Origin: Deltaproteobacteria bacterium
GTDB taxonomy: Bacteria; Desulfobacterota; Desulfobulbia; Desulfobulbales; Desulfobulbaceae
Length of the DNA: 35,160 nt
Reading direction: 5' to 3'
Assembly: GCA_024280455.1 (NCBI GenBank)
Contig: JAJRQC010000148.1
Location: 1 to 35,160 of the forward strand
Both the position numbers and the translations under genes were made by a program. Of this stretch, positions 1 through 35,160 are shown piece by piece (positions within the stretch are counted from its first letter, which is position 1; every line of letters begins with the position of its first letter). The notes under the pieces are model-generated. The model searched no databases. It was given only the letters and a program-made list of their open reading frames with translations, and was not told the DNA's origin.

Positions 1-170
1 GAAGTCTCCGCTTCGCTGCGCTTATCTGATTCGTCGGCCTGCTCGAAGTCTACGCTTATCTAAACGAATATGGAGCACCGAAGTCTGCGCTTATCCGAAG
101 TCTGCGCTTATCTGGTAAACGCTTACAAGTATGGGTTTATCAATCTTAGTTGCTATTTGGTGAACGGTTA
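1..170. repeat. Short direct repeats related to the dispersed repeat family
   Basis: The first 112 bases carry three near-identical copies of the 16-base motif GAAGTCTNCGCTTATC (starting near 46, 80 and 97) and a longer variant at 1-27 with CTTCGCTGCG inserted. The same core occurs on the opposite strand in repeat unit A3 near 6431-6457 and in the copy near 10485-10500. The block also contains, on the minus strand, AGCAGGCCGACGA (near 33-45), identical to a stretch in the 29.9 kb element. The end (GGTGAACGGTTAC, near 159) resembles the right end of that element. No gene is seen here. Confidence 0.6.
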
Positions 171-212
171 CTACAGGATGTTGCTTATGCCGCCAAGCCG
201 GAACTGACTCGA

Positions 213-1919
213 ATGCTTACGATTGGGAAAAAACGGTTCTGTCGTCTTGTTGCTCTCAACTGCCGGTATACTCACTCCTGTCTGGCCCTGTTTTACCTGC
301 GGGAGGCCCTGGAGCAGAATATGCCGGAGGCTGAGGTCGAATTCCTTCAGCTGACCATAAATGACCCTTATTACCAGACCCTGCTCCGGGTTGCTGAGGA
401 TGATCCGGAGGTCTTATTGTTTTCGGCCTATATCTGGAACAGTGACTACCTGGGCAGACTGGTCGCTGATCTTGCCCGGCTGCGGCCGGGTCGACCGATG
501 GTGATCGGCGGTCCACAGGCCGAATTTCTTGGTGATCTGCCCGCGGAATGTACCTTGGTCCGAGGGGGAATCGAGGGGGTTGATCCTGCTTTCTACCGAG
601 ACCTTTCCCGGGCAGAGCTGCAGTCGCTTTATATTGCCGAACCGGGTGCGGAATTCCCGTTCCCATTCCGGAGCCGTGACTTTGATACTCACCTGCAGAA
701 CCGGCAGATTCTCTACGAGTCCTCGCGGGGCTGTCCGTTTTCCTGTTCCTACTGCCTGTCCGCCGTCAGCACCCGGGTGGTGCATAAGGACGTGTCCAAA
801 GTCGAGGAGGAACTTGGCCATATTCTGGCCGCCCGGCCGATTCTGGTAAAATTTGTCGACCGGACCTTTAACGACAATCCTGACCGAGCCCTTGCCATCT
901 GGCGCTTCCTGGTCGAGAGTAATGTCCAGACCAGGTTTCATTTTGAAGTGGCCCCGGACCGGTTTACTCCGGAGATGCTGGATTTTCTTGCCACTGTCCC
1001 GACCGGACTCTTTCAGTTTGAAGTCGGTATCCAGTCAACAGATCCAAAAATCCTGGCCGCAGTCCATCGGCGCATGGATGTGGAGCCGGCCCTTGCCGCG
1101 ATCGGGCGTCTGGCCAAGGCCGGGAATATCCATCTCCACGTCGATCTCATTCTCGGTTTGCCCGAAGACGGTCCCCAAAGTTTTGCCGAGTCCTTTCGCC
1201 GTGTTTTTTCCTGCCGGCCCGATTATATCCAGATGGGCTTGCTCAAGGTCCTGCCCGGAACCCCTATTGCCGGAGATGTTGAAAAATATGGACTGCTCCA
1301 CTGTGGACGGCCGCCCTTTGAGGTGCTGTCGACCAACACCATGAGCGGCCGGGAAGTGGTGGAACTCTACCTCTTTGGTGAATGTGTTGAACGGTTTTAT
1401 AATAATCGATATTTCCCATCTCTGTATAGGTATCTGCATGACCAGGAAGAAGATCCCTTTGCATTTTTCATGGGTCTGCTTATCGTGTGTGTAAACAGGG
1501 GCTTCTTTCAGCGTGCCGCCACCCAGAAACTGATGACCGAGCTGCTGGTGGAGTATATCAAAATCCGGGACGATGCGGCCTTGTTGATGGAACTGCTCTG
1601 TTATGACTGGCTGCGCTGCGGTCACCGTTTTCTGCCCGACTGTCTACCGCATACCCCGATAGTTGAACTGCGGGCCCTGTTGCGAAAAACCATGCCCGAG
1701 GCCATGGAGCCGTTGTATACTTCCTTTGAGCGTAATCGGTTTTTCAAGCAGGGTATTTTTTTCCGTTTTTCGTCTGCTGCCCTGAACGCCATCGGCTTAA
1801 AGGTGAGAGGCGCATCCGGGGTCCTCTGTTTTCCAGCGGAAAATGATTCTGGTTTGCACGCCTGGAGCAGAGCATTTCTTCTGGCGATGCACGGACAGGA
1901 ACTGCAGGAATTTTCTTGA
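213..1919 (+). CDS. B12-binding domain radical SAM protein (DUF4080-type)
   Basis: This encodes a 568-residue radical SAM enzyme. Residues about 8-130 form a Rossmann-like cobalamin-binding region (starting RLVALNCRYTHS). The 4Fe-4S cluster motif CxxxCxxC is at C174, C178 and C181 (RGCPFSCSYC), followed by a TIM-barrel-like radical SAM core with the typical segment VDLILGLPEDG near 310-320. The C-terminal 180 residues match the layout of DUF4080-type proteins. The substrate is unknown; relatives are typically methyltransferase-like or unassigned. I chose ATG 213 because the family starts just before this motif; an upstream in-frame TTG at 150 lies in repeat sequence. The gene stands alone before a likely cysE promoter. 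Family assignment is firm, function is not. Confidence 0.85.
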   Translation: MLTIGKKRFCRLVALNCRYTHSCLALFYLREALEQNMPEAEVEFLQLTINDPYYQTLLRVAEDDPEVLLFSAYIWNSDYLGRLVADLARLRPGRPMVIGGPQAEFLGDLPAECTLVRGGIEGVDPAFYRDLSRAELQSLYIAEPGAEFPFPFRSRDFDTHLQNRQILYESSRGCPFSCSYCLSAVSTRVVHKDVSKVEEELGHILAARPILVKFVDRTFNDNPDRALAIWRFLVESNVQTRFHFEVAPDRFTPEMLDFLATVPTGLFQFEVGIQSTDPKILAAVHRRMDVEPALAAIGRLAKAGNIHLHVDLILGLPEDGPQSFAESFRRVFSCRPDYIQMGLLKVLPGTPIAGDVEKYGLLHCGRPPFEVLSTNTMSGREVVELYLFGECVERFYNNRYFPSLYRYLHDQEEDPFAFFMGLLIVCVNRGFFQRAATQKLMTELLVEYIKIRDDAALLMELLCYDWLRCGHRFLPDCLPHTPIVELRALLRKTMPEAMEPLYTSFERNRFFKQGIFFRFSSAALNAIGLKVRGASGVLCFPAENDSGLHAWSRAFLLAMHGQELQEFS

Positions 1920-1946
1920 CATCTTGCACCCACATTGTGGTATATG
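1916..1946 (+). promoter_or_regulatory. Candidate sigma-70 promoter with an internal dyad, upstream of cysE
   Basis: A perfect -35 hexamer TTGACA (1916-1921) overlaps the stop of the radical SAM gene. A -10-like GTATAT/TATATG follows at 1940-1946 (spacer 18-19). Between them lies the dyad CCACATTGTGG (1930-1940), a possible operator. The same 11-mer recurs upstream of dnaA at 24523-24533. Promoter role is inferred from sequence only. Confidence 0.4.
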
Positions 1947-1995
1947 TAGGTCTCTTTGTCATGTACTGTTATTTAAGTGTCTGAGGAAATAAAGA

Positions 1996-2958
1996 ATGGG
2001 AAAAGAAGAATGGGTTGCAGGCAACTGTAACAGTGAGCTCAGGCCGGAGGGTATTCGCATGAATCGAATACCCGGGGTGGTCAAAGAACTGTGTGATATG
2101 TTCCGTTCCGGTGGGCGTACCAGTCATATCGAACCGGTGCCGATTCCCTCCAAGGACGGAATTGTCGAGCTGGTTCTGCAGTTGCAGCAGGTGCTGTTTC
2201 CAGGATATTTTACCGACATGATCCTGACCCCTGAAAACCTGGAATATTATCTCGGACAGAAACTCAGCGTCCTGTATGAACGGCTGGCCCAGCAGGTCGG
2301 CTCCGCCATTCGGCATGACTGTTTCCGGCATAATCAGTCCTGCAGCAACTGCGGCGACCGGAGCTACGGTATTGCCGAGGCCTTTATCGAATCGCTGCCG
2401 GGAATCCGTGAACGGCTGGAGTCCGACATCGAGGCCACTCTGGTCGGTGATCCGGCCGCGGCCAACGCCGATGAGGTGATTTTCAGTTACCCCGGCCTGT
2501 TTGCCACCATGGTGTATAGGATTGCCCATCGCCTGGTCGAGCTGGAGGTCCCGATAATTCCTCGAATTATGAGCGAATACGCCTATCACCGCACAACCAT
2601 TGACATCAACCCGGAAGCCAATATCGGGGCCAGTTTTTTTATTGACCACGGTGCCGGGGTGGTTGTCGGTGCCACCACTGATATCGGGGCACGGGTTCGT
2701 ATCTACCAGGGGGTAACCCTGGGGGCACTGTCTCTGCCGAGGGATGCCGGAGAGAAGTTGCGCCACACCAAGAGGCACCCGACCATTGAAGGTGACGTAA
2801 TTATCTATGCCAATGCGACTATCCTGGGCGGTGAAACCGTAATCGGGGCCCGTTCAATTATTGGCGGTAACGTCTGGCTGACCCAGTCGGTGGGCCCGGA
2901 CACCAAGGTGTTGCTTAAACAGCCGGAGCTGGTTTATCTTGGAAAAAAGGAGGGATGA
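1996..2958 (+). CDS. cysE: Serine O-acetyltransferase
   Basis: The 320-residue protein transfers acetyl from acetyl-CoA to L-serine, giving O-acetylserine for cysteine synthesis in the cytoplasm. The C-terminal third is a left-handed beta-helix of hexapeptide repeats. The expected active-site pair D217-H218 lies in [12 protein letters not shown], with a second conserved His (H261) in KRHPTIEGD. The N-terminal helical half is longer than in E. coli CysE and carries a Cys cluster (C109, C116, C119). The C-terminus (LGKKEG) lacks the terminal isoleucine that binds CysK in enterics. A GAGGAAAT ribosome site precedes ATG 1996. The stop overlaps the cysK start, so the pair is probably co-translated. 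This layout fits the EpsC/CysE-like acetyltransferases of anaerobes. Confidence 0.93.
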
Positions 2959-3878
2959 TGCAGCAGGTACGTGATAATTTAATAGGAACGGTTGGAGATA
3001 CACCTCTTATCGGGCTTGCCAATATACAATGCGAGGCGGAACTGCTGGCCAAGATCGAGTCGCGCAATCCGCTCGGCAGTGTCAAGGACCGGATCGCGGT
3101 CGCCATGATTGATGCCGCCGAGGCCGATGGTCTGCTTGAAGAGAATACCACCATTGTCGAGCCGACCAGCGGCAATACCGGCATCGGCCTGGCCTTTGTC
3201 AGTGCCGCCAAGGGGTATCGGCTGGTGTTGACCATGCCCGATACCATGAGTGTCGAGCGCCGTAAACTGCTTATCCACATGGGGGCTGAACTGGTCCTGA
3301 CCCCGGGCAGCGAGGGCATGACCGGGGCCATTACCCGCGCCCGGGAACTGCTTGCCGAGATCCAGGGAGCCTGGATGCCTAACCAGTTTACCAACCCGGC
3401 CAATCCGGCTATACATAGAAAGACGACAGGCCCGGAGATCTGGCAGCAGACCGGTGGGCAGGTGGATTTTCTTGTATCCGGAGTCGGTACCGGCGGCACC
3501 CTGACCGGTGCCGGTGGATATTTGAAAGAGAAAACCGGGATTCAGGTCGTTGCGGTTGAACCCGCGGATTCACCAGTGCTTTCCGGGGGGCAGCCAGGTC
3601 CACATAAGATCCAGGGGATAGGGGCCGGTTTTGTCCCGGAAGTTCTGGACACCGACCTGATTGACGAGGTGGTGCAGGTCACAAACGAGGATGCCTTTGC
3701 CATGGCTCGGACCCTTGCAAAAAAAGAGGGTATACTCTGCGGTATCTCTTCCGGGGCGGCGGTACGTGCTGCGGTGGACATCGGCAACCGGGCGGAGAAT
3801 AAAGGGAAACGAATAGTGGTTGTGCTGCCGGATACCGGCGAGCGCTATTTAAGTACGGATCTTATGGCGGATGCCTGA
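2955..3878 (+). CDS. cysK: Cysteine synthase (O-acetylserine sulfhydrylase)
   Basis: This 307-residue PLP enzyme of fold type II combines O-acetylserine with sulfide to make cysteine. The PLP-binding lysine is K44 in NPLGSVKDR. The substrate loop TSGNTG is at 71-76, the phosphate-binding glycine loop [10 protein letters not shown] at 176-185, and the conserved GISSGAA and [10 protein letters not shown] segments at 263-269 and 292-301. Length is normal for CysK/CysM. Two ATGs stand in tandem (2955 and 2958) right after AAGGAGGG; the second has the better spacing. The overlap with cysE (ATGA) indicates coupled translation. CysM cannot be excluded, but direct pairing with cysE favours CysK. Confidence 0.93.
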
Positions 3879-3906
3879 TTTTTTTTATACCTAAGGAGTA
3901 CAGCAA

Positions 3907-4347
3907 ATGGGAACAATTGTTTCACTCAATGTCAGTCGGAAGAAAGGGGTTAACAAGGAACCTGTGGAATCGGTCACGGTGCGGGTCGACCACGGGATTG
4001 AGGGCGATGCCCATGCCGGAGACTGGCATCGGCAGATCAGTCTGCTGGCAGAGGAGTCCATTGACGTTATGCGTGCTAAGGGGCTTGAACTTGAGCCCGG
4101 GGCCTTTGCTGAAAATATTACCACCAAGGGGATTGACCTGCCCCATCTCCCCATCGGCACCCGCCTTGTCTGTGGCGAGGTCGAACTTGAGGTCACCCAG
4201 ATCGGCAAGAAATGCCATAAGGGCTGTGAGATTTTCAAACAGGTCGGTGACTGCATTATGCCAAGAGAGGGTATCTTTACCAAGGTAATCAAACCGGGCA
4301 GTCTGCGTTGCGGCGACCGGTTTGAGATTGTTGAGGCGGATGCCTGA
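3907..4347 (+). CDS. MOSC domain-containing protein
   Basis: The 146-residue protein is a stand-alone MOSC domain, the fold found at the C-terminus of molybdenum cofactor sulfurases and thought to bind or pass on sulfur or metal-sulfur groups. Visible hallmarks are the EGDAHAGDWHRQISLL segment (32-47), GAFAENITTKGI (65-76) and a GKKCHKGCEIF motif with C103 and C107. The AAGGAG ribosome site 8 bases before ATG 3907 supports the start. It sits 28 bases after cysK and overlaps the next gene, so it may use cysteine-derived sulfur; that link is inferred. Single-domain MOSC proteins of this kind are common in anaerobes and most lack a proven substrate. Confidence 0.85.
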   Translation: MGTIVSLNVSRKKGVNKEPVESVTVRVDHGIEGDAHAGDWHRQISLLAEESIDVMRAKGLELEPGAFAENITTKGIDLPHLPIGTRLVCGEVELEVTQIGKKCHKGCEIFKQVGDCIMPREGIFTKVIKPGSLRCGDRFEIVEADA

Positions 4348-5029
4348 TTCCATCGTGACTGTGATGATCGATAAACAGGCCTGTGACCGGTGCGGCTCCT
4401 GCTGCATGCAGGGCGGCCCGGCCCTACACAGCCAGGATCTGGATCTGGTTTGTTCCGGTGCGCTGCGCTGTGAACATCTGGCCACGGTCAGAAAAGGGGA
4501 ACTGGCCTTCCAGCCCCTGGCTGAGTCGGCAACACCAGTGGCCCGGGAATTTCTGAAACTCCAGGGGCGGAGCGGTTCCTGGACCTGCCTGTTCTATGAT
4601 GACGCGGCCAAGGCCTGCTCGATTTATCAGCAGCGGCCTGTGGCCTGCGGCCTGCTCGACTGCACCGCTCCGGAGGCATTGCTGGCGATTACCGGCAAGG
4701 AGCTTCTGACCCGTTTTGACTGTATTGGAGACGATGATTCCCTGCTGTCCCTTGTTCGCAGGCATGAAGAAGGCTGCCCCTGTCCGGATATGGCCGCAGC
4801 CGAAACCGGGCTGCAGGCGGCAACCGGAAGGTCGTCACTGCTTGAGGAGTTGACCCGGCAGGTGAATGTTGATCTTGGCTTCCGCAATCAGGCGGCTGGA
4901 ATGCGGAACCTGAGTGTGGCCGAGGAACTTTTTTATTTTGGCCGTCCTCTGTTTCAACTGCTCATGCCGTTAGGGATTCAGGTTCGGGAGTCGTCCGTCG
5001 GTCTGGAGCTTTTCATGCATCAGGGATAA
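4340..5029 (+). CDS. YkgJ-type cysteine-cluster protein (putative Zn/Fe-chelating domain)
   Basis: The 229-residue protein carries the cysteine pattern of the YkgJ/CxxCxxCC family: CDRCGSCC near the N-terminus, then CLFYD, ACSIYQQRPVACGLLDC, and later FDC and CPCPD. This family is predicted to chelate zinc or an iron-sulfur cluster; no reaction is established. ATG 4340 overlaps the end of the MOSC gene (ATGCCTGA), with a weak GAGGCGG before it; ATG 4364 is an alternative. The final 90 residues are helical and not recognised. Overlap with the MOSC gene suggests a shared transcript with cysE-cysK. Confidence 0.8.
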   Translation: MPDSIVTVMIDKQACDRCGSCCMQGGPALHSQDLDLVCSGALRCEHLATVRKGELAFQPLAESATPVAREFLKLQGRSGSWTCLFYDDAAKACSIYQQRPVACGLLDCTAPEALLAITGKELLTRFDCIGDDDSLLSLVRRHEEGCPCPDMAAAETGLQAATGRSSLLEELTRQVNVDLGFRNQAAGMRNLSVAEELFYFGRPLFQLLMPLGIQVRESSVGLELFMHQG

Positions 5030-5056
5030 TATCGCTTGTTTCAGCCAATGCTGATG

Positions 5057-5074
5057 CCGGATGAATTCATCCGG
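5057..5074. repeat. 18-bp perfect palindrome CCGGATGAATTCATCCGG
   Basis: The sequence is self-complementary over all 18 bases and lies 28 bases after the YkgJ-type stop and 160 bases before the nitroreductase start. It is followed by ATCCGGC and a T-rich TTTCTTTTT. It could be a terminator stem for the upstream operon or a dimeric-regulator site for the nitroreductase gene. Sequence alone does not decide. Confidence 0.5.
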
Positions 5075-5233
5075 AATCCGGCAGGAGTGTTTCTTTTTAA
5101 TCCTCAGCGATGGTATCCCTTGCTCATGGATCAACTTTGTACTCAATCAGAGTTTCCATTGTACAGGGTCGCCTGTTCAAGGACTTTTTAAGAGAACGAC
5201 GCGCTGGCCCATTAACAATATTGGAGGTAGAGC

Positions 5234-5839
5234 ATGAACACAAAAGATGCAATCCGTTCCCGTCGGGCAGTGAAACATTATGATGCAAGCCATGTAATGA
5301 CGGAGGAAGAGGTAAATGAACTCCTGTCGCTTGCCGTTCTCTCTCCGACCGCGTTCAATATCCAGAACTGGCGTTTTGTTGTGGTGACGAATCCGGCGCT
5401 CAGGCAGCAGATCAGAGAAGTCGCCTGGGACCAGGCCCAGGTGACCGATACCTCCCTGTTCATTATTCTCTGTGCCGATCTGAAGTCATGGGAGAAAGAG
5501 CCGGAACGGTACTGGGTCAATGCCCCGCAAGAGGTTTGTGAGTTTATGATCCCTGCCATTGACGCGTATTATCGCGGCAAGGATCAGGTGCAGCGGGACG
5601 AGGCCATGCGGTCCTGCGGCATTGCCGCCCAGACCCTGATGCTTGCCGCCCAGTCGATGGGATATGAATCCTGCCCCATGGACGGCTTTGATTTTGAAGA
5701 GGTGGCCCGGCTTATTCATCTTCCCGACGATCATGTAATCACCATGTTTGTTGCTATCGGCAAGGGTACAAAAGAGGCGTGGCCGCGTCCGGGGCAACTG
5801 GATCTGTCCGAGGTTGTTCTTTCCAACAGATTTGACTGA
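5234..5839 (+). CDS. Nitroreductase family protein (FMN-dependent)
   Basis: This 201-residue protein belongs to the nitroreductase fold, which binds FMN at a dimer interface and reduces nitro compounds, quinones or related substrates with NAD(P)H. The FMN-phosphate segment SRRAVKHYD is at 9-17, the SPTAFNIQNWRFVVV stretch at 37-51, and the MGYESCPMDGFDF segment near 140-153 occupies the usual flavin-contacting position. A strong TTGGAGGTAGAGC ribosome site precedes ATG 5234. The gene appears monocistronic: a 204-base gap precedes it and nearly 1 kb of repeats follows. The natural substrate cannot be told from sequence. Confidence 0.9.
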   Translation: MNTKDAIRSRRAVKHYDASHVMTEEEVNELLSLAVLSPTAFNIQNWRFVVVTNPALRQQIREVAWDQAQVTDTSLFIILCADLKSWEKEPERYWVNAPQEVCEFMIPAIDAYYRGKDQVQRDEAMRSCGIAAQTLMLAAQSMGYESCPMDGFDFEEVARLIHLPDDHVITMFVAIGKGTKEAWPRPGQLDLSEVVLSNRFD

Positions 5840-5942
5840 CACTCCGGTCCCATAGCCGGTAGCGTCGTACAGACGATCCACCACCAGGTATAAACCGGCA
5901 TAGCCGGGCCGAGTGTTGACAACGAATGATAAAAACAGGGTG

Positions 5943-5968
5943 GATCGGAGTCTCGCAAGATTCCGATC
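5943..5968. repeat. Hairpin-forming inverted repeat (11-bp stem, CGCA loop)
   Basis: GATCGGAGTCT (5943-5953) pairs with AGATTCCGATC (5958-5968), with one G-T wobble, around a four-base loop. It lies about 100 bases downstream of the nitroreductase gene. There is no T-tract, so a simple intrinsic terminator is not indicated. Confidence 0.5.
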
Positions 5969-5997
5969 TGGGTTAAAGCGGGTTATGAGCCCGATAT

Positions 5998-6104
5998 CGT
6001 TGGGTTACGCTGGGCTTACCTGCTGGCCGGGACGTAATCTTCAGGCCGGGACAAGCGTAACCTAACAGGTTTGAAGTTGAGCCCCGCTAACGCCAACCTA
6101 CAGC
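5998..6104. repeat. Foldback element with imperfect terminal inverted repeats
   Basis: GGTTACGCT (6003-6011) is the exact reverse complement of AGCGTAACC (6054-6062). The outer flanks CGTTGGGTTACGCTGGGCT and AGCCCCGCTAACGCCAACC are imperfect reverse complements of each other. The ends resemble GTTGGGTTACGC-type repeats found between genes in many bacteria. It carries no ORF, and could be a MITE-like or REP-like unit. Confidence 0.45.
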
Positions 6105-6126
6105 AAAAAGACAGGCAGATAGATCT

Positions 6127-6620
6127 GATTTTCAGATAAACCAGCATGGCTGGACCAGATTTATAACGTTACAGCCACAACGAACGATGAAAATAGCCTG
6201 ATACGACATCACTTCGTGGGCGATTTTCGGATAAACCAGCATGGCTGGACCAAGATTTTTAACGTCACAGCCACAACCAAGGATGAAAATAGCCTGAATC
6301 AGCGTACTTCGTGGGCGATTTTCGGATAAACCGCCATGCTTTTCCGGCACAACAAACTATGAAAATCAACAAGTTGCGTTCATAACATCGCGTAATTCGA
6401 TTTTCGGATAAACCAGCATGGCTGGACCAGATAAGCGGAGCGAAGCGCAGACTCCGGGTTTTTAACGTCACAGCCACAACCAAGGATGAAAATAGCCTGA
6501 TGCGGTATCACTTCGTGGGCGATTTTCAGATAAACCGCCATGCTTTTCCGGCACAACAAACTATGAAAATCAACAAGTTGCGTTCATAACATCGCGTAAT
6601 TCGATTTTCGGATAAACAGC
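6127..6620. repeat. Tandem composite repeat array, order A-A-B-A-B
   Basis: Five units follow head to tail, each beginning GATTTTC(A/G)GATAAACC: A1 6127-6221, A2 6222-6316, B1 6317-6398, A3 6399-6520, B2 6521-6602, then a sixth truncated start at 6603. B1 and B2 are both 82 bases and differ at one base. A units share the hairpin CCAGCATGGCTGG, then CACAGCCACAAC and GATGAAAATAGCCTGA. A3 carries about 27 extra bases containing GCAGACTCCGGG, also present in the lone copy near 10.48 kb. In the B units, GATTTTC is answered by GAAAATC, so each can fold. No ORF of note is present. This is not a CRISPR array. Confidence 0.8.
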
Positions 6621-6805
6621 TTGTCGGATCCTTGACTTGTACGTTATGCTTAGCCGTCCTTAACTGTTGGTGTCGTGATAGTTGTTTTATAACATCATGA
6701 AATGTAGAGTAAAATTTATTCTCTGTTTTTCTGGTATGGAAATAGCAAGTTCATGTGAACGAAGCTTTTTTCAAAAATACATAACTAACAAGGGTGGAGG
6801 TTACT

Positions 6806-7084
6806 ATGCAATCCAGAGAACGACGTGCCTGTCTGAGGTTTACATTGAACCATCCGGTGCTGATGGGAACAGGCGAAGACTGGGGACATCTGGCGGAAAT
6901 TATCGATGCCGGTGTTGAAGGGATGCGCGTGCGAATGACCAACCAGTCCGGTTTTCAGGTCGGTCATGAAGTGGATATCGCCTGTCTGTCCCGGCAAGAT
7001 CAGGCAGATACGGTTAATCTCCGCTGTCGAGTGGCCTGGGAAGATGCTGAGAATTTAGAGGTCGGCCTGACGTATCTGCAGTAG
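6806..7084 (+). CDS. Small PilZ-like domain protein
   Basis: The 92-residue protein looks like a single PilZ domain, the c-di-GMP receptor fold. It starts with RERRACLRF, matching the RxxxR motif, and has IDAGVEGMRV where the family shows (D/N)xSxxG, with glycine in place of serine. The rest alternates short beta strands (VDIACL, VNLRCRVAW, LEVGLTYL) as expected of the barrel. GGGTGGAGG five bases before ATG 6806 fixes the start. It is flanked by the repeat array and a terminator, so it is monocistronic. It may act as a small adaptor for motility or exopolysaccharide control; that is family knowledge only. The Ser to Gly change makes c-di-GMP binding less certain. Confidence 0.65.
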   Translation: MQSRERRACLRFTLNHPVLMGTGEDWGHLAEIIDAGVEGMRVRMTNQSGFQVGHEVDIACLSRQDQADTVNLRCRVAWEDAENLEVGLTYLQ

Positions 7085-7206
7085 TCACTGTCTGCTGAGT
7101 TTTTGCTGTATATTCCGGCTTGGCTGTATTTGATGGTAGAGTTGCGCCTTGATTGCCATAACGTCGTCATAGCCGAAGTGTATTTTTTTTGTAACTATCC
7201 GTTGAG

Positions 7207-7254
7207 AAGAGGAATGTAGGGTCGGTAACGTAACCTTTATATTCCTCTTTTTTT
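7207..7254 (+). terminator. Intrinsic terminator after the PilZ-like gene
   Basis: AAGAGGAAT (7207-7215) pairs with ATTCCTCTT (7241-7249), followed at once by a T run to 7254. The loop contains a further weak GGT/ACC pairing. It lies 122 bases beyond the PilZ-like stop and just upstream of the M48 protease gene. Confidence 0.6.
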
Positions 7255-7287
7255 GGTTTTTTAAATTATTTCCATTGTTGTGTCTTT

Positions 7288-8523
7288 GTGAATTCCTATC
7301 TTATTTTCATCCTCTGTGTCCTGGCCTTTGGCTATCTGCTTGATCTTACGATTTCGCTCCTGACGCTTCGCTCTCTGCAGCCGATTCTACCCGAGGAATT
7401 TTCCGGGATCTATGATGCGGACAAATACGAGCGTTCCCAGGAATATACCAGGGTGAATCTACGTTTTTCCCTGTTGCAGGATACCCTCATGCTGCCGCTG
7501 ACCATCGCCTTCATCATGCTGGGCGGTTTTAATCTGCTTGACCAGTGGGCCAGGAGTTTTGGTTTTTCCACCATTCCCGCCGGATTGATCTTTACCGGCC
7601 TGCTCCTGCTCCTCAGCGGTCTGGTGCACCTGCCTTTTTCCATCTACTCCACCTTTGTCATAGAAAATCGTTTTGGGTTAAACCGGACAACGGTCAAAAC
7701 CTTTGTCTTTGATATCCTTAAAATCATAGTGCTCGTCGTTCTTCTCGGCGGCCCGATTCTGGCCCTGATTCTCTGGTTTTTTGAGCAGGGCGGCGATCTG
7801 GCCTGGCTGTATTGCTGGCTGCTGGTGGTTGGTTTTACAATCATCATGCAGTTTTTGGCCCCGGTTGTCATTATGCCGCTTTTCAACCGGTTCACTCCGC
7901 TTGCCGATGGGGAACTGAAGCAGGCTATCACCGAGTATGCCCGTAAGCAGAACTTTGCCCTCCAGGGTATCTATACCATGGACGGGTCCAAACGTTCCAA
8001 CCGTCTCAACGCCTTTTTTACCGGTTTTGGCCGTTTTCGAAGGATAGTATTTTTTGACACCCTGGTGGAGAAGCTGAGCGTCGATGAACTTGTTGTGATC
8101 CTGGCCCATGAGATGGGACATTTTAAGAAAAAGCATATTCTGAAAATGATGGCCTCCAGCATCCTGCAGACCGGTCTCATGTTCTATATCCTTTCCCTGT
8201 TTATCCGGAATCCCGGTCTGTTTGAGGCCTTCGGCATGGAGCATCTCTCCATTTATGCCGGTCTGGTCTTTTTTGGTGTTTTGTATTCACCGATTTCAAC
8301 CCTGCTGTCGGTGGTGGGCAATGTCTTTTCCCGCAAATATGAATATCAGGCCGATGGTTATGCCGTCAGCACCACCGGAAAGGGCCGGGACCTGATCGCG
8401 GCCTTGAAAAAACTCTGTCTGGCCAACCTGTCCAACCTGACGCCCCATCCCCTGCAGGTATTTTTACAGTACAGCCATCCGCCGGTCCTGAGACGGATTG
8501 AGGCTATCAAGGCGATCCTGTGA
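7288..8523 (+). CDS. M48 family membrane metalloprotease (Ste24/CAAX prenyl protease 1-like)
   Basis: The 411-residue integral membrane protein has the Ste24-like architecture: an N-terminal M48_N region with transmembrane segments at about 3-24, 64-84, 97-120, 144-166 and 175-197, then a cytoplasmic catalytic domain. The zinc motif HEMGH is at 274-278 and the third ligand lies in KYEYQAD (E352). Two further hydrophobic segments (about 291-306 and 323-345) sit between these motifs. In bacteria such enzymes act in membrane-protein quality control rather than on prenylated peptides. The start is a GTG with no clear ribosome site. Its stop overlaps the start of the zinc-ribbon gene (GTGA), so these genes are coupled. 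Confidence 0.88.
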   Translation: MNSYLIFILCVLAFGYLLDLTISLLTLRSLQPILPEEFSGIYDADKYERSQEYTRVNLRFSLLQDTLMLPLTIAFIMLGGFNLLDQWARSFGFSTIPAGLIFTGLLLLLSGLVHLPFSIYSTFVIENRFGLNRTTVKTFVFDILKIIVLVVLLGGPILALILWFFEQGGDLAWLYCWLLVVGFTIIMQFLAPVVIMPLFNRFTPLADGELKQAITEYARKQNFALQGIYTMDGSKRSNRLNAFFTGFGRFRRIVFFDTLVEKLSVDELVVILAHEMGHFKKKHILKMMASSILQTGLMFYILSLFIRNPGLFEAFGMEHLSIYAGLVFFGVLYSPISTLLSVVGNVFSRKYEYQADGYAVSTTGKGRDLIAALKKLCLANLSNLTPHPLQVFLQYSHPPVLRRIEAIKAIL

Positions 8524-8672
8524 CAGCCGCATCCGAGGAAAAACAGGAGCTCTGTGCCCTGTGCGGCCGTTTGTTTCTTCCCGGTAAGCTTGTCTGGTCC
8601 GGTCGGCGGCAGGCCTTTGTCTGCCCGGACTGTCTGGCCGAAGAGGAGAGCTGCGGCTGTACCGATGACTAA
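8520..8672 (+). CDS. 50-residue zinc-ribbon-like protein
   Basis: This short gene reads from GTG 8520, which overlaps the stop of the M48 protease, to TAA 8672. The peptide contains LCALCGRLF (C12, C15) and VCPDCLAEEESCGC (C35, C38, C45, C47), a treble-clef or rubredoxin-like pair of CxxC knuckles plus a CGC tail, with an acidic C-terminus. Coding is supported by overlap at both ends: the next gene starts at 8665 within ATGACTAA. No named family is recognised; it could be a metal-binding partner of the neighbouring proteases or a regulator. Confidence 0.7.
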   Translation: MTAASEEKQELCALCGRLFLPGKLVWSGRRQAFVCPDCLAEEESCGCTDD

Positions 8673-9795
8673 GCGAATCAGGGACGATCAAGTTGACCAG
8701 CAGCTGCGGGCGGCCTGGCTTGCTCAGATCCAGGCTGAGTTTGAAGATATCTGTTTCCAGTACCGGGTTGATCTGCAGCCGCCGGTTTTTGAGTTGACCG
8801 ATTCCAGCACCCGGCTCGGCTCCTGGGATCATCGATACCGGATCATTGCCGTCAGCACGCACCTTATCCGCAGCCACCCGTGGAATATAACCCTCCAGGT
8901 CCTCAAACATGAGATGGCCCATCAGGTCTGCTCGGATATCTTTACAGCATCCGACGAGGGCCATGGCCCGTTGTTTAAGAAGGCCTCCGCGCTGCTTGGT
9001 CTGGCCGGCCCCTTTTGCCGGGCCAGGGCTGATAGTGCGGATTTTCCGGGCACCCTGGAACCTTCGACTTCACCCGTGACCGAAGAGGGGCGAAGAATAC
9101 TCTCCAAGGTGGAAAAGCTGCTGGCCCTGGCCGGGTCCGACAACGAGCACGAGGCGGCCCTTGCCATGCAGCGGGCCGGTGAGCTGCTCAGGCGCCATAA
9201 TCTGGATCTGTCACCTCCAGGCGATACGGCTTTTCTCAATCTAAGTCTGAACACCGGCAGGCAGCGTATGCCCGGCTACCTGCGTGGTATCTGCGCTCTG
9301 CTGCAGGAGTACTTTTTTGTTCAGGTTGTCTGCGCCTCAATCTATGATCCGGCTAAAGATGTACGTCTTCGAACCATTGAACTGTTTGGCCGCCGGGAAA
9401 ATGTGGTGGTGGCCGAACACTGTTATCATTTCCTGACCGGAAAGCTGGCCTCGTTATGGCAGCGGAACCGGCATCGTTTCCCACGGGGCGGACAGCGGGC
9501 CAGAAACAGTTATTTTCATGGGGTAATCGTCGGTTGTCGGGAAAAGCTGGCTCTTGGTCGACAGGAATGTTCAGCTCCGGCGGTGAAGCGGAAGCATGTC
9601 CGGGAACTGATATTGGCCGAAGATATCGGTCTGCAGAAATTTGTCGCCATCCATTTTCCCCGCCTGCGCAAGGGAAGTGCCCGGAGGATACGGCTCCACG
9701 CCGATGCCTACCGGGATGCCGTTGCCGCCGGCAAGACCCTGGTACTTCACCGGGCCATGGAAGAATCATCTGCAAACGGCGGCCTGCTCGAGTAG
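8665..9795 (+). CDS. SprT-like metalloprotease domain fused to a DUF2786 domain
   Basis: The 376-residue protein joins two regions. Residues about 15-115 resemble SprT/Spartan-type zinc proteases: LGSWDHRYRIIAVS (51-64), the active-site motif HEMAHQ (82-87) and a GHGPLF motif with likely third ligand H100. Residues about 144-183 match DUF2786 (ILSKVEKLLALAGS, then ALAMQRAGELLRRHNLDL), and the rest matches the tail usually found with it. SprT-like proteases are tied to DNA-protein crosslink or stress proteolysis in other organisms; the role here is unknown. I chose ATG 8665 because it overlaps the zinc-ribbon stop and the SprT similarity begins soon after; an upstream start at 8554 would run inside that gene. 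It converges on the kinase gene, 13 bases away. Confidence 0.85.
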   Translation: MTKRIRDDQVDQQLRAAWLAQIQAEFEDICFQYRVDLQPPVFELTDSSTRLGSWDHRYRIIAVSTHLIRSHPWNITLQVLKHEMAHQVCSDIFTASDEGHGPLFKKASALLGLAGPFCRARADSADFPGTLEPSTSPVTEEGRRILSKVEKLLALAGSDNEHEAALAMQRAGELLRRHNLDLSPPGDTAFLNLSLNTGRQRMPGYLRGICALLQEYFFVQVVCASIYDPAKDVRLRTIELFGRRENVVVAEHCYHFLTGKLASLWQRNRHRFPRGGQRARNSYFHGVIVGCREKLALGRQECSAPAVKRKHVRELILAEDIGLQKFVAIHFPRLRKGSARRIRLHADAYRDAVAAGKTLVLHRAMEESSANGGLLE

Positions 9796-9808
9796 TGGGG
9801 AAAAGAGC

Positions 9809-10327
9809 TCAGCTGTTTTTTGTTGCAGCAATCTTTTTAAGTATTGACCGGGCAATATCATCCGGAGGCCCGGAACCATTGATACGGATGTCGGCCCAGC
9901 GCCGGTACAGGGGTTGCCGGGAGTAAAACAGGTCACGGAAGCTGCCCTTTCCAGGATTGACGATCCCCCTGGAATTCTTGTTGTCCACCCGTTGTTCCAG
10001 GGTTTCCAGGTCGACCTCAAGCAGGACGATCGGCCCGAGTTTTTGCAGGTGCCTCATGCCGGCGGAACTGTAAACGGCACTGCCGCCGGTGGCGATGACA
10101 TGATCGTGGAGGGTAATGCTCAGCAGAGTCTGTTCTTCCTGGTGCTGAAACGTTTTCTGGCCGACGCTGTTCAGAAAGTCCTGGAGGACCATTCCCGTCT
10201 GCTCACTGATCAGATCGTCGGTGTCGATAAATTGTTTTTTGGCCAGGCTCGCCAGCACGGCGCCAACCGTGGATTTTCCGGCACCGGCCATGCCGATCAG
10301 GATTATATTGGAAAAAGTGTTCCGCAT
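9809..10327 (-). CDS. Shikimate kinase-like P-loop kinase
   Basis: The 172-residue protein has the size and order of a shikimate kinase: Walker A GMAGAGKST (12-20), DTDD (35-38), an ATGGSAVY loop (79-86), a lid with RGIVNPGKG (120-128) and RQPLY (137-141). Several substrate-site positions differ from the family: the usual GE..FRxxE is GQKTFQHQE (56-64), so the shikimate-binding arginine is Gln61, and the GGG loop reads GGS. It may therefore phosphorylate another small alcohol; homoserine is one idea, which I cannot verify. I chose ATG 10327, directly before the conserved strand NIILIGMAG; upstream codons in this frame look non-coding. There is no aro gene next to it. Confidence 0.75.
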   Translation of the reverse strand: MRNTFSNIILIGMAGAGKSTVGAVLASLAKKQFIDTDDLISEQTGMVLQDFLNSVGQKTFQHQEEQTLLSITLHDHVIATGGSAVYSSAGMRHLQKLGPIVLLEVDLETLEQRVDNKNSRGIVNPGKGSFRDLFYSRQPLYRRWADIRINGSGPPDDIARSILKKIAATKNS

Positions 10328-10424
10328 GGGTGAATCTGTTGATTTTTCCTTGCCGTACCTACAGAAATACACTACACATTGTTCAAACTTTCTTGTTTGT
10401 TCGAAAAAAGTCCACAACGTGACG

Positions 10425-10525
10425 TTGCTTCAGGCTATTTTCATGGATTGTTGTGGCTGTGCCCTGTAAAACCCGGAGTCTGCACTTTGTTCCGTTTATC
10501 TGGTCCAGCCTGCTGGTTTATGTGC
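10425..10525 (-). repeat. Dispersed copy of repeat unit A, inverted
   Basis: Read on the minus strand, this is ATAAACCAGCAGGCTGGACCAG, then GTGCAGACTCCGGG, then CACAGCCACAAC and ATGAAAATAGCCTGA, the same order as unit A3 of the array at 6.4 kb, including its extra segment. The hairpin CCAGCAGGCTGG keeps its pairing although its loop differs. It fills most of the 288-base gap between the kinase gene and the membrane/coiled-coil gene. No gene is seen in this gap. Confidence 0.75.
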
Positions 10526-10615
10526 CTTATACAGTGAAAACGTCCACCGGGCACGAATTAATTTTCCCGTTGTCTGCCTTCTTCGGCATTTCGGTCTGTT
10601 ATGGAGGAACGACCA

Positions 10616-11695
10616 ATGAAACCAAATCTCCTGCGTGCCCCTCTTATTAATTCAGCCATCCTTCTTGTTGTCTGTTCCCTGCTGGTCTACTTCACCTTGA
10701 CCTCGCCGGAAGGATCAATCTGGAGCTCCATCGGGGCGATTTTCACCCTGTTATTTCGAATAGCTCAACTGGTGATCGGCCTGGCCCTTGGTCTGCTGGT
10801 CTGTATCGTTGTTTTGATCGGTATCTTTCTTGGCGCAGTCGCCCTTTTTGACGGGGCCAGCGCTTCCAGGATGTACGAGGGACTGCGGCAGACCATTCTT
10901 AACTGGCTGGCACCGGTTCTTGACCTGCTGTCGTCGGACAGCGATGATAAGCTGCAGGTCGAACTCAGTGATCTTGGCCGGAGCCTTAAAACCGATTTCA
11001 GCCAAATGATCGGCAGTGCCCGCCGGGAATTGTCGACCGCTCACAACGAGCTTGCCGGTAAGCTGCAGGCCCTGCAGGGAAAAGTTCAGGCAACCGAGGA
11101 GGCAACTGCAGAAAAGGTTTCCACCGAGCAGCTTGAAGCTGTATCTGCAGAAGTAGCCACTGTCACCGTGGCCCTGACGGCCACCGAGGGCAAGATTCAA
11201 AATCTGCAGAAGAGCATTGAACAGGCCACCTAGAAGATTGGTGCGATCGACCCAAAGGCGATCCTTGGCGATGTCCCCGGGCGGCTTGAGACCCTGGAAC
11301 AGCAGGAATCTGCTGCCCCGGTTGATCTACAGCCCATTGAAGAGAAGATAGCGGCCCTGCAGGCCGAGGTCAAGGCCCTGCATTCCGCTCTCAAAGAGGC
11401 AAGCAAACCGCAGGAGCAGGAAGCCGTTGAAACGCCGGCAGCTGCAGTAAAAGAAGAGAAGAAAGAAGAACGTGTTGAGGAGGGGGCTGGACATCGCCTG
11501 CTGAGCTACTTTGAGAAGAAGGCGGATCAGGAAAAACTGGCCGGATTGGTTGCCGAAACCCTGAAGAAAGATATGACCTATGCCCAGGTAATGGATTTCC
11601 TGATCAAGGAGATGGGCAAAAAGGGCGGAACCATCATCAGTGAGCATCCCTCGCTGGCCAAGGATTATATCCGCCAGTGCCGGAGAGATGCCTGA
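10616..11695 (+). pseudogene. Membrane-anchored coiled-coil protein gene interrupted by an in-frame TAG
   Basis: From ATG 10616 (GGAGGA 8 bases upstream) the frame is open for 205 codons, meets TAG at 11231-11233, and continues open in the same frame for a further 153 codons to TGA 11693-11695. The first part has hydrophobic segments at about 11-28 and 39-79 and then a heptad-rich region (about 108-203). The second part continues coiled-coil (ETLEQQESAAPVDLQPIEEK), has an Ala/Glu/Lys linker, then a compact tail (HRLLSYFEKKADQEKLAG, MTYAQVMDFLIKEMG). A change from CAG to TAG would restore an uninterrupted 359-residue protein with Gln in the heptads. No in-frame start soon after the TAG is apparent. 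The family is not recognised; it may be an envelope or cytoskeleton-like protein. Either a recent nonsense mutation, an assembly error or readthrough. Confidence 0.7.
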
Positions 11696-11721
11696 GTATC
11701 TCATTAGGATAAACTGTTGCA

Positions 11722-11757
11722 AAAGGCCGCAACCCCGTGAGGGGTGCGGCCTTTTTT
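11722..11757 (+). terminator. Strong intrinsic terminator
   Basis: AAAGGCCGCAACCCC (11722-11736) pairs with GGGGT-GCGGCCTTT around the loop GTGA (11737-11740), with one bulged A, and runs into six Ts. It closes the membrane/coiled-coil gene 27 bases after its final stop. Confidence 0.9.
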
Positions 11758-11780
11758 GGTTTATATAAATTGGAAATATG

Positions 11781-11808
11781 TTGACTTAACATGATAATAT
11801 TTCATAAT
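11781..11808 (+). promoter_or_regulatory. Candidate promoter of the toxin-antitoxin operon
   Basis: TTGACT (11781-11786) and CATAAT (11803-11808) are spaced by 16 bases in an AT-rich stretch, 69 bases before the antitoxin start. The eight-base palindrome GAGTACTC follows near 11819 and could be an autoregulatory operator. Both are read from sequence only. Confidence 0.4.
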
Positions 11809-11876
11809 GATAAGGAGAGAGTACTCCCTACATTGAATCGAGCAAAGTTCCCTGTTAATCGTTCAGGAGAAAAAAT

Positions 11877-12104
11877 ATGGAACCAACTGAACTTACAGCT
11901 GAAATAAACATGTTGAGTTTGCCGCAACGACTACTTTTGGCTCAGGATATTTGGGATTCAATTGCCAGAGACAGCGGCAATCTTCCCCTGCCGGAGTGGC
12001 AGAAAAATGAGCTTGATAAAAGGTATAGTGATTTCAAAGAGGGCAAATCCACACTCCATAACTGGCAGGATGTTCACGGAGAATTACGGGAAAAGTATAA
12101 ATGA
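11877..12104 (+). CDS. Addiction module antitoxin (TIGR02574-like)
   Basis: The 75-residue protein matches the short 'putative addiction module component' family: an N-terminal LTAEINMLSLPQRLLLAQDIWDSI helix segment, a PLPEWQKNELDKR stretch and a lysine-rich tail ending ELREKYK. Such proteins bind and neutralise RelE/ParE-type toxins and repress their own operon. CAGGAGAAA ahead of ATG 11877 is a good ribosome site. The stop overlaps the toxin start (ATGA), the usual stoichiometric coupling. Lower GC than the neighbouring genes suggests acquired DNA. Confidence 0.88.
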   Translation: MEPTELTAEINMLSLPQRLLLAQDIWDSIARDSGNLPLPEWQKNELDKRYSDFKEGKSTLHNWQDVHGELREKYK

Positions 12105-12385
12105 ATCTCCGTTATACCAGCCGAGCCAAAGAAGAACTTAGTCTTGCCTTTGCCTGGTATGAAGAGCAGCGTAGAGGTTTAGGTTTTGAATTTCTTGGTT
12201 GCGTGGAGGTTGCGATTGAATCAATACTTCATATGCCGAAGATGTATGTCGAATATCATTGTAATTTCAGGCGTGCTTTGGTTCGGCGCTTTCCCTTTTC
12301 GATTTTTTTCACTATTGAAGAGTTAGAGATAGTAGTTCACGCTATTTTTGATACCAGACAAGACCCGATCAGATTGCCGAAATAA
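12101..12385 (+). CDS. ParE/RelE-superfamily toxin
   Basis: This 94-residue protein begins LRYTSRAKEELSLAFAWYEEQRRGLGFEFL, the usual N-terminal helices of ParE-like plasmid stabilisation toxins. It ends with the strand-rich RRALVRRFPFSIFFTIEELEIVVHAIFDTRQDP, where the arginines and the final HAIFDTRQDP motif are typical. ParE relatives poison gyrase and RelE relatives cut mRNA at the ribosome; sequence alone leans to the ParE side. ATG 12101 overlaps the antitoxin stop by four bases. It appears intact. Confidence 0.88.
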   Translation: MNLRYTSRAKEELSLAFAWYEEQRRGLGFEFLGCVEVAIESILHMPKMYVEYHCNFRRALVRRFPFSIFFTIEELEIVVHAIFDTRQDPIRLPK

Positions 12386-12472
12386 CTACGAGCTTACCGA
12401 CTTCAAAACGTATTCCTGAACGTCAACATATCTCCTGAAGATCAAAACTCGAAAGGCCACAGTTGGCCGGGC

Positions 12473-12510
12473 CTCGCTCGGCAAGTCCGCGAGTCCCATA
12501 TTTTTTCTTT
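12473..12510 (+). terminator. Possible weak terminator between convergent genes
   Basis: CTCGC (12473-12477) pairs with GCGAG (12489-12493), followed eight bases later by TTTTTTCTTT. It lies between the toxin gene and the convergent HAD gene. The stem is short, so this is tentative. Confidence 0.3.
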
Positions 12511-12535
12511 CCGGAAACAGATACAGCGGGGTGGT

Positions 12536-13285
12536 TCAACCGGGAATCAAGGTTCCGGTTCGGGGGATGAGTTCTTTAAAGAACTCAATGGCGGGGTATT
12601 TTGACGAGTAGCAGACCTGCTTGCGGCTTGAGGGCTTGGCCACGAAGATAAGATGGCCCAGGCCGTAGGACTCGGCGGCTGCAAGAACTTTTTCCGTGTC
12701 ATCGGCCAGCAGGGTTCTGGTTTTGTCAAAGCCCAGTGTCTCTTCCAGTCGCTGCCAGAATTCGACGCTTTCCTTGGCTACCCCGATTTCCTCGGCGCAG
12801 ACGATACGGTCAAACCAGGGCCCGATAGAGGTCTTCTCCAGCTTGATGGACAGGGTCCCGGAGTGGGCGTTGGTGATGAGAAAGAGCTTTTTTCTCATGG
12901 TCAGGCAGAATTCCAGGAACTCGATCACGTAGGGATGCACCCCAATCAGGTGGTTGATGCGCATTTTCAGTTCAGGAATATCAAGCCCCAGCTCATGGGA
13001 CCAGTAGTTGAGATCGGTCCAGTCCAGGGTATCTTCCACATCCCGGTACAGGGCAAGCAGTTTTTCACGGGCCTGCTCAATCGGGATGTCATGCTTCAGG
13101 CTGTAGTGCTCCGGGACATACTGCTCCCAGAAGTAGTCATCAAAATGCTTGTCCAGCAGGGTGCCGTCCATATCGAGCAGAACGGTGTCGATATCGTCCC
13201 ATTGCAGAGTCGGAAATATTTTTTCAGGTTGTCCGTGTTCGCAGATGGTTTTCATTTGCTTATCTGTCTGATTGTATGTGCACAT
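12536..13285 (-). CDS. HAD-superfamily hydrolase, YrfG-like nucleotidase
   Basis: The 249-residue protein has the HAD core: nucleophile motif LLDMDGTLLD (about 36-45), LITNAH (motif II, threonine) near 136-141, a lysine in GVAKES and the acidic motif LADDTEKVL near 193. The early stretch DDYFWEQYVPEHY and the DLNYWSHELGLDI segment closely resemble E. coli YrfG, a GMP/IMP 5'-nucleotidase, so a purine nucleotidase role is likely but inferred. ATG 13285 shares its A with the TAA stop of mfd (TTAATG) behind AAAGAG, so translation is coupled to mfd. ATG 13255 is an alternative start. It is the last gene of the minus-strand cluster. Confidence 0.85.
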   Translation of the reverse strand: MCTYNQTDKQMKTICEHGQPEKIFPTLQWDDIDTVLLDMDGTLLDKHFDDYFWEQYVPEHYSLKHDIPIEQAREKLLALYRDVEDTLDWTDLNYWSHELGLDIPELKMRINHLIGVHPYVIEFLEFCLTMRKKLFLITNAHSGTLSIKLEKTSIGPWFDRIVCAEEIGVAKESVEFWQRLEETLGFDKTRTLLADDTEKVLAAAESYGLGHLIFVAKPSSRKQVCYSSKYPAIEFFKELIPRTGTLIPG

Positions 13286-16200
13286 TAACTCTTTGACAGT
13301 GACCCTAACACATTCTCTATTTGTTTGAAAAGAGTTTCTTGCTCCATCAAGGGCACGATAAGACGGTAATCCGGCGTCAACCGGATGGCGGTTTTTCTCT
13401 TCTGTTTTCGGGCTTTTTTCTTTTCCGAGTCGATAAATGCAAGCAGTGAGTCAGGCTCTACAGGCGAATTTTCTGAAAAAGATAAAATCAGTGCATCCGG
13501 CCCCTGCTCGAGTTTACTGATCCCCAGGTTCTGCAGGGGATGTTTAAGGCCGATCATTCGGCACAGGGTTTGGGTCTCTTCCGGCAGCCGTCCGTAGCGA
13601 TCTTCCAGCTCATCAATCAGGTCAAGGAGCACTTCGGGCTCTTCGGTTCCAGCCAGTGACAGTCTGCGGTATACGTGGTAGCGCTGCGCCGTATCCTGGA
13701 TGTAATCCTCGGGAAGAAAGGCACTTACCTTGAGATTGATTTCCGGGTCAACGGGGGGCTCAACATCGCCATCCTGCTGTTTTTTCTTCAGATCTTCGAC
13801 CGTGTTCTGCAGCAGGTCCAGGTAAAGGTCATAGCCAACTGCCGCAATATGGCCGGACTGGGAAACCCCAAGCAGGTTGCCGCCGCCTCGAATCTGCAGG
13901 TCATTCATGGCCAGTTTGAACCCGCTGCCCAGTTCCGAGGCATCCATGAGCGCCCGCAATCTTTTTTTAGCATCTTTTGTCAGGCTGTCCAGAGACGGAA
14001 CCAGCAGGTAGGCGTAGGCTTGGCGGGAAGAACGGCCGACCCGGCCCCGCAACTGATAGATATCGGCCAGACCGAGGTGGTCGGCCCGGTTGATGATAAT
14101 GGTGTTTGCATTGGCAATGTCGAGCCCGGACTCGATAATGGTGGTGCAGACCAGGATGTCGAGCTCATGGTTGATGAAGCGAACCATGACATCCTCTATC
14201 TGACTGCCCGGCATCTGACCATGGCCGATACCTATCCGGGCATGGGGCACAAGTTCGGCCAGATTTTCCGCTACCCGGTGAATGGAGCGGACCCGGTTAT
14301 GGACGAAAAAGAGTTGGCCGCCGCGCTGGAGTTCCCGCAGGACCGCCTCCCGGATCACCAGGTTTTCATAGCGGGCAAGAAAGGTTTTGACCGAACGCCG
14401 TCTCCTGGGTGGGGTGGAGATGATGGACAGATCGCGAATTCCAAGCAGCGACATCTGCAGGGTTCTGGGGATTGGGGTGGCGGTCAGAGTCAGAACATCG
14501 ACGGAACTCTTGATTTTCTTGATTTTTTCTTTATGGGAAACGCCGAATCGGTGTTCCTCGTCAACGATGAGCAGGCCAAGCTTTGCGTAGTTGATATCCT
14601 TGGACAACAGCCGGTGGGTTCCGACAACTAGGTCAATGGTGCCGCCGGCCAGCCCTGTACATATTTCCCGTTGCCGGGCAGTCGTCCGGAAGCGGTTGAT
14701 GCTGGCAACTTCAACCGGAAAGCCCTGGAATCGTTCCCTGAACGTTGCCGCATGTTGTTCGGCAAGCACTGTGGTCGGGACCAGCATCGCCACCTGAAAA
14801 CCGTCTTCAATGGCCTTGAAGGCTGCCCGGACGGCAACTTCGGTTTTGCCGTAACCGACGTCGCCGCAGATCAGACGGTCCATGGGCTGCTCGCTCATCA
14901 TGTCGGCGAGGACGTCTTCGATTGCCTTGGCCTGGCCGGCGGTTTCATCATAGGCAAAGGATTCTTCCAGCTGGCTGTAGAGCTCGCCGGGTGGCGAGAA
15001 TTGATGGCCCCGGCGGAGTTCGCGGTTGGCATAAATGTCGAGCAGCTCGTGGGCAATTTTCCAGACCGCATCGGTGACCTTTTTCTTGGTCGCCTGCCAA
15101 CGGCTTGATCCCAGGCGATCCAGTCGTGGTTGCTGATCGCTCAGTCCCTGGTAGCGGCTGACCCAATGTAAACGGTCCACCGGGACATAGAGTTTATCTC
15201 CGCCCCGAAATTCAATCTGCATGAAGTCGGTGTGCCGTCCGGCAAGTTCCATGTTGATGAGCCCGCAGAAGGCACCGAGGCCGTGGTCGCGATGAACTAC
15301 AATATCGCCCGGTGCCAGAGTCTCAAGCTGAACCGGTTCTCCCTGTCGTTTCTGCTTTTTCCGTCGGCTGATCTGCAACCGTTTTTCGCCGAAGAGTTCG
15401 GCCGTGGATAGAAAGTGGAGCTGTTCTTCCGGTAAATCGAAACCGCGGCTGAGAGGATGCCGGACCAGATAGATCAGACCGGCTGAAAGTTCTTCGGGTT
15501 TGATGGGGCTTTGGCAGTGATGCAGCTGGACCTGATATCCGGCAAGCATCTCTTCCATATGCTCGGCCTGTCGGGAGGATTTACAGGCGATTACCGTGGT
15601 TTCATCGCGCTTGGACCAGCTGATCAACCGGTCGGCCAGGGGAGCAAGCAGACCCCGTTTTTTGCGTTGCAGTTCGATTTCCTGGGTAAGCAGGTTGTGG
15701 TCGCCGCTGGCCAGGTTTATGGCTTCGGCCTGACTGTCCGGGTCGGGAAGCCGGCACAGTGCAACATGGGAGCGTGTCTTTACGTATGCTTCCTGTTCCT
15801 TTGCCGATAAAAAGAGCCGACCGGGAGGGAGGGCGGCTTTGCCGGCTCCCATGCTTTCAGAATAGTTGGCCTGGATTCGTTCCCGGATCAGTTCTGCCTG
15901 TTGTCTGCAGCTGACCGGGTCCAGGGTGACTATCAGGGTGTCGGCCTCCAGGTAGTCAAAAAATGTCTGAACCCTGTGGCGGTAGTCATAGAGCAGGGGC
16001 AGGAAGAATTCACAACCGGCAAAGGGGATGTGTGCCTTAAGACGGTCGATGAGATGGTGGCGCTCATCATCGGACCAGGAGAGTTCTTTTATTTCTTTGT
16101 CGAGGAATGTGCGCCAGGCCTTCGTTTCGGAGGCTCCGGGAAAAAGTAGATCGGTTGCCGGCAGCAGGACGGCCTCTTGGCGCTCTTCTTTTGAGCGTTG

Positions 16201-16806
16201 ACTTACAGGGTCAAAGGTGCGGATGGATTCAATGGTGTCACCAAAGAAATCCAGGCGCAGGGGGAGGGGCGTGTCACCGGCGGATGGTGAAAAAATGTCG
16301 ATTATACCGCCGCGGACTGCCATGTCGCCTATCTGCCGAACCATGTCGCAGTTCTGATAGCCGGCCTCGGTGAGCAAGTTGATCAGTTGGTCCCGATCGG
16401 TTTCCTCGCCGCGTATCACCAGCTCGCAGTGATTGTTGAGAAACTGTTTGGGGATAACCCGGCGCAGGATGGCTTCGGCCGAGGTGAAGACGATAAACGG
16501 CCTGGCGTTTTCCTGGAGCTGGTAGAGGGTGGAGATCCGGGAACCGGTGGTGGCCGGATCCGGGGCAAGCGCGGTATACGGCGGTATCTCGAAACTCGGA
16601 TAGATCAGGACTTGCGTGGCGGTGAAGAGTGCGGTGTCACGCGCAATAATTTCAAGCTGTTCGTCGGCGGGGACAATGCAGCAGACGGTTTTCTGCAGCT
16701 GGTCGGCAGCTCTTGCGAGAAACAGCGCTCCGCTGCTTCCCGTAAGCCCTGAAACATCAAGCTGTAGCCGACGCTTTCCCCGCAGTCGTTCTATTATCGA
16801 CTGCAT
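13285..16806 (-). CDS. mfd: Transcription-repair coupling factor
   Basis: This 1173-residue Mfd pushes stalled RNA polymerase off damaged DNA and recruits UvrA. In order it shows a UvrB-like N-terminal module (about 1-330), the CarD-like RNA polymerase-binding domain (LAPGDIVVHRDHGLGAFCGL, about 495-515), the RecG-like helicase with Walker A GDVGYGKTE, the DEEH box in LLIVDEEHRFG, TATPIPRTL, and motif VI QLRGRVGRSSRQAYAYLL, then the C-terminal TRCF domain. Length is normal. It starts 11 bases downstream of the bamA stop with AGAGGCACC before ATG 16806, and its stop overlaps the HAD gene. All core motifs look intact. Confidence 0.97.
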   Translation of the reverse strand: MQSIIERLRGKRRLQLDVSGLTGSSGALFLARAADQLQKTVCCIVPADEQLEIIARDTALFTATQVLIYPSFEIPPYTALAPDPATTGSRISTLYQLQENARPFIVFTSAEAILRRVIPKQFLNNHCELVIRGEETDRDQLINLLTEAGYQNCDMVRQIGDMAVRGGIIDIFSPSAGDTPLPLRLDFFGDTIESIRTFDPVSQRSKEERQEAVLLPATDLLFPGASETKAWRTFLDKEIKELSWSDDERHHLIDRLKAHIPFAGCEFFLPLLYDYRHRVQTFFDYLEADTLIVTLDPVSCRQQAELIRERIQANYSESMGAGKAALPPGRLFLSAKEQEAYVKTRSHVALCRLPDPDSQAEAINLASGDHNLLTQEIELQRKKRGLLAPLADRLISWSKRDETTVIACKSSRQAEHMEEMLAGYQVQLHHCQSPIKPEELSAGLIYLVRHPLSRGFDLPEEQLHFLSTAELFGEKRLQISRRKKQKRQGEPVQLETLAPGDIVVHRDHGLGAFCGLINMELAGRHTDFMQIEFRGGDKLYVPVDRLHWVSRYQGLSDQQPRLDRLGSSRWQATKKKVTDAVWKIAHELLDIYANRELRRGHQFSPPGELYSQLEESFAYDETAGQAKAIEDVLADMMSEQPMDRLICGDVGYGKTEVAVRAAFKAIEDGFQVAMLVPTTVLAEQHAATFRERFQGFPVEVASINRFRTTARQREICTGLAGGTIDLVVGTHRLLSKDINYAKLGLLIVDEEHRFGVSHKEKIKKIKSSVDVLTLTATPIPRTLQMSLLGIRDLSIISTPPRRRRSVKTFLARYENLVIREAVLRELQRGGQLFFVHNRVRSIHRVAENLAELVPHARIGIGHGQMPGSQIEDVMVRFINHELDILVCTTIIESGLDIANANTIIINRADHLGLADIYQLRGRVGRSSRQAYAYLLVPSLDSLTKDAKKRLRALMDASELGSGFKLAMNDLQIRGGGNLLGVSQSGHIAAVGYDLYLDLLQNTVEDLKKKQQDGDVEPPVDPEINLKVSAFLPEDYIQDTAQRYHVYRRLSLAGTEEPEVLLDLIDELEDRYGRLPEETQTLCRMIGLKHPLQNLGISKLEQGPDALILSFSENSPVEPDSLLAFIDSEKKKARKQKRKTAIRLTPDYRLIVPLMEQETLFKQIENVLGSLSKS

Positions 16807-16817
16807 AACAGGTGCCT

Positions 16818-19496
16818 CTAGAACGCTCCACCCATGGTAAAGTCCCAGTTGGATGTATCCTCGCCTTCCTTCTGGTCCAGGTTGAAGCCCCAGGCTAGTC
16901 GAATCGGTCCCATGGGTGACATCCAGAGAAATCCGACCCCGGCGGTATGCTTGTAGTTGCTGAAGTCCCAGTTATCTTCCACTGCATAGACATTACCGAG
17001 ATCAGTAAAGATTTCCCCATGCAGACCGGCTTCTTCCATCAGGGGGAACTGTATGGCAATATTCGTATACCACATCTTGTCACCACCGACTTTCTCACCG
17101 GTAATCGGGTCAACCGGACTGATGTCTGCCGAAGGAAAGCCGCGGATACTGTTCATGCCGCCAAGGTAGTATCGTTCATAGACGGGAAGTTTTTTCTTGT
17201 CGCTGGCAAAGGCCTCGCCGATGGAACCCTTAATATGAAAAACGGATTTCCAGAACATTGGAAAATACCAGCTGCTGGAGCCCTCAACCTTGGTAAATTC
17301 GGCATCGCCGCCGAGAATGCCCCCGGCATAACGGACGCTGAACGAATTTTTGGAACCTGAATCAGGGACGAATTGTTTGTTTCTGGTATCTCGGTTCAAC
17401 CGGGCGTTGACGGCACTGGTGATTTTAATGTCCTGAGAATCCTTGATGGTCTGGGAGGCGAATTCGGCAATATCACTCAAGGTGGTGTTATCAATTGAGT
17501 AGCCATAAAAAATATACCATTTGCCGAAAAACGGCTGGCCGAAGCGCAGGGCGCCGCCGGTGGAATCCTTGGTATAGTCGTCATATTCCCGTTGCCAGTT
17601 GAAGATGTCTATTCCAGCCGATACATGGGAGTCCAGGAACCGGGGGTTGGTATAACTGAGGTTGAAACGGGTGGTGACGCCGCTTAGATTTGCCGACAGC
17701 GAGAGTCGGTTACCGGTACCCATCAGGTTGTTTTCGGAAATCTCACCCATAAACAGAACGGATTCGGATGAACTGTAGCCCGCCCCGATACTGAACTGGC
17801 CTGTTGATTTTTCCTTGACGTTGATCATAATGTTCATCTGGTCTTCACTCATGGTCGGCTGCGGAGTCACCGTTACTTCCTCGAAAAAACCAAGCCGCTG
17901 CAGCTTCTGGGTCGAAGAACGGATGGCCTTGGAATCAAAGACGCCGCCCTCTTTTACGGTAAGATCCCGGCGGATAACGTTGTCGCGGGTTCGGGTATTG
18001 CCCTGTATCTCCACCCGGTTAAAGTAGACCAGTGAGCCCTTGTCTATCTTGAGGAGGATGTCGACCCGTTTACCGGACTTGGCCCGGTTGATCTTTGGAT
18101 TGATCTCGGCAAAGGCATATCCGTTTTCAGCGTAGAGATCGGTCAGTTTCAGGGTGTCTTCACGTAAGACCTGGCGGTTGAGGAATTTCTCCCCGCGAAT
18201 GTTCAACATGCTGATCAGGGCAGATTTATCCTTGATAAGGTCGCCCTGGATGTCGACCGTCCCCACCCGGTAGCGCGGACCTTCCTCGATGGGAAAGGTG
18301 ATGTGGAGGGCGCCCTCACTTTCCTCTACCCTGGGGGCTCCGACCTTGGCCTCGATAAAACCGTGATTATGATAAAAGGCGGCAAGTCTACCGGCATCCT
18401 GCTGCAGGACATCCATTTTCAGGACACCGCTGTCCGTAAACCAGGAGAGCCAGTTCCAGGTGCCGGTTTCGATAACATCTTCAAGGTCACCGTCGTCAAA
18501 GGATGTATTGCCCTGAAAGGTTATTTTTTCAACCGATATTTTTTCCCCCTCCTGAATCTGGTAACGGACAGTCACGGTCTCCGGGGTCGGATAACTGAGA
18601 TTGGCCGTTACCTTGGTGTTAAAATATCCTTTGGATTTGTACAGACTTTTGATCCGCTGAACACCGTTGTTGATCTTGGATGGGTTGATAATGGAGTTGG
18701 GCAGGATGTTTGCGGCCTCGCGGACATCATCTTCGGAAATCTCATCGGCACCGCTGAAGGTGACGGATCTGATAATCGGTTTTTCTTTGACCTGAAAGAT
18801 AACGGCCTTACCGGTCGGGGTATCGGTGACGTCAATAGCCACGTCGTCAAAATAGCCCATGGAAAAGACGGATTTCAGATCCCGGCGCAGGTCGGCAGGA
18901 TCATAAAAGTCGCCAGGTTTGGTATTGATCTTGCGGAGGATGGCGCCGGAATCGATACGTTCATTTCCGGCCGGTGCAATGGAGGCGATGACAAAGTCAC
19001 GGCTGGAGTAGCCGAGGATATCGGTGATTGCATCGTGAACAATCAGGTCCAGCTCATTATCGGTTGGAGCTTCCTGGAACGATCTGTGCAGGGCACTGGG
19101 ACTGAGGACATCAAAAACAGCAACGTCCAGGCTGATGCGCTGGCCGATTTTGGTCAGACTGCCCACGGCAACATAGTCATAACCGGTTTTATCGGCAATT
19201 TTGCTCAGCGTTGCAGCCGGTGGAGGCCAGGAACCTGAATAGTCAACCAGGTTTTCCGCTTCGGAGCGGGGGATCATTGTGAGATTTTTTGTGGCCAGAG
19301 CACTGCCAAGGGCTTTGTCGGCTCGTTTCTGAAGATCCTTGTGCTCGGGGGCATTGATTTTTAAGGGAAGAAACGCAGTGTTTTGTTTGGCTGCCTGTAC
19401 CGGCAGAACAAAAAACAGGAACAGCAAAAAGAAGAAAAGGAACGGGAATGCTGCAACCGGTCTCGTGGAGTTATAAAGGTCTGATCTCAACTGCAT
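16818..19496 (-). CDS. bamA: Outer membrane protein assembly factor BamA with an extra N-terminal domain
   Basis: The 892-residue precursor inserts beta-barrel proteins into the outer membrane. It has a signal peptide (about 1-36, hydrophobic run FPFLFFFLLFLFFVLPVQA), then an unusual alpha/beta domain (about 38-160, AFLPLKINAP to ISLDVAVFDV) reminiscent of the N-terminal domain of TolB or FlgO/CsgG-type proteins. POTRA repeats follow (about 166-540), then the Omp85 barrel with the lid-loop motif NSIRGFPSADISP, ending in the expected C-terminal phenylalanine before TAG. ATG 19496 follows AGGAAT and is preferred over an in-frame TTG 18 bases upstream. The 123-base gap before it holds a likely promoter. 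It is followed by mfd after 11 bases. Confidence 0.95.
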   Translation of the reverse strand: MQLRSDLYNSTRPVAAFPFLFFFLLFLFFVLPVQAAKQNTAFLPLKINAPEHKDLQKRADKALGSALATKNLTMIPRSEAENLVDYSGSWPPPAATLSKIADKTGYDYVAVGSLTKIGQRISLDVAVFDVLSPSALHRSFQEAPTDNELDLIVHDAITDILGYSSRDFVIASIAPAGNERIDSGAILRKINTKPGDFYDPADLRRDLKSVFSMGYFDDVAIDVTDTPTGKAVIFQVKEKPIIRSVTFSGADEISEDDVREAANILPNSIINPSKINNGVQRIKSLYKSKGYFNTKVTANLSYPTPETVTVRYQIQEGEKISVEKITFQGNTSFDDGDLEDVIETGTWNWLSWFTDSGVLKMDVLQQDAGRLAAFYHNHGFIEAKVGAPRVEESEGALHITFPIEEGPRYRVGTVDIQGDLIKDKSALISMLNIRGEKFLNRQVLREDTLKLTDLYAENGYAFAEINPKINRAKSGKRVDILLKIDKGSLVYFNRVEIQGNTRTRDNVIRRDLTVKEGGVFDSKAIRSSTQKLQRLGFFEEVTVTPQPTMSEDQMNIMINVKEKSTGQFSIGAGYSSSESVLFMGEISENNLMGTGNRLSLSANLSGVTTRFNLSYTNPRFLDSHVSAGIDIFNWQREYDDYTKDSTGGALRFGQPFFGKWYIFYGYSIDNTTLSDIAEFASQTIKDSQDIKITSAVNARLNRDTRNKQFVPDSGSKNSFSVRYAGGILGGDAEFTKVEGSSSWYFPMFWKSVFHIKGSIGEAFASDKKKLPVYERYYLGGMNSIRGFPSADISPVDPITGEKVGGDKMWYTNIAIQFPLMEEAGLHGEIFTDLGNVYAVEDNWDFSNYKHTAGVGFLWMSPMGPIRLAWGFNLDQKEGEDTSNWDFTMGGAF

Positions 19497-19587
19497 GGAG
19501 GATTCCTGTGGCAATTATTTGTTGTCTACAGTGTAGGTTATATGATTTTCAGGCAGCGGGACACTGTGCGTGCATGAACCCGGCGCC

Positions 19588-19615
19588 ATTATGCCATGTT
19601 CGGGGGAAAATGCAA
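19588..19615 (-). promoter_or_regulatory. Candidate promoter of bamA
   Basis: On the minus strand TTGCAT (19615-19610) and CATAAT (19593-19588) are spaced by 16 bases, about 92 bases upstream of the bamA start. The leader contains the perfect dyad CTACAGTGTAG (19526-19536). Function is inferred from sequence. Confidence 0.4.
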
Positions 19616-19619
19616 AGGT

Positions 19620-20381
19620 TTATGAAGGCTCCGGTTCATGACCTTCCTCAGTCGGGAGATGCTGCTTGTCAAGGAGTTGGGCAACCCGGTCATGGACGAG
19701 TGCGGCGAGTTGTTGTTTGTCTCTGGCCTTGTAGTCCGTGGTCGGGACAGGGGGGCCGATCCGAAGAACGATTTCACCGCTTTTCGGCAGCAATCTGCCC
19801 TTGGGAAGGAGCTGTGAGGCGTTGTTGAAGCCGATGGGAACGACCGGTACCCCGGACTTGATGGCCAGCAGAAAGGCGCCGGCCTTAAACGGATGGAGTT
19901 TTCCGTCCCGGCTGCGGGTGCCCTCCGGAAATATCAGGACCGAACTCCCGTCGCTGATACGGTTTGCGGCCAGGGAAAGGCTTTTGAGTGCCTCCCGGCC
20001 CCGGGAGCGGTCGATGGAGATAAAGCCGACCTTGCGCATGGCCTGACCGAATATGGGAATTTTAAAGAGCTCTTTTTTTGCGATCCATCTGAAATCATGT
20101 GGAAAGTAGCCCTGGAAACTGTAAATGTCCAGCTGGCTGGTATGGTTGCCGGCAAAGACATAGGTGGCCTGACTGTCAAGGTGCTCCATACCAGTGACCC
20201 GTACGCGGATACCGGCAATCAAGAGGAGGATTCTGGCCCAGGTCCTAGGATATTTTTGGGCTTTGACGGTGGAACTTTTTAATACACTGGTATCGATGAG
20301 AGCAAGAACACAGACCGCACAGGTTACAAGAGGAACGAAAAAAAGAAAAAGCAGTGAACGGAGGAACTGGAAGAGTGACAT
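19620..20381 (-). CDS. plsC: 1-acyl-sn-glycerol-3-phosphate acyltransferase
   Basis: The 253-residue membrane-bound enzyme adds the second acyl chain to lysophosphatidic acid, forming phosphatidic acid for phospholipid synthesis. The catalytic motif HTSQLD (H80 to D85), the glycerol-phosphate motif FPEGTRSRDGKL (151-162) and the VPVVPIGFNN block (178-187) are all present, and residues about 7-30 form a membrane anchor. Length is normal. It follows the SDR gene by 10 bases and precedes bamA, giving a cell-envelope cluster. Confidence 0.92.
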   Translation of the reverse strand: MSLFQFLRSLLFLFFVPLVTCAVCVLALIDTSVLKSSTVKAQKYPRTWARILLLIAGIRVRVTGMEHLDSQATYVFAGNHTSQLDIYSFQGYFPHDFRWIAKKELFKIPIFGQAMRKVGFISIDRSRGREALKSLSLAANRISDGSSVLIFPEGTRSRDGKLHPFKAGAFLLAIKSGVPVVPIGFNNASQLLPKGRLLPKSGEIVLRIGPPVPTTDYKARDKQQLAALVHDRVAQLLDKQHLPTEEGHEPEPS

Positions 20382-20391
20382 AAGAAATAGT

Positions 20392-21543
20392 TTAGCTTTT
20401 ATCCGTCATATCGGGAAAGGGTCCGGTTGAATCGGCGTGGATGGAGCTCAGCAGTTCCCTGGGAGCATAGCGAAAATCGTTCTCCAGTTCATTGCACCCG
20501 AAAAATTCTTCGTTAAAGGTGGTGATCAGGTTGAGATGGCCCCATCGGGTCAGATAATAAATCACCAGTTTGGGCAGGGCTGAAATAACCGTCTCATCGG
20601 GAAAGGGATCGACAAAGCTTGAATTCAGCAGCTTGTCGCAGTTTAATGTCTGAGAATGGTAAAAATTTTCCAGGAACATGAGCTCCGGCGGCAGCCGGAC
20701 GGAGATCCCGAACCAGCTCAGAATCTTGGCCAACCGTTCAAGAAAATATTTTCCGGAGCGGATCACCGGGTAAGGGACGTATAATTCCCGGGGCCGATTG
20801 AGTTCAAGATAGGAGCGGATAGTCAGGATAAGCTCGTCCATGCCGATGGGTTCCCTGTCGACAAAGTGATAGGTTCTCCTTGAAAATTCTTCCCGGTTTT
20901 CCAGGATATGATGGACAAAGTAGGGGAGTTTATTGGCGTTGGTGTACGAGTGTTGAATGCCTTTTTTGGTGATCAGAAAAGGCATGGCCTCGTCGGCAAT
21001 GGTGAAGAACAGGCGGTGGAATCCCTGGATTTTATGGTCATGCTCCCCGTAGACAATGGCCAGCCGAACGACGGTGTAATCAAGGCCTTTGTGCTTGCCC
21101 ATATATTTTAAGGTCCGCTCGCTCATGAGCTTGGACTTGGCGTAGTTGCTCAGCGACGGCGACAGCGGCAGGTGATCTTCTTCGGTCAGATTTCTCCCGT
21201 TGGGCAGGGTTGAGGCCGAGCTCATATGGATGTAGGGGATGTTGAGCGCACAACAGGCCCGGGCCAGGTTAACGGTGCCGAGATAGTTGACTTCAAAGGC
21301 AAGCTGGGCATCACTGTCCAGGGCGGCCATGGCCGTGTTGATGACGAAATCGGGCTGGACTCTCCGCAGGTAGGCCTTGATGTCTTCTGCCGTACGAATA
21401 GAGAGTTTTTTTGAGCTGGGAGCTCGGATTTCTATTTCGTCTGCTGTTTTTGTCTTGAAGTAATGGGCCAGCGTACCGCCGATCAGGCCTGACCCGCCGA
21501 TAAGGACTCCAAGCCTTTTTTGTGTCTGTGATGCCTGAACCAT
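20392..21543 (-). CDS. NAD(P)-dependent epimerase/dehydratase (extended SDR)
   Basis: The 383-residue protein is an extended short-chain dehydrogenase/reductase. The nucleotide-binding glycine motif GGSGLIGG is at 16-23. The catalytic YxxxK is at Y134-K138 in SNYAKSKLMSER, preceded by the serine in HMSSASTLPNGR. Such enzymes act on nucleotide sugars or related substrates; the family cannot be narrowed further, although the RmlD-like layout is suggestive. The C-terminal 120 residues are less conserved. ATG 21543 is the natural start. It heads the minus-strand cluster leading to plsC and may serve envelope sugar metabolism; that is inferred. Confidence 0.75.
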   Translation of the reverse strand: MVQASQTQKRLGVLIGGSGLIGGTLAHYFKTKTADEIEIRAPSSKKLSIRTAEDIKAYLRRVQPDFVINTAMAALDSDAQLAFEVNYLGTVNLARACCALNIPYIHMSSASTLPNGRNLTEEDHLPLSPSLSNYAKSKLMSERTLKYMGKHKGLDYTVVRLAIVYGEHDHKIQGFHRLFFTIADEAMPFLITKKGIQHSYTNANKLPYFVHHILENREEFSRRTYHFVDREPIGMDELILTIRSYLELNRPRELYVPYPVIRSGKYFLERLAKILSWFGISVRLPPELMFLENFYHSQTLNCDKLLNSSFVDPFPDETVISALPKLVIYYLTRWGHLNLITTFNEEFFGCNELENDFRYAPRELLSSIHADSTGPFPDMTDKS

Positions 21544-21579
21544 TGTGTATCAGGTGCCGGGTGTCGGATGAATATCTCT

Positions 21580-21947
21580 CCTGCACTGAACATCGCTCGG
21601 TGCAGGGCTTAGGTTCGCTCAAAAAGAACTTCGCATTCTGCGGCGCACTCTGGACATTTAGAAAAGCGAGCTTCAATTATGCAATCCTCGACGTAGCCCT
21701 GCTACGCCTGCGGTTGCATGCAATCAGATCACTTCTTTAAATGTCCACATCTCACCTCATCTCTACGTTTAACGGTTCAGGTGGGGCAATAAAATCACCC
21801 TAACCTCTGCCTGTAACTGTTCTGGAGTGCCTTAGATTTGTTCATTTAGGACTGCAAAGCGTACTTGTGCTACTCGAGCAGGCCTAAATGGGCGAAGATG
21901 AGGTGCTTCTGAATAGTTACCTCTACGTAGTTATTTTTGAGCGAACC
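21580..21947. repeat. Nested inverted-repeat element between the SDR gene and icd
   Basis: Several palindromes lie inside one another: an outer 14-bp pair GGTTCGCTCAAAAA (21612-21625) and TTTTTGAGCGAACC (21934-21947); GGACATTTA (21652-21660) with TAAATGTCC (21738-21746); the hairpin CGTAGC-CCT-GCTACG (21692-21706); and CATTTAGG (21843-21850) with CCTAAATG (21883-21890). Just outside is CCTGCAC (21580-21586) with GTGCAGG (21600-21606). The right part, from near 21880, resembles the element at 29.9 kb. No gene is seen from 21544 to 22222; a MITE-like element or structured RNA is possible. Confidence 0.55.
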
Positions 21948-22036
21948 CTTACTATCTCCTTGTATAACTTATCGAATATATCATGATCAGGGACAAAAGA
22001 CACCTTTTTTCCTGTTGTCCGGCCAATGCTGTTTCG

Positions 22037-22065
22037 TTGACGATTGGCCTGTGATCGACTATGTT
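22037..22065 (+). promoter_or_regulatory. Candidate promoter of icd
   Basis: TTGACG (22037-22042) and TATGTT (22060-22065) are spaced by exactly 17 bases, 158 bases before the icd start and after the inverted-repeat element. The -10 match is moderate. Confidence 0.4.
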
Positions 22066-22222
22066 AATCTCTTTATTTATGGGTACCAGGCTCGGGTGGA
22101 AACTGTTTTCTCCGGATCGGTGCCCTTTCTTCGGGGAAAAACCGGTGGTTTAGTGAGCTGTCGGCAATACTGTTTATTTGGCGTACTTAAATAAAAAAGA
22201 TAAGAAAGAATAGAGGGACGTT

Positions 22223-23437
22223 ATGGCAAAAATTAAAGTAAAAAATCCCATCGTTGAACTCGACGGCGACGAGATGACACGTATTATCTGGGCCTTTATC
22301 AAGGAAAAACTGATCCTGCCCTATCTGGATGTGGATTTGAAATATTATGATCTCTCAGTCCAAAAACGGGATGAAACCGAAGATCAGATCACCATTGATG
22401 CCGCCAATGCGATAAAAAAGTACAGGGTAGGCGTCAAATGTGCCACAATTACACCGGATGAGGCCAGGGTGGAGGAGTTTGACCTCAAAGAGATGTGGCG
22501 CTCACCCAATGGAACCATTCGTAATATTATCGGCGGCACGGTCTTTCGCCAGCCGATTATCTGTAATAATATTCCCCGCCTTGTTCCCGGCTGGACCAAA
22601 CCCATTGTCATCGGTCGTCATGCCTTCGGCGATCAGTATCGGGCAACGGATTTCCTGATTCCGGGGCCGGGCCGGCTGACCATGAAGTTTGAGCCCGCCG
22701 ACGGGGGGGAGGCTGTAGAGTATGAAGTGTTTGAATTTCCCGGCAGTGGTTGTGCCATGGGAATGTATAATCTGGATGACTCCATCCGCGGTTTTGCCCG
22801 TTCCTGTATGAATTACGGGTTGAATCTGGGCTGGCCGGTGTATCTGTCGACTAAGAATACCATTCTGAAAAAATATGACGGCCGCTTCAAGGATCTTTTT
22901 CAGGAGATATTTGAGGCCGAATTTGCCGATCGCTTTGCCGAGGCCGGGATCACCTATGAGCATCGGCTGATTGATGACATGGTGGCTGCGGCCATGAAAT
23001 GGGAAGGCGGTTTTGTCTGGGCCTGTAAGAACTACGATGGTGACGTCCAGTCCGATACCGTAGCCCAGGGCTTTGGTTCCCTTGGTCTGATGACCTCCGT
23101 GCTGATGACCGAGGACGGCAGGACCATTGAAGCGGAAGCTGCCCACGGCACGGTGACTCGTCATTACCGTGAGCATCAGAAGGGCAATAAGACCTCGACC
23201 AATCCCATTGCCTCTATTTTTGCCTGGACCCGTGGCATCAGCTACCGGGGAGCCTTTGACGAGACTCCCGATGTAGTCAAGTTTGCCGAGACCCTGGAGA
23301 GAGTTTGTGTGGAGACCGTGGAGTCGGGATTTATGACCAAGGATCTGGCCCTTCTGATCGGCGAAGATCAGGGGTTCCTGACCACTGAGGAATTTCTGGC
23401 CAAACTGGATGAAAATCTCAAGGCCGCCATGGCATGA
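22223..23437 (+). CDS. icd: NADP-dependent isocitrate dehydrogenase (eukaryote-type homodimer)
   Basis: This 404-residue enzyme oxidatively decarboxylates isocitrate to 2-oxoglutarate in the TCA cycle. It belongs to the class resembling mitochondrial IDH2 rather than E. coli Icd: it begins [17 protein letters not shown] and contains [31 protein letters not shown]-like [13 protein letters not shown], and [15 protein letters not shown]. The metal-binding region [26 protein letters not shown] and the NADP segment [12 protein letters not shown] are intact. AGAGGGACGTT precedes ATG 22223. It stands alone in its transcription direction after a large intergenic element. Confidence 0.95.
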
Positions 23438-23472
23438 TTTCAGGTTGTTCAGGCAGCAGGCTAAAGGCTGTG

Positions 23473-23505
23473 GAGGGTTGTCCAGTGCATTTCCGGACAA
23501 CTCTC
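23473..23505 (+). terminator. Stem-loop after icd (no clear T-tract)
   Basis: GAGGGTTGTCC (23473-23483) pairs with GGACAACTCTC (23495-23505), 11 bp with one G-T wobble. No T run follows, so it may be an mRNA 3'-end stabiliser rather than a true intrinsic terminator. Confidence 0.4.
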
Positions 23506-23583
23506 CTGCCGATATCCTTTGGAACTGATCCTGGGGATTATGCTCTGCAGTCTGATGGCCTTCAGTCTGTCCTCCAATAGACA

Positions 23584-24300
23584 GTGTCTTTTTTTGAAAG
23601 CATAAAGGACCTGCTCTTCCCACCCCGTTGCCTTGCCTGCAACCTGCAACTCGACCGGTATCGGCTTCCTCTGCTCTGCGAGCCCTGTTGTTGCGGGTTC
23701 GTTCCCATTGTTTCCCCCCTGTGCAGCTGCTGCGGCCTTCCCTTTCCATCGGGCCGGGATCATCTCTGCGGTGACTGTCTGCCTGGAAAACAGCCGTTTG
23801 CGCTGGCCAGGGCTTCTTTGTATTATCAGCAGCCACTGGTTTCTCTGATCCTGCAGTGGAAATTCAGCCATCGTATGACTGGTCTTGCCACCCTGGCTTC
23901 CCTGGCAACGCAATCGGCGGGTTTTTCCACTTTTTCCGTTCCCGACCTGATCTTCCCTGTGCCTCTGCATAAAAGCCGTCTGCGCCGGCGCGGATTTAAT
24001 CAGGCCTTGCTGCTGGCCGGCAGCTGTTTTCCCGGGTGGCGAAACAGCATTGTTGCCGATGGGCTGCTCCGGATCAGGGCTACGGTTCCGCAGACAAGTC
24101 TGGATGGTGCCGGGCGCCGGAAAAATCTCAAGGGGGCCTTTACCCTGAAAGATCCGGATATGGTCAGGGGGAAAACCGTTCTTTTGGTTGATGACGTCTT
24201 CACAACCGGTTCTACGGTTCGTGAGTGCAGCCGGGTTCTTCGGGCTGGTGGTGCTGAGCGGGTTGAAGTCTTTACCCTGGCCAGGTCTTTGCTGTCCTAA
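23584..24300 (+). CDS. ComF family phosphoribosyltransferase-like protein
   Basis: The 238-residue protein has the double-zinc-finger layout of ComF: PPRCLACNL (14-22), CEPC (32-35), CSCC (47-50) and CGDC (62-65), then a type I phosphoribosyltransferase domain. The PRPP-binding motif VLLVDDVFTTGST is at 199-211, and the basic stretch RLRRRGFNQ at 132-140 is typical. ComF supports DNA uptake in competent bacteria; in others (GntX-like) the role is unclear. The start is GTG 23584 without a strong ribosome site. It lies 146 bases downstream of icd. Confidence 0.88.
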   Translation: MSFFESIKDLLFPPRCLACNLQLDRYRLPLLCEPCCCGFVPIVSPLCSCCGLPFPSGRDHLCGDCLPGKQPFALARASLYYQQPLVSLILQWKFSHRMTGLATLASLATQSAGFSTFSVPDLIFPVPLHKSRLRRRGFNQALLLAGSCFPGWRNSIVADGLLRIRATVPQTSLDGAGRRKNLKGAFTLKDPDMVRGKTVLLVDDVFTTGSTVRECSRVLRAGGAERVEVFTLARSLLS

Positions 24301-24301
24301 T

Positions 24302-24331
24302 CAGGTGAGAATTCGGGCAAATTTTCACCTG
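24302..24331 (+). terminator. Stem-loop just after the ComF gene
   Basis: CAGGTGAGAATT (24302-24313) pairs with AATTTTCACCTG (24320-24331), 12 bp with one G-T wobble, around the loop CGGGCA. There is no T run straight after it, although a run of seven Ts occurs about 35 bases further on. Confidence 0.45.
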
Positions 24332-24502
24332 TTGCCTCAGGGCATCATCAGGGCTGGAGAATTCCTTTTTTTGGGTCCGGAAAAAGAGCATATTATTTTA
24401 TCAATTAAAGTAAGAGAGAAAAAATCAGCAGCGGCGGGCAGTTAAAATGAAAGGGGTTTGCTGGAGGATGTTTTTAAAGTATTTGGGAGCATTGTGAAGG
24501 TA

Positions 24503-24600
24503 TGTGTAGAAATCTAGAGATACCACATTGTGGAAAATCTGTTGATAACTTTTCACATATGTCTTAACCATTTGATTATATTCTGATCCATTGTCAAAAA
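24503..24600. other. AT-rich region with DnaA-box-like 9-mers upstream of dnaA
   Basis: Read against the consensus TTATNCACA, TGTGTAGAA (24503-24511), TGTGGAAAA (24529-24537) and TGTTGATAA (24540-24548) each differ by one base on the minus strand. The dyad CCACATTGTGG (24523-24533) overlaps the second. AT-rich sequence follows to 24620. This could be an origin or a DnaA autoregulatory region. Apart from the stem-loop at 24302, I see no other feature in the gap 24301-24866. Confidence 0.35.
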
Positions 24601-24866
24601 ATGAAAAATACGGATTGAGGCCCCTTTGAAGCTATCAATCTTTGCAAACCCTGTTCGCTGCAGGGGCTTTTATTTTGTTTGTGTTAGGGATGTTCTTTCC
24701 CTCAAATCAGGTCAAATCGGTTTTGACCGGGGGGCACTTTTTCAGTATCAATTGCGTATCAAAATTAAGGACGGTTGTCTCCGTCATGTCAGGGCCGGTA
24801 GAGTCTGCTCCGGCCATTTGCTGAAGAATTTTTTCGTTGAGAGTTAAAGAGGGGAAGGTAGCACGT

Positions 24867-26189
24867 ATGCTGTGGAAAACGATCAAGGAATCTTTGCATC
24901 AGGTATTGCCGGAAAATGAGTACAGTTTGTGGATTAAACCTCTTTCCTGTGAAAAAGACAGGGAGGGACAATTGCAGCTTGCAGCTCCGGATCGGTTTTT
25001 TTGTTCCTGGATTGAGGATCGTTACCTTGATTTGATTCGCAACACGGCCGAAGAGATCTCCGGGACTTCGTTTGCCGTGCAGCTTTCCGTTTCCGGTCAG
25101 GCCGCGCTTGCACTTGAGGAGACAAGGCGGGGCCAGCTCCGCCTGCCCGGGACAACTCTTCCTGTAAACCGTGTCCGCTCCCTGCACCCGGCCTACACCT
25201 TTGATCAGTTTATGGTCGGCGAGTCGAATGCGGTGGCCCGCTCCGCCTGCGATGCCCTGGCCCGTGGCGACAATTCATTTGGCAACTGTCTGTTTATGAA
25301 CAGTTCCACCGGTCTTGGCAAGAGCCATCTGACCCAGGCCGTGGTCCATCAGGTTTTCGACAGCGCTCCTTCCACCCGCCTTCATTATTTAACCGCTCAG
25401 CAGTTTTCTGCAGAAATGGTTAAAAATATCCGTTCAAAGACCATGGAGCAGTTCAGTCATAAGTATGTGAGAAACTGCGACATGCTGCTTGTTGAGGATG
25501 TTCACGTTTTGGCGGGCAAGAATAAGACCCAGGAAGAACTCAACACCGTTCTTGATTACCTGATCAAGTCCGGACGACGGGTTATCCTGACTTCTGCGGT
25601 TGCACCCCGCAAGCTTGAAGGCCTGGACGAGGATTTTCGTTCCCGTATGACCTCAGGCCTGGTGGCCGGGATTCAGGCCCCGGAATATGAAACCCGGGCC
25701 AGGATCATTCGCCATAAGGCCGGAAATCACGACCTGGAGCTTTCCGATGAAATGGTGGATCTGCTTGCCCGTTGTCTGAAGGGAGACATCAGAAGGACAG
25801 AAAGCGCTCTGGTCGGCATTCGGGCCAAAGCCAGTCTGCGTACCGGACCACCGGATATGGCGCTGGTACGCGAGGTGCTGCACGGGCTCATGGGTGCCCC
25901 CACCCGGCTGGACGGCAAGATTATCCGGGACCTTATCGGCTGTCAGTACAATGTCAGTGTTGAGGACTTGAAATCCAAGTCCCGCAAGCGCTCGATTACC
26001 TTTCCCCGCCAGGTCGGTATGTACCTGACCCGTAAATTGACCGAACAGTCACTGGCCGATATCGGTGCACTGTATAACCGGGATCATTCGACCGTACTCC
26101 ATGCCATCAAGGTGATTACCCAGAACAGAACCCGTAAGACCGCTGTCCGGGAGCAGATTGACCTCCTCTGCAGCAAGTTGAAGAAATAA
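24867..26189 (+). CDS. dnaA: Chromosomal replication initiator DnaA (divergent)
   Basis: The 440-residue protein has all DnaA domains in order: an N-terminal domain I (1-70, MLWKTIKESLHQVLPENEYSLWI), a short linker, the AAA+ domain and a C-terminal DNA-binding domain. Walker A reads SSTGLGKSH (146-154) instead of GGVGLGKTH, and the Walker B acid pair is ED in MLLVEDVHVLAG (206-217) rather than DD. The DnaA signature NRDHSTVLHAIKVI (404-417) in the helix-turn-helix is conserved. I prefer ATG 24867 behind GGGGAAGG; an upstream start at 24837 lacks a ribosome site. dnaN, recF and gyrB are not beside it. It could be the main initiator or a second DnaA-like copy. Confidence 0.85.
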   Translation: MLWKTIKESLHQVLPENEYSLWIKPLSCEKDREGQLQLAAPDRFFCSWIEDRYLDLIRNTAEEISGTSFAVQLSVSGQAALALEETRRGQLRLPGTTLPVNRVRSLHPAYTFDQFMVGESNAVARSACDALARGDNSFGNCLFMNSSTGLGKSHLTQAVVHQVFDSAPSTRLHYLTAQQFSAEMVKNIRSKTMEQFSHKYVRNCDMLLVEDVHVLAGKNKTQEELNTVLDYLIKSGRRVILTSAVAPRKLEGLDEDFRSRMTSGLVAGIQAPEYETRARIIRHKAGNHDLELSDEMVDLLARCLKGDIRRTESALVGIRAKASLRTGPPDMALVREVLHGLMGAPTRLDGKIIRDLIGCQYNVSVEDLKSKSRKRSITFPRQVGMYLTRKLTEQSLADIGALYNRDHSTVLHAIKVITQNRTRKTAVREQIDLLCSKLKK

Positions 26190-26219
26190 TAAAGGCATAT
26201 CCGTCGATGAGGCAAGTAA

Positions 26220-26268
26220 GGCGTGAGTGTTGAGAGAAGAAACCATAAACTCTCTCAATACTCACGCC
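26220..26268. terminator. Long bidirectional hairpin between convergent genes
   Basis: An 18-bp stem (26220-26237 with 26251-26268, one G-T wobble) surrounds a 13-base loop, between the convergent dnaA and oxidase genes. No T-tract follows on either strand. Its placement fits a shared transcription end or processing site. Confidence 0.6.
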
Positions 26269-26284
26269 TCAACTAGTGAATCCG

Positions 26285-27688
26285 TCAAAAATATATACCT
26301 TTCAACTCGGTTCTTTCCTGTTCCACATGGTCCGTCAGTATTCTTTTTGCTGCGACCCAGGCCTCTTTTGTCATATCATTGATACCGATTCCCTTCCAGC
26401 CAAAGCCGCAGACATGGAGATTGCTTTGATCCGCATGCAGGTCCCGGCGCCAGGAAAGCAGGGCAGGGTAGCCTGATTCCAGCTGCGGAATGCCGCCGGG
26501 CGGTCTGAGTACCCGGGCAAAAGAAGGTGGTTTCGGCAGGTCCATGAGCTGGGCCAGGTCCCGGTACACCTCGTGAATCAACTCGTCATCGTTCATTTCC
26601 AGCCGCTGCGGATGTCTGCGTCCGCCAACCAGGGCCTCCAGCAGTTGATGGCCGGCCGGGGCCCGCCCTGGAAACATGTGCGAGGAAAAGAGGGCGCCCA
26701 GGGTGAAACGCTGTTCCGATTCCGGGGCCAGATAGCCGAATCCGAAGGGGATGTTGGCCTCTTCGGTAAATCCCAGAGCCACCGTGGTTATGCGGGCCTC
26801 GGCAAGGTGATCCATGGGCGGCGGCTTGAGGGTTTCAACTTCCGTGAGCAGTGACAGGCTCGCATTGACGGGAAGGGCCAGGACAAGATGACGACCGCTG
26901 AAGCTGTTCTGCTCGGTTGCGACCTGCCAGCCACCCTCCACCTGGCTGATTTTTTTAACCGAAGTTCGATACATGATTTCCCGGTTGGCTTCCAGAGTGT
27001 TGGCAAGGCCCTGGGGAAGACGACCCATGCCGGCCCGAAAACTGGTCATGGCCGGGAGTCCTGCTTTCTCTTCCCCTTCTTATTTCTTTGCCTGTGCTTT
27101 TTTCCACAGGCCGCGGAGAACCGATCCGTATTCTTTTTCAATATCCCGGACCCCGGCCATGACCGAATCTATAGTCAACCGGTTGATATCACCGGCATAG
27201 GTCCCGGTGAAGACGGCATCGGCAAAGGGAATCAGCGCCTTGCCGAACCGATATTCCACCCAGTCGGCAACCGTGGGTTCACCCGGCAGTGGTTTTTTCC
27301 ATAGATCGGCCAGGATACGTAATTTGGCTGAAAATGGGATTAAAGGCGCTTTAATGATCTTTGGCGGGCTTTGAGGAATACACTTGAGGGCCCCGTCCAG
27401 GCAGACGTAGCGGACAAACTCTTTGAGCGGTGCCTTCTCCACTTCCTGTTTGAGCCCGGCAATATGAATGAGAACCCGGCTCTCCAGGCAGTTGTCAAGA
27501 AATCCGTGGGCGCCCCATTCCGCAAGATACCCCTCTTCACTGTGGCTGCTGATGGCACCGCCCGGATGATTATTTTTTTCAAGGAGAAGCAGTTTGAGCC
27601 CCGGTTGTTTGTCTCGCAGAAATCGGGCAACACTCAGGCCGGACAGGCCGGCACCGACAATGAGAACGTCATGGGATGGACTGGTCAT
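26285..27688 (-). pseudogene. hemG: Protoporphyrinogen oxidase (HemY/HemG-type) gene interrupted by an in-frame TAA
   Basis: The frame begins at ATG 27688 (MTSPSHDVLIVGAGLSGLSVARF, FAD-binding GAGLSGLS) and runs 202 codons to TAA at 27082-27080. It then stays open in the same frame for 264 codons to TGA at 26285. The text around the break reads AQAKK, stop, EGEEKAGLPAMTSFRAGMG, the hinge expected in one continuous oxygen-dependent protoporphyrinogen oxidase of about 467 residues. The C-terminal half keeps the NLHVCGFGWKGIGINDM segment. ATG 27049, behind AGGA, might allow reinitiation of the second part. The enzyme oxidises protoporphyrinogen IX in heme synthesis. One base change would repair it, so a recent nonsense mutation or assembly error is likely. 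Confidence 0.8.
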
Positions 27689-27867
27689 GGGAAGGTTACT
27701 GGTAATATTGAATTTGTCTTGTCACTCGGTCAGCTCTTGACAGGAAAATAATCATGCTTATTTGTATTGGCCGAACAATGAATTTCAACTCGAAGGAGTA
27801 TTTGTTAAGCTGGTACTCTATATCGTTAATAATCGAATGTCCAACCATAAAAAAGAGGAAGCGCAAG

Positions 27868-29748
27868 ATGACGGAAGCACAGGTTGAAACAAAACAGTTT
27901 CAGGCGGAAACACGAAAGGTCCTTGATATTGTTATCAACTCCCTCTATACCGAGCGGGATATTTTTGTACGGGAACTGATTTCCAATGCAGCCGATGCCC
28001 TGGAAAAATACCGGCACCTGAGTCTGGTGGAAAAACCGGAGTTTGATGCCCATGTACCGCTTGAGATCAGTATTGACTGTGATGACAAAAAACATACCCT
28101 GACCATCACCGATACCGGAATCGGAATGACCAAAGAGGAACTTGAGACCAATCTCGGCACTATTGCCCATTCCGGTTCGGGCCATTTCCTGGAAGAACTG
28201 GCCGAAGCGGCTAAAAAGGATGTCAACCTGATCGGCCAGTTCGGGGTCGGATTCTATTCTGCATTCATGGCTGCCAAAACGGTCCGGGTTCAGACCAGGT
28301 CCTGGGACGGTTCCGAGGGCTATGAATGGGAATCCGACGGCGGCGGCACCTATTCGATCAAGCCCTGTGAGGGATTGCACCGGGGAACAAAAATCATTAT
28401 TGAGCTCAAAGATGATGCCCATGAGTATGGAACCAAGTTCACCCTGGAGCGTATTATTACCCAATATTCCACCTTTGTTCCTTTCCCGGTTAAGGTCGAG
28501 GGCAAGACCGTCAACACAGTCCAGGCAATCTGGACCCGTTCAAAGAGCGAGATTACCGAAGAAGAGTACACGGAGTTTTATAAGTTCATCGGTAATGCCG
28601 TGGACGAGCCCCTGTATAAACTGCATTTTTCAGCCGACGCACCGCTGGCCATCAATACCCTGCTCTATGTGCCCCAGGAGAATTTTGAAACCCTGGGCAT
28701 GGGCCGTATGCAGCCGGGCGTGAATCTCTATTGCCAGAAGGTGCTGATTGACCAGCATAGCGAAAATATCCTCCCGGAATGGCTGCGTTTCTTAAAGGGC
28801 GTAATTGACTCTGAAGACCTGCCTTTAAATATCTCCCGCCAGTCCTTACAGGATAACGCGCTGGTGATGAAGCTGCGCCGGGTCATTACCAAGCGGTTTA
28901 TCAAGTTTCTTGCCGAAGAGGCGGGTAAGGACAGCGAGAAATACCTGCAGTTCTGGAAGACTTTCGGTATTTTTATCAAGGAGGGGGTGACCTCTGATTT
29001 TGAATTCCAGAAGGATCTCGGCAAGCTGTTGCGTTTTGAATCCTCAGCCGCCGAAGCCGGGCAGATGATCTCCCTTGATGAGTATGTCGACCGGATGAAA
29101 GAGGGCCAGGATGAGATTTACTATATCAACGGTCCCAGCCGCACCGCGATTGAATACGGTCCTTATGTCGAGATGTTCAAAAAACGAGAGGTGGAAATTC
29201 TCTACACCCTGGAACCTATTGATGACTTTGTCCTCAATCACCTGGGCGAGTATGACGGCAAAAAACTTGTTTCCGCCGACCGGGCCGATCTTCGCCTGCC
29301 TGAAGTGAAAACCGATGCGGATATGGAGAGCGCTGAGGAACAGGGTGAAAAACTTGAGGCCGCCCAGATCGAAGAACTCTGCAGCTTTTTAAAAGAAGTG
29401 CTGGGCGACCGGGTTAAAGAGGTGAAAAGCTCGGATCGCTTAGTGGACTCTCCGGCCATGATCGTCAATGTTGACGGGTACATGACGTCCTCCATGGAGC
29501 GTATCATGCAAGCCCAGGGTGGTGAGGGAAATCTGGCTATGGCCGGCAAAAAGGATCTGGAGATCAACCCGGCCAGTCCCCTCATGAAAAAAATCGTCGG
29601 CTTAAAAGAGACCAAGGCTGATTTTGCCCGGGACATTGCTGAACAGGTTTTTGATAATGCAATGATCCAGGCGGGTCTGCTGGTTGATTCTCAGCAGATG
29701 GTCAGTCGCAGTTATCGTATTCTGGAGCAGATTGCCGGAGACGAATAA
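27868..29748 (+). CDS. htpG: Molecular chaperone HtpG (Hsp90)
   Basis: The 626-residue cytoplasmic Hsp90 has a GHKL ATPase N-domain with RDIFVRELISNAADALEKYR, DTGIGMT, LGTIAHSGSGHF and GQFGVGFYSAFMAA, then the middle domain (VDEPLYKLHFSADAPLAINTLLYVP, GVIDSEDLPLNISRQSLQ) and a C-terminal dimerisation domain. Length is normal. ATG 27868 follows AGAGGA; an upstream start at 27754 would add 38 residues not expected in the family. The gene diverges from the oxidase gene. A perfect TTGACA at 27737-27742 lies in the shared spacer but has no good -10 partner. Confidence 0.96.
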   Translation: MTEAQVETKQFQAETRKVLDIVINSLYTERDIFVRELISNAADALEKYRHLSLVEKPEFDAHVPLEISIDCDDKKHTLTITDTGIGMTKEELETNLGTIAHSGSGHFLEELAEAAKKDVNLIGQFGVGFYSAFMAAKTVRVQTRSWDGSEGYEWESDGGGTYSIKPCEGLHRGTKIIIELKDDAHEYGTKFTLERIITQYSTFVPFPVKVEGKTVNTVQAIWTRSKSEITEEEYTEFYKFIGNAVDEPLYKLHFSADAPLAINTLLYVPQENFETLGMGRMQPGVNLYCQKVLIDQHSENILPEWLRFLKGVIDSEDLPLNISRQSLQDNALVMKLRRVITKRFIKFLAEEAGKDSEKYLQFWKTFGIFIKEGVTSDFEFQKDLGKLLRFESSAAEAGQMISLDEYVDRMKEGQDEIYYINGPSRTAIEYGPYVEMFKKREVEILYTLEPIDDFVLNHLGEYDGKKLVSADRADLRLPEVKTDADMESAEEQGEKLEAAQIEELCSFLKEVLGDRVKEVKSSDRLVDSPAMIVNVDGYMTSSMERIMQAQGGEGNLAMAGKKDLEINPASPLMKKIVGLKETKADFARDIAEQVFDNAMIQAGLLVDSQQMVSRSYRILEQIAGDE

Positions 29749-29783
29749 CTCTTCTTGTCGTCGCGCACCGACTCTTGCCTTGG

Positions 29784-29824
29784 AAAAAGGTTGTGTTCAT
29801 GATATATGGACTCAACCTTTTTTT
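29784..29824 (+). terminator. Intrinsic terminator of htpG
   Basis: AAAAAGGTTG (29784-29793) pairs with CAACCTTTTT (29813-29822), and the T run continues to 29824. It ends 36 bases after the htpG stop begins its 3' region. Confidence 0.75.
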
Positions 29825-29825
29825 G

Positions 29826-29985
29826 TAATAGTTCACCAAGGTATCCGAAGCCGACTATATTCTGGTACTGTAGAAGTTCACCAGTGCTCTATATTCATTC
29901 AAGCAGGCCGACGAGCTATAACCCCTTCTATGCAAGGAGGCCTGATCTGACGAAGATGGGGTGCTGGTGAACTTTTACCTTTTTT
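29826..29985. repeat. Inverted-repeat element related to the 21.9 kb element
   Basis: AAGTTCACCAG (29874-29884) is the reverse complement of CTGGTGAACTT (29964-29974). Inside are AGCAGGCCGACGA, shared with the window start (minus strand there), and CGAAGATGGGGTGCT, closely matching CGAAGATGAGGTGCT near 21893. The end TTTTACCT parallels AGTTACCT near 21915. It fills the gap between the htpG terminator and the lipoprotein gene. No gene is seen here. Confidence 0.6.
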
Positions 29986-30025
29986 TAATGGTGAGGCTTT
30001 TTTTTTGTCGTAACGGAGAAATGTT

Positions 30026-30403
30026 ATGCGTTCTTTCCTTTTGATCCTGTCCATAATTCTGGTGCTGCTGTCCGGCTGTTACTCAAAACCGGTCAGACAT
30101 CTGGCCTCCGATGCCTCGTTAATCAAGCCTGGAGTCTCGACAAAAAAGGATGTCCTGCTCTACCTTGGCGAACCAAACGGTCAACGCACCGTTTCGCCCG
30201 GGGTTGAAGAACTGGTCTACTATGAAGAGCAGCGGGGAACCCTTGCCCGCTTGCCGGTGGCCGGATCCTGGGTCGGCGGCGACGGCTATGAAATGATTGT
30301 TATCACCTTGAACGGTGAGCTGGTGACGGACTGCCAGTTCCGTACCTTCAGTGAGGCCGACCAGGCCTGGGCCGATGATTTTACCTGGCAAGAGATCAAG
30401 TGA
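30026..30403 (+). CDS. Small BamE/OmlA-like lipoprotein
   Basis: The 125-residue protein has a lipoprotein signal peptide with lipobox LLSGC (Cys18). The mature part contains [19 protein letters not shown], the pattern of the SmpA/OmlA (BamE) fold, followed by a strand-rich half ending TDCQFRTF. Such lipoproteins sit on the inner face of the outer membrane and assist barrel assembly or envelope stability. GGAG precedes ATG 30026. The stop overlaps the pcm start (GTGA), so they are coupled. BamE itself is not certain. Confidence 0.75.
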
Positions 30404-31050
30404 GCGCAACAACCTTTGATATCAACCGGGAACGGATGGTTGAAGAACAGCTGATTCCCCGGGGGATCAGCGATCCGGCCACCCTGGCGGCCATGCGTAA
30501 AGTGCCGCGGCATGAATTTGTCGACGACGCCATGGGGGCCAAGGCCTACGGCGATCATCCGTTGCCGATCGGCGCCGGTCAGACCATCTCCCAGCCCTAT
30601 ATTGTCGCCCTTATGACCCAGGCCCTGGGGTTGACCGGAAAGGAAAAAGTCCTGGAAATCGGCACCGGTTCCGGCTATCAGGCTGCGGTACTGTCACAGG
30701 TCTGCGGGAAAGTCTACACTATTGAACGTATTGATTCCCTGCTGGTGCGGGCGCGAAAAATCTTTGACCGCCTGCATTACCACAATATTATATCAAGAAT
30801 CGATGATGGGACTATCGGCTGGGCCGCTGAGGCACCTTTTGACGGTATCCTGGTGACCGCCGGCGGGCCGGAAATCCCTGAGCCCCTGGTGGAACAGCTT
30901 GCCGACCCGGGTAGAATGGTGATTCCGGTGGGCGGTCAGGATGTACAGGAGCTGCAGCTGGTTGAAAAACTGGATGGAGATGTTTCTGTTCGAACCATTG
31001 AACATGTACGATTTGTCAACCTGATAGGAAACCATGGCTGGTCAAGCTGA
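30400..31050 (+). CDS. pcm: Protein-L-isoaspartate O-methyltransferase
   Basis: The 216-residue enzyme repairs isoaspartyl residues in damaged proteins using S-adenosylmethionine. The signature [10 protein letters not shown] is at 58-67, the SAM-binding motif [14 protein letters not shown] at 84-97, and [12 protein letters not shown] follows. [20 protein letters not shown] and GRMVIPVG complete the family pattern. The GTG start at 30400 overlaps the lipoprotein stop. The next gene overlaps its end by 17 bases, giving a tight three-gene unit. Confidence 0.94.
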
Positions 31051-31657
31051 AGCTGATACGCCTCACAAGCTCTCCATGCTGCAGCGGATCTACAACCAGT
31101 GCATGGAGTGGATTCAGACCCCGGCCGGGGTCTGGGCACTTTTTTTTATTGCCGTGGCAGAGTCCTCTTTTTTTCCCATTCCTCCTGATGTCTTTCTGAT
31201 TGCCCTCTGCGTTGGGGCGCCGAAGAAAGCGTTTAAGTTTGCCCTGATCTGTTCAGCCGGTTCGGTTCTAGGCGGAGCGCTCGGCTACGGCCTGGGCCTT
31301 GGCTTCATGGATACGGTTGGTCAGTCGATTCTGAACCTGTACGGCCTGCAGGATAAATATGCGGTGGTGCAGGAACTCTATCAGCAGTATGACGCCCTGG
31401 CCGTTGGTGCGGCGGGTTTTACCCCGCTGCCCTACAAGCTGTTCACTATCACGGCCGGCGCCTTTAAGATTGATTTCGTCACCTTCATGGTGGTCTCGCT
31501 CGTGGCCAGGTCTGCCAGGTTTTTTCTTGTCTCCGCCCTGATTTACAAGTTCGGGGCCCCTGTGCAGCATTTTATCAATCGGTATTTCAATATTCTCACC
31601 CTTGTCTTCCTCGGGTTGCTCATCGGTGGTTTTGTTCTTATCAAGGTTGTACTTTGA
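31034..31657 (+). CDS. YqaA family membrane protein (DedA/VTT-like)
   Basis: The 207-residue integral membrane protein belongs to the DedA/YqaA group, which shares the VTT fold of lipid-scramblase-like proteins. Conserved features are the early [14 protein letters not shown] segment (about 43-56), the [10 protein letters not shown] turn and the later [17 protein letters not shown] motif (about 134-150), with re-entrant-loop spacing typical of the family. A C-terminal transmembrane segment (about 187-207) ends the protein. AGGAAA before ATG 31034 supports the start, inside the pcm gene. Transported or scrambled substrate is unknown. Confidence 0.85.
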
Positions 31658-31847
31658 CTCGGACGGCGCTCCCTTTCCGTTGAAAATTTCTCTCTGCAGC
31701 AAAATAACCCTGTTCCCGTTTCCTGGAATGTGGCAATATAGAACAGTCGGGACTTTTTGCAGGAGTGATTTTTTTGGGAACAGCCTCAAGCAGTTATGAA
31801 CATCTTTCCCGAAGCATGGCGTTTCGGGTTCTCTTTCCGGTATACGT

Positions 31848-33668
31848 ATGAGCTTGCTGAACAGTGAACAGTTGCTTGACCTTTTGATGGGCCAGGGGTT
31901 GCTCAGTAAAGAGCAGCGGCAGTTTATTATTCTGCAGAAAGGCAAGCAGCGGCAGAAGCTTCTAAAAAGTCACGGCGGACGCCGCCAGGATGACCTGTGC
32001 AAGCTTGACCGGGGATATCCGGATCTGGTTGATATCATCGTTTCACTGCAGCTTGAGCCGCCGGCAAAAAAAGGCGTGGTGCTGGGCGAAGAGATCATCA
32101 TGCGGGCCGTGAGCCGGGCCTTGAAGATTCCCTTTAAAAAGCTTGATCCGCTTGATCTTGATATGGATATCGTCACCAAGACGATCCCGAAATCTTTTGC
32201 AATTAATCACCTGATCCTGCCCTTTGAGCTCCGTGACGGAATTTTAGAGGTTGTCTCCTATAACCCGGACAACCAGGTCGTGCTTGAGGACATCGAGCGG
32301 GCCAACCAGGTCAAGGTCAGACCCTACCTCTCCACCCGCAGTGATATTAAAAAAATCCTTGCCGAATTTTTTGGTTTTCAACGCTCAATCAGTGCTGCCG
32401 AGACCCAGTACGGAGATGTAGGAAAGGCAACGACCGTAGATATCGGCAACCTGGAGCAGTATGTTCGCCTGTCTTCCACCAGGGAGTTGACCTCAAGCGA
32501 CCAGCACATTAAAGCGGCCGTGAACCATCTCTTTTCCTATGCTCTGGAACAGCGGGCCAGTGATATCCATGTGGAACCCAAGCGGAACATCTGCCTGATC
32601 CGGTTTCGTATCGACGGCGTACTCCACACCATCTATAAACTGCCTAAAGCCGTACATTCGGCCATTACCTCCCGGATTAAATCGCTTGCCCGGATGGATA
32701 TTGCTGAAAAGCGGCGGCCCCAGGACGGGCGGATCAAGATCGGCCACCAGGAGGGCAAAGAGGCGGAGCTCCGTGTCTCCACGGTTCCGGTCTCCTTTGG
32801 CGAAAAAACGGTCATGCGTATTCTTGATCCCGATGTCATCTTCCAGAATCTGGACGAGATCGGTTTTTCCCGGCGTGACCGGGTGGTCTACAACAATTTT
32901 ATGACCGCGCCGCATGGGATCGTTCTGGTCACCGGTCCCACCGGCAGCGGTAAATCCACCACCCTGTATTCCACCCTCAAGCAGGTCGCCAGTTCGGAGA
33001 CAAATATCGTGACCGTCGAAGATCCGGTGGAGATGGTTCACGAGGATTTTAATCAGATTTCCGTGCAGACGCAGATTGGAGTGACGTTTTCCTCTATTCT
33101 TCGTAATATTCTGCGCCAGGATCCTGATATCATCATGATCGGTGAGATTCGTGATCTGGAAACCGCCACCCATGCCGTGCAGGCAGCCCTGACCGGGCAT
33201 CTGGTGTTTTCAACCCTCCACACCAACGATGCGGTTTCCACTATCATTCGGCTGGAGGACCTCGGGCTTGAGCCCTTCCTGATCGGCTCGACTATGCTTG
33301 GCGCCCTGGCGCAACGACTGGTCCGCCGTATCTGTCCAAATTGTACGGAAAAATATACCGTTGGGGCGGAAGAAATGCAGAAGCTTGGCTTTCCGGTAGC
33401 CGGTAAGGAGGTTCTGGAGCTGTATCGGGGCAAAGGTTGCCGTCAGTGTCGCGGAACCGGCTATTCCGGTCGTCTGGGCGTTTTTGAAATTTTTCCCATG
33501 ACTGAGAAGATGAAAAAGATGGTCGCAGACCGGGCCACGGATTCCGATCTGCGGCAGGTTGCGATTCGAGAAGGCATGACCACACTGCGTGAGGACGCCT
33601 GGCGCAAGGTGATGGCCGGGGAGACAACAGGTGAAGAGGCCCTGCGGGTAACCGGTGAGGGACGTTGA
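31848..33668 (+). CDS. GspE/PulE/PilB-type secretion ATPase
   Basis: The 606-residue ATPase powers type II secretion or type IV pilus assembly at the inner membrane. It has an N-terminal helical and MshEN-like region (about 1-175), then the PilT-type core: SDIHVEPK, RRPQDGRI, Walker A GPTGSGKSTTLYS, VEDPVEMVHE Asp box, Walker B IIMIGEIRDLET and the His box HLVFSTLHTNDA. A zinc site is formed by CPNC and CRQC in the C-terminal part. No pilus or secretion genes flank it, so which system it serves is open. ATG 31848 has only a weak ribosome site. The 190-base gap before it holds CTGTTCCC near 31712 and its reverse complement near 31774. Confidence 0.92.
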   Translation: MSLLNSEQLLDLLMGQGLLSKEQRQFIILQKGKQRQKLLKSHGGRRQDDLCKLDRGYPDLVDIIVSLQLEPPAKKGVVLGEEIIMRAVSRALKIPFKKLDPLDLDMDIVTKTIPKSFAINHLILPFELRDGILEVVSYNPDNQVVLEDIERANQVKVRPYLSTRSDIKKILAEFFGFQRSISAAETQYGDVGKATTVDIGNLEQYVRLSSTRELTSSDQHIKAAVNHLFSYALEQRASDIHVEPKRNICLIRFRIDGVLHTIYKLPKAVHSAITSRIKSLARMDIAEKRRPQDGRIKIGHQEGKEAELRVSTVPVSFGEKTVMRILDPDVIFQNLDEIGFSRRDRVVYNNFMTAPHGIVLVTGPTGSGKSTTLYSTLKQVASSETNIVTVEDPVEMVHEDFNQISVQTQIGVTFSSILRNILRQDPDIIMIGEIRDLETATHAVQAALTGHLVFSTLHTNDAVSTIIRLEDLGLEPFLIGSTMLGALAQRLVRRICPNCTEKYTVGAEEMQKLGFPVAGKEVLELYRGKGCRQCRGTGYSGRLGVFEIFPMTEKMKKMVADRATDSDLRQVAIREGMTTLREDAWRKVMAGETTGEEALRVTGEGR

Positions 33669-33810
33669 CGTGGCTTGTTTAAAAAACGAGCGGCCCGAAG
33701 CCAATGTTTTTTATGAAGTACTTGTCTGTGTGTCGCTACCGCCGGCCGCTAGCTGTAGAGTAAATTCCTAACTCTTAACTTCTGAAACAAATAAAGCCCT
33801 ACAAAAAATA

Positions 33811-34266
33811 ATGGGACAAAAAATCGTCTGTAAAAATAAAAAGGCCTTTCATGAATACCATATCGACCAGAGGTTTGAGGCCGGATTGGTCTTGACCGGG
33901 GCCGAGGTGAAGTCGCTGCGGGCCGGGCGGGCCAATATTAAAGACGGCTATGCCCAGGTCAAGAACGGTGAAGTGTTTTTATATAACGTCCATATCTCGC
34001 CGTACAGTTTTGCCACTCATGTGGACAGCGATCCGCTGCGGGTGCGGAAACTGTTGCTGCACAGGCGTGAAATTAAAAAATTGATCGGCAAGGTGCAGGA
34101 AAAAGGCATTGCGCTTATACCACTTAAGATTTACTTTATAGGAAACGGTAAGGCCAAAGTGGAACTTGGCCTGGCCCGCGGTAAAAAATTGTACGATAAA
34201 CGGTCGGCCTTAAAAGAAAAACAGACCAACCGTGATCTGCAGCGCGAGTTGCACGGCAATGACTGA
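33811..34266 (+). CDS. smpB: tmRNA-binding protein SmpB
   Basis: The 151-residue SmpB carries tmRNA to stalled ribosomes. The OB-fold signature [33 protein letters not shown] opens the protein, with [21 protein letters not shown] and the basic C-terminal tail ([13 protein letters not shown]) that enters the mRNA channel. Length is normal. Its partner ssrA starts 76 bases downstream, the common neighbour arrangement. The ribosome site before ATG 33811 is weak. Confidence 0.96.
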
Positions 34267-34342
34267 GTTTGAAAGAGTTTGAAAACGGACGTTTTTTAGT
34301 GTGTCATTTTGGATACAAAAGTATTTTGAATACAAAAAAAAT

Positions 34343-34704
34343 GGGGGTGAAACGGATTCGACGGGGATATGAAAGCTCAACGTTGCATGCCGAGTGTTCT
34401 GTCAACTCGTAAACTTGATGGAATCTTAAATATAATCGCAGACGATTATAACTACGCAATGGCAGCATAGTCTGCTTTGCCGCTTCCCCGCTCCGCGCCC
34501 GTAAGGGCGGTGTGAAGCGTCGACTCTTCGGGCTGGTCAATCAGGTTCGCCTGTTACTCGATTGACGAGACTTCAGTAGGCTGGCATTTGGCAATCCCCT
34601 GTTCCAGGTGAGAGCCGAATGCGAGATTTTAACCTGGAACTAAGCATGTAGATACGTGAGGGGAGTATTTTCGGACGCGGGTTCAACTCCCGCCACCTCC
34701 ACCA
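34343..34704 (+). ncRNA. ssrA: Transfer-messenger RNA
   Basis: This 362-base one-piece tmRNA begins GGGGGUGAAACGGAUUCGAC, and ends with the T-arm GGGTTCAACTCCC, then CACCTCCACCA with CCA encoded. The ends pair as a 7-bp acceptor stem (one G-U). The tag frame starts at GCA 34438 and reads ADDYNYAMAA before TAG 34468-34470. The tag style is that of Desulfobulbales-like bacteria, from memory. It rescues stalled ribosomes with SmpB. Upstream, TTTTGGATACAAAA and TTTTGAATACAAAA form a repeated AT-rich promoter-like stretch, with no clear hexamers. Confidence 0.97.
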
Positions 34705-34717
34705 TTTGAAAAAAGAC

Positions 34718-34764
34718 AACCCGTCTCTCCGGGACCACTCTCGGGGGCGACGGGTTTTCTTTTC
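34718..34764 (+). terminator. Terminator of ssrA
   Basis: AACCCGTC (34718-34725) pairs with GACGGGTT (34749-34756), followed by TTCTTTT. It begins 14 bases after the tmRNA end. A second stem, GGGCGGT (34786-34792) with ACCGCCC (34806-34812), follows. Confidence 0.85.
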
Positions 34765-34850
34765 CCCCTTGTTTTCAAAGGGTTTGGGCGGTTTTCACAT
34801 CGACGACCGCCCCCTCTCCACCCACCTCATTTCCACCATTCTCCAGCCTT

Positions 34851-35160
34851 TTACCCGAACTGATTAGACGGAAATATCCCAACGGCGTCCGGAAACATTG
34901 AATCAGCTTTTACCAAACTCAGCATGTTTGCTCCAGCTGGCCTGACCAATAAGCTGGTGTCTGTCCCAAAACCACCATCAAAGGTTGCCTTAAGGGGATA
35001 TCGGCCATATATCTGTTCCTGTCTGTCGAGCATCATCTCCGTCAAATCCGAATCAGCAGGATTGCCTTCAAGAACGACACAGTCGAGAATCAGGTTTGAG
35101 GCGCCGCCCGTCAGGCATATCTTGTGGCCGTAATAGGTGTCACGGCGGTCTTTACGGATA
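34851..35160 (-). pseudogene. Truncated DDE transposase fragment (ISNCY-like), running off the window
   Basis: On the minus strand one frame is open from the window edge to TAA at 34851. It contains RDTYYGHKICLTGG, VVLEGNPADSDL and DRQEQIYGRYPLKATFDGGF, the C-terminal catalytic stretch of ISNCY-type transposases (from memory, unchecked). After DGGF the similarity fades; another frame offers a weak continuation, suggesting a frameshift, and the last part of the family domain is absent. The N-terminal part lies beyond the window. Its inner end is 147 bases past the tmRNA end. Likely a decayed insertion sequence. Confidence 0.6.

What the first reader, a model, noticed from the sequence alone, without database searches (positions are those of the whole stretch)
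7288..9795. Coupled cassette: M48 membrane protease, 50-residue zinc ribbon, SprT-like/DUF2786 protein
All three genes overlap (GTGA, then ATGACTAA), implying fixed co-production of two different zinc protease domains and a small zinc-binding protein. The zinc ribbon is easily missed by gene callers. A joint stress-proteolysis or DNA-protein crosslink role is possible but unproven.
Basis: partly seen in the sequence, partly recalled or inferred. Interest (0 to 1): 0.5.

Follow-up and report, generated by a model that had tools for sequence, protein, structure and literature searches.

The report
Wandering zinc ribbon beside paired proteases
Two bacterial protein-cutting enzymes, one in the membrane and one resembling the human enzyme that cuts proteins stuck to DNA, are encoded as a conserved neighbouring pair, while the tiny zinc-binding protein between them is an optional wanderer that in related bacteria often sits at the end of unrelated genes.

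Summary
The three overlapping genes are as described: Ste24-type M48 membrane protease (7288-8523), 50-residue zinc ribbon (8520-8672), SprT-like + DUF2786 + DUF7168 protein (8665-9795). A fixed three-part cassette they are not. (1) M48-SprT is a real pair, but only in this bacterial family: neighbours in 48 of 49 readable loci, 0 of 25 in other families of the order. (2) The ribbon is optional and unspecific. In this family 16 genomes have it, always at the M48 3' end: fused in 9, separate in 7; four of the 16 lack an SprT match; 37 of 48 M48-SprT pairs lack the ribbon. In other families it mostly follows, or is fused to, unrelated genes (SfsA, EamA, NUDIX, YbjQ and others). Of 48 ribbons 13 are fused, 17 overlap the upstream gene, 4 start within 30 nt. 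It is under purifying selection; the window's copy matches no curated family. (3) The SprT domain resembles human SPRTN (Z 11.0) but lacks its zinc-binding part; DUF7168 weakly resembles KH domains. Best reading: a proteolysis pair plus an itinerant metal-binding tail that here belongs to M48, not SprT. Function is inferred.

The parts
7288..8523 (+). Ste24/ZMPSTE24-type M48 integral-membrane metalloprotease, 411 aa
   Evidence: Pfam Peptidase_M48_N 187.6 bits, Peptidase_M48 126.8 bits; PDB Ste24p phmmer E 2.7e-67; HExxH and E-[YF]-x-AD kept in 62 of 62 homologue rows
8520..8672 (+). 50-aa zinc ribbon (CxxC...CxxC-xAExESCGC-xD), separate ORF here, fused to the M48 C-terminus in 9 related genomes
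   Evidence: dN/dS below 0.5 in 16 usable pairs; window copy in no curated family at its cut-off
8665..9795 (+). SprT-like protease with DUF2786 and DUF7168, 376 aa
   Evidence: Pfam; 31 of 31 aligned homologues match all three domains at E up to 1; AlphaFold2 model pLDDT 78.8, pTM 0.73
8734..8991 (+). SprT-like metalloprotease domain (residues 24-109), HEMAH at 82-86 and H100
   Evidence: Pfam; H82, E83, H86, H100 invariant in the 31 rows of A3; SPRTN 6mdw Z 11.0, rmsd 3.6, 112 residues aligned
9094..9207 (+). DUF2786 (residues 144-181), predicted helical; pLDDT only about 57-67
   Evidence: Pfam; model
9259..9600 (+). DUF7168 (residues 199-312); model residues about 189-259 resemble KH domains
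   Evidence: Pfam; VIA-align Z 6.1-7.7 to KH domains, a middling score
8520..8523 (+). GTGA overlap of M48 stop and ribbon start
   Evidence: a 4-nt overlap of this kind in 14 of 48 ribbons
8665..8672 (+). ATGACTAA overlap of SprT start and ribbon stop

Best explanation
Two things share this operon. First, a conserved two-gene unit of this family (Desulfobulbaceae by the record titles of near relatives): a Ste24-type membrane protease and a SPRTN-like protease, probably co-transcribed and translationally coupled. Each probably cuts proteins that are stuck, one at the membrane, the other on nucleic acid, with DUF2786/DUF7168 replacing SPRTN's zinc-binding subdomain as the nucleic-acid-reading part. 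Second, a small zinc ribbon with a C-terminal CGC, one full copy per genome, that behaves as a portable 3'-end module: it is usually fused to, or encoded just behind, whatever gene it lies next to. In this family that gene is M48, so here it most likely acts as a detachable C-terminal metal-binding (possibly redox-sensitive) tail of M48, made by re-initiation at the GTGA overlap, and not as a part of SprT. Shown: gene structure, linkage, optionality, fusions, purifying selection, fold resemblances. Inferred: co-transcription and coupling, metal binding, every biochemical activity and substrate.
For: Pair: M48 upstream of SprT on the same strand, with at most the ribbon between, in 48 of 49 readable loci of family f1; 35 of 37 ribbon-free pairs have an SprT start overlapping or within 30 nt of the M48 stop, while the flanking genes change between genera. 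Ribbon: 16 f1 genomes, all at the M48 3' end, 9 fused and 7 separate; present with M48 in G016, G017, G029 and G042, which have no SprT match, and in G026, whose SprT lies on another contig. M48 tree: 9 changes among fused, split and none. In other families the neighbour or fusion partner is unrelated. 48 ribbons: 13 fused, 17 overlapping, 4 within 30 nt; C-terminal tail 2-8 residues in 47 of 48. SprT domain to SPRTN Z 11.0; M48-ribbon model of a relative to ZMPSTE24, Foldseek 1.1e-23.
Against: No expression, binding or activity data. M48-SprT linkage is confined to one family, so shared descent explains part of it. Foldseek alone gave nothing below 1e-3 for the SprT model; its first hit by E-value was IrrE/PprI (4.5e-3, probability 0.80), with SPRTN ninth (0.16, probability 1.00). 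DUF7168-KH scores are middling, non-KH proteins (LarC2 6.9, FAD synthase 6.5) score as high on the same stretch, the GXXG loop is absent from the window sequence, and no KH model is among the 21 Pfam families listed for the 31 members at E up to 1. In 14 of 48 ribbons no tight upstream coupling was found, and no background rate of such overlaps was computed, so the ribbon may simply be a free protein. Absences rest partly on incomplete genomes and on a first look that scores only part of its candidates.
Confidence: 0.6

Rival explanations
1. The ribbon is the missing zinc-binding subdomain of the SprT protease, supplied in trans, so the two form one split SPRTN-like enzyme.
For: The window SprT protein has no CxxC, and its model aligns to SPRTN only over the protease part; the ribbon overlaps SprT's start codon by 8 nt.
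Against: 37 of 48 M48-SprT pairs lack the ribbon; 4 ribbon genomes lack an SprT match and 1 has it on another contig; 9 ribbons are covalently part of M48.
Confidence: 0.06
2. The ribbon is an independent metal-binding protein whose gene merely rides on convenient operons; fusion or overlap with the upstream gene has no functional meaning.
For: One full copy per genome, many unrelated neighbours, and 14 of 48 without tight coupling.
Against: 13 of 48 are fused and 17 overlap; it was found in only 47 of 257 genomes of the order, so it is hardly housekeeping.
Confidence: 0.3
3. A joint stress-proteolysis machine in which M48, ribbon and SprT physically work together.
For: Overlapping genes; conserved M48-SprT neighbourhood in the family.
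Against: M48 and SprT are not neighbours in other families (0 of 25 readable loci); the ribbon is optional and unspecific.
Confidence: 0.1
4. M48-SprT adjacency is only inherited gene order with no functional link.
For: Confined to one family; elsewhere SprT has other neighbours, such as RF-1-domain (ArfB-sized) genes upstream in 5 loci.
Against: The flanks turn over while the pair stays, within 30 nt in 35 of 37 ribbon-free pairs.
Confidence: 0.35

Closest known systems
Ste24p / ZMPSTE24 (peptidase family M48A)
   Same: Full-length fold in the model of a relative (Foldseek 1.1e-23, TM about 0.7, 31% identity), M48_N membrane domain, HExxH and E-x-x-A-D motifs.
   Different: Bacterial; may carry a C-terminal ribbon; CAAX or translocon-unclogging activity untested. 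The unclogging role of Ste24 is taken from passages of PMC7820333.
SPRTN / Spartan DNA-protein crosslink protease
   Same: Protease domain fold (6mdw, Z 11.0, 20% identity) and HExxH...H.
   Different: No zinc-binding subdomain; carries DUF2786 and DUF7168 instead; no evidence of DNA dependence. SPRTN's activation by DNA is taken from passages of PMC7782752.
Phage DUF2786/DUF7168 proteins (PHROG 421)
   Same: C-terminal part (144-368) matches phrog_421 at 1.2e-23; a scan of viral contigs gave 73 loci, 71 of which match only from about residue 130 on; BFVD model matches.
   Different: Most of these phage versions show no matched SprT domain; phrog_421 is annotated as unknown function.
Small CxxC zinc proteins (YnfU family and similar)
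   Same: CxxC knuckles in about 50 residues.
   Different: Score far below the curated cut-off (YnfU 14.5 against 36 bits, 12 residues aligned).

Membership tests
Ste24/ZMPSTE24 M48A protease | M48_N five-helix membrane domain plus M48 catalytic domain above Pfam cut-off | tested here: met
   187.6 and 126.8 bits against 27 and 20.3
Ste24/ZMPSTE24 M48A protease | HExxH and downstream Glu (E-x-x-A-D) | tested here: met
   both in 62 of 62 rows; in the window HEMGH and EYQAD
Ste24/ZMPSTE24 M48A protease | Cleavage of CAAX or clogged-translocon substrates | not testable with these tools
   needs an assay
SPRTN-type DNA-protein crosslink protease | SprT protease domain with HExxH and third His | tested here: met
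   (H82, E83, H86, H100 invariant in the 31 rows)
SPRTN-type DNA-protein crosslink protease | Zinc-binding subdomain after the protease domain (recalled) | tested here: not met
   no CxxC in the window protein; CxxC in 2 of 90 homologue ORFs; only model residues 14-130 align to SPRTN
SPRTN-type DNA-protein crosslink protease | DNA-dependent proteolysis of crosslinked proteins | not testable with these tools
   needs an assay
KH domain (for DUF7168) | KH fold | tested here: inconclusive
   Z 6.1-7.7; the call notes that models without a clear Foldseek match have a typical best Z of 7 to 8
KH domain (for DUF7168) | GXXG loop (recalled) | tested here: not met
   no GxxG in residues 189-260 of the window protein (read by eye)
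Any named zinc-ribbon family (for the 50-aa ORF) | Score above the curated cut-off in Pfam or NCBIfam | tested here: not met
   window ribbon. For the 31 members of A2 no family stood out: among the 25 of 65 Pfam families shown the most widespread match 5 members and the lowest E is 9.4e-6 (3 members); all 10 NCBIfam families listed, lowest E 0.0082. Cut-offs are not listed per member there
Fixed three-gene M48-ribbon-SprT cassette | All three genes linked across relatives | tested here: not met
   11 of 48 M48-SprT pairs hold the ribbon

The most novel reading that the evidence does not exclude
The CGC ribbon is a portable 3'-end module: a single-copy mini-gene that repeatedly moves to the end of unrelated genes, is expressed mainly by fusion or stop-start re-initiation, and gives each host protein a shared metal- or redox-responsive tail. 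That would be a shared C-terminal sensor used one host at a time.
Probability: 0.15. Interest if true: 0.75.

Novelty: new variant of a known kind. Interest (0 to 1): 0.48.

Why it matters
It separates a real, testable protease pair (a Ste24-type enzyme and a bacterial SPRTN-like enzyme with DUF2786/DUF7168, two domains without known function) from a hitch-hiking ribbon. It also brings out a ribbon family that switches between fused domain and overlapping ORF, which makes visible how C-terminal domains are gained, split off and lost in bacteria. If the ribbon is a common sensor tail, one assay would apply to many unrelated host proteins.

Tried and rejected
Rejected: ribbon as a trans-acting SPRTN zinc subdomain (distribution). 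Rejected: M48 as a general partner of SprT (0 of 25 readable loci outside the family). Led nowhere: PADLOC gave no defence link, only a weak Cas8b match of the ribbon, E 0.0013. The PDB sequence search with the ribbon profile gave 142 sequences at E up to 1 (60 shown), mainly short CxxC knuckles of eukaryotic zinc fingers and LIM domains; the three alignments printed cover only the first knuckle. Promoter-like sites were no more frequent than in shuffles (2 against 2.3); terminator-like sites were 8 against a mean of 4.6, sd 2.1; neither is informative. A programmed frameshift joining M48 and ribbon was considered; I saw no slippery heptamer at the M48 end by eye and did not test further. Structure-search absences: no KH model among the Pfam matches; DUF2786 and DUF7168 were not folded alone. 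No three-way complex was predicted; the tool folds single chains. In print: searches for DUF2786 (5 papers, one mention each; titles and abstract starts seen), DUF7168 (0), SprT + DNA-protein crosslink + bacteria (89 papers; the 15 listed titles show eukaryotic or general DPC work), SprT + gene neighborhood + zinc ribbon (1 jumbo-phage paper, listing only), Spartan structure terms (0), Desulfobulb + zinc ribbon (0), SprT-like + Ste24 (3, lipodystrophy and ER-phagy by title) and a ribbon/CGC term set (0) showed nothing on this system; the library holds open-licence papers only. The ZMPSTE24 search was seen as a listing, one paper of it in passages.

Full report
What is there. The window belongs to a 4.15-Mb genome in 173 contigs; the named near relatives are Desulfobulbaceae. 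Three same-strand genes overlap: M48 protease 7288-8523, ribbon 8520-8672, SprT-like protein 8665-9795. Pfam supports the first and third above cut-off; nothing curated matches the ribbon at its cut-off.

The protease pair. SprT relatives were sought in 115 genomes, most from the genus and family: 75 have one, 50 of them in the window's family f1. I fetched the surroundings. M48 lies upstream on the same strand, with at most the ribbon between, in 48 of 49 readable f1 loci; in a few of them M48 is cut by a contig end or frame-shifted but present. The exception, G026, has the two genes on different contigs; G034 is cut off by a contig end and not counted. In the other families 26 loci were fetched, one cut off by a contig end; 0 of 25 have M48 beside SprT. 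Of the 37 f1 pairs without a ribbon, 35 have an SprT start overlapping or within 30 nt of the M48 stop, 2 are farther. Genes further out differ between genera (a shikimate kinase, cluster 8, downstream in the window's genus and in some loci of g5, g6 and g13; other clusters in g2, g8, g14), while the pair stays. Outside the family SprT has other neighbours; in 5 loci of families f6 and f12 an ArfB-sized gene lies upstream, of which the 3 scanned are RF-1 domain proteins by Pfam. The 31 aligned SprT homologues all match SprT-like, DUF2786 and DUF7168 at E up to 1. Of 90 homologue ORFs (some genomes twice, as loci of two searches), 80 have HExAH plus the third His; of the other 10, 6 have HExxH with Ser or Gly in place of Ala and 4 are fragments or frame-shifted.

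The ribbon is not part of a fixed cassette. With an 11-row profile (A1) 37 of 115 genomes match; in f1, 16 have the full ribbon (I left out four weak f1 matches, G014, G021, G043 and G059, that stop before the CGC end). All 16 have it at the M48 3' end: in frame as the M48 C-terminus in 9 (G011, G012, G016, G017, G022, G026, G029, G030, G042) and as a separate ORF in 7 (G000, G003, G006, G010, G013, G027, G040). SprT follows in 11 of the 16, is on another contig in G026, and has no match at E 1e-10 in G016, G017, G029 and G042. Thus 11 of 48 M48-SprT pairs contain the ribbon. On a quick M48 tree (62 rows, SH-aLRT only; G002, G005 and G066 are not in it because their M48 is broken or short, G030 enters by the part on its other contig) the three states need 9 changes and presence/absence 7, so it was split and lost, or gained, repeatedly; the deepest branches of the family are not resolved.

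The ribbon outside the family. A 31-row profile (A2) found 49 of 257 genomes of the order. I dropped G060 and G590, whose matches stop before the CGC end, and a second partial match in G092; 47 remain, one full copy each. In 395 genomes drawn from the phylum 31 matched, but only G000, G103 and G239 over the full length; 2 of 46 genomes of G239's order matched, one fully. In these samples the ribbon is thus nearly confined to this order; other phyla and viral contigs were not searched. Only part of the first-look candidates were scored per genome, so the counts are lower bounds. In 16 loci scanned, one or two per context, the upstream or fused genes belong to unrelated Pfam families: Zip, TauE, glutamine synthetase, HD_5, alpha/beta hydrolase, Methyltrans_SAM+PUA_3, EamA, SfsA, YbjQ_1, NUDIX, TPR/SPOR, Na+/H+ antiporter, Lcl_C, besides M48. 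In-frame fusions exist with M48, SfsA (G070, G083), NUDIX (G500) and EamA (G617). Over 48 ribbons (47 plus G239): 13 fused (read); 17 overlapping the upstream stop (14 by 4 nt, 1 by 8, 2 by 11); 4 starting 1-19 nt behind; 14 farther, unresolved or without a same-strand upstream ORF of 100 codons within 330 nt (upstream gene taken as the longest open frame, ATG and GTG starts only). No background rate of such overlaps was computed. Four Cys (first CxxC and the CGC) are kept in 48 of 48, each Cys of the second CxxC in 47 of 48; the Gly of CGC is Asn in one; the CGC is followed by 2-8 residues in 47 of 48 and by 17 in one. Of 20 pairs of related ribbons, 16 gave a usable dN/dS, 0.11-0.48; 4 were saturated. 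So it is a real protein under selection.

Structures. The SprT protein model has pLDDT 78.8 and pTM 0.73 from 31 sequences. Foldseek against the PDB gave no match below E 1e-3; its first rows are IrrE/PprI (4.5e-3), SPRTN comes ninth. VIA-align, which re-aligns Foldseek's candidates, ranked human SPRTN first for residues 14-130 (6mdw, Z 11.0, rmsd 3.6, 112 aligned, 20% identity), followed by small archaeal metallopeptidases (8.2-9.6), Wss1 (8.4-8.7) and HtpX (7.9), and KH domains for about 189-259 (Z 6.1-7.7). The KH resemblance is weak: LarC2 and FAD synthase score 6.9 and 6.5 on the same stretch, the GXXG loop is missing, and Pfam lists no KH match. The fused M48-ribbon protein of relative L038 has pLDDT 84.7; its ribbon part (residues 421-460) 75-84 by blocks of ten, with short strands and a C-terminal helix that starts at the second CxxC; its protease part is ZMPSTE24-like. 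Where the ribbon sits on M48 was not measured.

Mechanism. Ste24 cuts polypeptides that clog the translocon (passages of PMC7820333) and SPRTN cuts proteins crosslinked to DNA and is activated by DNA (passages of PMC7782752). By analogy, marked as inference, the pair may clear stuck proteins in two places; the ArfB-sized neighbours in other families, whose named relatives rescue stalled ribosomes (recalled), fit the same loose theme. The ribbon most likely is a metal-binding C-terminal tail of M48, made in cis or by re-initiation at the GTGA overlap. That M48 and SprT share substrates or regulation is not shown.

Verdict. The ribbon's habit of sitting at the end of unrelated genes is the more unusual finding.

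Noticed in passing
window 6155-6617; genome-wide: Copies of a repeat of about 90-96 bp, partly in tandem, sit upstream of the M48 gene; a 163-base piece of them has 88 matches across the window's own genome, the window's included, many in clusters: an abundant interspersed element of unknown type.
   Followed up: partly
L120, L123, L127, L130, L131 (families f6, f12): In 5 loci of other families an ArfB-sized gene (RF-1 domain in the 3 scanned) lies upstream of the SprT-DUF2786 gene, in four of them within 30 nt or overlapping by longest-ORF starts.
   Followed up: partly
L283-L355 (viral contigs): DUF2786-DUF7168 without a matched SprT domain is common in viral contigs: 71 of 73 loci of one scan match only from about residue 130 on; function unknown.
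   Followed up: no
L059, 5004-6023 and 8285-9508: A Lentisphaeria contig carries an SprT-DUF2786 gene and an M48 gene about 2.3 kb apart on the same strand, the only such case among the ten distant loci L054-L063.
   Followed up: no
window 34343-34704: tmRNA gene with tag ADDYNYAMAA.
   Followed up: no
G000:C63:47999-48112 (L002, L139): A partial ribbon-like match with in-frame stops elsewhere in the window's genome, E 7e-6, not reaching the CGC end; perhaps a decayed copy or another small zinc protein.
   Followed up: no
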